From the NCBI GenBank assembly GCA_023150835.1, contig JAKLKB010000022.1, positions 1-64,000 on the forward strand: a stretch of DNA of 64,000 nucleotides, in the 5' to 3' direction. This DNA is from Myxococcota bacterium. GTDB taxonomy: Bacteria; Myxococcota_C; UBA6777. Positions within the stretch are counted from its first letter, which is position 1; the number at the start of each line of letters is the position of its first letter. Below are positions 1 through 64,000 of this stretch, piece by piece. Position numbers and translations under genes: made by a program. The notes beneath the pieces are model-generated. The model was given only the letters and a program-made list of their open reading frames with translations, ran no database searches and was not told the origin of the DNA.

Positions 1-70
1 GCGTCTGCGTCTCGTGCATACAGCGTGCGTCACGAAAAAACAACATCCCCGCTGCTTCCGACTTTCGCTC

Positions 71-147
71 CCTCCCCTGTTCACGGGGGAGGGCTGGGGT
101 GGGGGGCCAACAAGCGCTTAACCTAACGCCTATGGGGCAAAGCCCCA
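71..147. repeat. GC-rich hairpins ahead of the first gene
   Basis: Two inverted repeats lie close together: CCTCCCC...GGGGGAGG (about 71-92) and TGGGGC-AAA-GCCCCA (133-147). Neither is followed by a T run, so neither looks like a standard terminator. They precede the first gene by about 30 bp and may belong to the intergenic repeat pool of this genome. Confidence 0.35.
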
Positions 148-174
148 CCAAGCCGACGAAGAAAGGGCAACCAA

Positions 175-1512
175 GTGAAGAGACGATTGAGCTTGTATAC
201 GCTGATCTTTTGCATGTTGTCGTGGTTTCAATGGTCTTGTGGGGTGGGTTCGGGGGATTTGCACATACATGGGGAAGAAGACACACACGGACAGTTGGAT
301 GATGGGCGAACCGAACAAGCCTTGAAGGTCTCCGAAGCGATCTCGACACGCTGTTCAACATCGGCAGTTCGGGGGCTTTCGGAGCAATTATTGGCGGAGA
401 TCAACTGTATTCGCCCCGGGACGATGGCCTCGATCAGCGGGATCAGTGGTGTGACTTTGGGGAGTGCGGTGTTGCCTTGGCTGCAAAAGCCTGCGGCGGA
501 TGCTTTGCGACGAGCGGTGTCTGCCCGAAAAACCAGCATGTACATCACTTCGGCGATCCGAACGCTTCCGCAACAATACTTGCTTTACGAGTGGTATCGA
601 CGTGGGCGTTGTGGGATCTCTTTGGCGGCCTCGCCCGGAAACAGCAACCACGAAGCGGGATTGGCGATCGACACCAGCGATTATGGGGGGTGGCGTCCGA
701 CACTTTCCAACTATGGCTTTCGATGGTTGGGCGGAAACGATCCTGTACACTTCGATTATGTCCAAGGCGGCGTCGATCTGCGGGGTCTGTCGGTCTTGGC
801 TTTCCAACGCCTGTGGAATCGCAATTATCCCAACGACCGCATCAGCGAAGACGGCGGTTATGGCGCACAAACCGCCTCGCGCATCGCCCGCGCCCCGGGT
901 GATGGATTCCCCGTCGGAGCCGTCTGCAACAACCCACAACCTCCCAAACCCCCCGTCACTTCGCCCAATCCTCCCGACAACACCGAAACCACCGACGCCA
1001 TCGAAGTCTACTGGGCGCGTGAAGCAGACGGACGCTACAAGCTCCATGCACTCGCCCCATCGCGCATCGTCAAAGTCGAATACTACGTCGATAACTTCCT
1101 GATCGCCCTCTCCGAACGCTCGATCGCAGACAACTTCCCCGCGTTCTACCGCTTTACGGTCGAAAAACAACAACGCCTCTTTGAAGTGCGCGGCTTCGAT
1201 GCCAACGGAAAGCGCGTCGGCTTGGGCGTCGGTATGCTCGATGTCACCGACGGAACCTCCTTCTCCATCCGCCAACTCGGCGAACGCCTCTACGAAGTCT
1301 CCCTCGAACGCCCCCCCTCCGATGTCTCCGCCATCGAAGTCGACGTCGACCGCTTCCCTCTCACCGACACCACCAGCAACCAGCGCCGCAGCACCCGACT
1401 CGCCGTCCGCTTCGCCCTCCAACAGATCGGACTGCGCCAAGTCTCCCTCTCCACCTTCCACTCCGACGGCTCTCTGCGCGGTACCCTCCAACGCTCCTTC
1501 ACCTTCCGCTAA
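175..1512 (+). CDS. Secreted M15-family D-Ala-D-Ala carboxypeptidase-like protein
   Basis: This 445-residue protein starts at a GTG preceded by an AAGGG ribosome site about 8 bases upstream. The N-terminus is a hydrophobic signal (residues 4-21) ending in WSC, so it may be a lipoprotein with a poor lipobox. Residues about 60-200 resemble peptidase M15/VanY: SNHEAGLAID (His159, Asp166) and DPVHFDY (His192) fit the zinc-site motifs SxHxxGxAxD and HxD. Residues about 206-245 (FQRLWN...DGGYG) look like a peptidoglycan-binding repeat. The last 190 residues are an unassigned beta-rich region behind a Pro-rich linker. The likely role, by family, is trimming D-Ala from peptidoglycan peptides in the periplasm. 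Catalysis is inferred from motifs only. Confidence 0.8.
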   Translation: MKRRLSLYTLIFCMLSWFQWSCGVGSGDLHIHGEEDTHGQLDDGRTEQALKVSEAISTRCSTSAVRGLSEQLLAEINCIRPGTMASISGISGVTLGSAVLPWLQKPAADALRRAVSARKTSMYITSAIRTLPQQYLLYEWYRRGRCGISLAASPGNSNHEAGLAIDTSDYGGWRPTLSNYGFRWLGGNDPVHFDYVQGGVDLRGLSVLAFQRLWNRNYPNDRISEDGGYGAQTASRIARAPGDGFPVGAVCNNPQPPKPPVTSPNPPDNTETTDAIEVYWAREADGRYKLHALAPSRIVKVEYYVDNFLIALSERSIADNFPAFYRFTVEKQQRLFEVRGFDANGKRVGLGVGMLDVTDGTSFSIRQLGERLYEVSLERPPSDVSAIEVDVDRFPLTDTTSNQRRSTRLAVRFALQQIGLRQVSLSTFHSDGSLRGTLQRSFTFR

Positions 1513-1542
1513 GAAACGTTCGTGCGATCCGCTGTAAACGCG

Positions 1543-1649
1543 CTGTGGGCGGGCAGCCACAGGGGGCTGCCCCTACATATTGCGCTCGCGCTGTGGGCGG
1601 GCAGCCACAGGGGGCTGCCCCTACATATTACGCTCGCGCTGTGGGCGAG
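1543..1649. repeat. Family B hairpin repeat, two tandem units
   Basis: Two 48-bp units (1543-1590 and 1591-1638) plus the start of a third. Each contains GGGCAGCC-ACAGGG-GGCTGCCC followed by CTAC. The same hairpin recurs near 7.6, 26.6 and 61.6 kb and as a fragment at 48.2 kb, always between genes. No protein is credible in this stretch. Confidence 0.75.
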
Positions 1650-1691
1650 TTTCGTGTGATGGGGCGCAGATATCCGCGCCGAGATGAATTG

Positions 1692-1807
1692 CACACTTTT
1701 TCCCAAAACGTTGCACTCTGCACACTTTTTCCCAAAACGTTGCACTCTGCGCACTTTTTCCCAAAACGTTGCACTCTGCGCACTTTTTCCCAAAACGTTG
1801 CACTCCG
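1692..1807. repeat. Four tandem 29-bp repeats
   Basis: Four nearly identical 29-bp units start at 1692, 1721, 1750 and 1779. Each contains CTTTTTCCCAAAACGTTGCA. They are head to tail without spacers, so this is not a CRISPR array. Short ORFs across it are repeat artefacts. Confidence 0.9.
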
Positions 1808-2192
1808 CACCAGCACGCTCCCAAACGCAACGAGAAGCGAACCTTGCATCATGACTCGGTGAGCTTGCGTGACGGCTTTGCAACCTTGGTTTTTGGGGAT
1901 GGAAACCAGACGGCTGTGGATGCGCTGTTCCCATAGCCAAAATCTCTTGCTATTTCAGCGAGATAAAAAACCACCTATTCAGCACACACAAGCCCCCCCA
2001 AACCAAGCGTCTCCTCCCTCTTTTGGCTCGAAAAGCGTCCGCTGCGGAAAATCGGGCTTCATGGGTCGAAAACCAAGGAGCAAAACCCAAAATCCAAGGG
2101 TGAAAATCCAAAAACCAAGATTTGCTTCTGGATGACGCGTTGCGCAAAGTCGGCACATTGCACAAAAACATCGCGAGACAAGAGAAGGGTGG
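1808..2192. other. Intergenic, no recognisable gene
   Basis: This stretch is A/C-rich, with runs such as AAAATCCAA, and lies between the tandem repeat and the stop of the next minus-strand gene. I see no ribosome site followed by a plausible protein, no RNA gene and no clear terminator. Confidence 0.5.
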
Positions 2193-3092
2193 TTAGTTGG
2201 GTTGTGGGATCGGTGAGTCGTTGTCGTCAGTGTCTTCGTCGGAATCTTGGTCTGTGGGGGGAGTGGCCTTGTTGGAGCGGCGGGTTGCGAGACCGAGAGA
2301 GATCAGTTGGGTGCGACGGAGGTTGGCAGCGCGTGCGGTTTGGCTCCATTCGGCAAACCACTGTGCGATCTGGACGAGCCATTGGTCTTGTTTGGCTTGG
2401 AGGGTTTCGGCGTCGACAAGGTGGGCGGTTTGAGGGGAGCTTTTTGCGGTGTGGAGCCATGCGCGGAGTTGTTGAAGGATCTCGGGGGAGAGGATCTTGC
2501 GTTGGTAGAGGAGTTGAGCGGCTTCTTTGTCCTGTTTGGCGGAGGCTTTGCGTTCGGGGCGAGAAGCGTTTTCAAGGGCTTCGACGCGATCCAAGAAGGT
2601 TTGTATGGAAAGGACGGCTCTTTCGCCTTGTTCGGCTTTGAGGTCGTGGAACAAAAAAGCGTGTTGTTCGGGATAACGATACTGAAGGGCAGCGCTTGCG
2701 CGTCGGAAGTTGGGTTCATCCCATCGATCAAGGGACGCGATCGCTTCTTTGTAAGAGGCCGTGTTGGGTGCGGCTTTGGGTTGATTGTACGCGGAAAGTT
2801 GGTGCAAAAGCTCCCAACCTTCTTGATGGTCTTTGGGGGAATAGCCGACATCTTCGAGATGCCGCATGATCACAGGGTAGCGACCAAGCGCCATCAAAAA
2901 TCGAAAGGCGCGTTCGGGGGCTTTTTCGAGCTGGTGGCGGGAAAACAACGTCGAAGAGAGCGCAGCCGAAGGGGCAGCAGCAGGAGGGACAGCAACAGCA
3001 GGGACAGACACAGAAGACGCAGCGTCCGAAGAAACATCGCCCGAAGGCACAGATACTGTGGATTGTGCAGACTTTTTGCGAGGCGCAGCCAT
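2193..3092 (-). CDS. Hypothetical protein, helical, unknown function
   Basis: I do not recognise this 299-residue protein. The start at 3092 (MAAPRKKSAQ) is chosen because AAGGAG lies 8 bases upstream; the frame is open further upstream, but only through repeats. Residues 1-50 are Ala/Ser/Val/Pro-rich and probably disordered. Residues about 50-270 are rich in Leu, Gln, Glu and Arg with few Gly, suggesting a mostly helical cytoplasmic protein. The C-terminal 20 residues are acidic (DQDSDEDTDDNDS). There is no signal peptide or membrane segment. It stands alone, with repeats on both sides, so the neighbours do not suggest a role. Confidence 0.7.
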   Translation of the reverse strand: MAAPRKKSAQSTVSVPSGDVSSDAASSVSVPAVAVPPAAAPSAALSSTLFSRHQLEKAPERAFRFLMALGRYPVIMRHLEDVGYSPKDHQEGWELLHQLSAYNQPKAAPNTASYKEAIASLDRWDEPNFRRASAALQYRYPEQHAFLFHDLKAEQGERAVLSIQTFLDRVEALENASRPERKASAKQDKEAAQLLYQRKILSPEILQQLRAWLHTAKSSPQTAHLVDAETLQAKQDQWLVQIAQWFAEWSQTARAANLRRTQLISLGLATRRSNKATPPTDQDSDEDTDDNDSPIPQPN

Positions 3093-3108
3093 CAAGCAAC
3101 TCCTTATT

Positions 3109-3172
3109 CCATCACGAAACAGCGCCCTTCGTCCCATCACGAAGCAGCGCCCTTCGTTCCATCGCGAAGTAG
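3109..3172. repeat. 25-bp repeat, 2.5 copies, upstream of the minus-strand gene
   Basis: Units containing CCATCACGAARCAGCGCCC begin at 3109 and 3134, and a partial one at 3159. They lie in the leader of the gene starting at 3092. They could be regulatory or just a tandem repeat. Confidence 0.6.
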
Positions 3173-3369
3173 TGGGGAAATCGACCCAAGATCGCGGACA
3201 CAAGCCCCTTGCAGAGAACCCGATGTGATGTGGGTCCTTGTTTCTCTGTGGGTGTTCTCTCAAAAGCAACGGCAAGCCTTCTTTTATTCTACATCTCTTA
3301 GACGATAAAAAGCAACCGAAGTCCTAGCCCACCCACAAACCAGAGCAAGCGCTGCACTCAACAGCCAAC

Positions 3370-3565
3370 CCCCGAATTCGCGCCGACACGCCTCCCCTGC
3401 GCTTTGATGACGCGATCAGCACCCAAACCCCCCGTGTTCGCGCCCGCCAAGCGACAACCACCAGACTTTTTAACGCCCATATCCGTGCGTAGCCAAAACC
3501 CCCGTGTTCGCGCCCGCCAAGCGACAGCGCTGTCTGTTTGAAAAACGATGTTGGTTTCGCCGATC
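3370..3565. repeat. Partial family A repeats, three end fragments
   Basis: The family A end motif (CCCCCGTGTTCGCGCC followed by CCAAGCGAC) occurs near 3425 and 3497, and a degenerate version near 3370. The last copy continues through TTTGAAAAACGATG into the tandem repeat. These are fragments of the dispersed family described at 12.3, 16.1, 38.5, 41.2 and 43.4 kb. Confidence 0.6.
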
Positions 3566-3713
3566 CCACACCAACAAAAAAACCCACACCAACAAAAAAA
3601 CCCACACCAACAAAAAAACCCACACCAACAAAAAAACCCACACCAACAAAAAACCCACACCAGCAAAAAAACCCACACCAGCAAAAAAACCCACACCAAC
3701 AAAAAAACCCAAA
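3565..3713. repeat. 18-bp tandem repeat, about 8 copies
   Basis: CCACACCAACAAAAAAAC-type units repeat head to tail, with small length changes and an A-to-G variant in later copies. The apparent Lys/Pro/Thr or Val/Gly/Phe ORFs across it are artefacts of the repeat. It sits just beyond the stop of the C39-like gene. Confidence 0.9.
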
Positions 3714-3723
3714 CACAGGAGAG

Positions 3724-4590
3724 TCATTTAGCCCAAGAGGGACGTTGACAAGGGAGGGCTTTTCCGCTCCAGAGGGCGAGGAAGTCTTTGTGGGAGTAGC
3801 GGATTGCGCCGCGAGCGGGGTCCCAGACAAGGATGCGGTCGTGTTCTGTGCCAGCGAAGACAGCGGCGTGGTCTTCTTGTGGGCTGCGGGGGGATAGGCG
3901 GATGAAGAGGATGAGGGGTGGTTTTTGCTGTTGGAGTTGAGAGAGCGTCCATGTAGCGCGTTGGCAGGAGATACCGAGGGTGGCGAGTCCATAAACGATT
4001 TGAGAGTCGGAAGTTCCCAGAACTCGGGAGGTACGAAGGAGTTGAACCATCTCGCGTTCGGAGGTTTCGCGGCCCCAAGCGCGGAGGACGGAAGCGGCGC
4101 TGGCAGCGGCACAAGAGACGGGGGAAGTTTGGATGACGACGGGGCCTTGGATGATTGGATCACGCAGATCGACGAGGGCGGTTTCGGTGCAGAGCCAATG
4201 GCCGGATTCGACGATCACAGCGAGCAAGACCCCAGCGATGGGGAGTTTCCAGCGTTCGGCGTGACCGCTATCAAAGGCGACTTGGACGGCAAGGGCGGAG
4301 AAGAAGACGTAGGCAAACAGGACGGCGCACCAGATCGAGGGTCCGAGAGAATGGCCGACCCACAAGGGCAAGGCCCACTCCATCTTGGGATACTTCGAGA
4401 GTCCGTAGCCGTAGAGCATCGGCAGGAACACCAAAGCAAGCATCACGTAAAGATAAGGCGCGTGATGCAACACCTCTTGCAAAGGCAAACTGCCACCGGC
4501 TTTTTTGCGCAAACGTCGGGCCTCACGGTATCCTGCCCAGATCGCAACAACGTACACAAGAAGATGTAGCCACAAAGGAATCGCGGTCAT
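3724..4590 (-). CDS. Membrane-anchored C39-like cysteine peptidase
   Basis: The protein has 288 residues. Residues 5-135 carry about four or five hydrophobic segments. Residues 150-275 form a domain like the peptidase C39 family of papain-like enzymes: Gln154 and Cys160 in QTSPVSCAAASAASVL, His241 in EDHAAVFAG, and Asp257 in VWDPARG, in the expected order Gln-Cys-His-Asp. The ATG at 4590 overlaps the TGA of the upstream deaminase gene (ATGA), so the two are almost surely co-transcribed and translationally coupled. C39 domains cut double-glycine leaders in ABC exporters. Here no ABC module is present, so the substrate is unknown. Confidence 0.75.
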   Translation of the reverse strand: MTAIPLWLHLLVYVVAIWAGYREARRLRKKAGGSLPLQEVLHHAPYLYVMLALVFLPMLYGYGLSKYPKMEWALPLWVGHSLGPSIWCAVLFAYVFFSALAVQVAFDSGHAERWKLPIAGVLLAVIVESGHWLCTETALVDLRDPIIQGPVVIQTSPVSCAAASAASVLRAWGRETSEREMVQLLRTSRVLGTSDSQIVYGLATLGISCQRATWTLSQLQQQKPPLILFIRLSPRSPQEDHAAVFAGTEHDRILVWDPARGAIRYSHKDFLALWSGKALPCQRPSWAK

Positions 4591-5087
4591 GGCAGGGCCT
4601 CGTTGGGTTTGAAGTGAAAGAGGCGGGGATCTTGGGGGCCATCGACGGCCAAGATCCCGACGTGGTGTTGAGAAAGATACGCAAGTCCATTTTCGCCGAT
4701 GTATCCGCCGCCGACGATGATGACTTTTTTGATCCCAGCGTGATGGATAAGTTTGGCGCACATCAGGCAGGGTTCCCCTGTGACAAAGAGCCAAGCACCT
4801 TGGGTGGGGACGCCCGAAGCAGCGCAGTTACAGATGACGTTCATCTCGGCGTGATGGCAACCGATCTCCATGCGCATCCCAGAAGGGATCGCCATCGTGT
4901 CGCGCAAACATTCATCGCCGCCGCAGAGTTCACCCCCTCCACGCGGCCCGCCGTTGTAGCCGTCCATCAAGACGACGTTGCGTTCAGGGTCAAGCAACAA
5001 AGCCCCAAACTTGCGGCGCGGACAGTTCGAGGCTTTGGCAAGGGCGAGACATTGTTCGATGCGGATCTGTACATGCTTTTCTTTCAC
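4587..5087 (-). CDS. dCMP deaminase-family zinc deaminase
   Basis: The protein has 166 residues from a GTG at 5087, preferred over the ATG at 5126 because GGAAAGGAA lies 6 bases before it. Motifs of the cytidine/deoxycytidylate deaminase fold are clear: CHHAEMNVI (His79-Ala-Glu81, with Glu as proton shuttle) and EPCLMCAKL (Cys107, Cys110, zinc ligands). Length and the GYNGGPRGG segment fit dCMP deaminase, which makes dUMP for thymidylate synthesis. ComE-type or tRNA-type deaminases are less likely. The gene overlaps the C39-like peptidase downstream by four bases. Confidence 0.85.
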   Translation of the reverse strand: MKEKHVQIRIEQCLALAKASNCPRRKFGALLLDPERNVVLMDGYNGGPRGGGELCGGDECLRDTMAIPSGMRMEIGCHHAEMNVICNCAASGVPTQGAWLFVTGEPCLMCAKLIHHAGIKKVIIVGGGYIGENGLAYLSQHHVGILAVDGPQDPRLFHFKPNEALP

Positions 5088-5304
5088 GCAGTTTCCTTTC
5101 CGAATGCTCGGCGGTTGGGGATACAAGAAAAACTCATTGCATCAGGCGCTAAGATCTCGTATGATTTGGCCCAATTCTATGCGCAAGGCATCTTTATACA
5201 ACACTTTGCGGGATCGCGCCAAGAAGTGTTTGAGGCCGAGGAAAGGGAGATCGGCGTCATGTTGCTTGCGCATCATCCATCCCCCAGATCGCAAAGGATC
5301 ACCC

Positions 5305-7557
5305 ATGTCCACCACAAATATCCGCTTCCGTGACCCCCAAACAGGCCAGATGCACACCGTTCAAGCCGAACTCGTCAAGAAAGTCAAACAAGACAACCCC
5401 CAAAGTACCGAAGCTCTCAAGCACAATCCCAAAGACGGCAAGATCGATCTGTTTGTCCAAGCCGACAAAAATTACAGCGATGGCTACGGCAAAACCAACC
5501 GCGAAAGCTACCACCTGCAAATCAACAGCACCGCCCTCAGCAACGAACAAGTCAAAGCCCTTGCAGAAGCCCTGCGGGGTGGCAGCGACAATGCGATCCA
5601 GATCGATGAAGGGCGGGGATTCACGGTCTTTTCGGCACAATCCGACATCTACTCCGAGCGTTCTCGGTTGTTTGGACAAGATCGCCACAACCCCAACGTC
5701 AGTTTGACTGGAAACGACGCTGACAAGGTGTTTTTGAGCCGCAACGGTGTGTTTTCGACAGCGGCAGGAACGGCCCCTGCGAACCTCAAAGAAAGCGCCA
5801 AAGCCCTGTACAACGCAGCCGAGACAGCGGACAAACTCGCAGAAGGTCAAAACCTGTTTTCGCTTGGCGAAGTCTCGCAGACCACCAAAAAGAACACGCT
5901 TTCGCAGATCCGCGAAACGCTCGAACAAGCCCGCACCAGCAGCGAACTTTCGCCCAACGAAGCGGCCCAAGTCCGAAGCAGCGCAGCCACCGTGTTGACG
6001 GAGATGCTCAGCAGCCTCGGCAACAAAGGCACCGATGCGAAACTCAAGCAGCAAGCCTTTGCACAACTCAACCAACTGATCCAAAACGAGACGATTGGTG
6101 GCCTCAAAGAATCGATGATCTTTAACGCAGTGCGTGTACAATCGGGCCTTGGCGACGTGGATCGCGCCACAGTCGACAAACTGCGCGCCGAGATCGCCCC
6201 CACCCATCCGCCCACCGACCAGTGGTTTGCCGATGGCAAGCGCGAGCTCAACATCAGTTTTGCAGCGGGTCATGGCGAAGGCTTCTACGAAGGCATCACC
6301 GACTACTTCAAGCAACAAGGATTTACGGTCAAAAGCGAAGGCAACCGCTCAAGCTGGAACGCCGAACCCCGCCAACTTCAACTGACCAAACGCATCAACG
6401 GCGAAGAATACAAAGTCAACGTCGATCTACGGGACTTCAAAGACGATTCGTTCAAAGATATCGCCAACGACAAATACGATGTCGTCGTGTACCAAGGACA
6501 CAGCAACCTCGGAAACAACACGCGCAACTCGCTCAAAAATGCTCCCGACGCCACAGGCAAAGACAAGCTGATCTTCCTCGGCCTGTGTTCGGGCAAAGAC
6601 AACATCGACGGCGTGCGCGAAGCGTTCCCCGAAGCCCAGATGGTGACCACCTTCAACTCTTCCTACTTCAACACCAAGCCGATCGCAGGCGGCGAGGTGC
6701 AATTCACCCAAGGCGAAGACGCCAAAGCCTTGATGCAGATCGTCAACGGCGCGCTCAATCGGGCATCATGGAACGATATCAACAAAGGTATCCGTGACAA
6801 CGCGGTGGGCTGGAGCCACAAAGACGGAACCATCGGAAACTACGTCACCCCGCTCGATCTGCAACTCAACGCCCGCTTTCGAGACACCGACAATGACGGC
6901 CAAGCCATGACGATGGATCGGCACTTTAACCTCGATGTGATGGAAGTGCGCCCCGGTGTCAGCTCGGGCCTAACCCCTCGCGACAACAACGCCGAGGGAC
7001 GCAAACTCAATGGCGAACTCCCCCATCTCGCGGCAGCCTTCGCCAACACGATGGATCTCTACAATCCGACCTATGACCAATTCAGCCACAAAGGCCGGAT
7101 CATGGCGGATGGCTATTACAAAGGCAACGACAACGATCCGATCGTGAAGTTTGAGACGCGCACCGAAAATGGCGAAAAAGCCTTCGTGATGAAAGTCAAC
7201 GAACGCTACGCCCACATCGGCGAAGAAGCCTTGCGCGCCATCACGATGGTGGAATACAACCGTCACCTCGCCAAGACCGAAACAGGCTACCCGATCAAAG
7301 ACAAGACCGAGCGCGAGTTGGTGGGCTTGTTGACGGCAGCAGCGAGCTTGACTTACGACGCAGGATACCGCGATGCAGCGGTGTTTGAAGCCCTCGTCAA
7401 GCACTACAACCTCCCCGCCGGTCTGCGTTGGAGCGATGCAGGAGGCCTGATCGATCAAGAACACCACGACTACACAGGATCTGCTCAAATGGCCAGAAAA
7501 TGGATGGAAAAACTCTCTCCCGAAACCCTCCAAGCCCTTCGTACCGCCCTCCAATAA
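5305..7557 (+). CDS. Large unknown protein with possible clan CD (caspase-like) dyad
   Basis: The protein has 750 residues, starting MSTTNIRFRD after AAGGA with a 7-base gap. I do not recognise the family. Residues 160-290 look helical. Residues 315-450 alternate strands and helices and contain YDVVVYQGHS (His399) and, after a strand, LIFLGLCSG (Cys428). A strand ending in GHS followed by a strand ending in CSG is the layout of His/Cys dyads in caspase, gingipain and CHAT peptidases. DTDNDG (527-532) could bind calcium. There is no signal peptide. The C-terminal 200 residues are helical and unassigned. The peptidase reading is inference; the gene itself is secure. It is divergent from the deaminase operon. 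Confidence 0.85.
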   Translation: MSTTNIRFRDPQTGQMHTVQAELVKKVKQDNPQSTEALKHNPKDGKIDLFVQADKNYSDGYGKTNRESYHLQINSTALSNEQVKALAEALRGGSDNAIQIDEGRGFTVFSAQSDIYSERSRLFGQDRHNPNVSLTGNDADKVFLSRNGVFSTAAGTAPANLKESAKALYNAAETADKLAEGQNLFSLGEVSQTTKKNTLSQIRETLEQARTSSELSPNEAAQVRSSAATVLTEMLSSLGNKGTDAKLKQQAFAQLNQLIQNETIGGLKESMIFNAVRVQSGLGDVDRATVDKLRAEIAPTHPPTDQWFADGKRELNISFAAGHGEGFYEGITDYFKQQGFTVKSEGNRSSWNAEPRQLQLTKRINGEEYKVNVDLRDFKDDSFKDIANDKYDVVVYQGHSNLGNNTRNSLKNAPDATGKDKLIFLGLCSGKDNIDGVREAFPEAQMVTTFNSSYFNTKPIAGGEVQFTQGEDAKALMQIVNGALNRASWNDINKGIRDNAVGWSHKDGTIGNYVTPLDLQLNARFRDTDNDGQAMTMDRHFNLDVMEVRPGVSSGLTPRDNNAEGRKLNGELPHLAAAFANTMDLYNPTYDQFSHKGRIMADGYYKGNDNDPIVKFETRTENGEKAFVMKVNERYAHIGEEALRAITMVEYNRHLAKTETGYPIKDKTERELVGLLTAAASLTYDAGYRDAAVFEALVKHYNLPAGLRWSDAGGLIDQEHHDYTGSAQMARKWMEKLSPETLQALRTALQ

Positions 7558-7574
7558 CCAAACGCCCAGACAAT

Positions 7575-7700
7575 GCCCGAGAGAAGTATCCACAAAGGGA
7601 GGGGGCGATCTGTTGTAGATGCCCTGTTCTTGGGCAGCTACGAAGGACCGCCCCTACATCTTCCGTACACACGATGGGCGGATCTCGTATGATTCGCGGG
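7575..7700. repeat. Family B repeat, overlapping the end of the phosphoesterase gene
   Basis: It contains a decayed form of the hairpin (GGGCAGC...GCCCCTAC) with the usual left flank (GTAGATGCCCTGT), and GGATCTCGTATGA on the right, which also occurs at 43.1 kb. The right part overlaps the last codons of the phosphoesterase gene. Confidence 0.6.
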
Positions 7701-8361
7701 CGTGGGGGTGTGGGATTTGGACAGGGTGAAGACGAAAAGGATGGGGTTGGATATCGAAGACGGTGGGGGGCCGCTCGCTTTCCCAAGTGGTGACGTTGAG
7801 AAAGATCGTTGATTCCTCGGACCAGAGTCCGCCGTCTTGGTGGATATGGCCGAAGAGATGGACTTTTGGAGAGGTGCGGCGGACGGCAGCCCGCAGATCG
7901 GCACATCCTGCGCGTCCGTCCGTAGGTCCGCGATCTCCGATGCCCTGTGGAGGGCCGTGTGAGATCAAGATATCGGTGTGGGAAGGGATCAGCGCCCACT
8001 TGTCGGCGAGCGCGCTGCCACGAGGAAGATTGAATGCCCAGTCGTTGTAAGCAGGCTGCCACGGACTGCCCCAAAAGCGCAGACCATCGAGGATGACGCC
8101 GCTGTCTTCGAGATAGATCACGGATGGATCGAGCATTGCGAGGGCTTGTTCGCGGTGTTCGGCGAAACAGCGGTCGTGGTTTCCTGCGATGATCACCTTG
8201 TAGCGATGGGGAAGATCGCTCAGCCATGCAGCGACAAACGCCCATTCATCGAGCGTTCCGGCTTGTAGGAGATCACCTGCATGGAGAAAGACATCCCCAA
8301 AAGGGATCTCTCCGAGATCGGCTTGGTAAGTGTGTGTGTCTGCGACAGCCACGATACGCAT
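7654..8361 (-). CDS. Calcineurin-like metallophosphoesterase
   Basis: The protein has 235 residues, starting MRIVAVADTHTYQ after AGGAGGG with a 7-base gap. The five metallophosphoesterase motifs are in order: DTH (8-10), GDLLQAG (Asp30), GNHD (60-63), SHGPP near residue 150 and GHIHQDGG near 185. These bind two metals in phosphodiesterases and phosphatases. Length and the HGPP motif fit the small UPF0046/MPPED-like group. The substrate cannot be told. The last 15 residues (RESYEIRPSCVRKM) are encoded inside the family B repeat, so the original C-terminus may have been replaced by a repeat insertion. Confidence 0.9.
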   Translation of the reverse strand: MRIVAVADTHTYQADLGEIPFGDVFLHAGDLLQAGTLDEWAFVAAWLSDLPHRYKVIIAGNHDRCFAEHREQALAMLDPSVIYLEDSGVILDGLRFWGSPWQPAYNDWAFNLPRGSALADKWALIPSHTDILISHGPPQGIGDRGPTDGRAGCADLRAAVRRTSPKVHLFGHIHQDGGLWSEESTIFLNVTTWESERPPTVFDIQPHPFRLHPVQIPHPHARESYEIRPSCVRKM

Positions 8362-8761
8362 ACTTGCGCCCTCCTGTTTGCTGTGGATTTCTCTTGCGTT
8401 AGAACAAACCTTCGAGTATATCACTTCACCTTTCGCGGACAGGTGCTTATGGTGAGACAAAGGTGCGGCCACAACAGGCGTATCTTCGCTCATAGCAGCG
8501 CCGAAGAATCCGCTTGTGGTGCGGAGGTTGAACCGATCGCCGCACAAGGGCGTCCAAGCGTTGGTGTGCCGAGGCTCCCCCAAAAGGAAGGTTCGACAAA
8601 TGTCCTTCTTGGTGGTACGTTGCAAGGCGGCACCTTCGATTTCTCGGGTATGTGCGGGGCTTGCTGGGTTGGCAAGACGACATCCCGAACGAAGCACCCT
8701 CGGAAGCGCGGTCGCATCCGTGACGTCGCATTCGTTGTGTGTGCAGGAAAGAGAGAAATCC
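8362..8761. other. Divergent intergenic region, nothing recognised
   Basis: About 400 bp separate the phosphoesterase start from the next plus-strand ORFs. It must hold promoters for both directions, but I could not assign boxes with confidence. No remnant of a known gene was seen on either strand. Confidence 0.4.
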
Positions 8762-8971
8762 ATGCTGATGTCTACAGGTTTGAATCATCGTACCCTCTCT
8801 GCACAAGACCGTATCCGCTACATCCGCAGCGCGGGCCCCAAGTGGAAAGCCAAGACATCGGCTTGTTCGTTGTACCTTGCCTTGTATTCGATGTACAAAG
8901 TGCGCACGCCTCGGAGAATGTCGGATGACCGGCCCGCATGGCAAATCCACACACAAACATTCTCGGCGTGA
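8762..8971 (+). CDS. Possible 69-residue small protein
   Basis: This short ORF starts MLMSTGLNHRTLS after AGGAAAGAGAG and is rich in Arg, Lys and Ser. It overlaps the next gene by 47 bases in another frame. No family is recognised. It may be a real leader cistron or chance. Confidence 0.3.
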   Translation: MLMSTGLNHRTLSAQDRIRYIRSAGPKWKAKTSACSLYLALYSMYKVRTPRRMSDDRPAWQIHTQTFSA

Positions 8972-10931
8972 ACTCTTTCAAGCCGTGATGACGTTGTTGC
9001 GCCGCAAGATGCAACAGGTCGGCTATACTCCCGTCGTCATCGAACAAACTTGCGCTGCATGGGAACGCTTCTGTCAGATCGCCAAACCACAGATCCGCTC
9101 CGTTGAAGCCTATGCTGCGGCGATGGAGTACGCCGCGATCTTGCGCTTGCGAGGTGGGCAGATCACCCAGCGCGCCGTCGCCGAACGCTACATGGTCAGC
9201 CAAGCCTCCGTCGCACGCCTTCACCTGCGCATCCTCAATTGCCTCGCCCCCCCTTCATCATCTTCCTCGCTCGAATCGACCTCCCCATCGTCTTGCTCGC
9301 TCGCGACACCCTTTTTATCGCCATCCTCACACGAATCACTCCCACCCTCACCATCCTCTCAACAAAACACATCGATCTCATCGCCATCATCGGCATCGTC
9401 GGCCTCTGCGAAGATCTCGGAGAAGGCAGCGGCATCGTCGGCCTCTGCGAAGATCTCGGAGAAGGCAGCGGCATCGTCGGCCTCTGCGAAGATCTCGGAG
9501 AAGGCAGCCGCATCGTCGGCCTCTGCGAAGATCTCGGAAAAGGCAGTATCCGCTGGATCGCTTGAAGACGGGATGTTTGGGAGGATGTCGGAGGAAGAAC
9601 AAAGCGAAGAGCTGGCGAGGCTGCAAAGTTTGCCGATGGTTCGGGAGCGTTGGGGAGCGTTGTTGTTGCGGAGTGAGTCGGTGGCGGCGTTAGAACAACG
9701 GGATCTGCGGGAGTATTCGGATGTTGTACCGCCGTTGTTTTCTGCGTTGTGTGTGCGGCCTCGTCGTCCATCCGATCCAGAGGCAGTGGTGCTGGTGTGG
9801 ATAGATCTAAGCCGCCGTCGGATCTTGGGGTGGTTTCCGACAGACGTTACACAGATGGCGCATCTATGGGAGTTGTCTTTGCGGCTGGTGATGGAACGTC
9901 CGTTGTATGGGATGCCACGCCGCCCTGTAGATGTGGTGTTGCCGGCGGTCACACCGTTCGACGGGATGGCGCAATGGCTTTCGCCGTTGGATATCCATTT
10001 GACGCCCTTGGATCGGCAAGAACTCGTTGCGCTAGAATCGTCGATATTGGGCAGTTTGTGTGAGGCGCCGTATTCGTTTGTAGAAGAAAACTCTGCGCGC
10101 TATCGAGAAGATCGGGAGGTGTTTTTTTCTTTGGCAGCGCGGGTTGCGATGGATCTAGGAGAATGGGCAGGAGAAGAGCTGTGTTTGTGGGGGAGAAGCG
10201 GAGATCTGGGGGGGGCTTTGTATCCCGAACCTGTAGGGCCTTGTGTGGGTCAGGATATCTTGACCGCGCTGCGGAAAGCGCGCAACGGTGTGAACAAAGG
10301 AGGGGCGTGGTGGTTTGCATGGAATCGCGGTGGGGAGGGCTTATTGTGTTGGGCCGCCCAAGCAGCCACGCTTGGGGGATATCTGGCGACGCACTTAGAA
10401 CGCCGAGGGCTGCGTTTGAACCAACGCGCTCAACTGGCTCGTCTTGTCGAGCAACTTTTGCGCTTTGACGAACGCAACATCGAAACGCTTTCCTCGACAT
10501 CTCCCATATCGCGCTCCTCCGCATCAACGGCTTCCGCATCGCGCTCCTCTGCCCCGACGGTCTCCACCACATCGGCCCCCGCCGCTCATTTCTCGACAAC
10601 ATCGGCCTCTTCCGAAGGTCGGGTGATCTGGGAGATGCGCTTTCAGCGGGGGGCTGTACTCTCGGCTGCGTTGCGCCGCCATCTCTTCGAGGAAGGTTAT
10701 GAGATCGCCCATGCACGGGCATTTCCGATGCTTTGTGTGCGCGAACTCACGTGCGGTTTGTTGCCTTTTACCGAATATCTCTGGCCTGCGGTGAATGGCT
10801 TCCTTGCGGATTGGGACACGCGATGCGGAGCGTTGTTGCGTGAACAACGCGCATCTCTGGCGTTGGACGTCTTGCCTGCCGAAAACAAAGAACACCCCCT
10901 CGGCTTTGCGTCGTTGTTGTCGCTTGGGTGA
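8925..10931 (+). CDS. Helix-turn-helix protein with repeat-rich linker
   Basis: The protein has 668 residues, starting MTGPHGKSTHKHSRR with GGAG 8 bases upstream. Residues 45-103 include a predicted helix-turn-helix (GGQITQRAVAERYMVSQASV), like the DNA-binding part of sigma or TFIIB-type regulators. Residues 110-215 are a Ser/Pro/Ala-rich linker ending in four 13-residue repeats containing SASAKISEKAA. Residues about 220-670 form one or more globular domains that I do not recognise, split by a second Ser/Ala/Thr-rich linker near 530-565. There is no signal peptide. The helix-turn-helix suggests a transcription regulator, but this is tentative. The stop codon lies in the first copy of a 58-bp duplication. 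Confidence 0.8.
   Translation: MTGPHGKSTHKHSRRELFQAVMTLLRRKMQQVGYTPVVIEQTCAAWERFCQIAKPQIRSVEAYAAAMEYAAILRLRGGQITQRAVAERYMVSQASVARLHLRILNCLAPPSSSSSLESTSPSSCSLATPFLSPSSHESLPPSPSSQQNTSISSPSSASSASAKISEKAAASSASAKISEKAAASSASAKISEKAAASSASAKISEKAVSAGSLEDGMFGRMSEEEQSEELARLQSLPMVRERWGALLLRSESVAALEQRDLREYSDVVPPLFSALCVRPRRPSDPEAVVLVWIDLSRRRILGWFPTDVTQMAHLWELSLRLVMERPLYGMPRRPVDVVLPAVTPFDGMAQWLSPLDIHLTPLDRQELVALESSILGSLCEAPYSFVEENSARYREDREVFFSLAARVAMDLGEWAGEELCLWGRSGDLGGALYPEPVGPCVGQDILTALRKARNGVNKGGAWWFAWNRGGEGLLCWAAQAATLGGYLATHLERRGLRLNQRAQLARLVEQLLRFDERNIETLSSTSPISRSSASTASASRSSAPTVSTTSAPAAHFSTTSASSEGRVIWEMRFQRGAVLSAALRRHLFEEGYEIAHARAFPMLCVRELTCGLLPFTEYLWPAVNGFLADWDTRCGALLREQRASLALDVLPAENKEHPLGFASLLSLG
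9399..9554 (+). repeat. 39-bp in-frame tandem repeat, four units
   Basis: Four 39-bp units start at 9399, 9438, 9477 and 9516; the last is imperfect. They encode 13-residue linker repeats in the helix-turn-helix gene. Because 39 is a multiple of 3, copy changes keep the frame. Confidence 0.9.
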
Positions 10932-10990
10932 CATTCGCTGGGTACAAGAACACCCCCTCGGCTTTGTGTCGCTGTGGTCGCTTGGGTGAC
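10888..10990 (+). repeat. 58-bp duplication across a stop codon
   Basis: The 44-bp segment beginning AAGAACACCCCCTCGGCTTT (10888) recurs at 10946 with few changes. The first copy holds the stop of the helix-turn-helix gene; the second is noncoding and leads to manA. Confidence 0.8.
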
Positions 10991-11047
10991 GGGAGTTTGT
11001 GGTCTCCACAAGTCGGCGACACCCACGAAAAGAAAGACTCTTTCTCG

Positions 11048-12280
11048 ATGAAGCAGATCTGTCGTCTTGAAAATCCTATTCAATACTACGCGTGGGGATC
11101 ACACGAATCCATCGCACGATTGCAAGGCCGAGCCATCCCTTCGAAGAGTCCCGAAGCAGAACTTTGGATGGGCGCGCACCCCAAAGCCCCCTCTTGGGTG
11201 GCGAAGGACTCCGAAAAACACTCTCTGCTTGCGTTGATGCAATATGAATCCACCGCGATCCTCGGAGCGCAAGTCGATCAGCGCTTTGCAGGACGACTAC
11301 CCTTTTTGTTGAAAGTCCTTGCTGCATCAAAGCCTTTGTCGATCCAAGCCCACCCCAACCTCGAACAAGCCCGTGTGGGTTTTGCACGAGAAAATGCCTT
11401 AGGCATCCCCTTTGATGCGTGGGATCGCAGTTATCGAGACGACAACCACAAACCCGAGCTGATCTGCGCCATCACGCCTTTCTGGGCGCTACGCGGCTTT
11501 CGCCCTTATCACGAGATCCTCGAATGGATCGAGATCTTGCGGTTGGAGGCGTTGTACCCCGAATCCAAGCAATTCGCAGAACAACCCAACGAAGCCGGAC
11601 TACGCACCTTTTATTCTGCGCTATTGACGCTGCTTCCCGAACGCAAAGCACAGCTCCTCACCGAAGCACGGCGCGGCGCACAACGGTTGTGCGAGCATAC
11701 CGACGCTCTAACCCAAGAATCCGCCCGCATCGGTCGTTGGATCTTACAACTTCACGACCATTATCCCGATGATATCGGGATCTTGTCACCTGCGCTCCTA
11801 CACACCATCTGCCTGCAACCCGGCCAAGCCATGTACCTCCCTGACGGCGAACTCCACGCCTACCTCGAAGGCACCGGCATCGAGATCATGGCCAACTCCG
11901 ATAATGTCTTGCGCGGCGGCCTCACCAACAAACACATCGATATCCCCGAACTTCTCCACGTCTTGCGCTTTGCCCCCACCCGCATCGAACTCCTCACTCC
12001 ACAGCCAAGCACCGAAACCCCCGAAGCCTTTTACTCTACACCCACCGAAGAATTCTCCCTCTCTGTCCTTCACCTTCTCCCCTCCCTTCGCTATACCTCC
12101 CCTTCGCTTCGCAGCGCCGAGATCTGGCTTTGCCTCAATGGCTCCGCTGAGATCAAAACACACGCACAACCCGAACTCCAACTCGCCCAAGGCGACGCCA
12201 TCCTCGTCCCCGCTGACGCTCCTCCCTACCAGATCACCGGACACGCCACCCTCTACAAAGCCACCACTCCCCTTCTCTAA
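11048..12280 (+). CDS. manA: Mannose-6-phosphate isomerase, type I
   Basis: The protein has 410 residues, starting MKQICRLENPIQYYAWGSH, the typical N-terminus of type I phosphomannose isomerase. Zinc ligands are in place: Gln100 and His102 (SIQAHPN), Glu137 (HKPELICAI) and His270 (DGELHAYLEGTG). The signature EIMANSDNVLRGGLTNKHID follows. The enzyme converts fructose-6-phosphate and mannose-6-phosphate, feeding GDP-mannose and surface glycans in the cytoplasm. Only a weak AAGAAAG ribosome site is visible. The gene is probably transcribed alone, with repeats before and after it. Confidence 0.95.
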   Translation: MKQICRLENPIQYYAWGSHESIARLQGRAIPSKSPEAELWMGAHPKAPSWVAKDSEKHSLLALMQYESTAILGAQVDQRFAGRLPFLLKVLAASKPLSIQAHPNLEQARVGFARENALGIPFDAWDRSYRDDNHKPELICAITPFWALRGFRPYHEILEWIEILRLEALYPESKQFAEQPNEAGLRTFYSALLTLLPERKAQLLTEARRGAQRLCEHTDALTQESARIGRWILQLHDHYPDDIGILSPALLHTICLQPGQAMYLPDGELHAYLEGTGIEIMANSDNVLRGGLTNKHIDIPELLHVLRFAPTRIELLTPQPSTETPEAFYSTPTEEFSLSVLHLLPSLRYTSPSLRSAEIWLCLNGSAEIKTHAQPELQLAQGDAILVPADAPPYQITGHATLYKATTPLL

Positions 12281-12317
12281 AAAATGAATCTTCCCCCAGC
12301 AGGGTTGGACTTGTTTT

Positions 12318-12445
12318 GTGTGGGGTTTCACCCCACGCCCCGCCATAGAACTGCGTTCCCTTGACCCCCTATCGGCGAACAGATCATCGCATCTCAAACC
12401 AACGACTGTGTCGCTTGAAATGCCTCGAACACGGGTTTTTCGTCG
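12318..12445 (+). repeat. Family A dispersed repeat
   Basis: This runs from GGGGTTTCACCCCACGCCCC through CCCTTGACCCC, TATCGGCGAACAGATCA and CTCAAACCAACGACTG to CGAACACGGGTTTTT. The same order of blocks occurs at 16.1 and 41.2 kb in this orientation and at 38.5 and 43.4 kb inverted. No protein is credible in it. Confidence 0.8.
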
Positions 12446-12471
12446 ACAAGCCTCACCCTCCTTCTCTAAAA

Positions 12472-12589
12472 ATAGGAGTTACGCAGTTCGATACGAAAAA
12501 GGCCCATGTTCGGGCGCAGGCGGTTCGCGAACCGCCCCTACAACGGGTTGATTCTTCACGCTTTCCCTCTTCCACTGCGTAACTCCTAT
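12472..12589. mobile_element. MITE-like element with 16-bp perfect inverted ends
   Basis: ATAGGAGTTACGCAGT (12472-12487) is exactly inverted at 12574-12589. The 118-bp element has no coding capacity and is flanked by A-rich sequence on both sides. Inside lies GGCGGTTCGCGAACCGCC (a palindrome) and CCCTAC, reminiscent of family B. No related transposase gene is in the window, so mobilisation in trans is assumed. Confidence 0.65.
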
Positions 12590-12729
12590 AAAAAATGAAT
12601 CTTCGTTCACAACGGCGCTTGACAAAGCCGAACAAAAAATGAATGTTGATTCAACGAATGTAATTTGTTTGCCTAAGCGAGCGAAGAAGGCAAGCGTACG
12701 GGGAGAGTGCAAGCAAGGAGGAAAGAAGA

Positions 12730-14517
12730 ATGGTGCGTCGATTGTATGAGATAAAAGAGCAGCCGCCGATGGGAGAAGTGCCTGAGCAGATGTACGCTTG
12801 GACAGTAAGGAAGGAGCGATATGGGGAGCCGAGGGAGGCATGGCGTTTGGAGGTGGTCGATGTGCCGATGTTGGGGGAGCATGATGTGTTGGTGTATGTG
12901 ATGGCGGCGGGAGTCAACTACAACAACGTGTGGGCGGGTTTGGGAGTACCGATGGACGTGATCGCAGCGCGCAACAAAGCGGGCGAGTCAGAAGCGTTTC
13001 ACATCGGGGGAAGCGATGCGTCGGGGATCGTGTACAGGGTGGGATCGAAAGTGAAAAATGTGCGGGTTGGGGATGAAGTGGTGTTGCATTGCGGTCAATG
13101 GGATATGATGTGTCCGTATGTGGTATCGGGGGGCGACCCGATGTTTTCGCCGAGTTTTCAGATCTGGGGATACGAGACGAACTACGGGAGTTTTGCGCAA
13201 TTTACACGGGTGCGTTCGGAACAATGCTTGCCAAAGCCCAAGCATCTGACGTGGGAAGAAGCAGCGGCGTATATGTTGGTGGGAGCGACGGCATATCGGA
13301 TGTTGCTGGGTTGGGGAGAACATTCGGTGCGCAAAGACGATGTGGTGTTGGTGTGGGGAGGTGCGGGAGGGCTGGGATCGATGGCGATCCAGATCGCCAA
13401 GGCCAAAGGAGCGATCCCGATCGCGGTGGTGTCGAGCGAAAGCAAACGCGAGTATTGCATGAGTTTGGGTGCGAAAGGGGTGATCAATCGCAAAGACTTC
13501 GATCATTGGGGGATGTTGCCGCATTGGAAAGATGAGGTGGGGTACAGTCGTTGGTTGAAAGGGGTGCGGAACTTTGGTCGGGCGATCTGGGATATCTTGG
13601 GGGAGCGGCGCAATCCGCGCATTGTGTTTGAGCATCCCGGGGAAAGCACGATCCCGACGTCGATGTTTGTGTGCGATACAGGTGGGATGGTGGTGATCTG
13701 TGCGGGTACAACGGGCTACAACGCCACAGTCGACTTGCGCTACTTGTGGATGCGACAAAAGAGCCTCCAAGGCTCTCACTTTGCAAACACCGAACAATCG
13801 GCAGGGTTCAATCAATTGGTGATGGAAGGTTTGGTGGATCCGTGTTTGTCGAAGACCTTTGCGAACGAAGAGCTGCCTGATGCCCACCAACTGATGTACG
13901 AAAACAAGCATCCACACGGCAACATGGCGATCTTGATCGGTGCGCCGATGGAGGGTTTGGGCGTCTCGGCAGCGTTGCAAAAAGCCCGTGCTTCGGCAAC
14001 CATTGAAGCTTCTGCCCCCGAAGAATTTTATATCCCTCCCCACCGCGAGATCGCCGAACCTCGGCTACCCCAAAGCCTCGAAGATGACCCCGTTGTGAGC
14101 GAAGTGATGCGCCCTGACGTTGTCACGTGCGCCTCGCACATCAGTATCCGAGAAGCTGCACGCATGTTGTACGAGTACGATGTGCAAGGGATGGTGGTCA
14201 CCGATCCCGAAGGATGGGCGGTGGGCGTGGTGTCGCAAACCGACGTTGTGCTGGCACGCCAAGGCCGCAGCGATCCAGAGATGGACAAGCTGACGGTTGC
14301 TGATGTGATGACGCCGCGTTTGATCGGCTGTCGCCCACATACCCGCGTATCCGAAGCCATCACCAAGATGACGCGCATGAAAGTCCATCGCCTCGTGGTG
14401 GTCGAAGAACACGGCGACAAGCTCAAGGCCGTCGGATTGATGTCGATGCGCGCCATCGTACGCAGGATGGCTGGCGTCCCTCAACCCATCCATCATGGCT
14501 CCCCTCCCACCCGCTAG
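12730..14517 (+). CDS. ccr: Crotonyl-CoA carboxylase/reductase fused to a CBS-domain pair
   Basis: The protein has 595 residues, with AAGGAGG 8 bases before the ATG. Residues 20-435 match crotonyl-CoA carboxylase/reductase of the medium-chain dehydrogenase family: [10 protein letters not shown] (62-71), [10 protein letters not shown] (146-155), the NADPH loop WGGAGGLGS (209-217) and GSHFAN with His350. In Ccr the Asn, Phe/Glu and His at these sites hold CO2, so carboxylation to ethylmalonyl-CoA is likely; Tyr stands where Phe is usual. Residues 455-580 are two CBS motifs ([10 protein letters not shown] and [10 protein letters not shown]), which usually bind adenine nucleotides. Ccr normally ends before them, so this is a fusion suggesting allosteric control. 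The pathway could be ethylmalonyl-CoA or polyketide precursor supply. Confidence 0.93.
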
Positions 14518-14608
14518 ATCGTTGCGTTCGGCTCTTGCAGAACCGTACAAAACAACACATACTGCGTCGGTTCAAATCACCCGAATCTGCGTAGAAGGGG
14601 ACACCACG

Positions 14609-16009
14609 ATGAGCGACGACAAAAAACAGCAACCACCCGCCGAAGACGAGCAATCCTCCCAAGACACCAACCCAAACAAAGCCAAAGCCGCCCCCGTTGG
14701 AAAGACGTCGCGTTTTTTCAAACTGGCCGGGATGACGGCCTCCGTCGCAGGAAGCTACGCCGCCACCCGCATCAAATCGATCTTTCAATCCAAAGAAGAC
14801 GCCGAACGCGATCGCGCCGCAGCCCACAAGGCCAGCGGAGAGCGGATCGCCGAAACCCTCGGTCAGCTCAAAGGAGCCGTGATGAAGGTCGGTCAGATGG
14901 CTTCGATCGCCAGCGATCTGCTGCCTCGTGAATTCACCGAAGCCTTGGGGACGTTGCAAAAAGAAGCCCCACCGATGGAGTTTTCCGTCATCGCCGAGCA
15001 GATCAAAAAAGAACTGGGTGCCCCTCCCGAAGAACTCTTCGAATTCTTTGATGAAGAACCTTTTGCCGCAGCCTCGATCGGCCAAGTCCACCGCGCCACG
15101 CTCGAAGACGGTCAAGAAGTCGTGGTCAAAGTCCAATATCCCGGCGTCGACGACGCTTGCGATAGCGATCTGGCCCATCTCAAGGTCGCTTTGCGCGCAA
15201 GCGGCTTGGTCAACGTCCGAAAACGAGACCTCGATGCGATCTTCGCAGAGATCCGCGACCGTCTACACGAAGAACTCGACTACCGCCAAGAAGCCAAAAA
15301 TGCCCAACTCTTCGGCGCGTATTACAAAGATTATCCGCATATCGTCGTCCCCAAGGTGATCTCCGAACGCAGCACCCAACGCGTGATCACCCTCACCTTT
15401 GAACAAGGCGACCCGATCCAAGTCGTTCGCCCCCCTCGCTATCCCCAAGAGATCCGCGATCAACTCGGTGTCCAATTCTTCCACCTCGTCTGTAGTCAGA
15501 TCTTTCACCTCAAAGCCGTCCACGCAGATCCCAACCCCGGAAACTTCGCCTTCCGATCCGACGGAACCATCGTCATGTACGACTTTGGCTGTGTCAAATA
15601 CCTACAGCCCGCCATTATCGAAGCTTACCGCGACACCATCGTCTGTGGACTACGCGAAGATTACGATGGCGTCGAAGATGGACTGCGCCGCTTGGGTGTC
15701 CGCGAGATCGAAGGCCCCCCCGTCGAATACGACTACTACAAAGAATGGCGTGATCTTTTCCTCACTCCCTTCATCCAAAAAGAACCCTTCGATTATGGCC
15801 GATCGACCCTCCACAACGAAGTCATCGCCCGTATCCCCGGCGTGATGAAGCGCCTTGCCTCCTTCAAACCTCCCGCCGAACTCACCTTCCTCGATCGCGC
15901 CATCGTCGGGCATTACGGAAACCTCCGCAAGATCCGCGCAAAAGGCCGATTCCTTGAGATCCTCCAACAATACATCGACACCATGCCTCCCGCCCCCGAA
16001 GAAGCCTAA
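14609..16009 (+). CDS. ABC1/UbiB-family atypical kinase
   Basis: The protein has 466 residues, starting MSDDKKQQPP with AAGGGG 8 bases upstream. ADCK/UbiB signatures are present: the KxGQ motif (KVGQMAS, Lys93), an Ala-rich nucleotide loop (FAAASIGQVHRA, 152-163), Lys174 in VVKVQYPG, HADPNPGNF and the metal-binding YDFG. These proteins bind ATP and support ubiquinone or related lipid metabolism; the true substrate is uncertain. Residues 1-30 are low complexity. It follows ccr by 91 bp on the same strand and may share its transcript. The 3' side runs directly into a 12-bp tandem repeat. Confidence 0.92.
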   Translation: MSDDKKQQPPAEDEQSSQDTNPNKAKAAPVGKTSRFFKLAGMTASVAGSYAATRIKSIFQSKEDAERDRAAAHKASGERIAETLGQLKGAVMKVGQMASIASDLLPREFTEALGTLQKEAPPMEFSVIAEQIKKELGAPPEELFEFFDEEPFAAASIGQVHRATLEDGQEVVVKVQYPGVDDACDSDLAHLKVALRASGLVNVRKRDLDAIFAEIRDRLHEELDYRQEAKNAQLFGAYYKDYPHIVVPKVISERSTQRVITLTFEQGDPIQVVRPPRYPQEIRDQLGVQFFHLVCSQIFHLKAVHADPNPGNFAFRSDGTIVMYDFGCVKYLQPAIIEAYRDTIVCGLREDYDGVEDGLRRLGVREIEGPPVEYDYYKEWRDLFLTPFIQKEPFDYGRSTLHNEVIARIPGVMKRLASFKPPAELTFLDRAIVGHYGNLRKIRAKGRFLEILQQYIDTMPPAPEEA

Positions 16010-16017
16010 ACTTGGGC

Positions 16018-16150
16018 TGTTTTGTGGGGCTTTTTGTGGGGCTTTTTGTGGGGCTTTTTGTGGGGCTTTTTGTGGGGCTTTTTGTGGGGCTTTTTGTGGG
16101 GCTTTTTGTGGGGCTTTGTGTGGGGCTTTTTGTGAGACTTTTTGTGGGGC
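16018..16150. repeat. 12-bp tandem repeat, about 10 copies
   Basis: GTGGGGCTTTTT units follow the ABC1 gene directly, with a few substitutions near the end. The last units merge into the start of the family A repeat (GTGGGGCGCTGCCCCACGCC). Confidence 0.9.
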
Positions 16151-16268
16151 GCTGCCCCACGCCCCGCAAGGGACCAATGGCCCCTTGACCCCGTGTCGGC
16201 GGAAGATCGTAGGCTTTTCAAACGAACGGCGGCTCCGCTTGAAAAGGCGCGAACACGGGGGTTTGGGA
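16144..16268 (+). repeat. Family A dispersed repeat
   Basis: It shows the same blocks as the 12.3 kb copy: CCCCACGCCCCGCAAGGGAC, CCCCTTGACCCCGTGTCGGC, TTTTCAAACGAACGGC, CGCTTGAAAAGGCGCGAACA and CGGGGGTTT. Confidence 0.8.
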
Positions 16269-16744
16269 TGGAAAGGTGTGAAGAAGAAACGAAAAGAAAG
16301 AAGAGGGCAGCGAAGAGTTGAGACCCGATTCGAGGGTAGCGTAAAGTACCGAGTTTACGGCGGTGGGTGAGGTGAGTGCAACGTTGTGGGGGACCGTCTG
16401 GGGGTGGTGCGGTGGATCAGGGTGAGGTGTAGGTGCTTCTTGTATCGGATTATCGGGGGGGTTGGAGGGGGTGGTGACTGGGGCGAGTGGGACGGTGGAT
16501 GAGATCAGGGGGGGACTGCACCTTTGCAACGGGCGGAGTATCGGGGGGTGTAGAGATGCGCGGCGAACACTCTCGGGCGCGGAGTTGTGCGCGGTGGGTG
16601 CTGCTGGCTCTCCTAAGTACCCGTCGCTTGGCCTTGTTTTCGCTTCGCTGCGAGGTCGTAGGTGAGGCGTCGGCGATGTGCAGCAAGGAGATGTTCTTGC
16701 GCAGCACGCTCATGTTCCTCCGCCATGTATGCACTCATTAGAAA
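16269..16744. other. Intergenic, no recognisable gene
   Basis: This stretch is G-rich on the plus strand. Several short ORFs cross it, but their composition (Pro/Ser/Arg-rich in all frames) and lack of ribosome sites argue against real genes. Confidence 0.4.
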
Positions 16745-16939
16745 CCTGTCTCCTGCTTCTGCGTATCACACAGACATCAAAGGAGAAACCCGTGAGGGAA
16801 CAACCGACTGCCGAAGCAGTCACACGTTGTCAGGAAGCCTACCGAGGGGGGGGTCTCAACTTCTTCACTTTTCAAAGAACAGGCTTCAAGGCTAAGCACA
16901 CCCTACTCGGTAACGCAAGCCTCACGATGCCTTGACAGG
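16745..16939 (+). ncRNA. Candidate structured RNA upstream of carA
   Basis: Several complementary segments nest in 195 bases: CCTGTC (16745) with GACAGG (16934); TCTCCT (16749) with AGGAGA (16781); CGTGAGG (16791) with CCTCACG (16920); the hairpin GACTGC-CGAA-GCAGTC (16806-16821) inside ACAAC/GTTGT; and TACCGAG (16840) with CTCGGTA (16906). GAAGCC (16834) can also pair with GGCTTC (16882), giving a pseudoknot or an alternative fold. I cannot match it to a known class. Its 3' end overlaps the likely carA -35 box, so it is either a separate small RNA or an upstream control element. The strand is assumed. Confidence 0.45.
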
Positions 16940-16960
16940 AAAAAAAAAAGGGGGTATCTC
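16932..16960 (+). promoter_or_regulatory. Likely sigma-70-type promoter of carAB
   Basis: TTGACA at 16932-16937 and TATCTC at 16955-16960 are 17 bases apart, the ideal spacing, and lie 54 bases before the carA start. The spacer contains a run of A then G. The -10 matches TATAAT at only three positions. Confidence 0.5.
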
Positions 16961-17013
16961 CGCGCCGCATGAAGAAAAAGCGCAAGGATCGAACTTTCAA
17001 GGGAGGGATCACG

Positions 17014-18192
17014 ATGGCGCAACAAAGGAAGGTCGCACGTTTGGTCTTGGAAGATGGTAGCGTCTGGAGGGGTTGGGGGTTTGGAGCCGAAGGAACCCAA
17101 GAAGGAGAGGTGGTCTTTAACACCAGTTTGACGGGGTATCAGGAGATCTTGACAGATCCGAGTTATGCGGGGCAGATCGTGTTGATGACAGCGCCACAGA
17201 TCGGAAACACAGGGATGAACGAAGAAGACAACGAAGCAGGGCGCACGTATCTCGAAGGGTTTGTGGTGCGTGAGTTGAGCCCAAGCACGTCCAACTGGCG
17301 GGCGTCTTCGGATCTTTCGGACTGGTTAAAGGCGCGGGGCGTGATCGGGATTACGGGGGTGGACACACGGGCGATCACACGGCGTTTGCGCGAACGGGGC
17401 TCGTTGTGCGGCCTCCTGACCACCGATGAGATACAAACAGACGCGGGTCTTGTGGAGCGTGCGCGCCAAGTCAAAGGAACGGACGGCAAGGATCTTGTTT
17501 CGCAAGTGACCTGCAAAGCCCCCTATGTATGGGAAGATCGAACACAAAAGACGTGGGAGTTTACGCAATACTTTGGATCGATCGAGTGGGATAGTCGAGA
17601 AGATCGCCCTGCGTTGCATGTGGTGGTGATGGACTTTGGTGTCAAACGCAACATCCTTCGTCGGGTCGCGGCATGGAATTGTCGGATCACGGTGGTTCCT
17701 GCGCAAACAACGGCGGAAGCGATCTTGGGTTATCAGCCCGATGGGATCTTGTTGAGCAACGGCCCGGGCGATCCATCTGCGGTGACGTACGCGGTCGACA
17801 CGATCCGCGAACTGCTTGGAAAAGTCCCGATCTTGGGGATCTGTATGGGGCATCAGCTTGTTTCATTGGCGATGGGGGCGCGTTCGTACAAGCTCAAGTT
17901 CGGGCATCACGGCGGCAATCACCCTGTCAAGTATCTGCCCGAAGGACGGGTCGAGATCAGCGCACAAAACCACAACTACGCGATCGATGCGGCCAGTTTG
18001 CCCAAAGAAGTGGAGCTGCTGTACGTCCATCTGCACGACCAATCGTGCGCGGGTATCCGCGATCCGCAGCGTTGTGTCATGGGCATCCAATACCATCCCG
18101 AAGCCGCTCCCGGTCCGCATGATGCCGATCCGCTGTTTCGCCAATTTATCCAGATGATGCTCCAACACAAAAAGACACGCCCAACGGCCTAG
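17014..18192 (+). CDS. carA: Carbamoyl-phosphate synthase small subunit
   Basis: The protein has 392 residues, starting MAQQRKVARLVLEDG; GGGAGG lies 7 bases upstream. The N-terminal half is the CPSase small-subunit domain (VVFNTSLTGYQEILTDPSY). The C-terminal half is a class I glutamine amidotransferase with the catalytic triad Cys277 (GICMGHQ), His361 and Glu363 (YHPEA). It releases ammonia from glutamine for the large subunit, making carbamoyl phosphate for pyrimidines and arginine. carB follows after 90 bp on the same strand, so the two form an operon. Confidence 0.97.
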   Translation: MAQQRKVARLVLEDGSVWRGWGFGAEGTQEGEVVFNTSLTGYQEILTDPSYAGQIVLMTAPQIGNTGMNEEDNEAGRTYLEGFVVRELSPSTSNWRASSDLSDWLKARGVIGITGVDTRAITRRLRERGSLCGLLTTDEIQTDAGLVERARQVKGTDGKDLVSQVTCKAPYVWEDRTQKTWEFTQYFGSIEWDSREDRPALHVVVMDFGVKRNILRRVAAWNCRITVVPAQTTAEAILGYQPDGILLSNGPGDPSAVTYAVDTIRELLGKVPILGICMGHQLVSLAMGARSYKLKFGHHGGNHPVKYLPEGRVEISAQNHNYAIDAASLPKEVELLYVHLHDQSCAGIRDPQRCVMGIQYHPEAAPGPHDADPLFRQFIQMMLQHKKTRPTA

Positions 18193-18282
18193 AACATCGG
18201 TTCCTTTGCAGGTAAAGAAGCAGCGTTGTTCAAGCAAGATTTTTCGGGCAAACCGATGCGTTGGCCCCACGGGAGCGAGAAG

Positions 18283-21200
18283 ATGCCCAAACGAACCGAT
18301 ATCCATAAGATCCTTTTGATTGGTGCGGGTCCGATCGTGATCGGCCAAGCCGCCGAGTTTGATTATAGCGGAACCCAAGCCGCCAAAGCCCTCAAGCGCG
18401 AAGGCTACGAAGTGGTCCTCGTCAACAGCAATCCCGCCACGATCATGACCGATCCCGAGCTTGTGGATGCCACCTACATCGAGCCGATCACGACAGAGAT
18501 CTTGGAGATGATCATCGCCAAAGAACGTCCTGATGCGCTGCTTCCGACGGTGGGAGGGCAGACAGGGCTCAATGCGTCGATGAAGCTTGCCGAAGCGGGT
18601 GTCCTCGAAAAATACGGCGTGCAGATGCTCGGTGCTTCGGTGCAAGCGGTACGCTTGGCCGAAGATCGCAAGCTGTTTCAGGAAAAGATGCTGGAGGTGG
18701 GGCTTTCGGTTCCACGCGGTCGGATGGCAAACAACGTCGAAGAAGGCATCGAGATCGCACGAGAGATCGGAAGTTTTCCGTTGTTGCTGCGGCCTTCGTT
18801 TACACTTGGCGGAAGTGGCGGCGGGATCGTCTACAACGAAGAAGAGTTTGCAGAGCGCCTCGCGTTTGGTTTGCGCGAAAGTCCAACGCACAGCGTGCTT
18901 GTCGAAGAAAGCATCCTCGGTTGGAAAGAGTACGAGTTGGAGGTGATGCGAGACCGCGCCAACAACTTTGTGGTGGTGTGTACCATCGAAAACATCGATC
19001 CGATGGGCATCCACACAGGGGACTCCGTCACCGTGGCTCCGTCGATGACGCTGACGGATCGGGAGTTTCAGATGATGCGCGATCAGGCCCGCGTGGTGAT
19101 GCACGCGATCGGGGTGGAGACGGGCGGTTCCAACGTCCAATTCGCGGTCGATCCACAGACGGGCAGGGTGATCGTCATCGAGATGAATCCGCGTGTCAGT
19201 CGTTCAAGCGCCCTTGCAAGCAAAGCAACGGGTTTTCCGATCGCCAAGATCGCCGCACTACTCGCAGTGGGCTACACCCTCGACGAGATCAAAAACGATA
19301 TCACCCAAACCACCGTCGCTTCCTTTGAGCCAAGCATCGACTACGTCGTCACCAAGCTGCCGCGATGGGCCTTTGAGAAATTCCCGGGCGTCGATCCCAC
19401 GCTCGGAACACAGATGAAATCTGTCGGAGAGGCGATGTCCATCGGTCGCACCTTCAAAGAATCCTTTCTCAAAGGCTTGCAGTCGTTGGAGTTGTCTCGC
19501 GCCCCCTTCCCAACGCCTGAAAATGCCCTGTGGGACAGGCGGATCGAAAGCCTTGCGAGAGGCCGCGCCGAGCGGATGTGGACGCTTTGGGAGGCTTTTC
19601 GTGCAGGCCATTCGGTCGAAGAGATCAACCGTGTGACGCACATCGACCCGTGGTTTTTGGTGCAGTTTGAGCAGATCGTGGCGCTAGAGTCCGAAACAGC
19701 AGCGTATCACGACGCCAAAGACCTGCCGCCCGCTTTGCTTCACCAACTCAAGCAAAGCGGGTTTGGCGACGAGCATATCGCATGGCTGTTGATGCAGCCC
19801 GTCTGGCCGCCCCGTCCGATCCCCGTCGAAGAACGCTTGGCTCGCATCATGGAAAAGAAACATCTCCCAAGCGCCCAATCCATCGGCAAGATCCGTCAGA
19901 TGCGCAAACAACAGGGCATCCAGCCGACGTATCAGATGGTGGATACTTGCGCGGCAGAGTTTGCGGCCCATACGCCTTACTTGTACAGCTCTTACGAAAC
20001 GGAGAGCGAGGCCCCGCCCTCCAGCCGCGAAAAAGTGATCATCCTTGGAGGCGGTCCCAACCGCATCGGCCAAGGGATCGAGTTCGATTACTGCTGTGTC
20101 CACGCAGTCCAAGCCGTCCGAAAGCGCGGATACGAGGCCGTAATGATCAACTGCAATCCCGAGACTGTCAGTACCGATTATGACACTTCGGATCGGCTGT
20201 ACTTTGAGCCGTTGACGGTCGAACACGTCCTCAACATCGTCGAGCGCGAACAACCGCTCAAAGGCGTGATCGCCCAATTTGGCGGGCAAACCCCACTCAA
20301 CTTGATCCATGATCTCCATGCCAACGGCGTCCCCATCCTTGGATCTTCTCCCGACACCATCGATCGGGCTGAAGATCGCGGGCGCTTTGGCGACCTGCTG
20401 CGCGAACTCGATATCCCAAGCCCCGCCTTCGGGATCGCCAAGTCTCGCGAAGATGCCCATGTGATCGCCCGTTCGGTTGGTTATCCTGTGTTGGTGCGGC
20501 CCTCTTACGTCCTTGGTGGGCGGGCGATGGTGATCGTTTATGACGAAAGCACCCTCGATGGCTACGTTGCCACCGCCCTTGCAGCCTCCCCCAACCAAAC
20601 CTTGTTGATCGATCATTACCTCGAAGATTCTTTTGAGGTCGATGTGGACGCGCTTTGCGATGGCGAACAAGTCGTGATCTGCGGCGTGATGCAGCACATC
20701 GAAGAAGCCGGCATCCACAGCGGCGACTCTGCCTGTGTTCTTCCGCCCTTCAAGATCTCCGCCTATCATCTCGCCTATATCCAAGAATACACCGAGCTTT
20801 TGGGGCGTTCACTCGGCGTGATCGGCTTGATGAATATCCAATACGCCATCAAAGAAGATCGCGTCTATGTCCTTGAAGTGAACCCCCGCGCAAGTCGCAC
20901 CATCCCGTTTGTAAGCAAAGCCAAAGGGGTCCCCTTTGCCCGAATCGCCACCTACACCATGCTCGACCGCACCTTGCGCCAAATGAATCTCTCCGAAGAA
21001 CCCGCCATGCGCGGATTCTTTGTCAAAGAAGCTGTCCTGCCCTTCAAAAAGTTTGAAGGCGTGGATGCTCGCCTCGGCCCCGAGATGCGCAGTACCGGCG
21101 AAGTCATGGGCTTTGCCGACTCCTTTGGGCATGCCTTTGCAAAAGCCCAAGCTGCTGCAGGAGATCCCCTGCCCGCCAAAGGCAGCGTCTTTGTCAGCGT

Positions 21201-21615
21201 CAACGATTACGACAAGTCCGCTGCACTCAAGATCGCCCGCGACCTTCACCGAATGGGTTTTCCAATCCTCGCAACACGCGGAACTGCCGAATACTTCGAG
21301 CGAAACAACTTACCTGTTGAACGCATCAACAAAGTTCGTCAAGGTAGCCCCCACATCGTCGAACTGATCAAGGCCGGCAAAGTCGCCTTGATCCTCAACA
21401 CTCCCCTTGGACAAGTCGCTTACGAAGAAGGCGCACAGATCCGCACCACCGCTGTGCGTTATGGGATCCCTCTGCTCACCACCCTCAGCGCAGGGCAAGC
21501 CGCCGTCCAAGGTATCCAAGCCCTCCGCGCCAAACAACTTAGCGTCCGCTCCCTCCAAGAACACTACCGCCAAATCCCCACCCTCCAACAGTACAAATTC
21601 GATCAAAATCCCTAA
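18283..21615 (+). CDS. carB: Carbamoyl-phosphate synthase large subunit
   Basis: The protein has 1,110 residues, slightly over the usual 1,070-1,080. The start [17 protein letters not shown] is preceded by GGGAG at 7 bases. It has the expected duplicated layout: two preATP-grasp/ATP-grasp halves ([14 protein letters not shown] and [26 protein letters not shown] and [11 protein letters not shown]), a middle oligomerisation region, and a C-terminal MGS-like regulatory domain (near [19 protein letters not shown]). It binds carA, receives ammonia through a tunnel and makes carbamoyl phosphate using two ATP. Confidence 0.97.
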
Positions 21616-21782
21616 CGATACCCTGCTCGGTGCCGCTTGTTGGCCTTGCGCTTGGGGAATAAAGTGAGCATCCAAGAAATCGATAACAGAGATGTTCGAT
21701 CCACCAAAAAGCACAGCAAAGAAACCCGGATCATCGCGAAAGAAGGATCGTTGTGCTCAAGTGAAGAATGTGGAGGGAACGG

Positions 21783-24700
21783 ATGGGTTTGCAGCGAGAG
21801 ATATCGCGTTGGTTGGAGATCCTTGATCGCCGAAAGCAGCGACGGGCATCGGCAGCCCCAAAAGAAGGGGAGACGATGGATGTGCGTTGGGGGGGCCTGC
21901 GCTGGTGGTTCTTGCCGGTATTTGTGGTGTGTGTGGGGAGTTGGGCGGCGTGGGTGTTATGGAAGACCACGAAGATGGCCGATTCGCCTTATGGGATGGT
22001 GATCTTGGATGCGCCCTTGCCTTCTGCCTTGCGAACACAGCCTTGGTTTGGGCAAGATCGACGTTATTTCGTTCTTCAACCACAAACCGATCCTGCGCAA
22101 GTGGTGTTGTCGAGACCCGGGCGAGGGGTGCGAGCCTATCGCGGGCAAGAAGGCGTGCCGCTGTTTGGAGTGCAAACACCGCTGACAGAGCTGTTTCTCC
22201 CGCCTTGCGATGCACCGCCCGAGGCGGATGCAACGTACTTTTACACAGGCGACGGGATGATCTTGTGGGCGTGCCTCCAAGATCACGAACGCATCGGGTT
22301 GTACCGCGTGGGTTGGCGTTTTTCCGAAGCGGCATGGCGCAAAGGCCGCAGCCTCGGATACAGCGCAGACAATGCGATCGTGATGGGGGGGGCGATGTTG
22401 CCATTGCACAGCGCGACCTTGCGTCTTCAAGGAAACGAGATGCAGCTCCGCCCCCAAGGAACGTGCCTTTCCCTTCCTCTCCACACAACGCCCTCCGAAG
22501 ATATCCTCACCCCTCAAGCTCCCCCCAAAGATGCCGATGGAGCCGCCGCACAAGTCCCCCCCAAAGATGCCGATGGAGCCGCCACACAAGTCCCCGCCGA
22601 AGGCGCAGCGCAAGAAACAACGCCATGCGACAAAAGCGCCCGAACGATCGCCGCAGGCGTGTTGTTTCGTTTGCATAGTCCGAGGTTTCCGCATCGTGCG
22701 GTGACATTCCGATGGCAGCGCGCTTTACAGCCGAACGAAGGGATCGATCTGTGGCTTCATCCTGCGCTTGGTGAAGGGACAAGCATCCGTGTCCTTTCGA
22801 TCGAAGGGCTACGACTGGCGCGTCAGCGGGGCTTCTTGGTGGGGCGAGCCGATCTGTACTTTCGGGATATCTTGCCTGACGCGACGCGCACCCGTGACTT
22901 GGAAGAAGTCGTGCATCAGATGGTTTTGTCAGGCGCATTGCATTACCTCGAAGGCGAGGACTTGCGAAAACGCTTAGAACATCCGCCCTTTGCACCTGCG
23001 CCCTTGGATACTTGGATCGCTGGTGCGCTCCAAGATCAACAACGGCGGTTGTTTTCCCCGCTCCAAGAAGATCCGTTTCTTCGCAATCGCCTTGCGATGG
23101 TCAACCAAGCCCTTGCACGAGGAGATAAAACTCGCGCCCGCGCCTTGTTCCGTCTCCAGCGCCGCAACGATATGCAAAAAAGCGAACTGTTGGGCCTTGG
23201 CATCGGAAGCATCATGCTCCAATCTCCGCGCCGCAACCTGCTTTCTCCACGACAACAACGACGCTCCACACAGCCCGATCTTCGGCTGCAAACCACGCTC
23301 ACCACCCGCCGCACTCCACGCCCTTTTTTGATCGAAGTCCTCCCCGAGCCCCTGACTTCGCCCCCGCGCATCTTGTACCTTCACAACGAACAAACCGAAG
23401 TGATCGTCTTGGATATCTTGCCCAAAGAAGCCAAAAAACGCCGCCTGTCCGAAGTGTTGGCAGTCGCAAATGGCCGCGCCCTGATCTGGCACAACGACCA
23501 ATGGCTCCAAAGCCCCGACCCCTTCTTTGCCACCGCCGATGCCCTCCAAGAACAACCCTCCGCCCTTTCCACAACATCCGATCCATCGAAGTCTTCCACA
23601 ACATCCGATCCATCGAAGTCTTCCACAACATCCGATCCATCGAAGTCTTCCACAACATCCGATCCATCGAAGTCTTCCACAACATCTGATCCATCGAAGT
23701 CTTCCACAACATCCGATCCATCGAAGTCTTCCACCAATACATCCACTCAAGGCTCAGAAGGTTCGGAGCCATCGCGGTTTTTATATCGCGTCACGGGGCG
23801 TTGGTGGCAACGAGAACCTGGGCGTCAACGCAGCAGCACGTGGTGGCCGCTACAGGCGATTGCGCGGCAACTGGCGGCATCGAATGCAGAAGAGGCGTTG
23901 GCCCGCCAGATCCTTGAAGCCAACCGCGCCCAAGTGCAGACGCGCCCGCATTGCGGGAACCAGAGCGTGCGCCAAGGCAAGCGTTGGGTGCATCGCCCGG
24001 GATGTTGGGAAAAGACGACGCTGTTTGCGCAGGATGCGATGTTGGTGATCCCTTGTGGAGCCTTGCTGCGGGAGGCATTGCGCAAGCAACGATGCCGCGC
24101 AGGGCAACCGACGGTGACGTTGGATCGCAGTGGGCGCCCGTTGTTGCCACCGATCACTTCGTACAACACGTCTTATCATGGCATCGTGATATCGAAAACA
24201 ACGGACGTATCAGGGACAGATCGCTATTTTCTTGTGCCGCTCAAAGAAAGCCAGACCGTTCAGCGCAACCACTACGATCTCACGGCGCAAAAGCGTTATC
24301 CGCTGCGGGATGGGGATCTTTTGTTGCTTGGCAAGCGGCAGATCCGTTTTTCTGCGCCACCGATCAGCGTCGCGTATTCGCGCTTTCAAGGGGATCGGAT
24401 CGTTCCCGTGTATCCACATGGGCCGTTGTACGGGCATGTGATCGCAGGGAGCGTGGGGGGGCCGTATCGCAACCACCCCGCCGATCTGCGTACACAGCTT
24501 CCTCCGCCCCCACCCGCCTCAGCCAATGGCGCGCTTGTTCACGATGGGCCGCGCAAGATCGCGCTCACGCTGGATCCTGACCTGCAACAGATCGCGTTTC
24601 GCGTGGGACTACAGCATTTTTCTCGCCTTGATTCCGCCGCCTTTCAACAGCGCTTTCGCCGCCGTTTTTTCCGCAACCCTGACAAGCCCCACGCAGGCGC

Positions 24701-26540
24701 GATCTTGTTGCTTGAACGCAAGCAAGGGCAAGTCCTGACTGCCTTAACTTTTCCAGCCCTCGATCCCAATCCCCCCGCTCAAACCGAGGCACTCCAAGAT
24801 CAAAGCGAACGGGCCATCCGCTATTTTTATGGTCAGATCCTTGATGCGCACGATCTAACGCGGCCCTTGCTTGCTTACCGACAAGGTGCGCTACCGCCCG
24901 ATCCACCGTCCGCAACAAGACGCACCCAAAAGCCTCCCCTGATCCCTTCGCTGCTTGAGGCCCTTGCATGGGAGCGCGAAGAAGAACAGCGCGGGATCCG
25001 ACCGATGGATCGGAGTGGTTGGTTAACGGAGCGTGCGATCTACGGCTCGCTGACGCCGGGTTCGACAGCCAAGATCGTGACGGCTGTGGCGTATGCTCGT
25101 TTTCTTCGACAACAAGGACAACCCGTCCGCTTTCCAAAGCACCAATGCGCGGGAGGGATGATGTTTCAATTGCAACGCCGCATCGGGGATAAGCAAACAG
25201 CGTGGCGAGATTCATCGATCCACTTTCGCTGCCACAAACGCGGCGGACACGGACACATCGATCTGCAAACCGCGATGGCGTCCTCTTGCAACGTCTACTT
25301 TGCCAAGCTGGCGTTGGCGATGGTCGGGATCCCTGAAAAGCAACTGGATCGGCCCGCTGCTTCGGTGCGTTGGCATTCAAGCCGAAACAGCGGAACGGGC
25401 CGTTATGAGGTCTTTCGCTTTCCGACCGACAGCATCGCACAGCACGTCGATGACCCCAAACACCACGCTCTTTGGGAAACTGCCGCGATGTTCGGCTTCT
25501 CGATGCGCTACACCTACCAACACGCCCCCAAACAGATCAGCCATTACACCGATCTGCTCTTCACCCCTCGCTACGGGCCTTGGAAGCGCCCTCCCACCGA
25601 TCTCAAACCTGCGCAACAGCAGCAGATCGCACAACAGCTTTTGCACGAACGGATCGTCCAACAACATCCGCTCGGACACTTCGGCATCGGGCGCAGCTTT
25701 GCCTTCGCCGCCGCTTATCCTGCTTGGCAACAATGGAGCCGACAAGCCCGCGAACCCCGCTATCAAAAGAAAACTTCGCCACAAGCCACCTTTGGCTCGT
25801 TTGCGGCTTCTTTGCGCGGGATGGCCTACGTCGGCTTCGGCCAAAACCTAACGATATCTCCGTTGGTGATCACCCAAAGTCTCGCTGCGGTCGCCAACGG
25901 CGGTTGGCTCCCTGCGCCCCAGATCTGGCTTGGCGATTGGCAACACAACACACCTCCCCCCCAACCTCAAGCCCGCAAACCCACCGACCCTGTTCGTGTG
26001 CTTTCCGCTCCCGATGCTGCGGTACTACGCGAAGCCCTTGCTGCCGTGACGGCTCGCGGTACAGCCGCACAGCCGTTTGCCCGCCTCAATCGCCGATGCC
26101 TCGCCGCCTATGGACTCCGTATCATCGGTAAAACCGGCACCGCCGAAGCCCTTAGCGCTCGCGCTCGCAAACATCTGCTTCAACAAGTCATCGCCACCCG
26201 CCACACCCACAAAGGCTCCCACGCTGCCTTCCTTAAAGACACAGGCTGCCACCAACGCTCCTCGTGGCGCTACAACTATCCCGAAGAAGCCGTCGCGGAC
26301 TCTCTCTTCGTTGGTGCATTCGTCCCCACCGAAACCCCCGCCACCCAAGCCCTGCCCTCCCCTCTTCCTTTTCCGCTCCAAGATCTCACCTTTGCCTTTG
26401 TCGTCAAACACGGCTACCACCCCGAAGGCGCTCCCTGCCGCAAAGCAGGCCAAGATATCGACCGCTCCGAAGCACGCTATCTCGCTTACGATACCTTGCT
26501 CGCCATCCTCCAAAGCCTCGGTCTTTGCTTGACAATGTGA
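21783..26540 (+). CDS. Very large penicillin-binding D,D-transpeptidase
   Basis: The protein has about 1,585 residues. The start at 21783 has GGAGGG 5 bases upstream; 21876 (MDVRWGG, after AAGGGGAG) is a good alternative. One membrane segment lies near residues 40-60, so the bulk is periplasmic. Residues 930-1585 are a transpeptidase domain with LTLDPDLQQ, the catalytic Ser in STAK (about 1094), SCN (about 1168) and KTGTAE (about 1450), as in FtsI/PBP2 proteins. Residues about 825-865 (YPLRDGDLLLLGKRQIRF) resemble a piece of an FHA domain. Residues about 600-655 hold six STTSDPSKS repeats. Class B enzymes usually have 550-700 residues, so most of the N-terminal 900 are extra. Likely role: peptidoglycan cross-linking. 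Confidence 0.85.
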   Translation: MGLQREISRWLEILDRRKQRRASAAPKEGETMDVRWGGLRWWFLPVFVVCVGSWAAWVLWKTTKMADSPYGMVILDAPLPSALRTQPWFGQDRRYFVLQPQTDPAQVVLSRPGRGVRAYRGQEGVPLFGVQTPLTELFLPPCDAPPEADATYFYTGDGMILWACLQDHERIGLYRVGWRFSEAAWRKGRSLGYSADNAIVMGGAMLPLHSATLRLQGNEMQLRPQGTCLSLPLHTTPSEDILTPQAPPKDADGAAAQVPPKDADGAATQVPAEGAAQETTPCDKSARTIAAGVLFRLHSPRFPHRAVTFRWQRALQPNEGIDLWLHPALGEGTSIRVLSIEGLRLARQRGFLVGRADLYFRDILPDATRTRDLEEVVHQMVLSGALHYLEGEDLRKRLEHPPFAPAPLDTWIAGALQDQQRRLFSPLQEDPFLRNRLAMVNQALARGDKTRARALFRLQRRNDMQKSELLGLGIGSIMLQSPRRNLLSPRQQRRSTQPDLRLQTTLTTRRTPRPFLIEVLPEPLTSPPRILYLHNEQTEVIVLDILPKEAKKRRLSEVLAVANGRALIWHNDQWLQSPDPFFATADALQEQPSALSTTSDPSKSSTTSDPSKSSTTSDPSKSSTTSDPSKSSTTSDPSKSSTTSDPSKSSTNTSTQGSEGSEPSRFLYRVTGRWWQREPGRQRSSTWWPLQAIARQLAASNAEEALARQILEANRAQVQTRPHCGNQSVRQGKRWVHRPGCWEKTTLFAQDAMLVIPCGALLREALRKQRCRAGQPTVTLDRSGRPLLPPITSYNTSYHGIVISKTTDVSGTDRYFLVPLKESQTVQRNHYDLTAQKRYPLRDGDLLLLGKRQIRFSAPPISVAYSRFQGDRIVPVYPHGPLYGHVIAGSVGGPYRNHPADLRTQLPPPPPASANGALVHDGPRKIALTLDPDLQQIAFRVGLQHFSRLDSAAFQQRFRRRFFRNPDKPHAGAILLLERKQGQVLTALTFPALDPNPPAQTEALQDQSERAIRYFYGQILDAHDLTRPLLAYRQGALPPDPPSATRRTQKPPLIPSLLEALAWEREEEQRGIRPMDRSGWLTERAIYGSLTPGSTAKIVTAVAYARFLRQQGQPVRFPKHQCAGGMMFQLQRRIGDKQTAWRDSSIHFRCHKRGGHGHIDLQTAMASSCNVYFAKLALAMVGIPEKQLDRPAASVRWHSSRNSGTGRYEVFRFPTDSIAQHVDDPKHHALWETAAMFGFSMRYTYQHAPKQISHYTDLLFTPRYGPWKRPPTDLKPAQQQQIAQQLLHERIVQQHPLGHFGIGRSFAFAAAYPAWQQWSRQAREPRYQKKTSPQATFGSFAASLRGMAYVGFGQNLTISPLVITQSLAAVANGGWLPAPQIWLGDWQHNTPPPQPQARKPTDPVRVLSAPDAAVLREALAAVTARGTAAQPFARLNRRCLAAYGLRIIGKTGTAEALSARARKHLLQQVIATRHTHKGSHAAFLKDTGCHQRSSWRYNYPEEAVADSLFVGAFVPTETPATQALPSPLPFPLQDLTFAFVVKHGYHPEGAPCRKAGQDIDRSEARYLAYDTLLAILQSLGLCLTM
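23568..23729 (+). repeat. 27-bp in-frame tandem repeat, six units
   Basis: Six 27-bp units, nearly identical, encode STTSDPSKS repeats in the transpeptidase gene. They form a flexible linker and keep the frame when copy number changes. Confidence 0.95.
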
Positions 26541-26567
26541 TCACCGACAGAATCAGCGATCTCCGAA

Positions 26568-26670
26568 AGAAGTGTACACAAAGGGTAGGTGCGATCCGCT
26601 GTAGACGCCCTGTGGTTGGGCAGCCACAGGGGGCTGCCCCTACGTTTTTCGATCGCACAGAGATCATATG
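26568..26670. repeat. Family B hairpin repeat
   Basis: It has the left flank CGATCCGCTGTAGACGCCCT, the hairpin GGGCAGCC-ACAGGG-GGCTGCCC-CTAC, and the right flank ATCATATGAGCGATC. It lies between the convergent transpeptidase and MopE/WD40 genes. Confidence 0.75.
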
Positions 26671-26677
26671 AGCGATC

Positions 26678-29600
26678 CTAGCGGCACTCCCAATGGATCA
26701 CGCGGCCGTCGCCTCCGCCGGAGTAGAGGGACTTTCCATCAGGACTCCATACCAACGCGTTCACGCCCTCGGTGTGTCCGCCTTGATCCCATCCAAGGAC
26801 TGTCGGCGGATCGATCGAAGAGACCTTCCAGATGCGGATATCTTTGTCATCTCCGCCCGAAGCAAGGAGATGACCTTCGGGATGAAAGACGAGACTGCGG
26901 ATGATCGAGGTGTGACCGACTCCCGCTCCAACAGGAAGGGTTTTCAAAAGATTGAAGTTGTTGCGAACATCCCAGATCTTGATGGTGTGGGCGGTGAGGT
27001 TGGTTCCAGCGGTTGCGAGCCAATTCCCGTCGCGACTCCACGCGACCGCATTCACCACGCCACCGTGGGGATTGCTGTCGTTGCCATCTTTGAGGGTGAT
27101 GGTCGAAAAGCTGAAATCTCCGAGATCTCGGATGCGGATGGTGCCGTCGTCGCTGACGGACGCAAACTTGTATCCGTCAGGAGCAAAGGCCAATCCGTTG
27201 ACAGCAGCACCTGTGTGTTCCGTCCATTGGTTATCGCGACCCCAACCTTGGGAGGTAAAATAATACCATGCGTTGATCACCCCCGAGGTATCCGCAGACA
27301 AAAGATGAGGGAGTCCAGTGTGCGGACTCCACGCAACAGCGGAGATCGGGGCTGCGTGAGGGTTGGTGGTGGATGCGCTCTGTTGCGTGCCAAAGCTCGG
27401 GCCTTGGACGGAGGCGACTTTCCGATCGGTGGTTCCGTAAAGAAGCAACAAAGAATTGGGTGTTTTGGGAGAAGGATGAAGGCTGGGGTAGACAGAGAAG
27501 GTAGACAGAGCAGAAAGAGAAGAGATCGAGGATTTGACGGACGCAAGATCTTGAGGGGGACCAGCGCGATGGAGAGCGCCGTTGGCAGTCCACCAGACGA
27601 GGAAATCTTGGTTGGCGGTCATACCCAAGCCTTTGACGGGGTTGGACTTGGAGTAGAAGGCATTTTGGGATTTGAGAGCAAATTGATCGCAGAGGTTGGG
27701 GCAAGAAAAGTAGAGATAAGCGGGGTTCCCTTGGCTGGCTGTGATCAATTCATCTTTGGTGGGATTCCATGCAAAGTGCCAAAACGCATAGGCATCGGAA
27801 TAAAGGATCGAGACCACCTCGTAGTCTTTGGTTTCCCAGATCCTGAGGTTGACGGAAGGGAAGGCATCGATGGCCGCAAGGAGCCTTCCATCGCGGTTAT
27901 AGGCAAGTTGCGTGACCTTTGCGATAGTTTGTTGGCGTGGGTCTTTGGGGGGATCGCTCAGTTTGCCAAGCGAGTAGATCACGATCTGCGAATGGTTCTG
28001 GGCTGCCGATCCGCAGGCGATCGCGATCTCGTCTTTGGCGGGGTGAATCGCCAGCGCGTAGATGAGTTTGGAGACGGATGTGGACTGGGTTTGTTTGCCA
28101 TCGCTCATCCCCCACACACGGATACGACCGTCGATGCTTGTGGAGACGAGCTGTCGGCTTGTGCGATCAAAAGCGAGACCACTGATACTTGTTGCTTTTG
28201 CTGCGAGATCAAAAAGCACGAACCGTTCTGCGCCCGTTTTCGCGTCCCACACGCGGATCTTGTATTCGTCAGAGGCGCCGCCCGCCGAAGCCAAGAGCTT
28301 CCCATCGGGCGACCACGCCAAGCGCTCGATCCCTCCTTTGTGAGCGTAGCCTTGGTTGGTTTGCTTGAGGAAAAGCAGAGGCTGATAACTGCGCGTGCTC
28401 AAAAGCAAGATGCTTTCGTCTTGCATCGCAAGGGCGATCTCCGCCCCCACAGGATTCCATGAAAGCAACGGAGTGGCTGCGATGCCCAGATTGTTTAGTA
28501 TCGGGAAGGGGGTAGAGTTTCCGACAAAAAAGAAGCGTAGTACACGCTTCGAATCGACCGAAGCAAACTGCAGCCCATCCCAACGAAAGGCGAAACGAAC
28601 GTCAGCGTTGGCATCCATCGAACCGACAGAAAGAGCATCATCGCGTGTGGTTGGAATGCACTTGCGGCACAGATCCGATCCATCGGGTGCGTTATCGATT
28701 TTTCCGTCGCAATCGTTGTCACGGCCATCGCAGGTTCGTTCCACACCTTCGTACACAGCGCCAAAGCTTGGGGTTCCTGCACATCCCACAAATGTCCCGC
28801 CCACGCAAGATTCGATGCTTCCCGCACAAACGCCTTGTTGCTGCGCACACGGGCGAGTCAATTTGTCAATTTGCCCATCGCAATCGTCATCGAGGCCGTT
28901 GCAGATCTCGGTTTGGGGTGTGACTTCGCCCATGCAAGCGCCCCAGATACCGTTGGTGGTGCAGGTCGCCTTACCTACTTTACAGGGGCTAACATCGCGG
29001 GTATTGGAAGGGCCGCTATAGCATTCTTTTTGTTCGCCGGGCTTGCAACAAGCTTGCCCATTCGTGCAGGCGCACACGCTATTTTTGCAGATCTCTCCCG
29101 CAATACAGGCCTTTCCACAAGCGCCACAATGCTTGCTATCCGATACAGTATCCACGCAAGTCCCCGCGCAGTCGGTCTCGCCTTGGGTGCAACCACACCC
29201 AACGTTGGGGGCCAGACCGCAGGTTTCGTCTTGCGGCGTGCTACAGTCGTCTTTTTTTGCGGGCAGGACTTGGTTGAGGCAGGCGCTGTCCCACCGGTTG
29301 TTTTTGCAAGATTGGACGCCTGCTTTGCATCGACCGTTGGCCAACGTGCCGACGGGTCCGATATAACAAGCGCGGGTGTCGCCATCAGCACACAAACAGC
29401 CGTTGGGAGTGTCGTCCACTTTGCCATTGCAATCGTTGTCTCTTCCGTCGCAAACCTCGATAGATGGGAGGATTTGATCGCGACAGGTGCCCCATCGATT
29501 TTGATCGGTACACACCTGCACGCCCGCTCGGCACTCTGCCACGCCCAAGGACGCGGCGTGTCCAGCAAAACAGGGCCGCTCTTTGCCTTTGTCTAGGCAT

Positions 29601-30010
29601 TGACACGTCGCGATCCCCCCTTCGACGTTGTCGATCTGACCGTCGCAATCGTTGTCTGCGAGATCACAGATCTCGAGGGTAGGGAGTTGTTCACCCAAGC
29701 AGGTAGACCACAGACCAAAGACTTCGCAGATCTGGATGCCCGCTTTGCAAGAGCCTTGGCAGGTATAGGTTCCCCCCGCAGCCTCACGTTTGCAGCCCTT
29801 TTCGCCCGAATAACACGGGCGTTTGATCCCGGGAGAACATTGGCGCACGTTGCAAAAGCCGTCCATATCACAATAGATGTTTGGGGCAGATCCTGCACAG
29901 TCCACGTCAGATTCGCAGACACGACGGTCCTTTCCGAAGCAGCCACTCCCCCCAAACCACGAAACAAACAGCACAAACAACAACACACAACCCATCCATC
30001 GACGATGCAT
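26678..30010 (-). CDS. Secreted MopE-type Cys-rich protein with WD40 propeller
   Basis: The protein has 1,110 residues. A signal peptide (residues 7-24, ending GSGC) makes it a probable lipoprotein. Residues 30-480 hold Cys-rich modules, including at least four MopE-type motifs (ICDLADNDCDGQID, VCDGRDNDCNGKVD, ICNGLDDDCDGQID, TCDGRDNDCDGKID) whose Asp/Asn residues probably bind metal, and one HCGACGKAC repeat. Residues about 500-1110 form a WD40-like propeller (IRVWDAKTG, IRVWGMSDG, IKIWDVRNN, IRIWKVSSI). Export with metal-stabilised loops and a binding propeller suggests a surface role, but no ligand is known. It lies 95 bp downstream of creC on the same strand and may belong to that transcript. 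Confidence 0.9.
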   Translation of the reverse strand: MHRRWMGCVLLFVLFVSWFGGSGCFGKDRRVCESDVDCAGSAPNIYCDMDGFCNVRQCSPGIKRPCYSGEKGCKREAAGGTYTCQGSCKAGIQICEVFGLWSTCLGEQLPTLEICDLADNDCDGQIDNVEGGIATCQCLDKGKERPCFAGHAASLGVAECRAGVQVCTDQNRWGTCRDQILPSIEVCDGRDNDCNGKVDDTPNGCLCADGDTRACYIGPVGTLANGRCKAGVQSCKNNRWDSACLNQVLPAKKDDCSTPQDETCGLAPNVGCGCTQGETDCAGTCVDTVSDSKHCGACGKACIAGEICKNSVCACTNGQACCKPGEQKECYSGPSNTRDVSPCKVGKATCTTNGIWGACMGEVTPQTEICNGLDDDCDGQIDKLTRPCAQQQGVCAGSIESCVGGTFVGCAGTPSFGAVYEGVERTCDGRDNDCDGKIDNAPDGSDLCRKCIPTTRDDALSVGSMDANADVRFAFRWDGLQFASVDSKRVLRFFFVGNSTPFPILNNLGIAATPLLSWNPVGAEIALAMQDESILLLSTRSYQPLLFLKQTNQGYAHKGGIERLAWSPDGKLLASAGGASDEYKIRVWDAKTGAERFVLFDLAAKATSISGLAFDRTSRQLVSTSIDGRIRVWGMSDGKQTQSTSVSKLIYALAIHPAKDEIAIACGSAAQNHSQIVIYSLGKLSDPPKDPRQQTIAKVTQLAYNRDGRLLAAIDAFPSVNLRIWETKDYEVVSILYSDAYAFWHFAWNPTKDELITASQGNPAYLYFSCPNLCDQFALKSQNAFYSKSNPVKGLGMTANQDFLVWWTANGALHRAGPPQDLASVKSSISSLSALSTFSVYPSLHPSPKTPNSLLLLYGTTDRKVASVQGPSFGTQQSASTTNPHAAPISAVAWSPHTGLPHLLSADTSGVINAWYYFTSQGWGRDNQWTEHTGAAVNGLAFAPDGYKFASVSDDGTIRIRDLGDFSFSTITLKDGNDSNPHGGVVNAVAWSRDGNWLATAGTNLTAHTIKIWDVRNNFNLLKTLPVGAGVGHTSIIRSLVFHPEGHLLASGGDDKDIRIWKVSSIDPPTVLGWDQGGHTEGVNALVWSPDGKSLYSGGGDGRVIHWECR

Positions 30011-30104
30011 GATCCGCCCTCAACCTTCTTGGAGCAACAACTCGCACGATATCTTTGACAGCCGCAAGAAGATAGAAAAGAGCAAGGCGGCTCGCAAGAG
30101 GCAA

Positions 30105-31595
30105 TCAAGAGAGAGAGTGTGTTTTTCGCGAGACGCGGGTGATGCGCAACCACAGCGTCGCATGTGCGCCCCCTTCGGGGCGGTTGTTTAACGAAAAATC
30201 CCCGCCATGCAAGAAGCTGACTTGTCGGACAAAAGGCAGTCCAAGGCCCGTACCTTTTTTACCTGTGTCGGGATGTTCGAGAGAGTAAAAGCGATCCATC
30301 ACGCGGGGCAGCGCATACTCGGGGATACCGGGACCTGTGTCCGTCACATGGAAGGCGACTTGTCCATCGGGCGAGGACTCAGCGGTAAGGTGGATGGTGC
30401 CGTGGGCAGGTGTAAAGTGCAAGGCATTTTGGACGAGGTTGGCGAGGGCTTGGGCGATCAAGAAACGGTCCCCAAAGATCGGGGTGGGGGTGTCTTTGTG
30501 GATCGTGCGATCGAGCGTGATGCAACGTTTTTGGGCCTGAGGCAAGAAACGTTCGGAGATCTCGGCAAAAAGCTCTTCGAGGTCGATGGGTTCGTCTTTT
30601 TCGAGCGTGTCGCGTTGTTCGAGAGCAACGAGATCCAAGAGACGTTGGACGATATCGTGTAGGCGTCGCGTTTGATCGCTGATGTTGTTGAGAAAGTGGC
30701 GGCGCGTCTGTGCGGGCATATCTTCATCTTCGAGAAGCTCTGCGGCCCCTTGTATCGCGGATATCGGCGACTTGAGTTCGTGCGTGAGTTGGGTGACGAA
30801 GCGTTCGAGGTCTTGGCGTTCGATCAGGGCATTTTTCATCTCGACGAAGGCTTGAGTGAGTTCGCCGATCTCGTCATGCCCAACAGGGGGAGGCTCGACG
30901 CGACGGCCTTTGGTGATATCGCGTGCGTATTGAGTGAGCCGAAAGATCGGAAACAGCATCGCTTGGGTCAACAGCCATGTAGACAAAAAGACGATCACCC
31001 CACCGATCAACACTCCCCGAAACACCTTGGTTTGCGCACGTCGCGCCCATCCCACCAACGAGCTTTTCGAACGGCACACCGTCAAGGCCCCAAAGATCCG
31101 ATCTTCGCGCATCAGTGGAAAAGCCACAAACATCGCGTCCACCTGCCGCCCTTGTTCATCCACAAAATAGCTCGACGAACGCGCCCCATACTGGCCACGC
31201 AACGCACGAAACACATCATTCCAACGGCTATAATCCTTTCCCACCTCCGAAGGCAGCGTCGAATCGTAGCGCACAACGCCCTTGGTATCGGTCAAATAAA
31301 CTCGTGTGTCTAGCTGTTTCTTTTCCCATTCGTAGATCCGCGCACGCAACGCCCCTTGACGCAAACGCTCGATCACTCCCGCAAGATCGCTACCATTGAA
31401 ACCTTCGGGGCCTTTGCTCTTGGGGATATCGCGCTCCACGATCCGCGCCAACGTATAAGCATGCTCCACCATCCCATCTTCCATGATCCGCAAAAATTGT
31501 GGTCGGATGTTCTCAAACAGCCAATCATAGGCCGCATAACCACACCCCAAACACAACAACATCAACCCCAACAACACCTTGATCCGCAACCCCAT
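30105..31595 (-). CDS. creC: CreC-like sensor histidine kinase
   Basis: The protein has 496 residues; GGGGAG lies 9 bases before the ATG. Two membrane segments (5-25 and 195-215) flank a periplasmic sensor containing VGKDYSRWNDVFRALRGQYG, nearly identical to the CreC sensor signature. A HAMP region, the H-box THELKSPISA (His272), and the N, G1 (DTGPGIP) and G2 (GTGLGLPFV) boxes follow. By family it autophosphorylates His272 and passes phosphate to CreB. It is 56 bp downstream of creB in one operon. In enterobacteria CreBC responds to carbon and cell-envelope stress; the signal here is unknown. Confidence 0.92.
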   Translation of the reverse strand: MGLRIKVLLGLMLLCLGCGYAAYDWLFENIRPQFLRIMEDGMVEHAYTLARIVERDIPKSKGPEGFNGSDLAGVIERLRQGALRARIYEWEKKQLDTRVYLTDTKGVVRYDSTLPSEVGKDYSRWNDVFRALRGQYGARSSSYFVDEQGRQVDAMFVAFPLMREDRIFGALTVCRSKSSLVGWARRAQTKVFRGVLIGGVIVFLSTWLLTQAMLFPIFRLTQYARDITKGRRVEPPPVGHDEIGELTQAFVEMKNALIERQDLERFVTQLTHELKSPISAIQGAAELLEDEDMPAQTRRHFLNNISDQTRRLHDIVQRLLDLVALEQRDTLEKDEPIDLEELFAEISERFLPQAQKRCITLDRTIHKDTPTPIFGDRFLIAQALANLVQNALHFTPAHGTIHLTAESSPDGQVAFHVTDTGPGIPEYALPRVMDRFYSLEHPDTGKKGTGLGLPFVRQVSFLHGGDFSLNNRPEGGAHATLWLRITRVSRKTHSLS

Positions 31596-31651
31596 CCACG
31601 ATTCTCCCCATCCATCCGCAATCTTCTTGATGCAAACTCCTGCCCACCACG

Positions 31652-32350
31652 CTACAGTTCGAGCGCATAACCCACACCGCGCACCGTTCGGATCGGGTCG
31701 TCTTCGTCGCGGATCGCACGCATCTTTTTGCGGATGCTCTTGATGTGCGCATCCACTGTCCGATCCATCGTCATCTCAGGCTCTTCCCAAGCCCGTGACA
31801 AGATCTCTTCGCGTGAAAAAACTTTGCCGGGTCGCCCCAAAAACAACGACAACAAACGGTACTCGTAGCGCGAAAGGTCCAAAGCTTCGCCATAATAGGA
31901 GATGCGCATCTTCTCTTTGTCTTCGACAAACGGGCCGATCGCTTGGGGAGGTTCTTCGGAGGCATCGCTTTCGCTGTGAGGCCCACCCACGCGCCGAAGA
32001 ATCGAGCGGATACGCGCCACCACTTCACGCGGCGAAAACGGCTTGGTCACATAATCGTCCCCCCCAAGCTCCAACCCGATGATCCGATCGACTTCTTCCG
32101 CTCGCGCACTCAAAAACAAGATCGGCACTTGGCTTTCTGCACGGATCTCTCGGCAAAGATCCAAACCGTTGCAATCTGGTAAGCCGATATCCAACACCAC
32201 CAAAGAAGGCCGATGCCCTCGAAACCACGCCAGCCCTTCGGCTCCTGTCATCGACCAATGCGTGCCAAAGCCTTCCCGACCCAACGCATACAACAGCGTT
32301 TCCGCAATCGGTCGCTCATCTTCGATCATCAAGATCGTTTCTTTGCTCAT
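31652..32350 (-). CDS. creB: CreB-like response regulator (OmpR family)
   Basis: The protein has 232 residues, starting MSKETILMIEDERPIAETLL with GAGG 8 bases upstream. The receiver domain has Asp10-type acidic residues, phosphoacceptor Asp54 (VVLDIGLPD) and Lys in VTKPFSPREV. The C-terminal winged helix carries TMDRTVDAHIKSIRKKMRAI and VRGVGYAL. EEVDRIIGLELGGDDYVTKP closely follows CreB. It should bind DNA and control transcription when phosphorylated by the neighbouring kinase. It lies between the lipoprotein gene (44 bp upstream) and creC. Confidence 0.93.
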   Translation of the reverse strand: MSKETILMIEDERPIAETLLYALGREGFGTHWSMTGAEGLAWFRGHRPSLVVLDIGLPDCNGLDLCREIRAESQVPILFLSARAEEVDRIIGLELGGDDYVTKPFSPREVVARIRSILRRVGGPHSESDASEEPPQAIGPFVEDKEKMRISYYGEALDLSRYEYRLLSLFLGRPGKVFSREEILSRAWEEPEMTMDRTVDAHIKSIRKKMRAIRDEDDPIRTVRGVGYALEL

Positions 32351-32394
32351 GATTTTTCCTCGCCGGTGCGCCAAAACAAAGACACACAAGGCCG

Positions 32395-33165
32395 CTACAG
32401 TTCGGTCAGTCGCAGCACATAGTAAGCAAAAGGCGTTTGCCCAGTCGGGCATGTTGAGCCACGCCAGTTGAAGCGATTGATCGAAGCCGCCCGATAGCGG
32501 TGCTTTTGATCGTCTCGCACTTCCGTCACTTGGCCCGGGGAAAGACGAAACGATTGGCTCGATGTCTCCAACAACAGATCCCGATACACTTTGGTTCCAC
32601 AAGTATCCAACTGCGTTCCAGCTTCGGTGGTGGTGTCTTCTTTGATCTGAAACTGCCCAAAACGCTCGTCCTTGAGCAAGGTGCCTCCCGCACCGCTCGT
32701 CACCGTAAACAACAGCGAACCGTCTTTGTGTGTGATCAACATCGCGTACCCTTGGCCGAGTTTGTCTGCTTCAAGATACAACAGCCTGATCGGCGTGGCT
32801 TGCGTCAACGGAGCATTGTCATCCCCGGGAAGCCGATAATACAGGTCGTGCCGCGCTCCTGTCGTGTCCAAGATACCGATGCGCTGGTTAAAACGGCAAG
32901 CCGTACAACCCGACACAGGATCTTCCCCCGGACTCACCACTGCCAACGAATCGATCGCCCCTTCGATCTCCCAACGACACGGGACATTGGGGGTCGCCTC
33001 CGAGCATCCTGCCGCTTTTTGCGCCGTCACCAAACGAAAGATCGCCTCCGACAACGGTACGATCGGCTTTCCACAACCCCACACACACCACAAGATCACA
33101 CAGCCCCACAACCACCACACACCTCGATTCACTCGGTGCGCTCGCTCCCTTCGTCTATCCTCCAT
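32395..33165 (-). CDS. Hypothetical lipoprotein, first gene of the creBC operon
   Basis: The protein has 256 residues; AAAGGA lies 8 bases before the ATG. A basic N-terminus and hydrophobic stretch end in WGCGKP, a likely lipidated cysteine (Cys31). The mature part has several Cys (CSEATPNVPC, CTACRFN, DTCGTK, GSTCP) and looks beta-rich. I recognise no domain. Its place 44 bp before creB suggests it is part of, or a sensor or target for, the CreBC system, but that is inference from position. Confidence 0.75.
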   Translation of the reverse strand: MEDRRRERAHRVNRGVWWLWGCVILWCVWGCGKPIVPLSEAIFRLVTAQKAAGCSEATPNVPCRWEIEGAIDSLAVVSPGEDPVSGCTACRFNQRIGILDTTGARHDLYYRLPGDDNAPLTQATPIRLLYLEADKLGQGYAMLITHKDGSLLFTVTSGAGGTLLKDERFGQFQIKEDTTTEAGTQLDTCGTKVYRDLLLETSSQSFRLSPGQVTEVRDDQKHRYRAASINRFNWRGSTCPTGQTPFAYYVLRLTEL

Positions 33166-33390
33166 CCTTCAATCCTTTCTTCTTCACATACGACCCGTAC
33201 ACACACCGCACAACGCTTCGTCACCTGCGCCAAACTCGGGCCCATCGTCGCCCAAAAACAGCCTCCACACAAGGGCCTTGATCGACCGCCATCCGCGTAC
33301 GCAACTGCCGCTTCGTTGCACTTCTTCTTGCCCTTGTTTTGCCACTCCGCTACCATCCCCTTGTTTTCTTGTGCATCGCGTTTGAGTATA

Positions 33391-33493
33391 TTTTTGCCCA
33401 CAACGTTTGTCCGATCCGTGGCAGGTGCGGGCAGCTTGTGCAAGCGCCAACAGGTCGAGTCTGTTTTTGCCCACAACTTTTGTCCGATCCGTG
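33391..33493. repeat. Direct repeat of 30 bp, two copies
   Basis: Two 30-bp units containing TTTTTGCCCACAAC and TTGTCCGATCCGTG (33391-33420 and 33464-33493) differ by one base. They lie in the divergent region between the lipoprotein-creBC operon and the kinase gene and could be binding sites or repeat family members. The rest of 33166-33537 shows no gene. Confidence 0.8.
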
Positions 33494-33537
33494 ACGAAAA
33501 TGGGCCACCAGCTTTGAGCAAACAGGAACCGAAGCCC

Positions 33538-35583
33538 ATGCAACGTACCATCCCCCCCCCACCCAAAGCACAAGGGTCGATCTTGCTCGAAGACCCTTTC
33601 TTGGGCATGGAGATCGGTGCGCTGCGCATCATCGAATTGATCGGAGAAGGCGGATTTGGGGCCGTTTACAAAGCACTCAACCTCCACACTCAAACCCACC
33701 AAGCCATCAAGATCCTCCGCGTCAACCGCAATGCCCACCTCAAACAAGCCATCCACGAACGCTTTCAACGCGAAGCGCATATCCTTCAACAACTCGATCA
33801 CCCCTACATCGTACGCAGCGGTGAGTTCGGCCAGATCGCCGATGGCGTGTTTTACCTCGTCATGGAATACCTACAAGGCGAATCCCTTCACGAACGACGC
33901 TTGCGCCTCCAACAAATCCCACCCACCGACCTTTTGCGCTGGCTGCCCCAACTCGGTTCAGCCCTTCAATACATCCACCAACGCGAGATCATCCACCGCG
34001 ATCTCAAACCCGAAAACCTCTTCCTTCACCGCGCCCACCCCCACAGCGAAGAAGTCCTCAAGCTCCTTGACTTCGGTATCGCCAGCGCTGCTGCCGAAAG
34101 CTCCATCACCCAAACAGGAAAAGCCTTCGGCAGCCCGTTGTATATGTCCCCCGAACAAGTCAAAGGCGAAGGCAAACGCGCCACTCCCCAAACCGATATC
34201 TATTCCCTTGGCGTCATCCTTTTTGAAGCTCTCACAGGCGTCCCCCCCTGTCAAGGCGAAGGCCCCGCCCTCATGTTCGCCCACCTCATGACCCCACCCC
34301 CCCGCCTCTCGCACATCTGCCCCAACATCCCTTGGAACGCTCCGATCGAACAAACCCTCCAACGCGCACTCGCCAAAGAACCCGAAGAACGCTGGCCCAC
34401 GATCCAAGCCATGCTTCAACCACTCCTACAAGGACTCCAACAACTCGCCCTCGAACTCTCAAACAAAACCTCAGGGGATCTCTCTCGCCTCACCGCCCCT
34501 CAGCGCGGCACCTCCGCTTTTGCACAATCCCCCCCGCTTTCGCGCTCTCCCGATCTGCTCCACCAAGACGACGACGATCACCACCAAACCGCCGCCATGA
34601 CGCCCCCTGCGCTCGCTCACCTTTCCATCCTCTCCGATCCCTTCGCCCAAGAAGAAGCCACCCTCGCCAAACCCAGTTCGCGCATCGGCTCTTTCGACCA
34701 GCTACCCGCAACCCAACAACTCACCTCCACACAAGAAGAGATCGAAGTCGCTTTCATCGAGCAAGACGAGATCCTCGACCTCGACACCGCTCACGCCGAT
34801 CTCGATCTGCCCTCTTTCCGCGCACCCATGACGCCCCTCCCTCGCCATACCACGATCCCTTCTCCCCCCGTCCCGCCCCCTGCCCCACCGCTCAAGTCTC
34901 CCCATCTTCCGCTGTCTTCGGCCTCCCCTCACATCCCGCCGCCTCCTCCTCCCTCTCGGCCTCTCACTCCTGCTCCCCCTTCTTTTGGGCACGCTTCGCT
35001 GTCCTCTTCGGCTTCGCCTCCTCAAACCCAAGCGGCCTCCTCCCCTTCGCCGCTTTCTTCCCATCCACCGCTTCCCTTCACACAAACAACGTCCACGCAA
35101 CAAGCCACCACGCAAGCTCTTTCTGCGATCGCACCTTCACGTTCCACCGCACTCCCTTGGTTGTTGCTGATCTTGGGATTCGTTCTTTTGCTCTTTGGCC
35201 TTGTTCGCTTGCTGTTCAACGACGAGATCCACCGCGCCGAACAAGTCTTACCCCACGAACAAGCCTTCCCTTCAAAATCCACACAGACCCAACCTCCCGC
35301 ACCACACTCGCAAACTTCCCCCTTTTCTCCCGATGGACGGCCTTCTTCACAAAACCCAAACCCACACACCGTTCCGTCCACTTCGCAAAAACGCCACCCC
35401 GCGCAGCATCCATCGCACACTCCCCCCTTTGATCCCAAACATCACCGCAAACAGCCTTCCCTCAAACGCTTCGGAAAACAAAGACCGCTTCTAAAGAAAA
35501 AGAAGAAAAAAACCACATCACCCCAACACCGCAAAAAAGACCCCCGTGGCCTGTTTGAATTTGAACCCGAACTTTCACCTTAA
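33538..35583 (+). CDS. Membrane Ser/Thr protein kinase
   Basis: The protein has 681 residues; the start MQRTIPPPPKAQGS follows AGGA at 10 bases. Residues 28-290 are a Hanks-type kinase: GEGGFGAVYKA (36-46), Lys58 (AIKIL), HRDLKPEN (153-160), DFGIA and SPEQ. Residues 300-535 are a long Pro/Ser/His-rich, probably disordered stretch. One membrane segment spans about 538-560 (ALPWLLLILGF...). The extracytoplasmic tail of 120 residues is Pro/Lys/His-rich with no sensor domain I know. This PknB-like layout is common in myxobacteria. The PEGA protein gene 18 bp downstream is likely co-transcribed. Confidence 0.93.
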   Translation: MQRTIPPPPKAQGSILLEDPFLGMEIGALRIIELIGEGGFGAVYKALNLHTQTHQAIKILRVNRNAHLKQAIHERFQREAHILQQLDHPYIVRSGEFGQIADGVFYLVMEYLQGESLHERRLRLQQIPPTDLLRWLPQLGSALQYIHQREIIHRDLKPENLFLHRAHPHSEEVLKLLDFGIASAAAESSITQTGKAFGSPLYMSPEQVKGEGKRATPQTDIYSLGVILFEALTGVPPCQGEGPALMFAHLMTPPPRLSHICPNIPWNAPIEQTLQRALAKEPEERWPTIQAMLQPLLQGLQQLALELSNKTSGDLSRLTAPQRGTSAFAQSPPLSRSPDLLHQDDDDHHQTAAMTPPALAHLSILSDPFAQEEATLAKPSSRIGSFDQLPATQQLTSTQEEIEVAFIEQDEILDLDTAHADLDLPSFRAPMTPLPRHTTIPSPPVPPPAPPLKSPHLPLSSASPHIPPPPPPSRPLTPAPPSFGHASLSSSASPPQTQAASSPSPLSSHPPLPFTQTTSTQQATTQALSAIAPSRSTALPWLLLILGFVLLLFGLVRLLFNDEIHRAEQVLPHEQAFPSKSTQTQPPAPHSQTSPFSPDGRPSSQNPNPHTVPSTSQKRHPAQHPSHTPPFDPKHHRKQPSLKRFGKQRPLLKKKKKKTTSPQHRKKDPRGLFEFEPELSP

Positions 35584-35601
35584 AAGCGAAAGCGAGACAC
35601 G

Positions 35602-36657
35602 ATGCACCGACACCCCAAGATGCTTTGGTGGATCTGGTTTTTTTTCTGTGGCGTCTCTGTGATGTGTTCGACCTCTGCGCCTTTACGCGCAAACCAAGCC
35701 TCTCTTGAAAGCCTCTATCAAAACGGAAAACGCTTGGTTGTCCAAAAAGAATACAACGAAGCGTTGCGCGTCTTTGGGCGTGTTTTGGTGTTGATGCAAA
35801 AGCAAGAACAGGCACAAACGACGGCCAAACAACGCGAACACTGGCGGCAACAACGTGCGCGCTTGTTGTATGTGATCGGTCGCACCAGCGAATATGCCTC
35901 TTTGTGGGCCGATGCCTACCGCGCTTATCGCGGTAGCGAGTCGCTCAAACCCAGCGACGCCATGCGCAATGCCATCCGCAAGCGCATCCAAGCCCTTCTC
36001 TCCCACATACCCGCCACCCTCACGCTCCACACAGAGCCCGAACAAGCCGAGATCGAATTGATCGATGCCCAAGGTCGGGTCCATCAAGGAAAAAGCCCCC
36101 TCAAACTCACACTCCCCCCCGGCTCCACCACCTTCTCTATCCAACAAAAAGGCTACGAGACCAGAAAACGTCGTCTCTCCCTCGACCCCCTCCAACACAC
36201 GCAACTTTTTCTCGAATTGCTTCCCCTTCAAACAGCGCAACAGTCGAACGCTCCGCCCTCGACTTCGTGGCGTGTTCCTGTCGCGTGGGCCAGCGTCGGG
36301 ATGGGACTCGCTTCTTCCATCGCGAGCATCGCCTTGATCGCCGTCTCTCAACAACAACTCGCGGCCTACGACGCCCAACGCGCCTCCCCGAAAGCCACCG
36401 CCCAATTCGCCCTCGACCCCGAGCGCTTTGTCGATCCGCTGCGCAGCGCACAAAGCACCGAAGCCGCCAGCATCGGAACATTCGCAGGGGCCTGTGTTTT
36501 CTTTGGTCTCGCCGCTGCGCTGCTCTTTTGGTCTCCCCCCAAGCCTCCATCCACCGCCGCATTGCCCTCTCCAACATCCTTCCTTCCCGCCCCCTCGACC
36601 TCTCCAATCGTCGCCACTTCCCCGCCACTCCCGCAACGCCTCTATCGGATCCCTTAA
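35602..36657 (+). CDS. PEGA-domain membrane protein
   Basis: The protein has 351 residues with an N-terminal signal (8-27). Residues 30-135 are helical, like tetratricopeptide repeats (LYQNGKRLVVQKEYNEALRVF). Residues 137-205 form a PEGA domain (ATLTLHTEPEQAEIELIDAQG ... LTLPPGSTTFSIQQKGYETR). Two hydrophobic segments follow near 228-250 and 290-310. Such proteins commonly accompany Ser/Thr kinases in myxobacteria and are thought to bind surface ligands or peptidoglycan. The short gap after the kinase supports a joint role. The stop overlaps the end of the convergent GH1 gene by three bases. Confidence 0.85.
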   Translation: MHRHPKMLWWIWFFFCGVSVMCSTSAPLRANQASLESLYQNGKRLVVQKEYNEALRVFGRVLVLMQKQEQAQTTAKQREHWRQQRARLLYVIGRTSEYASLWADAYRAYRGSESLKPSDAMRNAIRKRIQALLSHIPATLTLHTEPEQAEIELIDAQGRVHQGKSPLKLTLPPGSTTFSIQQKGYETRKRRLSLDPLQHTQLFLELLPLQTAQQSNAPPSTSWRVPVAWASVGMGLASSIASIALIAVSQQQLAAYDAQRASPKATAQFALDPERFVDPLRSAQSTEAASIGTFAGACVFFGLAAALLFWSPPKPPSTAALPSPTSFLPAPSTSPIVATSPPLPQRLYRIP

Positions 36658-38255
36658 AACACCGCTCCCTCCCAATGCTCGGGAGAGATGGCGTTGCCTT
36701 GGATGATCTGGCTGTACAATTCGGCACTCTTTCGGGGAGTCCGTTGGAAGCCGTGTAGATAGTCGATGTGGATCAAGCCAAAGCGAGAAGTAAAACCTTC
36801 GGCCCACTCGAAGTTATCGAGCAGCGACCAATGAAAATATCCGCGTACATCGGCCTTTGCATGATGGATGGCGTTCCAGACTTCGCGCAGATGGGTGACA
36901 AGAAAGTGTTGGCGTTGTGTATCGTCCAAAGACCGACAATCGATCCCATTTTCAAGGACATAGATCGGGCGTTGGTAGCGTTGGTGGGAGGCTTGGAGGA
37001 TGCGATAAAAACCGTGTGGATACAACGCCCAATCAAGATCGCTTTTGCGTTCGTTGGGATCGTGTGGATCGTGCATCAATAGCGAAAATCGTTGCGGTGA
37101 AAAAACGTCGCTTTTTAAGTAGAATCGGCCATAATAGTTGATGCCAACATAGTCCATTTTTCCTGCCAGTCCGGGGATCTTTTGAAACGGCGTTCCCATG
37201 ATCTTGTAAGTGCCTGTATGGATGGCGTCGAGAAAGTCCCAGACAAAGGACTGTTCGGCGATCCGCGCCGCCAAACGGTCGAGAGGTGCGCCGTTTCGGT
37301 AGGGTTCAAAGGCGCGGGTGTGCTTGGCGATCCCGATCTCGATGCTCTTGTTGCGCTTGGCGGCATCGGCCTTGAGGATATCGTAAGCAAGCGTATGGGC
37401 CTCCAAAAGTCGCACCGCAAGACGGGCCACAGCCAACAATCCCCCTTTTCGCTGCTCGTGTGGAGGAAAGACGCCGACAAGATAACTCGTGTACAACCAT
37501 CCCACAGGCTCATTGAGCGTACACCAATGCGCGCAGCGTCCGCCAAAATGCGCGGCCACCCCCCGCACGAAACGGCCAAACTGTTCGAGCGCATCGTTGC
37601 GTTCCCATCCGCGTTTCCCCTGTTTTTCTTCCCAAAACCACGCTGGCGTGGTGAAGTGAAACAGCGTCACCGACGGCTTGATCCCAAGGGCCTCCAGTTT
37701 GTCGAAGATCGCCCCATAATAACGCAGCCCTTCCTCGCTGGCCTCTGTTTGCTCGGCTGTCGGGAAAAGACGCGCCCAACAGATCGAAAAGCGGTAGGCA
37801 TTGTGTTTCATTGCAGCGGCAGTATCGAGGTCTTCGCCAAAGCGTGTATCGTAATCTGTTTTCTTGGCGATCACCTCCGCAGGATAATCCCCAAGCTGAT
37901 GGATATGCCCGGTGTTGTTGGCCTGCGGCGAGTATTTCTCGAAATGTCCCTCGGCGAGAGCGCGCTTTTCAAAGGCCGTCCAGTCGGTGTTTTGCTGGGA
38001 CTCCACTTGTTGCGCAGCGGTCGCTGTCCCCCACAAAAACCCTTCGGGAAACTGATATGGCGGCGCATCCGTAAAAGGCGAAAGATAGTGTGGGTGACGC
38101 AATGCCCCGATCCATCGAAGAAACCACCACACAACCACGCCACCCAAAACCAAGACACCCAACAGATACCACACCCTGCGCCTCCTTGCAGACAACAACG
38201 ACACCTTTTTCGCCAAACTTCTCCACAAGCCACCATTCCCCTCCCCCCCCAACAT
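36654..38255 (-). CDS. Membrane-anchored family 1 glycoside hydrolase
   Basis: The protein has 533 residues from the ATG at 38255, chosen for GGAGAG about 8 bases upstream; the frame extends upstream only through repeats. A membrane anchor lies at residues 28-50 (VWYLLGVLVLGGVVVWWFL). Residues 68-520 are a GH1 barrel: FLWGTATAAQQVE, acid/base Glu249 in TLNEPVG and nucleophile Glu435 in VLENGID. GH1 enzymes hydrolyse beta-glucosides, beta-galactosides or phospho-sugars with retention. The anchored form suggests action on the periplasmic side. The substrate is not predictable from sequence. Confidence 0.92.
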   Translation of the reverse strand: MLGGEGNGGLWRSLAKKVSLLSARRRRVWYLLGVLVLGGVVVWWFLRWIGALRHPHYLSPFTDAPPYQFPEGFLWGTATAAQQVESQQNTDWTAFEKRALAEGHFEKYSPQANNTGHIHQLGDYPAEVIAKKTDYDTRFGEDLDTAAAMKHNAYRFSICWARLFPTAEQTEASEEGLRYYGAIFDKLEALGIKPSVTLFHFTTPAWFWEEKQGKRGWERNDALEQFGRFVRGVAAHFGGRCAHWCTLNEPVGWLYTSYLVGVFPPHEQRKGGLLAVARLAVRLLEAHTLAYDILKADAAKRNKSIEIGIAKHTRAFEPYRNGAPLDRLAARIAEQSFVWDFLDAIHTGTYKIMGTPFQKIPGLAGKMDYVGINYYGRFYLKSDVFSPQRFSLLMHDPHDPNERKSDLDWALYPHGFYRILQASHQRYQRPIYVLENGIDCRSLDDTQRQHFLVTHLREVWNAIHHAKADVRGYFHWSLLDNFEWAEGFTSRFGLIHIDYLHGFQRTPRKSAELYSQIIQGNAISPEHWEGAVF

Positions 38256-38279
38256 CGTGCGGCTCTCCACCGCAGACAG

Positions 38280-38386
38280 CAAGAGCCACCCCACGATCAA
38301 ACACGCGTTGCGCCCAAGCATCGAAACCTTGTGTGACGAGATCGAAACGTACAAGAGCCGCCCCGCGATCAAAAACGCGTTGCGCC
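38280..38386. repeat. Direct repeat of about 35 bp, 72 bp apart
   Basis: The segment starting CAAGAGCCACCCCACGATCA at 38280 recurs at 38352 with four changes. It lies upstream of the GH1 gene and in its extended open frame, which is why the upstream start was rejected. Confidence 0.7.
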
Positions 38387-38451
38387 TGTGACGCATCTCT
38401 TGTATATCTGCCGAGGTTGTGTAGCCTCTTGGTGGAAAACGACCCCGACAC

Positions 38452-38580
38452 GTGGAACCCCGTGTTCGCGCCACTCCAAGCGAGAGAGTCGTTGTGTTGA
38501 AAAACCGTGATCTCTTCGCCGACATCGGGGTCAAGGGGACGGAGTTCCCTTGCGGGGCGTGGTACCTCGCCCCACAAAAC
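38452..38580 (-). repeat. Family A dispersed repeat (inverted)
   Basis: In this orientation it reads CCCCGTGTTCGCGCC, CCAAGCGAGAGAG, GTTGAAAAACCGTGATCTC, GCCGACATCGGGGTCAAGGG and CTTGCGGGGCGTGG, ending near CCCCACAAAAC. Blocks and order match the 43.4 kb copy. Confidence 0.8.
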
Positions 38581-38632
38581 TTATCCAACAAAAACCCCAA
38601 CAACCCCTATCCAAATTCAAAAACATGGAGTG

Positions 38633-39691
38633 ATGGCGCGAATGACATCTTTGGAAGCGATCTTTGATTTTCTGGCGACGGGTCAACCACCGCATCGGGA
38701 CGCGGGGATCTTTGGGGCGACGATCCCGCCCGAAGAGGCGCGGATCCATCTGATCGGCGTGCCTTGGGACGCGACTTCTTCGTATGGCCAAGGCTCCCAT
38801 GCGGCCCCTGCGGCCATCCGCAGCGCAAGCCACCAATTAGACTTGCTCGATCGCGTCTTTGGTCGGGTTTATCGAGCGGGTATCGTGCTGGATGTGTTGC
38901 ACGAGATCGCCGAAAGCAATGCGATCGCACGCACCAAAGCCGACCAAGTCATCGCCTCTTTAGAAGGGGGTGAGTCGCCTGATCCCGATATCCTTGCCCA
39001 AGTCAACGCGCTTTCTGATGACGTTAACCACAAAGTCTACGAAGCCGTCAAAGCCAGCCAAAGCCAAGGCCGATTTGTCGGATTGGTCGGAGGAGAACAC
39101 AGCATCCCCTTTGGTGCGATCAAGCGGATGGCTGAGGTGTATCCGTCTTTTGGCATCTTGCATCTCGACGCTCATCACGATCTGCGCGATGCTTACGAAG
39201 GATTTACACACTCGCACGCTTCGATCTTTTACAACGTGATGCACGACTTCCCACAAGTCGAGCGCCTTGTCTCTGTCGGCATCCGCGACTTCAGCGCCGA
39301 TGAAGCCAAACTTGCCGAAGATTCCAACGGGCGCATCCGCGTTTGGTATGACGAAGACTTGTTTGCACAAAAAGCCGAAGGAACGACGTTTTCGAAGATC
39401 ACGGATCAGATCTTGGCCGCATTGCCCGAGACGATCTACCTCAGCGTCGATATCGATGTCTTGTCCCAAGCCGACTGCCCCAACACGGGAACGCCTGTGC
39501 CGGGTGGTCTGAGCTTTCACGAAGTCGTGTACCTACTCCATCGCCTCGGTCAAAGCGGCCGCAAAGTGATCGGCTTTGATCTCGTCGAAGTCGTCCCGAG
39601 CGAAAACAGCGAATGGGATCTCAACGTCGGAGCGCGCTTGCTTTACAAGCTTTGTGGCGTCTTGGCCCATACCCAAGGGCTTCTGCGCTAG
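38633..39691 (+). CDS. Ureohydrolase (arginase/agmatinase/formiminoglutamase family)
   Basis: The protein has 352 residues. Two ATGs compete: 38633 (GGAG only 2 bases before) and 38642 (GGAG 11 bases before). Manganese motifs of the family are present: GGEHSIPFG (His156), LDAHHDLRD (Asp179, His181, Asp183) and SVDIDVL (Asp273, Asp275). Two signatures deviate: GGEHS has Glu for the usual Asp, and the final motif is DVLSQADCPNTGTPVPGG rather than DPxxxPGTGTP. The protein therefore probably binds two manganese ions and cleaves a guanidino or formimino group, but the substrate is unclear. It is cotranscribed at most with pabB, 54 bp downstream. Confidence 0.87.
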   Translation: MARMTSLEAIFDFLATGQPPHRDAGIFGATIPPEEARIHLIGVPWDATSSYGQGSHAAPAAIRSASHQLDLLDRVFGRVYRAGIVLDVLHEIAESNAIARTKADQVIASLEGGESPDPDILAQVNALSDDVNHKVYEAVKASQSQGRFVGLVGGEHSIPFGAIKRMAEVYPSFGILHLDAHHDLRDAYEGFTHSHASIFYNVMHDFPQVERLVSVGIRDFSADEAKLAEDSNGRIRVWYDEDLFAQKAEGTTFSKITDQILAALPETIYLSVDIDVLSQADCPNTGTPVPGGLSFHEVVYLLHRLGQSGRKVIGFDLVEVVPSENSEWDLNVGARLLYKLCGVLAHTQGLLR

Positions 39692-39745
39692 GCCTTTGCC
39701 AACCTACACTCCTATCGTGTCACACCGACCAAGAGCCTGCGGACG

Positions 39746-41119
39746 ATGTTTTATCAAGCGCTTGCCTATCGAGAGCCTGTGGATTATGTGACGCCTTGGG
39801 CGCAACAGCCTTGGTGTCTGTGGTTGGACTCTGCGCGGAGAGACGATCCACGCGGTCGCTACAGCTTTTTGGCAGTCGATCCTTCGCAAAAGGTGGTGGT
39901 GCGGGGGCGGCGGGTGGAACTCACGGAACAAGGGCAGACCACGATCCAAGAAGGCGATCCATTGGGGATCTTGGAGGCACTTTGGCGCGAGCGCAGCGGC
40001 CCTTGTCATCCACAGATGCCGCCATTTCAAGGCGGTTATGCGGGTTATTTGGGCTACGATCTGGCGCGGACACTCGAACGACTCCCCACGCTGGCAGAAG
40101 ATGATCTTGGCCTTCCTGACGCGATGTTGGGACGCTACGAAAAAGTCTTGGCGTTTGATCATCAAACGCGCAGTTGTTGGGCATTTGCCCGAGATGTCCA
40201 ACAGCTAGAAGAATGGGTCAAGCAGCTTGAATGCGCCGAACCACCGCCCTATCAAGGATCTGCCTTGGTATGGCAGACGCACTTTACCCCCGAGACTTAT
40301 GCCGATGCGGTCGCGCAAGTGATCGCGTATATCTGGGCAGGAGATATCTTCCAAGCCAACCTCTCGCAGCGAATGGAAGCGCGATGGTCCAACGGATGGT
40401 CCGCGTTCGCGCATTATTGCCATCTTCGGCGCGTCAATCCCGCTCCCTTCGCAGCCTACTTCCACACCGAGCGAGTGACGTTGGCGTCTAGCTCGCCCGA
40501 GCGCTTTTTGTGGGTGCAGGATGGCAACGTGGAGACGCGCCCGATCAAAGGGACGCGGCCACGCGCTCTCGACCCACTGCGCGATCAAGAATACCAAAAC
40601 GAACTGCTTTCAAGCGCCAAAGATCGCGCAGAGAACGCCATGATCGTCGATCTGATGCGCAACGATCTCTCGCGTGTCTGCACAGACCACAGCGTCGAAG
40701 TCCCCGAACTGTGCCGCATCGAGTCCTTTTCAACGGTGCATCACCTTGTCTCGACGGTGATCGGGCACCTGCGCTCGGATGCAACGGCATGGAGCTTATT
40801 GCGTGCTTGTTTCCCGGGGGGTTCGATCTCAGGCGCGCCCAAGATCCGTGCAATGGAGATCATCGAAGCCTTGGAACCTACACGACGCGGCCCCTACTGC
40901 GGAAGCATCGGATACATCGGTTGGGACGGTACCTTGGACACCAGCATCACCATCCGCACCCTTGTCTACACAAACCAACGGGTCTATCTGCAAGTCGGCG
41001 GTGGGATCGTCGCCGACTCTATACCCGCCCAAGAATACCAAGAAACCCTCGATAAAGCCCGCGCATTGCTCGATAGTTTCGCCTACGAGATTCCGCGTTC
41101 TGTTCCGTATCGGGATTAG
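39746..41119 (+). CDS. pabB: Aminodeoxychorismate synthase component I
   Basis: The protein has 457 residues. It is an ADC/anthranilate-synthase-type chorismate enzyme: FQANLSQRMEA, SSSPERFL, PIKGTRPR, AENAMIVDLMRNDLSRVC and GGSISGAPKIRAMEII. The Lys268 in PIKGT, where anthranilate synthase has Ala, marks PabB. It turns chorismate plus ammonia into 4-amino-4-deoxychorismate with PabA. pabA and pabC follow, so the whole p-aminobenzoate branch is together. The ribosome site is weak. The 3' end is duplicated beyond the stop (see the repeat entry). Confidence 0.94.
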   Translation: MFYQALAYREPVDYVTPWAQQPWCLWLDSARRDDPRGRYSFLAVDPSQKVVVRGRRVELTEQGQTTIQEGDPLGILEALWRERSGPCHPQMPPFQGGYAGYLGYDLARTLERLPTLAEDDLGLPDAMLGRYEKVLAFDHQTRSCWAFARDVQQLEEWVKQLECAEPPPYQGSALVWQTHFTPETYADAVAQVIAYIWAGDIFQANLSQRMEARWSNGWSAFAHYCHLRRVNPAPFAAYFHTERVTLASSSPERFLWVQDGNVETRPIKGTRPRALDPLRDQEYQNELLSSAKDRAENAMIVDLMRNDLSRVCTDHSVEVPELCRIESFSTVHHLVSTVIGHLRSDATAWSLLRACFPGGSISGAPKIRAMEIIEALEPTRRGPYCGSIGYIGWDGTLDTSITIRTLVYTNQRVYLQVGGGIVADSIPAQEYQETLDKARALLDSFAYEIPRSVPYRD

Positions 41120-41342
41120 AAATCGAGCGATTGGGTTTGTTTTTATGGGGTTTCACCCCACACCCCACAAGGGACCGAAGGCCCCTTGACCCCGTATTGG
41201 CGAAGAGATCACAGGTTTTTCAAACCAGCGGCTATGTCGCTCGAACGGGCGCAAACGCGGTTTTTTTGTTAAGATGTCACACCGCTCGCTCGATTTTCCT
41301 ACAACAGCCGGCGCCTTGCTCGATAGTTTCGCCCACATTCCC
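41061..41342 (+). repeat. pabB 3'-end duplication flanking a family A repeat
   Basis: The end of pabB (GCATTGCTCGATAGTTTCGC at about 41064) recurs at 41311-41330 and continues to ATTCCG in both copies. The family A repeat (41145-41270) sits between them. The stretch also has GAAATCGAGCG near 41121 inverted as CGCTCGATTTTC near 41287. Confidence 0.8.
41145..41270 (+). repeat. Family A dispersed repeat
   Basis: It has the same blocks as the 12.3 and 16.1 kb copies: GGGGTTTCACCCCACACCCC, AAGGGACCGAAGGCCCCTTG, ACCCCGTATTGGCGAAGAGA, TTTTTCAAACCAGCGGC and GGCGCAAACGCGG. Confidence 0.8.
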
Positions 41343-41352
41343 GAGACCACCG

Positions 41353-41970
41353 ATGTTTTTGTTGATCGATAACTATGATTCCTTTGTGTACAATCTTGCG
41401 CGCTATCTCGGGATCCTCGGCAAGACAAGACAAGTCATCCGCAATGATGCCCTTTCGTTGGCCGAGATCGAAGCCCTACAGCCCGAGGCCATCGTGATAT
41501 CACCCGGGCCTTGTTCTCCTGATCAAGCAGGGATCTCGCTCGATATCGTGCGTCACTTTGGGCCGAAGCTCCCGATCCTTGGGGTGTGTTTGGGACACCA
41601 ATGTATCGGGCAAGTCTACGGGGGATCAGTGCTGCGCGCCATCCGCCCGATACACGGTCAAACCAGTCCGATCCAGCACGATCGCCAAGGTCTATTTCTC
41701 GGACTTCCCGAGCCGCTCGAAGTCGCTCGTTATCACTCGTTGATCGTCGTCTGCAAACAAGACTCGCCGCTTGTGGTGACGGCACACACCGAACAAGGCG
41801 AGATCATGGCGCTGCAACATCCCGTGTATCCGTCTTATGGCGTGCAGTTCCACCCTGAGTCCGTACTCACGCCTCACGGTCTTGATATCCTGCGAAACTT
41901 TCTGCGCCTCGCTGAGGCATGGTGGCAAGCCCGACCCACACAAGAGGCCGAACAGACGGAGGCCGCCTGA
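41353..41970 (+). CDS. pabA: Aminodeoxychorismate synthase component II (glutamine amidotransferase)
   Basis: The protein has 205 residues, starting MFLLIDNYDSFVYNLARYLG, the standard PabA/TrpG beginning. The triad is Cys79 (GVCLGHQ), His167 and Glu169 (FHPES). It passes ammonia from glutamine to PabB. The upstream ribosome site is weak. The TGA (41968-41970) overlaps an ATG that opens a 19-codon ORF, itself ending on the pabC start. Confidence 0.94.
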   Translation: MFLLIDNYDSFVYNLARYLGILGKTRQVIRNDALSLAEIEALQPEAIVISPGPCSPDQAGISLDIVRHFGPKLPILGVCLGHQCIGQVYGGSVLRAIRPIHGQTSPIQHDRQGLFLGLPEPLEVARYHSLIVVCKQDSPLVVTAHTEQGEIMALQHPVYPSYGVQFHPESVLTPHGLDILRNFLRLAEAWWQARPTQEAEQTEAA

Positions 41971-42049
41971 TGTGGATGGTGTGGAATGAGCGACCCACAC
42001 AAGAGGCCGAACAGACGGAGGCCGCCTGATGTGGATGGTGTGGAATGGG
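41932..42049 (+). repeat. 59-bp tandem duplication at the pabA/pabC junction
   Basis: The unit at 41932-41990 is repeated at 41991-42049 with only the penultimate base changed. It contains the end of pabA, its stop and the first codons of pabC, so both the stop and the start are doubled. Confidence 0.95.
41970..42029 (+). CDS. 19-residue minicistron between pabA and pabC
   Basis: The duplication leaves an ATG overlapping the pabA stop. The ORF copies the pabC start (MWMVWNE...), shifts into the pabA tail and ends with a TGA that overlaps the pabC ATG. It could keep translational coupling intact. It may also be untranslated or an assembly artefact. Confidence 0.35.
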   Translation: MWMVWNERPTQEAEQTEAA

Positions 42050-42910
42050 CAATTGATCGAGGCGGAGGACGGGGTGATCCCTGCGATGGATCGAGGTGTT
42101 TTGTTGGGAGACGGCGTATTCGATACGTTGTTGGCAGCAAGCGGAGGAGCGGGCGCAGAAGAAAAGCTGCGGGTGATGTGGGGAGAAGCTCATTATGCGC
42201 GTTTGCTCCGTCATACGGGCGAGATCGAGATCGCGTTTCCTTGGTCCGAACAAGAATGGCGAGGATATCTCGAAGCCTTGATCGAGGCGAGCGAAGAAAA
42301 AGGCGGACCGAAGGGGTATTGGGCGATACGGACGACCGTCACGCGGGGGGTGGGACCGCGAGGGATCGGGATCCCTGCGCAAAGTGTGCCGAATGTATGG
42401 ATGACGATCAGCCCGTATGTTGTAAGAAAATCGCCATCTGCGCGGGTGGTCTGTGGTGTGATGCGGCGCAATGAAAGTGCGTTGAGTTCGCGAATCAAGG
42501 CGCTGGGGTTGTTGGATATGGTGTGGTCTGTTGAACAAGCCCGTCGTTTGGGGTACGACGACGTGGTGTTTTGTAATCATGCGGAGAAGTTGACGTGTTG
42601 CAGCACGAGCAATGTTTTTTGGGTGTTTGCGGATCGCATCCAAACGCCTCCGCTGCGGGATGGCGTGATGGATGGCGTCACACGCGCTTGGGCGCTCGGC
42701 AAAATGCAGCAGTGGGGAGTTCCTTGTGTGGAGGACTCTTTGCCGATGGAGGTGGTGAAACAGGCCGTCGCCGCCTTTTCGACAAGCTCGCTGGTGGGGA
42801 TTCGACCGTGGTCTTGCTTGGCATGGAAAGGCCAAGAGTATGCGCTGGAGAGGGCGCATCCTTGGGTCGAACGGTTGCAAACAGCGTGGGACAAAAGCGT
42901 GCTTGTGTAG
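42029..42910 (+). CDS. pabC: Aminodeoxychorismate lyase-like class IV aminotransferase
   Basis: The protein has 293 residues, starting MWMVWNGQLIEAEDGVIPAMDRG. Class IV PLP features: the FDTLLA-type N-terminal motif, Lys in SRIKALGLLDMV (probable PLP lysine), and EKLTCCSTSNVFWV in place of the usual E...SN phosphate loop. Position after pabB-pabA argues for PabC, which converts aminodeoxychorismate to p-aminobenzoate. Branched-chain or D-amino-acid aminotransferase is the alternative, since the fold is shared. The start is on the second copy of the 59-bp duplication. Confidence 0.85.
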   Translation: MWMVWNGQLIEAEDGVIPAMDRGVLLGDGVFDTLLAASGGAGAEEKLRVMWGEAHYARLLRHTGEIEIAFPWSEQEWRGYLEALIEASEEKGGPKGYWAIRTTVTRGVGPRGIGIPAQSVPNVWMTISPYVVRKSPSARVVCGVMRRNESALSSRIKALGLLDMVWSVEQARRLGYDDVVFCNHAEKLTCCSTSNVFWVFADRIQTPPLRDGVMDGVTRAWALGKMQQWGVPCVEDSLPMEVVKQAVAAFSTSSLVGIRPWSCLAWKGQEYALERAHPWVERLQTAWDKSVLV

Positions 42911-42929
42911 AACGCCTCGTTGTTTTGGC

Positions 42930-43036
42930 CAGGTCAAGGCTTCGACAAAAACGCCATCTTCGCGCCAGTTCAAGCGACCGTGTCGTTTGTTTGAAGGACA
43001 GTGATCTTTTCGCTGAATACGGGGTCAAGGGGCGTC
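42930..43036 (-). repeat. Family A dispersed repeat, degenerate
   Basis: A diverged inverted copy: TTCGCGCCAGTTCAAGCGAC, GTTTGAAGGACAGTGATC, TTCGCTGAATACGGGGTCAA and GGGG. It lacks the GC-rich end block. Confidence 0.6.
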
Positions 43037-43106
43037 ATACGAGATCCGCCCATTGATACGAGATCCGCCCGTTGTGTGATCATAACGGTCGGATCTCGTA
43101 TGAGCT
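43037..43106. repeat. Palindromic repeat with CATACGAGATCCG arms
   Basis: TCATACGAGATCCG (about 43039) with a second partial copy TACGAGATCCGCCC at about 43057 faces CGGATCTCGTATGA (about 43090). The same motif occurs at 7.68 kb. It may act as a terminator or be the tip of a mobile repeat. Confidence 0.65.
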
Positions 43107-43112
43107 CTTGGC

Positions 43113-43292
43113 CTAATCGCTTTCAGGCTCGAACATCTCTTTGCTGGCTCCGCAGATAGGGCAGACCCAAGAGTCGGGCAAGTCTTCAAAGGCCGTACCG
43201 GGCGGGATGTCGTAGTTAGGGTCCCCTTCGGCGGGGTCGTAGGTATAACCACAAGGGACACAACGGTAATGCTTTTTTTCGTTCGTATTCAA
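43113..43292 (-). CDS. Rubredoxin
   Basis: The protein has 59 residues if it starts at a TTG (43292), which has GGAG 7 bases upstream; an ATG in the open frame lies 28 codons further up inside a repeat and would add non-rubredoxin sequence. The iron site is complete: CVPCGY (Cys11, Cys14) and CPICGAS (Cys44, Cys47), with the usual YDPAEGDP and PDSWVCP. Rubredoxins carry single electrons, for example to superoxide reductase or oxidases. No partner is next to it. Confidence 0.9.
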
Positions 43293-43351
43293 AACATGAC
43301 TCCACAAACCAACAAAACATACATAGAAAGAGAACCAACGCAGCGAACAAA

Positions 43352-43552
43352 AACCCCCATGTTCGCGCCACACCAAGCGGTCGTGCTGTTGAGTTGAAAC
43401 ACTCTCGAACAGCCCGTCAAAACGGGGTCAAGGGGGCTGCGACCCCTTGTGGGGCGTGGGGTGAAACCCCAAAAAACAAGCCGAGAGTGGCGATGGACGA
43501 CTTCACATCGCGGGTCAGGTAGGGGGTGAAACCCCAAAAAACAAACCGAGAG
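43352..43552 (-). repeat. Family A dispersed repeat plus a duplicated end
   Basis: The full copy is about 43352-43475 (CCCCCATGTTCGCGCC, CACCAAGCGGTCG, GGGGTCAAGGGGGCTGCGAC, GGGTGAAACCCC). The last 25 bp (GTGAAACCCCAAAAAACAA and GCCGAGAG) recur at about 43529. Confidence 0.75.
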
Positions 43553-43584
43553 GCATGGCTCCTCAGCCGACGAACAAAACAGAC

Positions 43585-44421
43585 TTAAAAGAGATCGGAT
43601 TCATCAACCGAAGGTTTGGTGGCGAGCAGACAACCCGCACGTACAACGACTTCGATCGGGGAATGTGTGTACATCGCCTCGAAGAGACGGGTGAGTTCTT
43701 GGACAACGCGGTCGCGGTTGTGATGTTGCAAGGAAGGGAGCCATAGGCTCAAAAAGCCCCGTTGGATGAAGGTGTGCGCGAACATGGCGTGGGCATTTTC
43801 AAAGAACAGGCGGAAGCTTTGACGGCGGAGATTAACGCGCTCAAAGCCGATCTGATGGAGGAGATACATGGCTTGTTCGGGGAGGCGGTAGAGGTGTTCG
43901 TGGACATCGATTTGTCGGAGGGCTTCGTGTTCGCCGATCTGTTCGAGGAAAGTGCGTGTCGGTCCAAAGAGATCGGTCAGGCTTCCACGCAAGGGCGTGG
44001 TCAATAAGGCCAATCCACCGGGCTGGAGCGTGCGCCAGATCTCTTCGAGCATGGTATCGGGGGGATCCACATAAAATAGGCCAAGGTTGCAGCACGCGAG
44101 ACCAAAGAGATCGTCGGGGATGCGGAATCGTTCGGAGAGTTCGCTGTGATGGAAGAAGATGCGGTGTTGTCGAAGGGCTTCGGTGGTTTTTTCGCGGGCG
44201 ATATCCAAGAGATCTTGGACGGGGTCGATGGCGATCAATCGGGCTTTTCCGACGAGTCGATCAAGGAGGGCAACACTGAGGTTGCCGGCGTTGCAAAACA
44301 CTTCGAGGACGGGCTGATCGAGTTGAGCGGGGACTTCGCGTAGCAGCAGTTGGGCAAAAGGCCCGGACCACAAAGGCCAGATGTCGCGTTCGTATACTGC
44401 GGCTGCGCGTTCAAAATCCAT
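43585..44421 (-). CDS. Class I SAM-dependent methyltransferase
   Basis: The protein has 278 residues; AAGGAG lies about 9 bases upstream of the start MDFERAAAVYE. Residues 35-150 show the Rossmann-type SAM fold: motif I VLEVFCNAGNLS (normally LEvGcGtG), LIAIDPVQDLL (acidic residue for SAM ribose), LACCNLGLFYV and LQPGGLALLTTPLRG. The C-terminal 130 residues are unassigned. Substrate unknown. It is convergent with nothing and divergent from the GlmS-like gene. Confidence 0.87.
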   Translation of the reverse strand: MDFERAAAVYERDIWPLWSGPFAQLLLREVPAQLDQPVLEVFCNAGNLSVALLDRLVGKARLIAIDPVQDLLDIAREKTTEALRQHRIFFHHSELSERFRIPDDLFGLACCNLGLFYVDPPDTMLEEIWRTLQPGGLALLTTPLRGSLTDLFGPTRTFLEQIGEHEALRQIDVHEHLYRLPEQAMYLLHQIGFERVNLRRQSFRLFFENAHAMFAHTFIQRGFLSLWLPSLQHHNRDRVVQELTRLFEAMYTHSPIEVVVRAGCLLATKPSVDESDLF

Positions 44422-44629
44422 TGCGCGGTGACTCCTTGCTAAAACACACTTGCGTCCGTCTGCGGAGAAAAGGCTTGCCCCCTACAGAGCGCGTTGTTTG
44501 CTGGCGGGCAAGACTTGCCCCCGATTGTGTTCCATTGTAATCTTTTTGCCCTTTTGTAGAAAAAAATGTGCAAGACGGCAGATGCGCTTGCATCGCTCGT
44601 TGCCCACCTGACGGAGGAGAAAAAACAGT

Positions 44630-47600
44630 ATGTGTGGTATCGTGGGACTCCTGACCCTTCCCGAGGCCAAGATTTCGCAAGAAGCTTTTGCCAAAGCACT
44701 GGAACAAGCCGAAGCTTTTCATCCACAGATCGCGCAGCTTGTGCCCGAGGCTTTGCACGTGGAGATCAGCCGACTTCAGGGCTGGATCGAAGAACTGCCG
44801 GGCTTTTCGACGGCGCTGGCCCTTGGCGAAGATCCCCAAAAGCAGGAGCAGATCGAGCGGATCGCAGCGATCTTCCGCGATGCTTTGCGACGTGTGCAAC
44901 TTGGACAAGAGCGTGCCGATGGCTTCCATGAGCTTGAGCAGTGGAACCAACTGGGGACGTTGTGTCGGGATCTGCTGTGGCGTTTGGAGCAGGATATCTT
45001 GGCGGGGCAACAAGAACTGTTTCAGTTTGTTCCTGCGCCTTGGCCGATAGAGTGGGCGGATCGTCTGCGTGCGATGTGGCAGATCGAGTTTGTATTACGC
45101 GGGCTGCAACGTTTGGAGATCCGAGGCCGTGATTCGGGGGGGATCAGCATCTTGCTGCATTTCCCAAACAGCGACGCCTACGACCAGATGGTCCGCCAGA
45201 TCGAAGCCTCGCCGTTGCGGGGCGAATGGTCGCGCAGACAAAAGATCGAAGGATTGTTGACAGGGGCGATCTGCGGTCACGATCTGCTGCATGGCGAACA
45301 ACGCCAGTTGATCTTTCTTTACAAAGTCGCCGCAGAGATCGGCAATATCGGCGACAACGTGCGCGAACTGCGCCGCCAGATCCACGCCGACGAGATCCTC
45401 CAAAAAGCGCTGTCTCTGCCCAATGTGCGTTGTAATCCACTGACCCACACACGTTGGGCCTCGAACGGCATCATCAACGAATACAACTGCCATCCCCAAG
45501 GCAACGATGCCAACGGCATGAACGCCGCATCCACCCGCCTGTTTGCGGTCCTCAATGGCGACGTCGACAACTTCCAAGAACTGCTCGATGCGTACACTCG
45601 CCGCACCCAGCAAAAGATGCCTGCTGGTGTGACGACCGACGCCAAGATCATCCCGTTGTTGGTCGAAGAGCGCTATCGCGCCACAGGCGATCTGCGCGAA
45701 GCCTTCCGTTTGTGCCTTCAAGAATTCCAAGGCTCTTTTGCGATCGCGCTGCATCACCTAGACGATCCCGACAAGATCTGGCTTGGCTTGGGTGGTAGTG
45801 GGCAATCGCTGTATCTGGGGATTCATCCTCACGCAACGTACGTTGCTTCCGAGCTTTACGGACTTGTCGAAGGATGCAGCGCCTTTGTGAAGCTGGACGG
45901 AGAGCGCGAGCGAGAGTCCGGAAACGCCGCATCACGCGGGCAGTTGGTTGAGATCTCGATCGGATTGATCGGGACACCTCGCCCCTTTTTGGGCTGGAGC
46001 TTTGATGGCGTGCCGTTGGGTGAAAAGGACCTGCCGATCAAGACGGCACAGATCACCACTCGCGATATCGATATCGCGGGGTATCCGCACTTTTTCCTCA
46101 AAGAGATCTCGGAGTCCGTGTCTTCAGTTCGCAAGACACTTCATGGGCGTTTCTTTTTGAAGGACGATCCCCAAGAACCCTTTTTGTTTAACTTCGATGA
46201 ATCGGCAGTTCCTGAAAGCATCTTGCGGGATCTGCGCGAAGGCAAGATCACGCAGATCTTTTGCATCGGTCAAGGGACCGCAGCGGTCGCAGCGATGGGG
46301 GTTGCCGAGGCTCTCCAAGACGCGCTCAACGGACACATCAGCATCCGCGCCACCAAAGCCACCGAGCTTTCGGGCCATATGCTGCGCGAAGATATGGAAG
46401 ATGTCCTTGCGATCGCCGTCAGCCAGTCAGGAACCACAACGGACACCAACCGAACGGTCGATCTATTGCGTCAACGCGGTGCGCGTGTACTCGCGATCCT
46501 CAACCGTCGAAACTCGGACCTCGCCTTCAAAGCCGAAGGCGTGTTGTTCACAAGCGATGGTCGAGATGTCGAGATGTCCGTCGCTTCGACCAAAGCGTTT
46601 TATTCGCAAGTGACGGCAGGAGCGCTGTTGGCGCTTTATCTCGGCTACAGCACAGGCAAGCTGTCCAATGCGCGGGTCTTGCAAGGACTCCAAGAGCTTC
46701 GTTCGATCCCTGCCAAGATGGAGCAAGTGTTGGAACTCAAGGATCAGATCCGAGAGGTGGCGCGCAAGTACGCGCTGCGCAAGCGATATTGGGCCGTTGT
46801 GGGAAGCGGTCCCAACCAGATCGCCGCCCACGAGATCCGCATCAAGCTCAGCGAACTTTGTTATAAGTCGATCTCTTGCGACTACATCGAGGACAAAAAA
46901 CATATCGACTTGAGCGCCGAACCGCTGATGTTGATCCCTGCGCTTGGACTTGATGAAGCCAACCTCAGCGACTCGGTCAAAGAAGTGGCGATCTTCAAAG
47001 CCCACCAATCCATCCCCCTTGTGATCGCAAGTCATGGAGCTGATCGGTTTCAGCATTATGCAGACGCGGTCTTTGTCGTGCCATCGACGGTTTCGCATCT
47101 CTCTCCCATCCTCGCAACCATCGTCGGCCATCTTTTCGGATACCACGCAGCTTGCGCGATCGATGACCTCTCTCAATTCCTCCGACAGATGCGTTCCAAG
47201 CTACTTGCGGCCCTACCCACCCTCGAAACAGAACCCGAGCGTTTGCTCAATCCCAACAAACACAGCGAACTGCGGTCTCTTCTGAACGAACTGCTCCAAA
47301 AGCTGCAAACACCGCACTTTAATTCGGCGCTTGAAGTCCAAACAGCCACGCGCATCGCGATCCAAACCCAACGTTTGTTGTTTGCCCACCTCGACGAATC
47401 GACCTTCGATGCGCCCGAACAAACCGAATCGCCCTTTGAGTTGGCGCAGCGGCTGTTGCAGACCTTTACGGTGGGCGTGAACGAACTGAGCCGACCGATC
47501 GACGCGATCAAGCACCAAGCCAAAACCGTCACCGTGGGGATCTCTCGCCCTTCGCCGACGCTGAGTGGCCCGATCGGTCAGGCTTTCCGAAAGATGCAGA

Positions 47601-48157
47601 TCGATCCAACGTTGGTGCTGTGGCGAAACCTCTCTTACTTGATCGCCGCCGAGCGTTTGATCGGCAAAGTCAAAGGTGCCGTCCTCTATCGCGTCGAAGG
47701 ACTCGATGCGGAGGGCTTCCCAAACTCCAAAAGCAAGATCTACAAAGAAGCCTCTTCGGGGATCGCCGAAGTGTTGCCTTCGCGTACAGAATCCGATCCC
47801 ACGCTGCGCGGCTCCAAATGGCTCGCCCTCAAAAAAAATGCCGTATCCATCGGCGTTGGGCGAAACGACAACCGCAAGATCGCGATCATCCCTCTGCGTG
47901 GAGCCGCACCCCGTCAAGCCCGCATCTTGCTGCTGCATCTGGACTTTCACGAAGAAGCCGCCCTCGCAGATCGACTCCATCTGTTGCGCGCACGCGGCCC
48001 GATCTACGACCTGTTTCGTGCGGCTGTGACGGAGATCGGTCAAACGTGGTCCGAAGATCTCTTGGCCAAAGTTCCTGTGGAGCTGCTCTTTGAAGACACC
48101 CCCGATCGTTTTGTCAGCAGCCTCCAAAAACACAGCGAATACGAAATCCGCTCATAG
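44630..48157 (+). CDS. Oversized GlmS-like glutamine amidotransferase/sugar isomerase
   Basis: The protein has 1,175 residues, about twice normal GlmS (about 610). GGAGGAG lies 8 bases upstream. It begins MCGIVGLLT with catalytic Cys2. The next glutaminase motif RGRDSGG comes at residue 165 instead of near 25, so about 135 residues are inserted. THTRWASNG, LNGDVDNF, TDAKII and FQGSFAIAL follow. Two SIS domains (about 540-690 and 720-860) contain GQGTAAVA, SQSGTTTDT and SVASTKAF. The last 300 residues are extra. It may make glucosamine-6-phosphate for the cell wall, or a variant amidation of another phospho-sugar. The core is GlmS-like; the role of the insert and tail is unknown. Confidence 0.9.
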   Translation: MCGIVGLLTLPEAKISQEAFAKALEQAEAFHPQIAQLVPEALHVEISRLQGWIEELPGFSTALALGEDPQKQEQIERIAAIFRDALRRVQLGQERADGFHELEQWNQLGTLCRDLLWRLEQDILAGQQELFQFVPAPWPIEWADRLRAMWQIEFVLRGLQRLEIRGRDSGGISILLHFPNSDAYDQMVRQIEASPLRGEWSRRQKIEGLLTGAICGHDLLHGEQRQLIFLYKVAAEIGNIGDNVRELRRQIHADEILQKALSLPNVRCNPLTHTRWASNGIINEYNCHPQGNDANGMNAASTRLFAVLNGDVDNFQELLDAYTRRTQQKMPAGVTTDAKIIPLLVEERYRATGDLREAFRLCLQEFQGSFAIALHHLDDPDKIWLGLGGSGQSLYLGIHPHATYVASELYGLVEGCSAFVKLDGERERESGNAASRGQLVEISIGLIGTPRPFLGWSFDGVPLGEKDLPIKTAQITTRDIDIAGYPHFFLKEISESVSSVRKTLHGRFFLKDDPQEPFLFNFDESAVPESILRDLREGKITQIFCIGQGTAAVAAMGVAEALQDALNGHISIRATKATELSGHMLREDMEDVLAIAVSQSGTTTDTNRTVDLLRQRGARVLAILNRRNSDLAFKAEGVLFTSDGRDVEMSVASTKAFYSQVTAGALLALYLGYSTGKLSNARVLQGLQELRSIPAKMEQVLELKDQIREVARKYALRKRYWAVVGSGPNQIAAHEIRIKLSELCYKSISCDYIEDKKHIDLSAEPLMLIPALGLDEANLSDSVKEVAIFKAHQSIPLVIASHGADRFQHYADAVFVVPSTVSHLSPILATIVGHLFGYHAACAIDDLSQFLRQMRSKLLAALPTLETEPERLLNPNKHSELRSLLNELLQKLQTPHFNSALEVQTATRIAIQTQRLLFAHLDESTFDAPEQTESPFELAQRLLQTFTVGVNELSRPIDAIKHQAKTVTVGISRPSPTLSGPIGQAFRKMQIDPTLVLWRNLSYLIAAERLIGKVKGAVLYRVEGLDAEGFPNSKSKIYKEASSGIAEVLPSRTESDPTLRGSKWLALKKNAVSIGVGRNDNRKIAIIPLRGAAPRQARILLLHLDFHEEAALADRLHLLRARGPIYDLFRAAVTEIGQTWSEDLLAKVPVELLFEDTPDRFVSSLQKHSEYEIRS

Positions 48158-48187
48158 TACGATCGTAAAGAGGTCGGGGCAGATAGG

Positions 48188-48215
48188 TGTGGCTGCCCAA
48201 GCACAGGGCGTCTAC
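48188..48215. repeat. Fragment of family B repeat
   Basis: GTGGCTGCCCAAGCACAGGG and CGTCTAC match one end of the family B unit (GGGCGTCTAC... in the 26.6 kb flank, inverted). It abuts the IscB relic. Confidence 0.45.
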
Positions 48216-48239
48216 GCACTCTTCCTCGCTTTGGCTGGC

Positions 48240-48482
48240 TGCCAGAGAGCGCTCTCGGGTGCGGCAGCGGTCAACAGCACCCGACGGGCATTGCGAGAGC
48301 GGTTGTGTGGGTTGGGTGTACCGTTGGAAATCGGAAGCGGGGGGCAAACGAAGTACAACCGCAGCCGACAAGGGTATGCGAAAACGCACTGGCTCGATGC
48401 GGTGTGTGTGGGCGTGTCGGGAGAACGTGTGTTCGTGGCCGCAGAGCAAGATAAGGGGGTTTCCACGCCGAAGAGTCGATGA
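48240..48482 (+). pseudogene. iscB: IscB nuclease C-terminal relic
   Basis: The frame encodes AAAVNSTRRALRERL, GVPLEIGSGGQTKYNRSRQG and KTHWLDAVCVG, ending at a TGA at 48480. These are three consecutive landmarks of the C-terminal part of IscB-type RuvC/HNH nucleases; KTHWLDA carries the His and Asp of RuvC-III. The RuvC-I, bridge helix and HNH parts are missing and only about 80 residues remain, so it cannot be active. Upstream in the same frame are repeat-derived residues, not IscB. No omega-RNA can be assigned. The gene was probably lost by deletion after IS200/IS605-type transposition. Confidence 0.8.
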
Positions 48483-48748
48483 TTCGCCTGCGTTCGTTTT
48501 GACAGTTTGCCTCTTTCTTTCCTCCTCTATACTTCTCGCTTTTCATCTGCCTTGCTGCCATCTCCTTCCACGACAAGCCTTGCCTTTTTGCTTGGTTGGT
48601 TTATTCTTCGTGTATGTTTTCGCGTTCATGCGATATCATCGAAGAAGAGCATCAGAAAAAGCAGAAATCAGTTAGGCGAATAAGTTCTTATTCGGATGGA
48701 TTTCGTGCGAAGCGCTGGTTCGTTGGGCTTAAAAGGAAAGGTCATCTT
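48483..48748. other. Intergenic leader of the next gene
   Basis: The stretch is T/C-rich with no recognisable gene. It must hold the promoter of the Cys-rich/RCC1 gene. TTGACA at 48499 and TATACT at 48528 are 23 bases apart, too far for one promoter. Confidence 0.35.
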
Positions 48749-51700
48749 ATGCGTTGGTTTGGCATGGTTTTCTGGAGTATTGTGCTGGGTGGGAGTATGG
48801 TGTCGTGTGGAGGGGGAGGAGAGTGCATCAACAACATCCAACTGAGCGAGTACAACACAAGCGGGTTTCAATGCAGCAAAGCGTGTGATTGCAGCAATCT
48901 GCGCTATGAGGGCTACTGTATCGCGGGGGTTTGCGTCTCTTCTGCACGCACAGCCGCCCAACGACGGGGAGAGATCCGCCCCTGCAAACTCCAGCAAAAA
49001 GTCGACAAGTGTGAGTGGGGGAAACAAGAAGCACAACCTATCCCGCTCAAGGAGCTTTTGTGGGGCGATTGTGTCCCCCCAACCCCAACCCCCGAAAACA
49101 CCCGCGAAGCTTGCAGCGATAGCCAAGACAACGATTGCGATGGCCTGACCGATCTTGATGATGCGGATTGTAAAGCGTTTTGCCGTCCGGGCGACGTCAA
49201 GCCCTGTTATACAGGAGCCACAACGACACGAAATGTCGGCGAATGTAAAGACGGAACACAGACTTGCCAAGCAGATGCCTCGTGGGGGGCGTGTGCAAAC
49301 GAAGTGTTGCCTCAAAACGAAACCTGCGATGGATTGGACAACAACTGCAACGGCCAAGTCGACGAGGCATGCGGTTGTACAAAAGACGCCGACTGTCCGG
49401 GGGAATCGCGTTGCAAGTCGGGAAGCTGCGAGATCACACCTTGCCCTTCTGGACAATCGCGTTGCGGAAAAGAGTGCGTCGATCCACAAACTGATCCCCA
49501 ACATTGCGGGCGTTGTAGTCTTGCGTGTACGGGAGGCAATGCTTGTCAAAAAGGAGTGTGCCGTTGTCTCAACGGACAAACGGAGTGCAAAGGAGCTTGT
49601 GTCGATACAACCCAAAGCAACGCTCATTGTGGGGCGTGTGAGAATTCTTGTGGAGATCGCAAGGTTTGCCAACAAAGTCGCTGTGCTTGTCGGAGCGATC
49701 TGCTCGAATGTAGCGGAGATTGCGCTGATATCAACAACGACGACAAACATTGTGGAGGCTGTGGAAAGTCGTGTAAAAGTTATGAGGCCTGCCGAAGCGG
49801 AAAATGCGAATGCAAAGATCCCAAGGGATTTTGTGGTGGTGTTTGTGTGGATATCGCGACAGACAGCAAGCATTGCGGAGGATGCGACCAAGTTTGCGAC
49901 TCCAACAAAGAGCAGTGCGTGGGGGGGAAATGCGTGTGTGCTTCTTCTTTGGTCTTGTGTGATGGAGTATGCTTTGACACGAAAAGCGCCTTCCAACACT
50001 GCGGAAAATGCGGAGTGGTGTGTGGTGTCGGGGAAAAGTGCGAAGGTGGGCGGTGTGTGCCGTTGGCTTCGATCGCAGCAGGAGCGGCGAATACCTGCGC
50101 GATCTCTGGGTGTGGCCATCTCAAATGTTGGGGAAGCAACGGCGCAAATATCTTGGGGCGAACTTCCTCAACAACGCTGTACTGGCCGGGATGGGGCGTC
50201 GTAGATTTTGGCAGCGGACAAGGGCGGCAGGTTCAACAAGTCGCTGTAAATAGTTCGCACGCTTGCGCGATCTTGTTGGATCAAAGTATGCATTGTTGGG
50301 GTGCAAATCAGCACGGTCAGCTAGGCTACGGCGACACCACAAATCGCGCAACACCCGATCCTTTGGGGATAACGTTTCCCGTTGGTTTGTTTCCCAAGCA
50401 GATCACTTTGGGAGAGATGCACACGTGCGTTGTATTCAACGATCAAAGCGCCCGATGTTGGGGGAAAAATCATGTTGGGCAATTGGGATACGGAGATTCG
50501 CAACCGCGCAACAGCCCGCTCAGTCAAGCGGTTTCGGTGGGAACAGGGAGAACGGTCAAGCAGATCGAATCGCTGCTGGATCACACCTGTGCGATCTTGG
50601 ATAATGGAAGTGTCAAATGTTGGGGGGCCAATGATCGCGGACAACTCGGCTATGGCGACAAGACCACACGATCTTCTCCACCAGTGGGTGTGGTGTCTCT
50701 TGGTGCGGGTCGAACTGCGCTGGCTTTGGCGCTTGGGAGGGATTTTTCTTGTGCGCTGCTTGACGATGGCAGTGTCAAATGTTGGGGGGCCAACGATCAC
50801 GGGCAACTCGGCTATGGTGATACCACGCTGCGAGACGCCCCTGCTGCGGATGGGATCGATTTGGGGGTTGGGCGCACCGCCAAGCTGATCAAGGCGGGAG
50901 GCTCGTATGTTTGTGCGCTGCTTGACGACGGAAGCCTCAAGTGTTGGGGAAGCAACGTTGCAGGGCAGATTGGAAACGGCGAGTCAGGTTCAGGAAAGTT
51001 TCTGGCAAAGCCCGGAACCCCCGTTGCTCTGGGCGTCGGCAGGACGGCAAAAGCCCTTTCGTTGGGAGCAGGACACACTTGTGCTGTGTTGGATGATGAG
51101 AGCATCGCTTGTTGGGGGGACAACGCCAACGGTCAATTGGGCTACGGAGACAATCTGTTGCGCTCTCAAGTGACGGGTGAGCGGGTGTTTTTGGGCCAAT
51201 CGGTGTGTGGTGGGGCGTGCCGAGAGGTTTATCGATCGGGTGATTGTGGGGGATGTGGCGTTGTTTGTTCGGGCGTACAGGCGTGCTTGTCCGGCCATTG
51301 TACCGCCCCTGTGATCGCCATCCACGCCAACGCCCAATACACCTGTTCGCTGCAAAGCAACGGAGACGCCAAGTGTTGGGGAGATGGTGTTTATGGCCAG
51401 CTTGGGTACGGGGATACGTTGATGACAGGAAATAGGTACAGAAGCCCGAACCGAACGGCCATCCAAATGGGTGTGGGCCGAAGCGTACGATCGCTTGGTG
51501 TTGGAGAGAGCCACGTCTGCGCGATCTTGGACAACGGGGCGGTAAAATGTTGGGGGGATTCTACAAACGGTGCGCTGGGGTACGGTGACTTTGTGGTGCG
51601 CGATGTGCCAGACGCAAACCCAATCGATCTCGGAAGCGGGCGCACTGCCAAGGCCCTCTCCGTGGGCGGGCAGCACACTTGCGTGATCCTCGACAACGAC

Positions 51701-52447
51701 GCGCTCAAGTGTTGGGGGGTAAATATCCAAGGCCAACTTGGGCTTGGAGACCTCAACGGGCGCACGAAGCCTGAGGCCGCACCTATCAATCTTGGGACAG
51801 GGCGAACGGCGAAGGCGGTGGCTTTGGGAAAACACCATACTTGTGCGATCCTTGACAATGGGGAGGTCAAATGTTGGGGGAATGGGGTCGGCGGTCAATT
51901 GGGCTACATCAACGTTGCTGTAAAAAATGCACCCGACAGTGCGCCCGTTCCGTTGGGGGTGGGCAGGACGGCCAAAGCCATCTCAGCGGGAAAAACGCAT
52001 ACTTGTGCGATCTTAGACAACGATACGGTGAAATGTTGGGGGGCGAATGCGCAAGGAGAACTCGGTTATGGCGACACCACGTCACGCAATCCACCCGATG
52101 CCAACCCGATCAACCTCGGCACAGGGCGGACGGCCAAGGTGATCTCCGCAGGTTTGGCCCATACTTGCGCGGTCTTGGACAATGGCAGTGTGAAGTGTTG
52201 GGGAGCAGGTGGTGAGGGGCGTCTAGGCGATGGCAATGCAAAGGATCACAGCGTCCTTGCGCCGATGCTTGTGGATATCGGTGTGGGGCGCACGGCTAAA
52301 TCCGTTTCGGCGGGATCTCGGCACACCTGCGTTCTTTTGGACGATGACAACGTGAAGTGTTGGGGCTACAACTACGACGGCGAATTGGGCTACGGTGACA
52401 CGATCCATCGCACAACCCCAAGCCTCTATCCGATCCGCTTTTTTTAG
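48749..52447 (+). CDS. Cys-rich lipoprotein with two RCC1 propellers
   Basis: The protein has 1,232 residues; AAGGAAAGG lies 8 bases before the ATG. The signal peptide ends in MVSCGGGG, a likely lipid attachment. Residues 20-440 hold MopE-type motifs (DNDCDGLTDLDD, CDGLDNNCNGQVD) and five HCGxC repeats. From about 450 there are 14 RCC1-like repeats around CWGxNxxGQLGYGD. Seven come first, then a Cys-rich spacer (CGGACREVYRSGDCGGCGVVC), then seven more. RCC1 folds normally have seven blades, so two propellers are predicted. The likely place is the outer surface. Ligand unknown. Confidence 0.9.
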   Translation: MRWFGMVFWSIVLGGSMVSCGGGGECINNIQLSEYNTSGFQCSKACDCSNLRYEGYCIAGVCVSSARTAAQRRGEIRPCKLQQKVDKCEWGKQEAQPIPLKELLWGDCVPPTPTPENTREACSDSQDNDCDGLTDLDDADCKAFCRPGDVKPCYTGATTTRNVGECKDGTQTCQADASWGACANEVLPQNETCDGLDNNCNGQVDEACGCTKDADCPGESRCKSGSCEITPCPSGQSRCGKECVDPQTDPQHCGRCSLACTGGNACQKGVCRCLNGQTECKGACVDTTQSNAHCGACENSCGDRKVCQQSRCACRSDLLECSGDCADINNDDKHCGGCGKSCKSYEACRSGKCECKDPKGFCGGVCVDIATDSKHCGGCDQVCDSNKEQCVGGKCVCASSLVLCDGVCFDTKSAFQHCGKCGVVCGVGEKCEGGRCVPLASIAAGAANTCAISGCGHLKCWGSNGANILGRTSSTTLYWPGWGVVDFGSGQGRQVQQVAVNSSHACAILLDQSMHCWGANQHGQLGYGDTTNRATPDPLGITFPVGLFPKQITLGEMHTCVVFNDQSARCWGKNHVGQLGYGDSQPRNSPLSQAVSVGTGRTVKQIESLLDHTCAILDNGSVKCWGANDRGQLGYGDKTTRSSPPVGVVSLGAGRTALALALGRDFSCALLDDGSVKCWGANDHGQLGYGDTTLRDAPAADGIDLGVGRTAKLIKAGGSYVCALLDDGSLKCWGSNVAGQIGNGESGSGKFLAKPGTPVALGVGRTAKALSLGAGHTCAVLDDESIACWGDNANGQLGYGDNLLRSQVTGERVFLGQSVCGGACREVYRSGDCGGCGVVCSGVQACLSGHCTAPVIAIHANAQYTCSLQSNGDAKCWGDGVYGQLGYGDTLMTGNRYRSPNRTAIQMGVGRSVRSLGVGESHVCAILDNGAVKCWGDSTNGALGYGDFVVRDVPDANPIDLGSGRTAKALSVGGQHTCVILDNDALKCWGVNIQGQLGLGDLNGRTKPEAAPINLGTGRTAKAVALGKHHTCAILDNGEVKCWGNGVGGQLGYINVAVKNAPDSAPVPLGVGRTAKAISAGKTHTCAILDNDTVKCWGANAQGELGYGDTTSRNPPDANPINLGTGRTAKVISAGLAHTCAVLDNGSVKCWGAGGEGRLGDGNAKDHSVLAPMLVDIGVGRTAKSVSAGSRHTCVLLDDDNVKCWGYNYDGELGYGDTIHRTTPSLYPIRFF

Positions 52448-52658
52448 GACAAGAGGTTTCGCTTTCGGACCAAAAACCTCGCGTCTGCGGTACTTCAGCG
52501 AATAGACACCACAGCGGCGATCTCACAAAAAGCTTCCCTCCCCCAAAACTTTTTTGTAGTATGCAGGCGACACCCACCTTTGAAGAGAGACTCGCGGCGT
52601 TTGCAGAGGTTTTTCGCACGCCGTTGTGTAGAGCAAACCAGAAAGAAAGGGCGCTGGA

Positions 52659-54497
52659 ATGAGCAAAATGCTCACCTATTCGTTGGGGATCGTGCTATGC
52701 ATGATCCCCTTCTTGATGCATTGTGGTCCCCCGAACTGCCAAGTCGAAAAAGATCATCCTCTTTGCCTTTCCGAAGAGGCTGCGGGTGACGCTTCGGAAG
52801 CGATCACCGAGCAAACCAACCCGAACGAACGCCTTCCCACCGATGATGCAGAGCCATCTGTACACGACGGTACAGGGGAAACTGTCGCCGATGGGGCCGA
52901 AGAACCCGCGATCAACGAATCGAATCCTGATGTAACCACCGAACAACACAACGACGACTTGAACCCTGATTCGGATAACCCGAGCATTACGTCGATTGTC
53001 GGAGACGGTTCCGCTCGTGCCGTTGTGTACAGTACGGGTACACAAAAGCCCGATGATGCAGTTGAATCACCCAATCGGTTTCGGAACAACTGGCAGCTTC
53101 ATGGCAAGCACCTCGACCGATTGACGGGGGCTTTGCTCGTTCTCAAAAAAGATGAATCCAAAACATTCGGCTCCAACGAGGGCCTAGTACTTGACGCTGG
53201 AGGTTCTTCGATGCTTCGCACTTTGACTCTTCCCAAAACACTCATCGCTGGTTTGTTTGTTCTCTACGGTCTGATCGGTAACAACAAAGTCTCTCTTGCT
53301 CAAGTTTATGTTCTTCAAGGCGAAAAAGGTGATTCGGGCGCTTCTGGACAAAAAGGCGACCAAGGCGACAAGGGCGACAAGGGCGACAAGGGCGACAAGG
53401 GCGACAAGGGCGACAAGGGCGACCCGGGCGCCCAAGGCGCAAAGGGTGATCAAGGTATCCAAGGCATCCAAGGCGCAAAAGGCGATCAAGGCATCCAAGG
53501 CGTCCAAGGCGCAAAAGGCGACCCGGGCGTGGGATTCGATACGCAAACGGTGACTTACATCAACGGCTTGAAGACGTACATGAGCGTCAACACATCGAGT
53601 AAACTGGTCAAATTTACGGGGGCGAACGTTCAGATCGTCAATGGTTTGTCTTCGACCAGCACCAAGGACGGAACAGGTAACCTGATCGTGGGTCACAACG
53701 AAAATCGCGCAACACCGGCGGATCGTAGCGGCTCTCATAACGTGGTCGTAGGCGATCTGCATGTGTACAAAAGTTATGGCGGTTTTGTTATGGGAAAGAA
53801 CAACGCCATCGAAGGCGCATACAGCAGCGTTTGTGGCGGTGGCAATAACTCCGCCACAGGCTACGCAAGCAGCATCAGCGGCGGAACGAACAACATCGCG
53901 AGCGGCGAGGGAAGCAGTATTAGTGGAGGCAACGGAGGTCGCGCTGTTGCGAATACTTCGAGCATATCGGGTGGCATGAATAACAGCGCAACAGGCGAAT
54001 TCAGCAGCGTATCGGGCGGTATGTTCAATGAGGCCAAAAGCTTCGCATCGTCGGTAACAGGCGGCGCAAGCAACATCGCGGGTGGTTTGGCCTCCACGGT
54101 TTGCGGTGGTGGCGTGCTGGATCTGGTGAACGGTGTCTATGCCAAGTCAACCTTCGGCAACAAGGCTTATGGCCGTTACAGCAGCGTGAGCGGTGGCAAG
54201 AATAACACTGCTGGGGATGCCTCGAATGGTACGCTTGGTGCGTCCAGCAGTATCTCTGGTGGTCTGGACAATATCGCAACGGGCGAAGCAAGCAGCGTCA
54301 GCGCCGGCTCTTCAAATACCGCGAGTGGGTATTTTAGTAGCGTTTCTGGGGGGGCCATCAACAGCGCAACAAGCCAAGGCGCGAACGTTTCTGGCGGGCT
54401 ACAAAACACCGCCGTCTCCCTGTACAGCAGCATTCTGGGTGGGTCTGGGAAAACCACCGGATCAGGAACATGGACGTGTTCCTCAACCTGCCCCTAA
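52659..54497 (+). CDS. Secreted collagen-like protein with YadA-head-type repeats
   Basis: The protein has 612 residues; AAGGG lies 8 bases upstream. A signal segment (9-21) ends in LMHCGPP, so it may be a lipoprotein. Residues 30-180 are acidic and polar. At Met185 a second, signal-like stretch starts ([17 protein letters not shown]) with GGAGG 7 bases before its ATG at 53211. Residues 221-292 are about 24 Gly-X-Y triplets rich in GDK, forming a collagen triple helix. Residues 360-600 hold SSxSGGxxNxATG repeats, as in the YadA/Hep-Hag trimeric head. Trimeric collagen stalk plus head suggests an elongated surface fibre or adhesin. No membrane anchor domain is seen at the C-terminus. Confidence 0.9.
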
Positions 54498-54581
54498 ACC
54501 GCACGCAGTTGGTTGCGATCGGATTTGCGCGGTTGGATGGTTTGGTGGGGTGTTTTGGTTTCGCACCAAGGATGGTGACGG

Positions 54582-54941
54582 ATGATCGAAGTCTACAAAG
54601 AGTTTCGTTTTGAGGCGGCGCATCGGCTGCCCAATGTTCCCGAAGGCCACAAGTGCGGTCGTTTGCATGGGCATTCGTTTCGTGTCGAGGTCCATATCTG
54701 TGGCGAGCTCGATCCGCATCTCGGGTGGATCATGGATTTTGGCGAGTTGAAGGCAGCTTTTGCCCCGCTGTACGAGCGTTTGGATCACCACTATCTCAAC
54801 GAGATCGAAGGGCTCGAAAATCCGACCAGTGAGAACTTGGCGCGATGGATCTGGCAACAGTTGGCCCCGACGCTGCCGCAGTTATGCAGGGTGGTGGTCA
54901 AGGAGACCTGTACTTCGGGATGTCTCTACGAAGGCAGATAA
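54582..54941 (+). CDS. queD: 6-carboxytetrahydropterin synthase
   Basis: The protein has 119 residues; AAGGA lies about 9 bases upstream. All PTPS/QueD landmarks are present: zinc ligands His14, His29 and His31 ([14 protein letters not shown]), the catalytic Cys25 (HKCGR), Asp/His in LDHHYLN, and Glu in [11 protein letters not shown]. It turns dihydroneopterin triphosphate into 6-carboxytetrahydropterin, a step to queuosine in tRNA. Other queuosine genes are not in the window. It lies within a block of surface protein genes and is probably transcribed on its own. Confidence 0.95.
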
Positions 54942-55027
54942 CGCGACCGCAAGTCGTTTCGCCAGCGCCATTCGAGGAACGCGATCCCCCCGACAAAGAT
55001 CGCTTCGCCCCACACCTGCAAAATCAT
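54926..55027 (-). CDS. Possible 33-residue membrane peptide
   Basis: The ORF reads [20 protein letters not shown] with a basic end [13 protein letters not shown], like a single-span membrane peptide. It overlaps the end of queD by 16 bases on the opposite strand. Translation is not supported by a clear ribosome site. The rest of 54942-55286 shows nothing. Confidence 0.25.
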
Positions 55028-55286
55028 CGACCCACAAAAGCTTGTGCATCTGTGTTTGCCTGCCTTTCTTTTTTGCCCGCCCGATCAAGGTTTCGCCGCT
55101 TGTGGAAGAGCGGCCTCACAAATCAGATATCGACATCAAAGAATTTTTGCATAAGATCCGAGAGTCTAGGCATCGTCTCTTTGGGGAGGCCATGCAAGGG
55201 TCTTCGTATATCAAGGGCAACGAAAAGAGGCAATGCTTTTCTTCACTCGAATGACAGTTGAACTGTTCGGATATTCGGGGGTTTTT

Positions 55287-58200
55287 ATGTTGATACGTTG
55301 GATCGCGATCGGTTGGGTCGGTTTGGTTTGTTTGTTTTCTTGTACCGAGCAAACCACCAAGTGCCAAAAAGACGGCGACTGCCCGAGTGGGATGCAGTGT
55401 CTTGCGGGGCGGTGCTTTTGCCCGAGTGGTTTGAGTGTGTGTGGCACGGCGTGTGTGGATCTGCGCGGTGCAGCGGAGCATTGCGGTGCTTGTGGACAAG
55501 CCTGCAAAGGTGGCAAGCGATGTCAGCAAGGAAACTGCGTTTGTGGGGCAGGGCAAGTCGACTGTGGTACGGCTTGTGTTGATATCCGCAGTGACGGGAC
55601 GAATTGCGGTGGTTGTGGGCGGACTTGTGCGAGCGGAGAGTTTTGCACCAACGGGCGTTGTGCGGCGTCTTGTCCGAGCCAAACCCCCCAATCTTGCGGC
55701 GGAAGCTGTGTTGACCCCCAGAACGATCCGCTGCATTGCGGTCAATGCAACCTTGCGTGTAAGGCAGGGGAGTTGTGCCAAGCAGGCCAATGCGTCTGCT
55801 CGCAAGGACGGGCCTCTTGTGGCGATCAGTGTGCTGACCTACAGAGCAATCCTGCGCATTGTGGGTCTTGTGGGCGAGCTTGTCCGAGCGGGCAGCGCTG
55901 CGCGAGTGGACAATGCCTTGCGAACTGCCCCGAAAGTACGCCAACGCTGTGTTTTGGGGGATGTATCGATACCAAGACCGACGGCCAACATTGCGGACAA
56001 TGCGGTCAGCGCTGTCCTACACAACAGCAGTGTACAGATGGCCGTTGTGTGTGTCCGAACGGAACCATCCTTTGTGACGGGCGTTGCGTCGATCCAAGGA
56101 TCGATCCATCGCATTGCGGCACCTGTGGGAACGTCTGCAACAACGGGGTTTTTTGTAGCAAGGGTCAATGCCTCCCTGAGTGTACCGTCGCGACGGAGAC
56201 GATCTGCTTGGGTGGCTGCGCGGATACACAGACGGATCCTGCCCATTGTGGAAAGTGCGCAAACGCTTGTGGGATCGGCTTTGTGTGCAAGGGTGGGCAA
56301 TGCCTCTGCCCAGACGGCCAGACCGATTGCAACGGGCAATGCGTGGACACCAAGATCCACGCGCTACATTGCGGAGCTTGCGCAAAAAGCTGTAAGGATG
56401 GGGAGGTTTGCGCAGCGGGTGCGTGTACCGCTTCGTGTCCGACCGAAACGCCGAAGATCTGTTATCAGGCTTGCGTCGATCCGCAGACCAATACGCTGCA
56501 TTGCGGCGATTGCAACCGCCGTTGCCAAGCAGGGCAGATCTGCGACAAGGGAAGCTGCCAATGCCCAAACGGGACGCGATTGTGTGATGGCCTATGCACC
56601 GACATCAAGACAGACGGACTCCATTGTGGAGGCTGTCATCGCCGTTGTCCCGACCGTTTCGCCTGCCAAGCAGGGCTGTGTCAACTCCAATGCCCAAGCG
56701 GACAGATCGTCTGCAACGGCGGATGTGTGGATCCGAAAACAGATGACAGCCACTGCGGAAAGTGCGGTGTGACATGCCAAGCCCCGCAACGCTGCCAAGA
56801 CGCCCGATGCTTGTGCCCTTCGGGGCAGACGGCCTGTGGAACAGGCTGCATCGATCTGCAAATCAACCCCCAACATTGCGGCGTTTGTGACAAAGCCTGT
56901 GGTGCGGGTGAGCAGTGTGTGGCAGGAAAATGCCAGACCAATTGTTCCACAGGGCAAAGCGTTTGTGCTGGAAAGTGCGTCGACGTCAAAACGGACGCAG
57001 CGCATTGTGGAGCGTGTGGAAACGCCTGTGGTACGGGGCAATTGTGCGTCAATGGGCAGTGCGGATGCAGTACAGGGCAGACTTTTTGTGCGGGGGCTTG
57101 TGTCTTTACGGAGTGGGATCCCGCCCATTGTGGATCGTGTGGAAATGCCTGTGGTGCGGGGCAGTTTTGTGTGCAGGGCAAGTGCCAAAGCTGCCCACCT
57201 CAAGCCCCACAATGCGGCGCAAGTTGTTGTCCCAACCAGCTTGCTTGTTGCAATAACGCTTGTACCGATACACAAAACAGTCTCCAACATTGCGGAGCCT
57301 GCGGGCAAACCTGCACCGCGACGCAAGGCTGTTGCAGCGGAACGTGCATCACTCTTCAAAACAACAACCAACACTGCGGCGCTTGTGGAAATGCTTGTGC
57401 TTCTCCGCAGCGCTGTTGCGGGACGGCTTGTGCGAATACAGATCAAGATCCACAAAACTGCGGAAGCTGCGGGAACAAATGTCCTGCAGGAAGCTCTTGT
57501 TGCGGTGGCGTCTGCAAAAACTTACAAACGGATAACCAAAACTGCGGAGCGTGTGGGACGTTTTGTGGCCGAGCTCAAGTCTGTTGTGGTGGCACTTGTC
57601 GGAACTACCTGACGGATCCCCAACACTGCGGAAGCTGCGGGCGTGCGTGCGCGGCTGGGCAGGCTTGTTGTAACGGGCAGTGTGTGAGCACACAAACCGA
57701 CACGCAACATTGCGGAGGCTGCGGGCTCGCCTGTAGTACCGCACAGCGGTGCTGTAGTGGAAAATGCGCGGGACTACAAAATGATCCCCAACATTGCGGA
57801 GGATGCGGAATTGCTTGTACGACAGGGCAGTCGTGTTGTGGTACGGCGTGTGCGAACACGCAAACCAGCACGCAACATTGCGGAAGATGCGGGACAAGCT
57901 GCCTTGCGGGGCAATCTTGTTGTAGCGGAAGCTGCGCAGATACCCAAAGCAATCCGCAAAACTGCGGAAGCTGCGGGTTGAATTGCAATGCAGGGCAGGT
58001 CTGCCGCAGCGGAGTCTGCTCCGCCTGTGCAGCATCTAGCGAGTGTCCAAGCAACCAGTTCTGCCGCAATGGTCTATGTACCCCCTGCACAACGGCCTGC
58101 GACAACGCCTATTCATTCTCCAGCACAGGGACCGCTTCTCCTCGGGAGCTGTTTGTGGATGGCAGTGGCAATCTGTTGTTTGGTGGTTTTTATACAGGCA

Positions 58201-59378
58201 GCGTGACTTTTGGCGCGAATGTGCTGACCTCGCTAGGCCAAGAAGACGCTTTTTCGGTCAAGATGAGCCAGACAGGGGCGACGTTGTGGGCCAAAAGCGC
58301 GGGTGGAACGGCCAACGATCAAACAGATGGAGATGGCATCGACGGTTCGGGCAACCTCTATAGCATCGGTTTGTTGGGACGACACAGCACGCCGATGACC
58401 TTTCCGACCAATCCACCGACCACATTGACACCACGCGGTCCTTACGACGCGTACGTGATGAAGCAAAACAGTGCGGACGGAACAGCGGCATGGGCCGTCC
58501 AACTGGGCGGCAATAGCTATGATTGGTCCGGCAAGATCGCGACAACCGCAGCAGGAGATAGCTTTGTCACGGGCTGGATCGTCGGCCCCAATCAGCAGAT
58601 CTGCGCGCATACCGTGACCGACTCGTACCACGAGATCTTTGTGGCGCGAATTGAGCCGACGGCGGGCCGTTGTATGTGGGCCAAGACGGTGGGAGCACCC
58701 GGCGTGAGTGATTATCCTGCGGGCTTGGCGGTGAGTGGAACGAATGTGTATGTGACGGGCCGTTTCCAAGGTACGGCGAGCTTTGGGGCGACGCAGTTGA
58801 CCTCGCTAGGTGGCTTTGATGGCGTGGTCTTTAGCATGACGGATCAAGGCGCTTTTGGGTGGGCGCGTGGTTTCCACGGCACGCAAGATATCCTTGTGGG
58901 TGGCGTTGTGGTCGATGGGACGAACCTTTATGTGTACGGGACTTTTTCGGGGACCGCACAATTCGGCAGCTACTCCCTGACCGCAACGGGCGGAGCCAAC
59001 GCGTTTGTGGTGCGGATGACGAACACAGGCACGGTGTCTTGGGCAAAAAATCTCGGAACATCCGGGATCTTGCAGATGATCCGCACGGCATCTGGAAAGA
59101 TCTACATGACAGGGAGCTTTTCAGGCACGATCCGCCTCGACAACATCACGCTCACCTCTGTCGGCGGCAACGATGTGCTGTTTGCAGAGATCGATAGTAC
59201 GGGGGCTTTCCGACGTGCAGAGCGGGCTGGTGGCCCAAACAATGACGCGGGGCGCGGGATCGCCGTCAATAGCGCTGGACGGATCTTTATCGTCGGAAGC
59301 TACGATCGGCAAGGTTCTTTTGGCCCTGCGAACCTCACCGCCTCTGGCAACGCCATCTTCTTGTGGGCTTTCCAGTGA
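55287..59378 (+). CDS. Cys-rich repeat lipoprotein with SBBP-like propeller
   Basis: The protein has 1,363 residues. The start MLIRWIAIGWVGL follows a G run 5 bases upstream; the signal ends with a good lipobox (LFSC). Residues 30-960 contain 23 copies of a Cys-rich unit around CVDxxxDxxHCGxCGxxC, as in the myxobacterial MXAN_6577-like family. Residues about 970-1360 form a propeller-like region of SBBP type (LFVDGSGNLLFGGFYTGSVTF, VVDGTNLYVYGTFSGTAQF, IAVNSAGRIFIVGSYD). Disulfide-linked stalk plus a sugar- or protein-binding head is a reasonable guess. The next gene is a paralogous Cys-rich array 35 bp downstream. Confidence 0.92.
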   Translation: MLIRWIAIGWVGLVCLFSCTEQTTKCQKDGDCPSGMQCLAGRCFCPSGLSVCGTACVDLRGAAEHCGACGQACKGGKRCQQGNCVCGAGQVDCGTACVDIRSDGTNCGGCGRTCASGEFCTNGRCAASCPSQTPQSCGGSCVDPQNDPLHCGQCNLACKAGELCQAGQCVCSQGRASCGDQCADLQSNPAHCGSCGRACPSGQRCASGQCLANCPESTPTLCFGGCIDTKTDGQHCGQCGQRCPTQQQCTDGRCVCPNGTILCDGRCVDPRIDPSHCGTCGNVCNNGVFCSKGQCLPECTVATETICLGGCADTQTDPAHCGKCANACGIGFVCKGGQCLCPDGQTDCNGQCVDTKIHALHCGACAKSCKDGEVCAAGACTASCPTETPKICYQACVDPQTNTLHCGDCNRRCQAGQICDKGSCQCPNGTRLCDGLCTDIKTDGLHCGGCHRRCPDRFACQAGLCQLQCPSGQIVCNGGCVDPKTDDSHCGKCGVTCQAPQRCQDARCLCPSGQTACGTGCIDLQINPQHCGVCDKACGAGEQCVAGKCQTNCSTGQSVCAGKCVDVKTDAAHCGACGNACGTGQLCVNGQCGCSTGQTFCAGACVFTEWDPAHCGSCGNACGAGQFCVQGKCQSCPPQAPQCGASCCPNQLACCNNACTDTQNSLQHCGACGQTCTATQGCCSGTCITLQNNNQHCGACGNACASPQRCCGTACANTDQDPQNCGSCGNKCPAGSSCCGGVCKNLQTDNQNCGACGTFCGRAQVCCGGTCRNYLTDPQHCGSCGRACAAGQACCNGQCVSTQTDTQHCGGCGLACSTAQRCCSGKCAGLQNDPQHCGGCGIACTTGQSCCGTACANTQTSTQHCGRCGTSCLAGQSCCSGSCADTQSNPQNCGSCGLNCNAGQVCRSGVCSACAASSECPSNQFCRNGLCTPCTTACDNAYSFSSTGTASPRELFVDGSGNLLFGGFYTGSVTFGANVLTSLGQEDAFSVKMSQTGATLWAKSAGGTANDQTDGDGIDGSGNLYSIGLLGRHSTPMTFPTNPPTTLTPRGPYDAYVMKQNSADGTAAWAVQLGGNSYDWSGKIATTAAGDSFVTGWIVGPNQQICAHTVTDSYHEIFVARIEPTAGRCMWAKTVGAPGVSDYPAGLAVSGTNVYVTGRFQGTASFGATQLTSLGGFDGVVFSMTDQGAFGWARGFHGTQDILVGGVVVDGTNLYVYGTFSGTAQFGSYSLTATGGANAFVVRMTNTGTVSWAKNLGTSGILQMIRTASGKIYMTGSFSGTIRLDNITLTSVGGNDVLFAEIDSTGAFRRAERAGGPNNDAGRGIAVNSAGRIFIVGSYDRQGSFGPANLTASGNAIFLWAFQ

Positions 59379-59413
59379 TCTCTACGACGCGCAAAGAAAG
59401 GAATCTGTGGATC

Positions 59414-61540
59414 ATGATCCGTCGGAATATGCCTGCGTCTCTTTTTCTTCGTGGTGTCTGGGCCTCGCATCTTCGGCTATTTTTGGCTTGGCTTGGGATG
59501 GCCGCAATCCCGCTTGCTTGTGGAGGGGTTGTGTTTGCTCCTTGCGCAGACGACAAAGCCTGTGCCCAAGGCCAACGCTGTCTCAACGGAACGTGCCTTT
59601 GTCCCGAGGGCAACGCTCTTTGTAGTGATGCTTGCCAGAATCTACTCCAAAACAACCAACACTGCGGCGTTTGTAACAACGCCTGTCCAAGCGGAAAAAG
59701 CTGCGTCCAAGGGGGCTGTATGTGTCCCGCAGGCTCGGTGGATTGCAACGGGGCCTGTGCCAACTTGAACGCGGACGTCAACCATTGCGGGCGTTGCGGG
59801 CAGATCTGCTCTGGCGGTGAAAAGTGCGCAAGTGGCCGTTGTGTGACGGATTGTCCAAGCACGACATCTACCGATTGCGGCGGAGCTTGCATCGATCTTC
59901 AAAGCAGCGCCAAGCATTGCGGAGCTTGCAACAAAGCCTGTGCGGACGGGCAGATCTGCGTCAACGGCGTGTGTCGGTGTCCTCCCGGGGATCTGTCTTG
60001 TGGTTCTGCTTGTGCCGATGCAACGGTCTCGAACCAACATTGCGGGGTCTGCGACAATGCTTGTCCGAATGGTCAGCGTTGTGCAAGCGGGCAATGCGAT
60101 ACAAGCTGCCCTGAAAGTACCCCCTCTCTGTGCCTTGGTGCGTGCGTGGACACGCGCTTCAACGATCTGCATTGTGGCCGTTGTGCGGAGCGTTGCGAAG
60201 AAGGGCGGCGCTGTGTCGATGGAGTGTGTCGCTGCCCCGATGGGATGCGCGAGTGTGCGGGCCGTTGCGTGGATCTGAATACAGATCGCGAACATTGCGG
60301 AGAATGTGGGCAGATCTGCGCCCAAGGTTTGCTTTGTGCTGAAGGCAACTGCGTTGTAAGCTGTCCCGAAGCGACCCCCAACGCTTGTTTTGGCGGCTGT
60401 TTTGCGACGCAGACCAACCCCAATCATTGCGGTGGGTGCGGAACGCGCTGTTTGGATGGACAGGCTTGTAGCGGCGGAAGCTGCGGGTGTTCTGCGCCGC
60501 TTTCTCTATGCAACGATCAATGTGTCGATACGCAAACCAACGTACTTCATTGCGGAAAATGCGGCACACGTTGTCCTGATGGAAAGCGTTGTGCTGCCGG
60601 TCAGTGCGTCACCTCTTGCCCGACGGAAACGCCAAAGATCTGTTATGGCGGATGTATCGATATCCAGAGCCATCCGCTGCATTGCGGAGGCTGCGGAAAA
60701 CGCTGTCCTGCGGGACTCACCTGCAAGAGCGGGCGTTGTGATTGCCCAAGCGAGCGAACTCTTTGCAATGGACGCTGCGTCGATACCCAAACCAGCCGCC
60801 TTCATTGCGGCGCATGCGGTCGCCTCTGCCCAACGGGGTACACCTGCCAAAAGGGCGGATGCGTCATCCTTTGCTCTACTGCTTTCCCCAACCTGTGCGG
60901 AAAGCAGTGTGTCAACCTTCAAAGCGATCGCCGCCATTGCGGGACTTGTGACAAGGCTTGTGCTGACGACAAACGTTGCGAACAAGGAAGCTGCATCTGC
61001 CCCCTTGCACAAACTGAATGCAGCGGAAAATGCGTCGACACCCAGACCGATCTCCAACATTGCGGAGCTTGCGGCAAAAAATGCCCAAGCGGTGAGCGTT
61101 GCGTGGCGGGTGTTTGTCGGACAGATTGCCCTATAGGACAAACCCAATGCAGCGACCGTTGCGCAGATACCCAAACGGACGCCCAGCACTGTGGTCAATG
61201 TGCAAACGCTTGCGGCCCGACCTTGCGCTGTAGCGGAGGCCAATGTGTTTGTGCAGATCCAAGCTTTGTCGAATGTAGCGGCGTGTGCGTCAATACCAAA
61301 CTGGACCCCCAACATTGCGGTCAATGCAGCAAAAAATGCCCCACAGGACAGGCCTGCGACAACGGAACGTGCCAGCTTTGTCCCCAAGGCAGTCTCCAGT
61401 GCGGCACGACCTGTTGTCCCGGGAACTTCCTTTGCTGTGGCAATGCTTGCGTCGACCCGAAGATCAATCCCCAACATTGCGGTCAATGCAGCAAGGTTTG
61501 TTCTGCGGGACGCCCCTGTAGCAACGGTGTTTGTCAATGA
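59414..61540 (+). CDS. Cys-rich repeat lipoprotein
   Basis: The protein has 708 residues, starting MIRRNMPASLFLRGVW; the signal ends in a good lipobox (IPLACGG). From residue 30 to the end there are 15 units of the type CVDxxxDxxHCGxCGxxC, with conserved CPxxxPxxCxGxCVD variants. No globular head follows, unlike its upstream paralogue. It probably forms a disulfide-rich rod on the surface. The 35-bp gap to the previous gene suggests one transcript. Confidence 0.9.
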   Translation: MIRRNMPASLFLRGVWASHLRLFLAWLGMAAIPLACGGVVFAPCADDKACAQGQRCLNGTCLCPEGNALCSDACQNLLQNNQHCGVCNNACPSGKSCVQGGCMCPAGSVDCNGACANLNADVNHCGRCGQICSGGEKCASGRCVTDCPSTTSTDCGGACIDLQSSAKHCGACNKACADGQICVNGVCRCPPGDLSCGSACADATVSNQHCGVCDNACPNGQRCASGQCDTSCPESTPSLCLGACVDTRFNDLHCGRCAERCEEGRRCVDGVCRCPDGMRECAGRCVDLNTDREHCGECGQICAQGLLCAEGNCVVSCPEATPNACFGGCFATQTNPNHCGGCGTRCLDGQACSGGSCGCSAPLSLCNDQCVDTQTNVLHCGKCGTRCPDGKRCAAGQCVTSCPTETPKICYGGCIDIQSHPLHCGGCGKRCPAGLTCKSGRCDCPSERTLCNGRCVDTQTSRLHCGACGRLCPTGYTCQKGGCVILCSTAFPNLCGKQCVNLQSDRRHCGTCDKACADDKRCEQGSCICPLAQTECSGKCVDTQTDLQHCGACGKKCPSGERCVAGVCRTDCPIGQTQCSDRCADTQTDAQHCGQCANACGPTLRCSGGQCVCADPSFVECSGVCVNTKLDPQHCGQCSKKCPTGQACDNGTCQLCPQGSLQCGTTCCPGNFLCCGNACVDPKINPQHCGQCSKVCSAGRPCSNGVCQ

Positions 61541-61594
61541 TATCGGATGGGTGCAGTTGGATGGTGTTTGTGGGGTGTCATACGATATCCGAGT

Positions 61595-61665
61595 GATGTG
61601 TATATACGTAAACGCCCTATTCTTGGGCAGCCACGGGGGGCTGCCCCTACATTTTTAGGATCACG
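61595..61665. repeat. Family B hairpin repeat
   Basis: It contains AAACGCCCTATTCTTGGGCA, GCCACGGGGGGCTGCCCCTA and CATTTTTAGGATCAC. It lies between the Cys-rich gene and a family A copy. CATACGATATCCG near 61580 resembles the CATACGAGATCCG arms at 43.1 kb. Confidence 0.7.
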
Positions 61666-61694
61666 CGCCCTGCGGATTTCGCATCACCCCACTC

Positions 61695-61802
61695 CCCACT
61701 TCCAAGGGCGCGGCTCCCTTGCCCCCGTGTTGGCGGACTGAGCGGCTACTTTTCAAACCAACGACTCTGCCGCTTGCAGCAGCACGAACACGTCTTTGTT
61801 GG
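61695..61802 (+). repeat. Family A dispersed repeat, shortened
   Basis: It keeps GGGCGCGGCTCCCTTGCCCC, CGTGTTGGCGGACTGAGCG, TTTTCAAACCAACGAC and GCCGCTTGCAGCAGCACGAA. The first GC-rich block is degenerate. Confidence 0.65.
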
Positions 61803-61854
61803 TTGCGTGAGTCCTGTGGGATAGGAATCTTGGGGGGAGCATACCGCGTGGATG

Positions 61855-62955
61855 CTATCTGCGGACGCGGACGACTTGGATAACTTGCGGAGGATCTTCT
61901 TGTTTTCGGCGTGCGGCGATCAGGAAAGATACCAGAAACATCCCCATGCCTGCCCCCATCACCCACGAAGAGATCGTCACAAATGGCCCAATCAACGGCT
62001 CGACAAGCATCTTGACGAAGGGCAAGGCCATCTCGGCCAGCTTTTGCGAGGCGCGATCCGAGACCAAGGGGAGCCCGCTTGTGAGGCGTGTCAGATCGAT
62101 CCCCGAAGCCGCTATCTGCGTCAAGCCTTCCTTGATACCGGACGATGCAGACCACACGATAGCTCCTGAAAGGGCGACGGTGAAGCCCATCGACATCAAA
62201 AATCCCCGCGTACCCGTCGATGTCACAAGCAGCGCCCCCAAACACAACAGACCAAAGGGGAAAAAAAAGAGCGACCACGAAAACTTCCGCACCATCACCA
62301 GATCGGTCGCAAGTTCTTGGCTGTGTTGTGGTGTGAGCAAGAGATATTTCTGGGTTTTTTTCGCGCTCTCGGCTTGCAATCGCGCCCAAATCAAGCGCAG
62401 AGCCTCTTCACTTGGCGAACACGCAGGGTAGGTGCCCTCCGAAGAGGACTTGGTCAAAGCAACGGTCCATCGGGCTTGTTGTTGGGTATCGCAAGGCGGC
62501 ATCTTGGCCATCACACCTCTGACGTATTGCTGCACCACAGGCCCCGTTAACGCCGCATAGTACGGCCCAAGACGGATAGTGATCGGCTTGTCTACGGTCT
62601 TCCCTTGCACGACCCCGCCTAGCCGCGAAAGCGCGACCAGCAACTCCCCTTCAAACCACGTTTTGAGACCACTTTTCTCAAAGACTTCGGACAACTTCAT
62701 CGGTGCTTGTTCGAGTGCCATCAGCCACTTTTGGGCTTCAGGATCTTTCGCCATATCGGGGGACTTGGAGATCACCCGCAACGCTTGATCGGCCAACGGC
62801 GGCAGGTCACGTACCACCTGTTTGGGGACGTTGCTTGTGTAGTCCCGCACCAAGGCGTCTTGCGAAAAAGCCACCACCATGATCGCGACGATCATCCCTG
62901 TCACTCCGAACGCCAACAGCACAAACCAACCCACCAGCTTTTTGATCACTCCCAT
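61855..62955 (-). CDS. Hypothetical multi-span membrane protein
   Basis: The protein has 366 residues, starting MGVIKKLVGWFVLLAF with GAGGAG 10 bases upstream; the frame is open further but without a ribosome site. One membrane segment is at 8-32. Residues 35-225 form a soluble, probably periplasmic, part with a Cys pair (PPCDTQQ, PACSPSE). Three more membrane segments lie at about 235-255, 260-280 and 325-350. I recognise no domain. It is divergent from the saccharopine dehydrogenase gene. The intervening 331 bp (62956-63286) show no gene. Confidence 0.8.
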   Translation of the reverse strand: MGVIKKLVGWFVLLAFGVTGMIVAIMVVAFSQDALVRDYTSNVPKQVVRDLPPLADQALRVISKSPDMAKDPEAQKWLMALEQAPMKLSEVFEKSGLKTWFEGELLVALSRLGGVVQGKTVDKPITIRLGPYYAALTGPVVQQYVRGVMAKMPPCDTQQQARWTVALTKSSSEGTYPACSPSEEALRLIWARLQAESAKKTQKYLLLTPQHSQELATDLVMVRKFSWSLFFFPFGLLCLGALLVTSTGTRGFLMSMGFTVALSGAIVWSASSGIKEGLTQIAASGIDLTRLTSGLPLVSDRASQKLAEMALPFVKMLVEPLIGPFVTISSWVMGAGMGMFLVSFLIAARRKQEDPPQVIQVVRVRR

Positions 62956-63286
62956 CGGCTTTTTTCTCCTCAGCAACATATTGACGATGCGCGCTGTACA
63001 TTGGGACATCCCCCTGCTCTCAGCAAGCCCGTCGGCTGTTTTTCTCTCAAACAGCTTTTTCTCAACACACAAGCGCCCACAACATCGCTGTTTTTGCGAA
63101 CAAGCCTTGACGAAACGACCCTTGTTGGCCAAGATCTGCGCCTGCCAACGCAGAGCCACAACGCTCAACACCAACACGCTGAGGCGAGGCAAGCCACGAC
63201 CACGACCACTTCTCGCTTCGCTTTGTGTGCAACGATCACGACGGCAGGTTGCACGCACTCACTTCTCACACAAAAGGCGCCAAACG

Positions 63287-64000
63287 ATGGGCAAGATCTT
63301 CGTGATCGGTGCAGGACGCTCCGCTTCTACTTTGATTCGTTATCTTCTCGAAAACGCCGAGGCTCAATCTTGGGAGATCCGCGTCGGTGATATCAACCTC
63401 GAACTCGCCAAACAAAAGATCGCCGGTCATCCGCGTGGACAAGCCGTCTTGTTTGACTCGCTCGACCGCGCCACCTACGGCGACCACATCACATGGTCCG
63501 ATCTGGTGATCTCGATGCTCCCGGCTTCGATGCACGTCCCGATCGCACGCGAGTGCATCGATCACGGAAAACACCTTCTGACCGCTTCGTACATCTCCGA
63601 TGAGATGCAAGAACTCCACGCCGAGGCACAAAAAGCCGGCGTACTCTTGCTCAACGAGATGGGACTCGACCCCGGCATCGATCACATGTCTGCGATGCGT
63701 ATGCTCGATAAACTCCGCGAACAAGGCGTTCCCATCGTTCGTTTCGAGTCCTTCGCAGGTGGACTCCTTGCCCCCCAAAGCGAAGCAAACAACCCGTGGC
63801 GCTACAAATTCACATGGAACCCCCGCAACGTCGTCCTCGCAGGGTCGGGTTCTGCCGTCAAGTTCGTCCAAGAAGACCGCTATAAATACATCCCTTACCA
63901 GCGGCTGTTTCGTCGCACAGAGATCATCGAGATCGAAGGATACGGCAAGTTTGAAGGGTACGCCAACCGCGACTCGCTCAAGTACATCGATGTGTATCGT
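63287..64000 (+). CDS. Saccharopine dehydrogenase-like oxidoreductase (partial)
   Basis: The first 238 codons are present and open to the window end. MGKIFVIGAGRSASTLIRYL is a Rossmann NAD(P) loop. MGLDPGIDHMSAMRMLD and FTWNPRNVVLAG match the saccharopine dehydrogenase (Lys9-type, glutamate-forming) family, which splits or forms saccharopine in lysine metabolism. An AAAAGG sequence precedes the ATG. The catalytic end lies outside the window, so direction (synthesis or degradation) is not decided. Confidence 0.88.
   Translation, partial: MGKIFVIGAGRSASTLIRYLLENAEAQSWEIRVGDINLELAKQKIAGHPRGQAVLFDSLDRATYGDHITWSDLVISMLPASMHVPIARECIDHGKHLLTASYISDEMQELHAEAQKAGVLLLNEMGLDPGIDHMSAMRMLDKLREQGVPIVRFESFAGGLLAPQSEANNPWRYKFTWNPRNVVLAGSGSAVKFVQEDRYKYIPYQRLFRRTEIIEIEGYGKFEGYANRDSLKYIDVYR

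Follow-up and report, generated by a model that had tools for sequence, protein, structure and literature searches.

Bacterial collagen-like surface proteins such as BclA use a Gly-X-Y stalk to join an anchor to a terminal head, and the same arrangement is found in Scl1/Scl2 and Lcl. Internal in-frame initiation that gives rise to long and short proteoforms is known for CcmM, CheA and SsaQ, and in the case of CcmM, the long form anchors a complex that is built from the short form (PMC11005335). The fibre gene described here occupies positions 52659-54497 on the forward strand of the analysed window (64,000 nucleotides of contig JAKLKB010000022.1, from the Myxococcota assembly GCA_023150835.1). 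It resembles Scl1/Scl2 and Lcl in the placement of its stalk, and would resemble CcmM, CheA and SsaQ in being a single gene with two in-frame starts, the short form sharing the C-terminal part of the long one (PMC11005335). Judging from comparative sequence evidence, we consider it likely that both starts are under selection, and that they give rise to two chains with the collagen stalk and the head in common, a long one that is probably anchored by a lipid and a short one that is secreted.

The gene is one uninterrupted open reading frame, with the start ATG at 52659 and the stop codon at 54495-54497, exactly as delimited in a first-pass annotation made from the sequence alone. The long form of 612 amino acids has a lipoprotein-like N-terminus with a signal of the lipoprotein type (52659-52724), an acidic low-complexity linker (52725-52979), an IPT/TIG-like (E-set) Ig-like domain of about 115 residues (52980-53321, assigned from AlphaFold2 and VIA-align), a collagen stalk with (GDK)n units (53319-53531), a conserved neck with the pattern FDxxTVxYxxxLKT... 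GNLIVGxNE...GSHNxVVG (53532-53800), and a C-terminal head (53801-54494). The lipobox of the window copy, LMHC, is atypical in that His takes the place at -1 where A, G or S is expected before the Cys; the lipoboxes of several paralogues (VTGC, WTAC, ASSC) do fit, and TSSC is also found among the paralogues. The stalk consists of Gly-X-Y repeats and matches Pfam model PF01391 with E=1e-13, and its GDK units form a 9/27-bp tandem array at 53352-53523, so that the collagen assignment of the first-pass annotation holds.

The head is made of repeats of about 15 residues (SSxSGGxxNxASG), which had been called YadA-type. The resemblance of the repeats stands, in the sense that they look like YadA head repeats, but a Pfam search matched neither a head nor a barrel model to them. 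The structural model of the head is of low confidence (pLDDT 70) and gave no reliable PDB match in a fold search, being too weak to inform. No C-terminal YadA-type barrel anchor was matched, as the first-pass annotation had anticipated, and the protein ends with CSSTCP directly after the head repeats; it does not qualify as a type Vc trimeric autotransporter. The order of stalk and head is indeed opposite to that in trimeric autotransporters. We read it as the natural order for a fibre that is anchored at the N-terminus, not through a C-terminal barrel.

Several neighbouring genes in the window were also noted. A secreted-looking RCC1-repeat protein with STIG1-like and MopE-like motifs is encoded at 48596-52447, and a 1175-residue protein with glutamine amidotransferase and SIS domains, in a GlmS-like arrangement of unusual size, at 44630-48157. 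Directly downstream of the fibre gene lies a small QueD/6-pyruvoyl-tetrahydropterin-synthase-like gene (54582-54941, PF01242). It is followed by two adjacent secreted-looking genes with 17 and 11 STIG1-like Cys-rich repeats (55233-59378 and 59363-61540), whose reading frames overlap by 16 bp as listed.

The candidate second start is an in-frame ATG at 53211-53213, preceded at a spacing of 7 nt by the Shine-Dalgarno (SD) sequence GGAGG (53199-53203, -10.5 kcal/mol). It was kept in all 19 relatives first examined, which represent 14 divergent groups from four genomes and one distant lineage: each has an in-frame ATG at, or at most five codons from, the homologous place, and an SD-like sequence lies at the usual spacing from it; in some the two have moved together. 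In two G004:C25 genes, for example, Lys or Ala stands in the alignment column, and five codons downstream lies an ATG with an SD of its own (AAGGAG, GGAG). Met occupies 12 of the 15 rows of one alignment column and at most four of any other, and makes up 1.7% of residues overall. The residues that spell the SD region differ among the relatives (AGGSS, QGADP, IKDTD, TKGQN, QKEDE, EGTDS, IEGAI, KERVV, AEREV, GGTDL).

The nested SD is also stronger than the coding sequence would lead one to expect. When compared with synonymous-codon shuffles that use gene-specific codon usage, jointly over 16 non-redundant members, it reached z=-4.2 and p=1e-4; these 16 include two members from genome G390 that were added later, and without them the result for the first 14 was z=-3.7 and p=4e-4. 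The p-values of individual genes were modest (0.04-0.7), so that the strength lies only in the joint test, in which the sequences share ancestry. The statistic was restricted by spacing, and a version ignoring spacing came out weaker. In the comparison with other in-frame ATGs of the same genes, the median SD energy was -7.6 versus -2.9 kcal/mol (p=3.6e-6), and energies of -4.5 kcal/mol or below were found for 15 of 16 nested ATGs versus 31 of 89 others. All energies use an assumed anti-SD, because this assembly contains no 16S rRNA; SDs are enriched at gene starts within the window. Local mRNA accessibility at the nested start was unremarkable (Wilcoxon p=0.17). A promoter scan for the sigma-70 type found no candidate in 52300-54700, and thus lends no support to a separate short transcript. 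We regard the evidence from SD conservation, which is drawn from aligned sequences, as strong but not overwhelming. By this evidence, a predicted second in-frame start with a ribosome-binding site is conserved across the family and is a family trait. The long starts that could be recognised mostly carry SDs as well, and both starts therefore look used. The ATG and GGAGG singled out in the first-pass annotation are thus in frame and correctly spaced, and the SD exceeds chance in the joint test.

Translation from 53211 would begin with a signal peptide of the Sec/SPI type (53211-53300), with predicted cleavage before QVYVLQG (SLA|QVY). Signal peptides were scored by simple rules, namely a positive n-region, a hydrophobic core and an AxA-type site. 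By these rules the signal-like character proposed earlier for the window copy extends to all 19 nested products, which have 25-34 residues before the cleavage site, A or G at -1, S, A, T or V at -3, a net charge of +1 to +3, and a mean Kyte-Doolittle hydropathy of 1.9-2.85 over a 12-residue core (KD12). In ordinary TIG segments of the same genomes the hydropathy is about 0-1.3, with I or L at the Met position; only recognisable TIG rows of the control list, which also held non-TIG noise, were used for this comparison. In two distant proteins with TIG and collagen parts, L112 and L113, the value is only 0.7-1.0. A small residue at -1 is also kept in L153, a member without the nested start, so this feature belongs partly to the domain and is not diagnostic alone.

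The nested start lies within a folded domain. The AlphaFold2 model of region 52980-53339, calculated from a four-sequence alignment, is a beta-sandwich with the E-set fold (pLDDT 82 for the whole model). Its last strands are formed by the residues of the hydrophobic segment, which are encoded downstream of 53211 and reach a pLDDT of about 91. VIA-align matched the model to domains of NFAT, MET, plexin and galactose oxidase with Z scores of 7-9.7, and the best Foldseek match had an E-value of 0.009. Sequence searches of Pfam and PDB with the domain found no match, and PF01833 (TIG) was not matched in any of 15 members; the proposed resemblance to IPT/TIG domains rests on the fold and on an LPxxLxAGxFxL pattern. 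According to the model, the predicted signal peptide is embedded within the Ig-like domain. L112 (from G318) and L113 (from G192), in which TIG is also followed by collagen, have neither a Met nor a hydrophobic segment at the homologous place, which suggests that the nested start was gained inside a pre-existing domain.

The 7.56-Mb genome assembly carries many paralogues of the fibre gene. A single frame runs from the lipoprotein part through the domain and the hydrophobic segment to the stalk or head in C213, C230, C139, C199 (two genes) and C69 (two genes), and likewise in relatives from G001, G002 and G004 and in L078, from a groundwater Deltaproteobacterium. The pattern was already defined when the genome of the latter, G390, was searched, and four of the five members found there (L149-L152) show a nested ATG and SD at the same place: L149 has TCAGGAGGTACTGGC|ATG with the SD AGGAGGT (-11.7 kcal/mol), and L150, L151 and L152 have ATCAAGGAGGTCGGC|ATG with the SD AAGGAGGT (-11.8 kcal/mol). 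L150-L152 form a divergent subfamily in which FGE-sulfatase-like C-termini (Pfam matches for L150 and L151) replace the head. Since they keep the nested start, the feature travels with the Ig-like/collagen module and not with the head. The lipoprotein/Ig-like module with nested start is thereby seen with different cargoes. The exception in G390 is L153 (G390:C389:4714-5070), which has the Ig-like domain and essentially no collagen stalk, and which has neither the nested Met nor the SD. This one gene hints that the nested start is absent where no collagen trimer is expected.

Relatives that all have a single start and no internal signal peptide would have spoken against the nested product; this pattern was looked for among the relatives and did not appear. 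Nor was a naturally split version of the gene found. G001:C467 at first resembles a short gene that starts exactly at the nested ATG, but it was rejected as such, because the upstream 254 bp are the end of an interspersed repeat and the missing half lies on contig C114 beside the other end of the element. A likely mobile element has thus inserted into the orthologue of G000:C139 in G001, dividing it at the nested start (L108/L058, G001:C467:1-254; L102, G001:C114). The right end of the element, ...GCGCCTTAAAAACG, is repeated and its left end is rich in hairpins; further copies lie in L081, L083, L084, L086, L087 and L089. In the seven copies examined in G000 and G001, ATGA follows each, and several are located at apparent gene starts.

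The anatomy of the gene, the predicted fold, and the conservation of ATG and SD are direct results of this analysis. We infer that translation yields both products, the short one being exported and processed and the long one lipid-anchored, and that they co-assemble into mixed trimers. Initiation at 52659 would yield the lipoprotein-type signal, the acidic tether, the complete Ig-like domain, the stalk and the head, and hence a lipid-anchored chain that carries the Ig-like domain. Initiation at 53211, inside this domain, would cause its last-strand residues to be read as an N-terminal Sec signal peptide; the exported chain would be trimmed at SLA|QVY, leaving only collagen and head. Through these shared parts the chains could form mixed fibres with zero to three anchors, and their ratio, set by the two ribosome-binding sites, would determine the number of lipid anchors and Ig domains per fibre. 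Of the two SDs of the window copy, the nested one is strong and that of the long start (AAAGGG, 52646-52651) is weak, at -3.7 kcal/mol. The local structure around the long start is stable (-39.8 kcal/mol per 120 nt, against -19.6 for the nested start), and together these features would favour the short form. In several paralogues both starts have a strong SD. Two hairpins are located on or just after the long start codon, at 52660-52674 and 52685-52709, the second with a stem of 11 bp (GGGGATCGTGC/GCATGATCCCC), and might keep the long form from being translated efficiently. The earlier proposal that one locus makes a long lipoprotein and a short secreted fibre is thus supported by comparative evidence, in the form of the conserved ATG, SD and signal-peptide features.

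It could be argued that only the long product is made. The hydrophobic segment would then simply be the last IPT/TIG strands, and the Met and the SD-like bases would be by-products of constraint on the protein, such as Gly-Gly or Lys-Glu before the strand. The segment does fold confidently into strands of the Ig-like sheet, a structural function that would suffice for it in the long form; Gly-Gly frequently precedes the Met, and the single-gene synonymous p-values are weak. We nevertheless consider this explanation unlikely, because the SD persists while the residues before the Met differ between groups, and accompanies the ATG even in members where the latter is shifted. The joint synonymous-shuffle result (p=1e-4) points in the same direction, as do ordinary TIG domains, with their I or L at this place and their far lower hydrophobicity.

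Alternatively, the internal hydrophobic segment could act as a stop-transfer or signal sequence in a single precursor, from which signal peptidase frees the fibre by cutting it off the N-terminal lipoprotein. The AxA-type site, conserved in 19 of 19 products, would fit, but the ATG and the SD are left unexplained, and the segment, besides folding within the Ig domain, is rather short to span a membrane, which makes this reading very improbable. The least probable explanation takes up the gene fusion that the first-pass annotation had offered besides dual initiation: a lipoprotein gene upstream and a secreted-fibre gene downstream would have merged recently, leaving the former start and signal behind as relics. 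It would account for two signal-like segments in one frame, and head-only relatives with an ordinary secretion-type signal do exist (L071, L075). Yet the frame is open across the supposed junction in every relative with the domain, across divergent genomes, except for the copy split by the mobile element; the Ig-like domain starts upstream of 53211 and is completed downstream, and the junction would therefore fall within it; and a relic SD is not expected to survive at 32-53% protein identity. Together with the distant TIG and collagen proteins that do not have the nested start, the single frame and the position of the domain led us to reject fusion or split ancestry.

A more general version of the dual-start reading is a tentative extension that we would not yet call probable. 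The Ig-like domain, with final strands that double as the Sec signal of the nested product, may be a conserved module that is combined with varied cargoes (YadA-like heads, FGE-sulfatase-like domains), makes anchored and anchor-free chains for mixed trimeric fibres from one mRNA, and allows anchoring to be tuned by two ribosome-binding sites.

Among collagen-like surface proteins, we know of no description in bacteria of a probable lipid anchor, an Ig-like base and a nested start; the NCBIfam models adhesin_Lcl and SclA/SclB match nothing but the collagen stretch, with scores of about 50 against cut-offs of 325-500. The YadA-type trimeric autotransporter adhesins are similar in fibre architecture and in head repeats that resemble the YadA beta-roll; they differ in the reverse order of parts and in having the C-terminal barrel anchor that is absent here. 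L112 and L113 share an Ig-like domain that runs directly into the collagen stalk, and differ in having no internal Met, low hydrophobicity and no signal-like segment. In the open-access literature, as far as our partial coverage extended, we found papers on internal starts in general and no precedent for a signal peptide that the long form conceals within a folded domain. If the dual-start reading is true, one peptide has been selected for two incompatible jobs, as buried beta-strands and as a cleaved signal helix, and an export signal is concealed in a folded domain and exposed only when translation starts inside it. A single gene could then, by simple means, supply a surface fibre in both an anchored and a shed version, and the nested product would escape annotation pipelines in which each gene is given only one start. 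The Salmonella genes in which alternative starts affect localisation provide a contrast: the short forms of OmpX, PagC and the lipoprotein YfhG lose a signal or anchor (PMC11005335), whereas the short form of the fibre gene would gain a predicted signal peptide of its own, one that is hidden in the folded domain of the long form.
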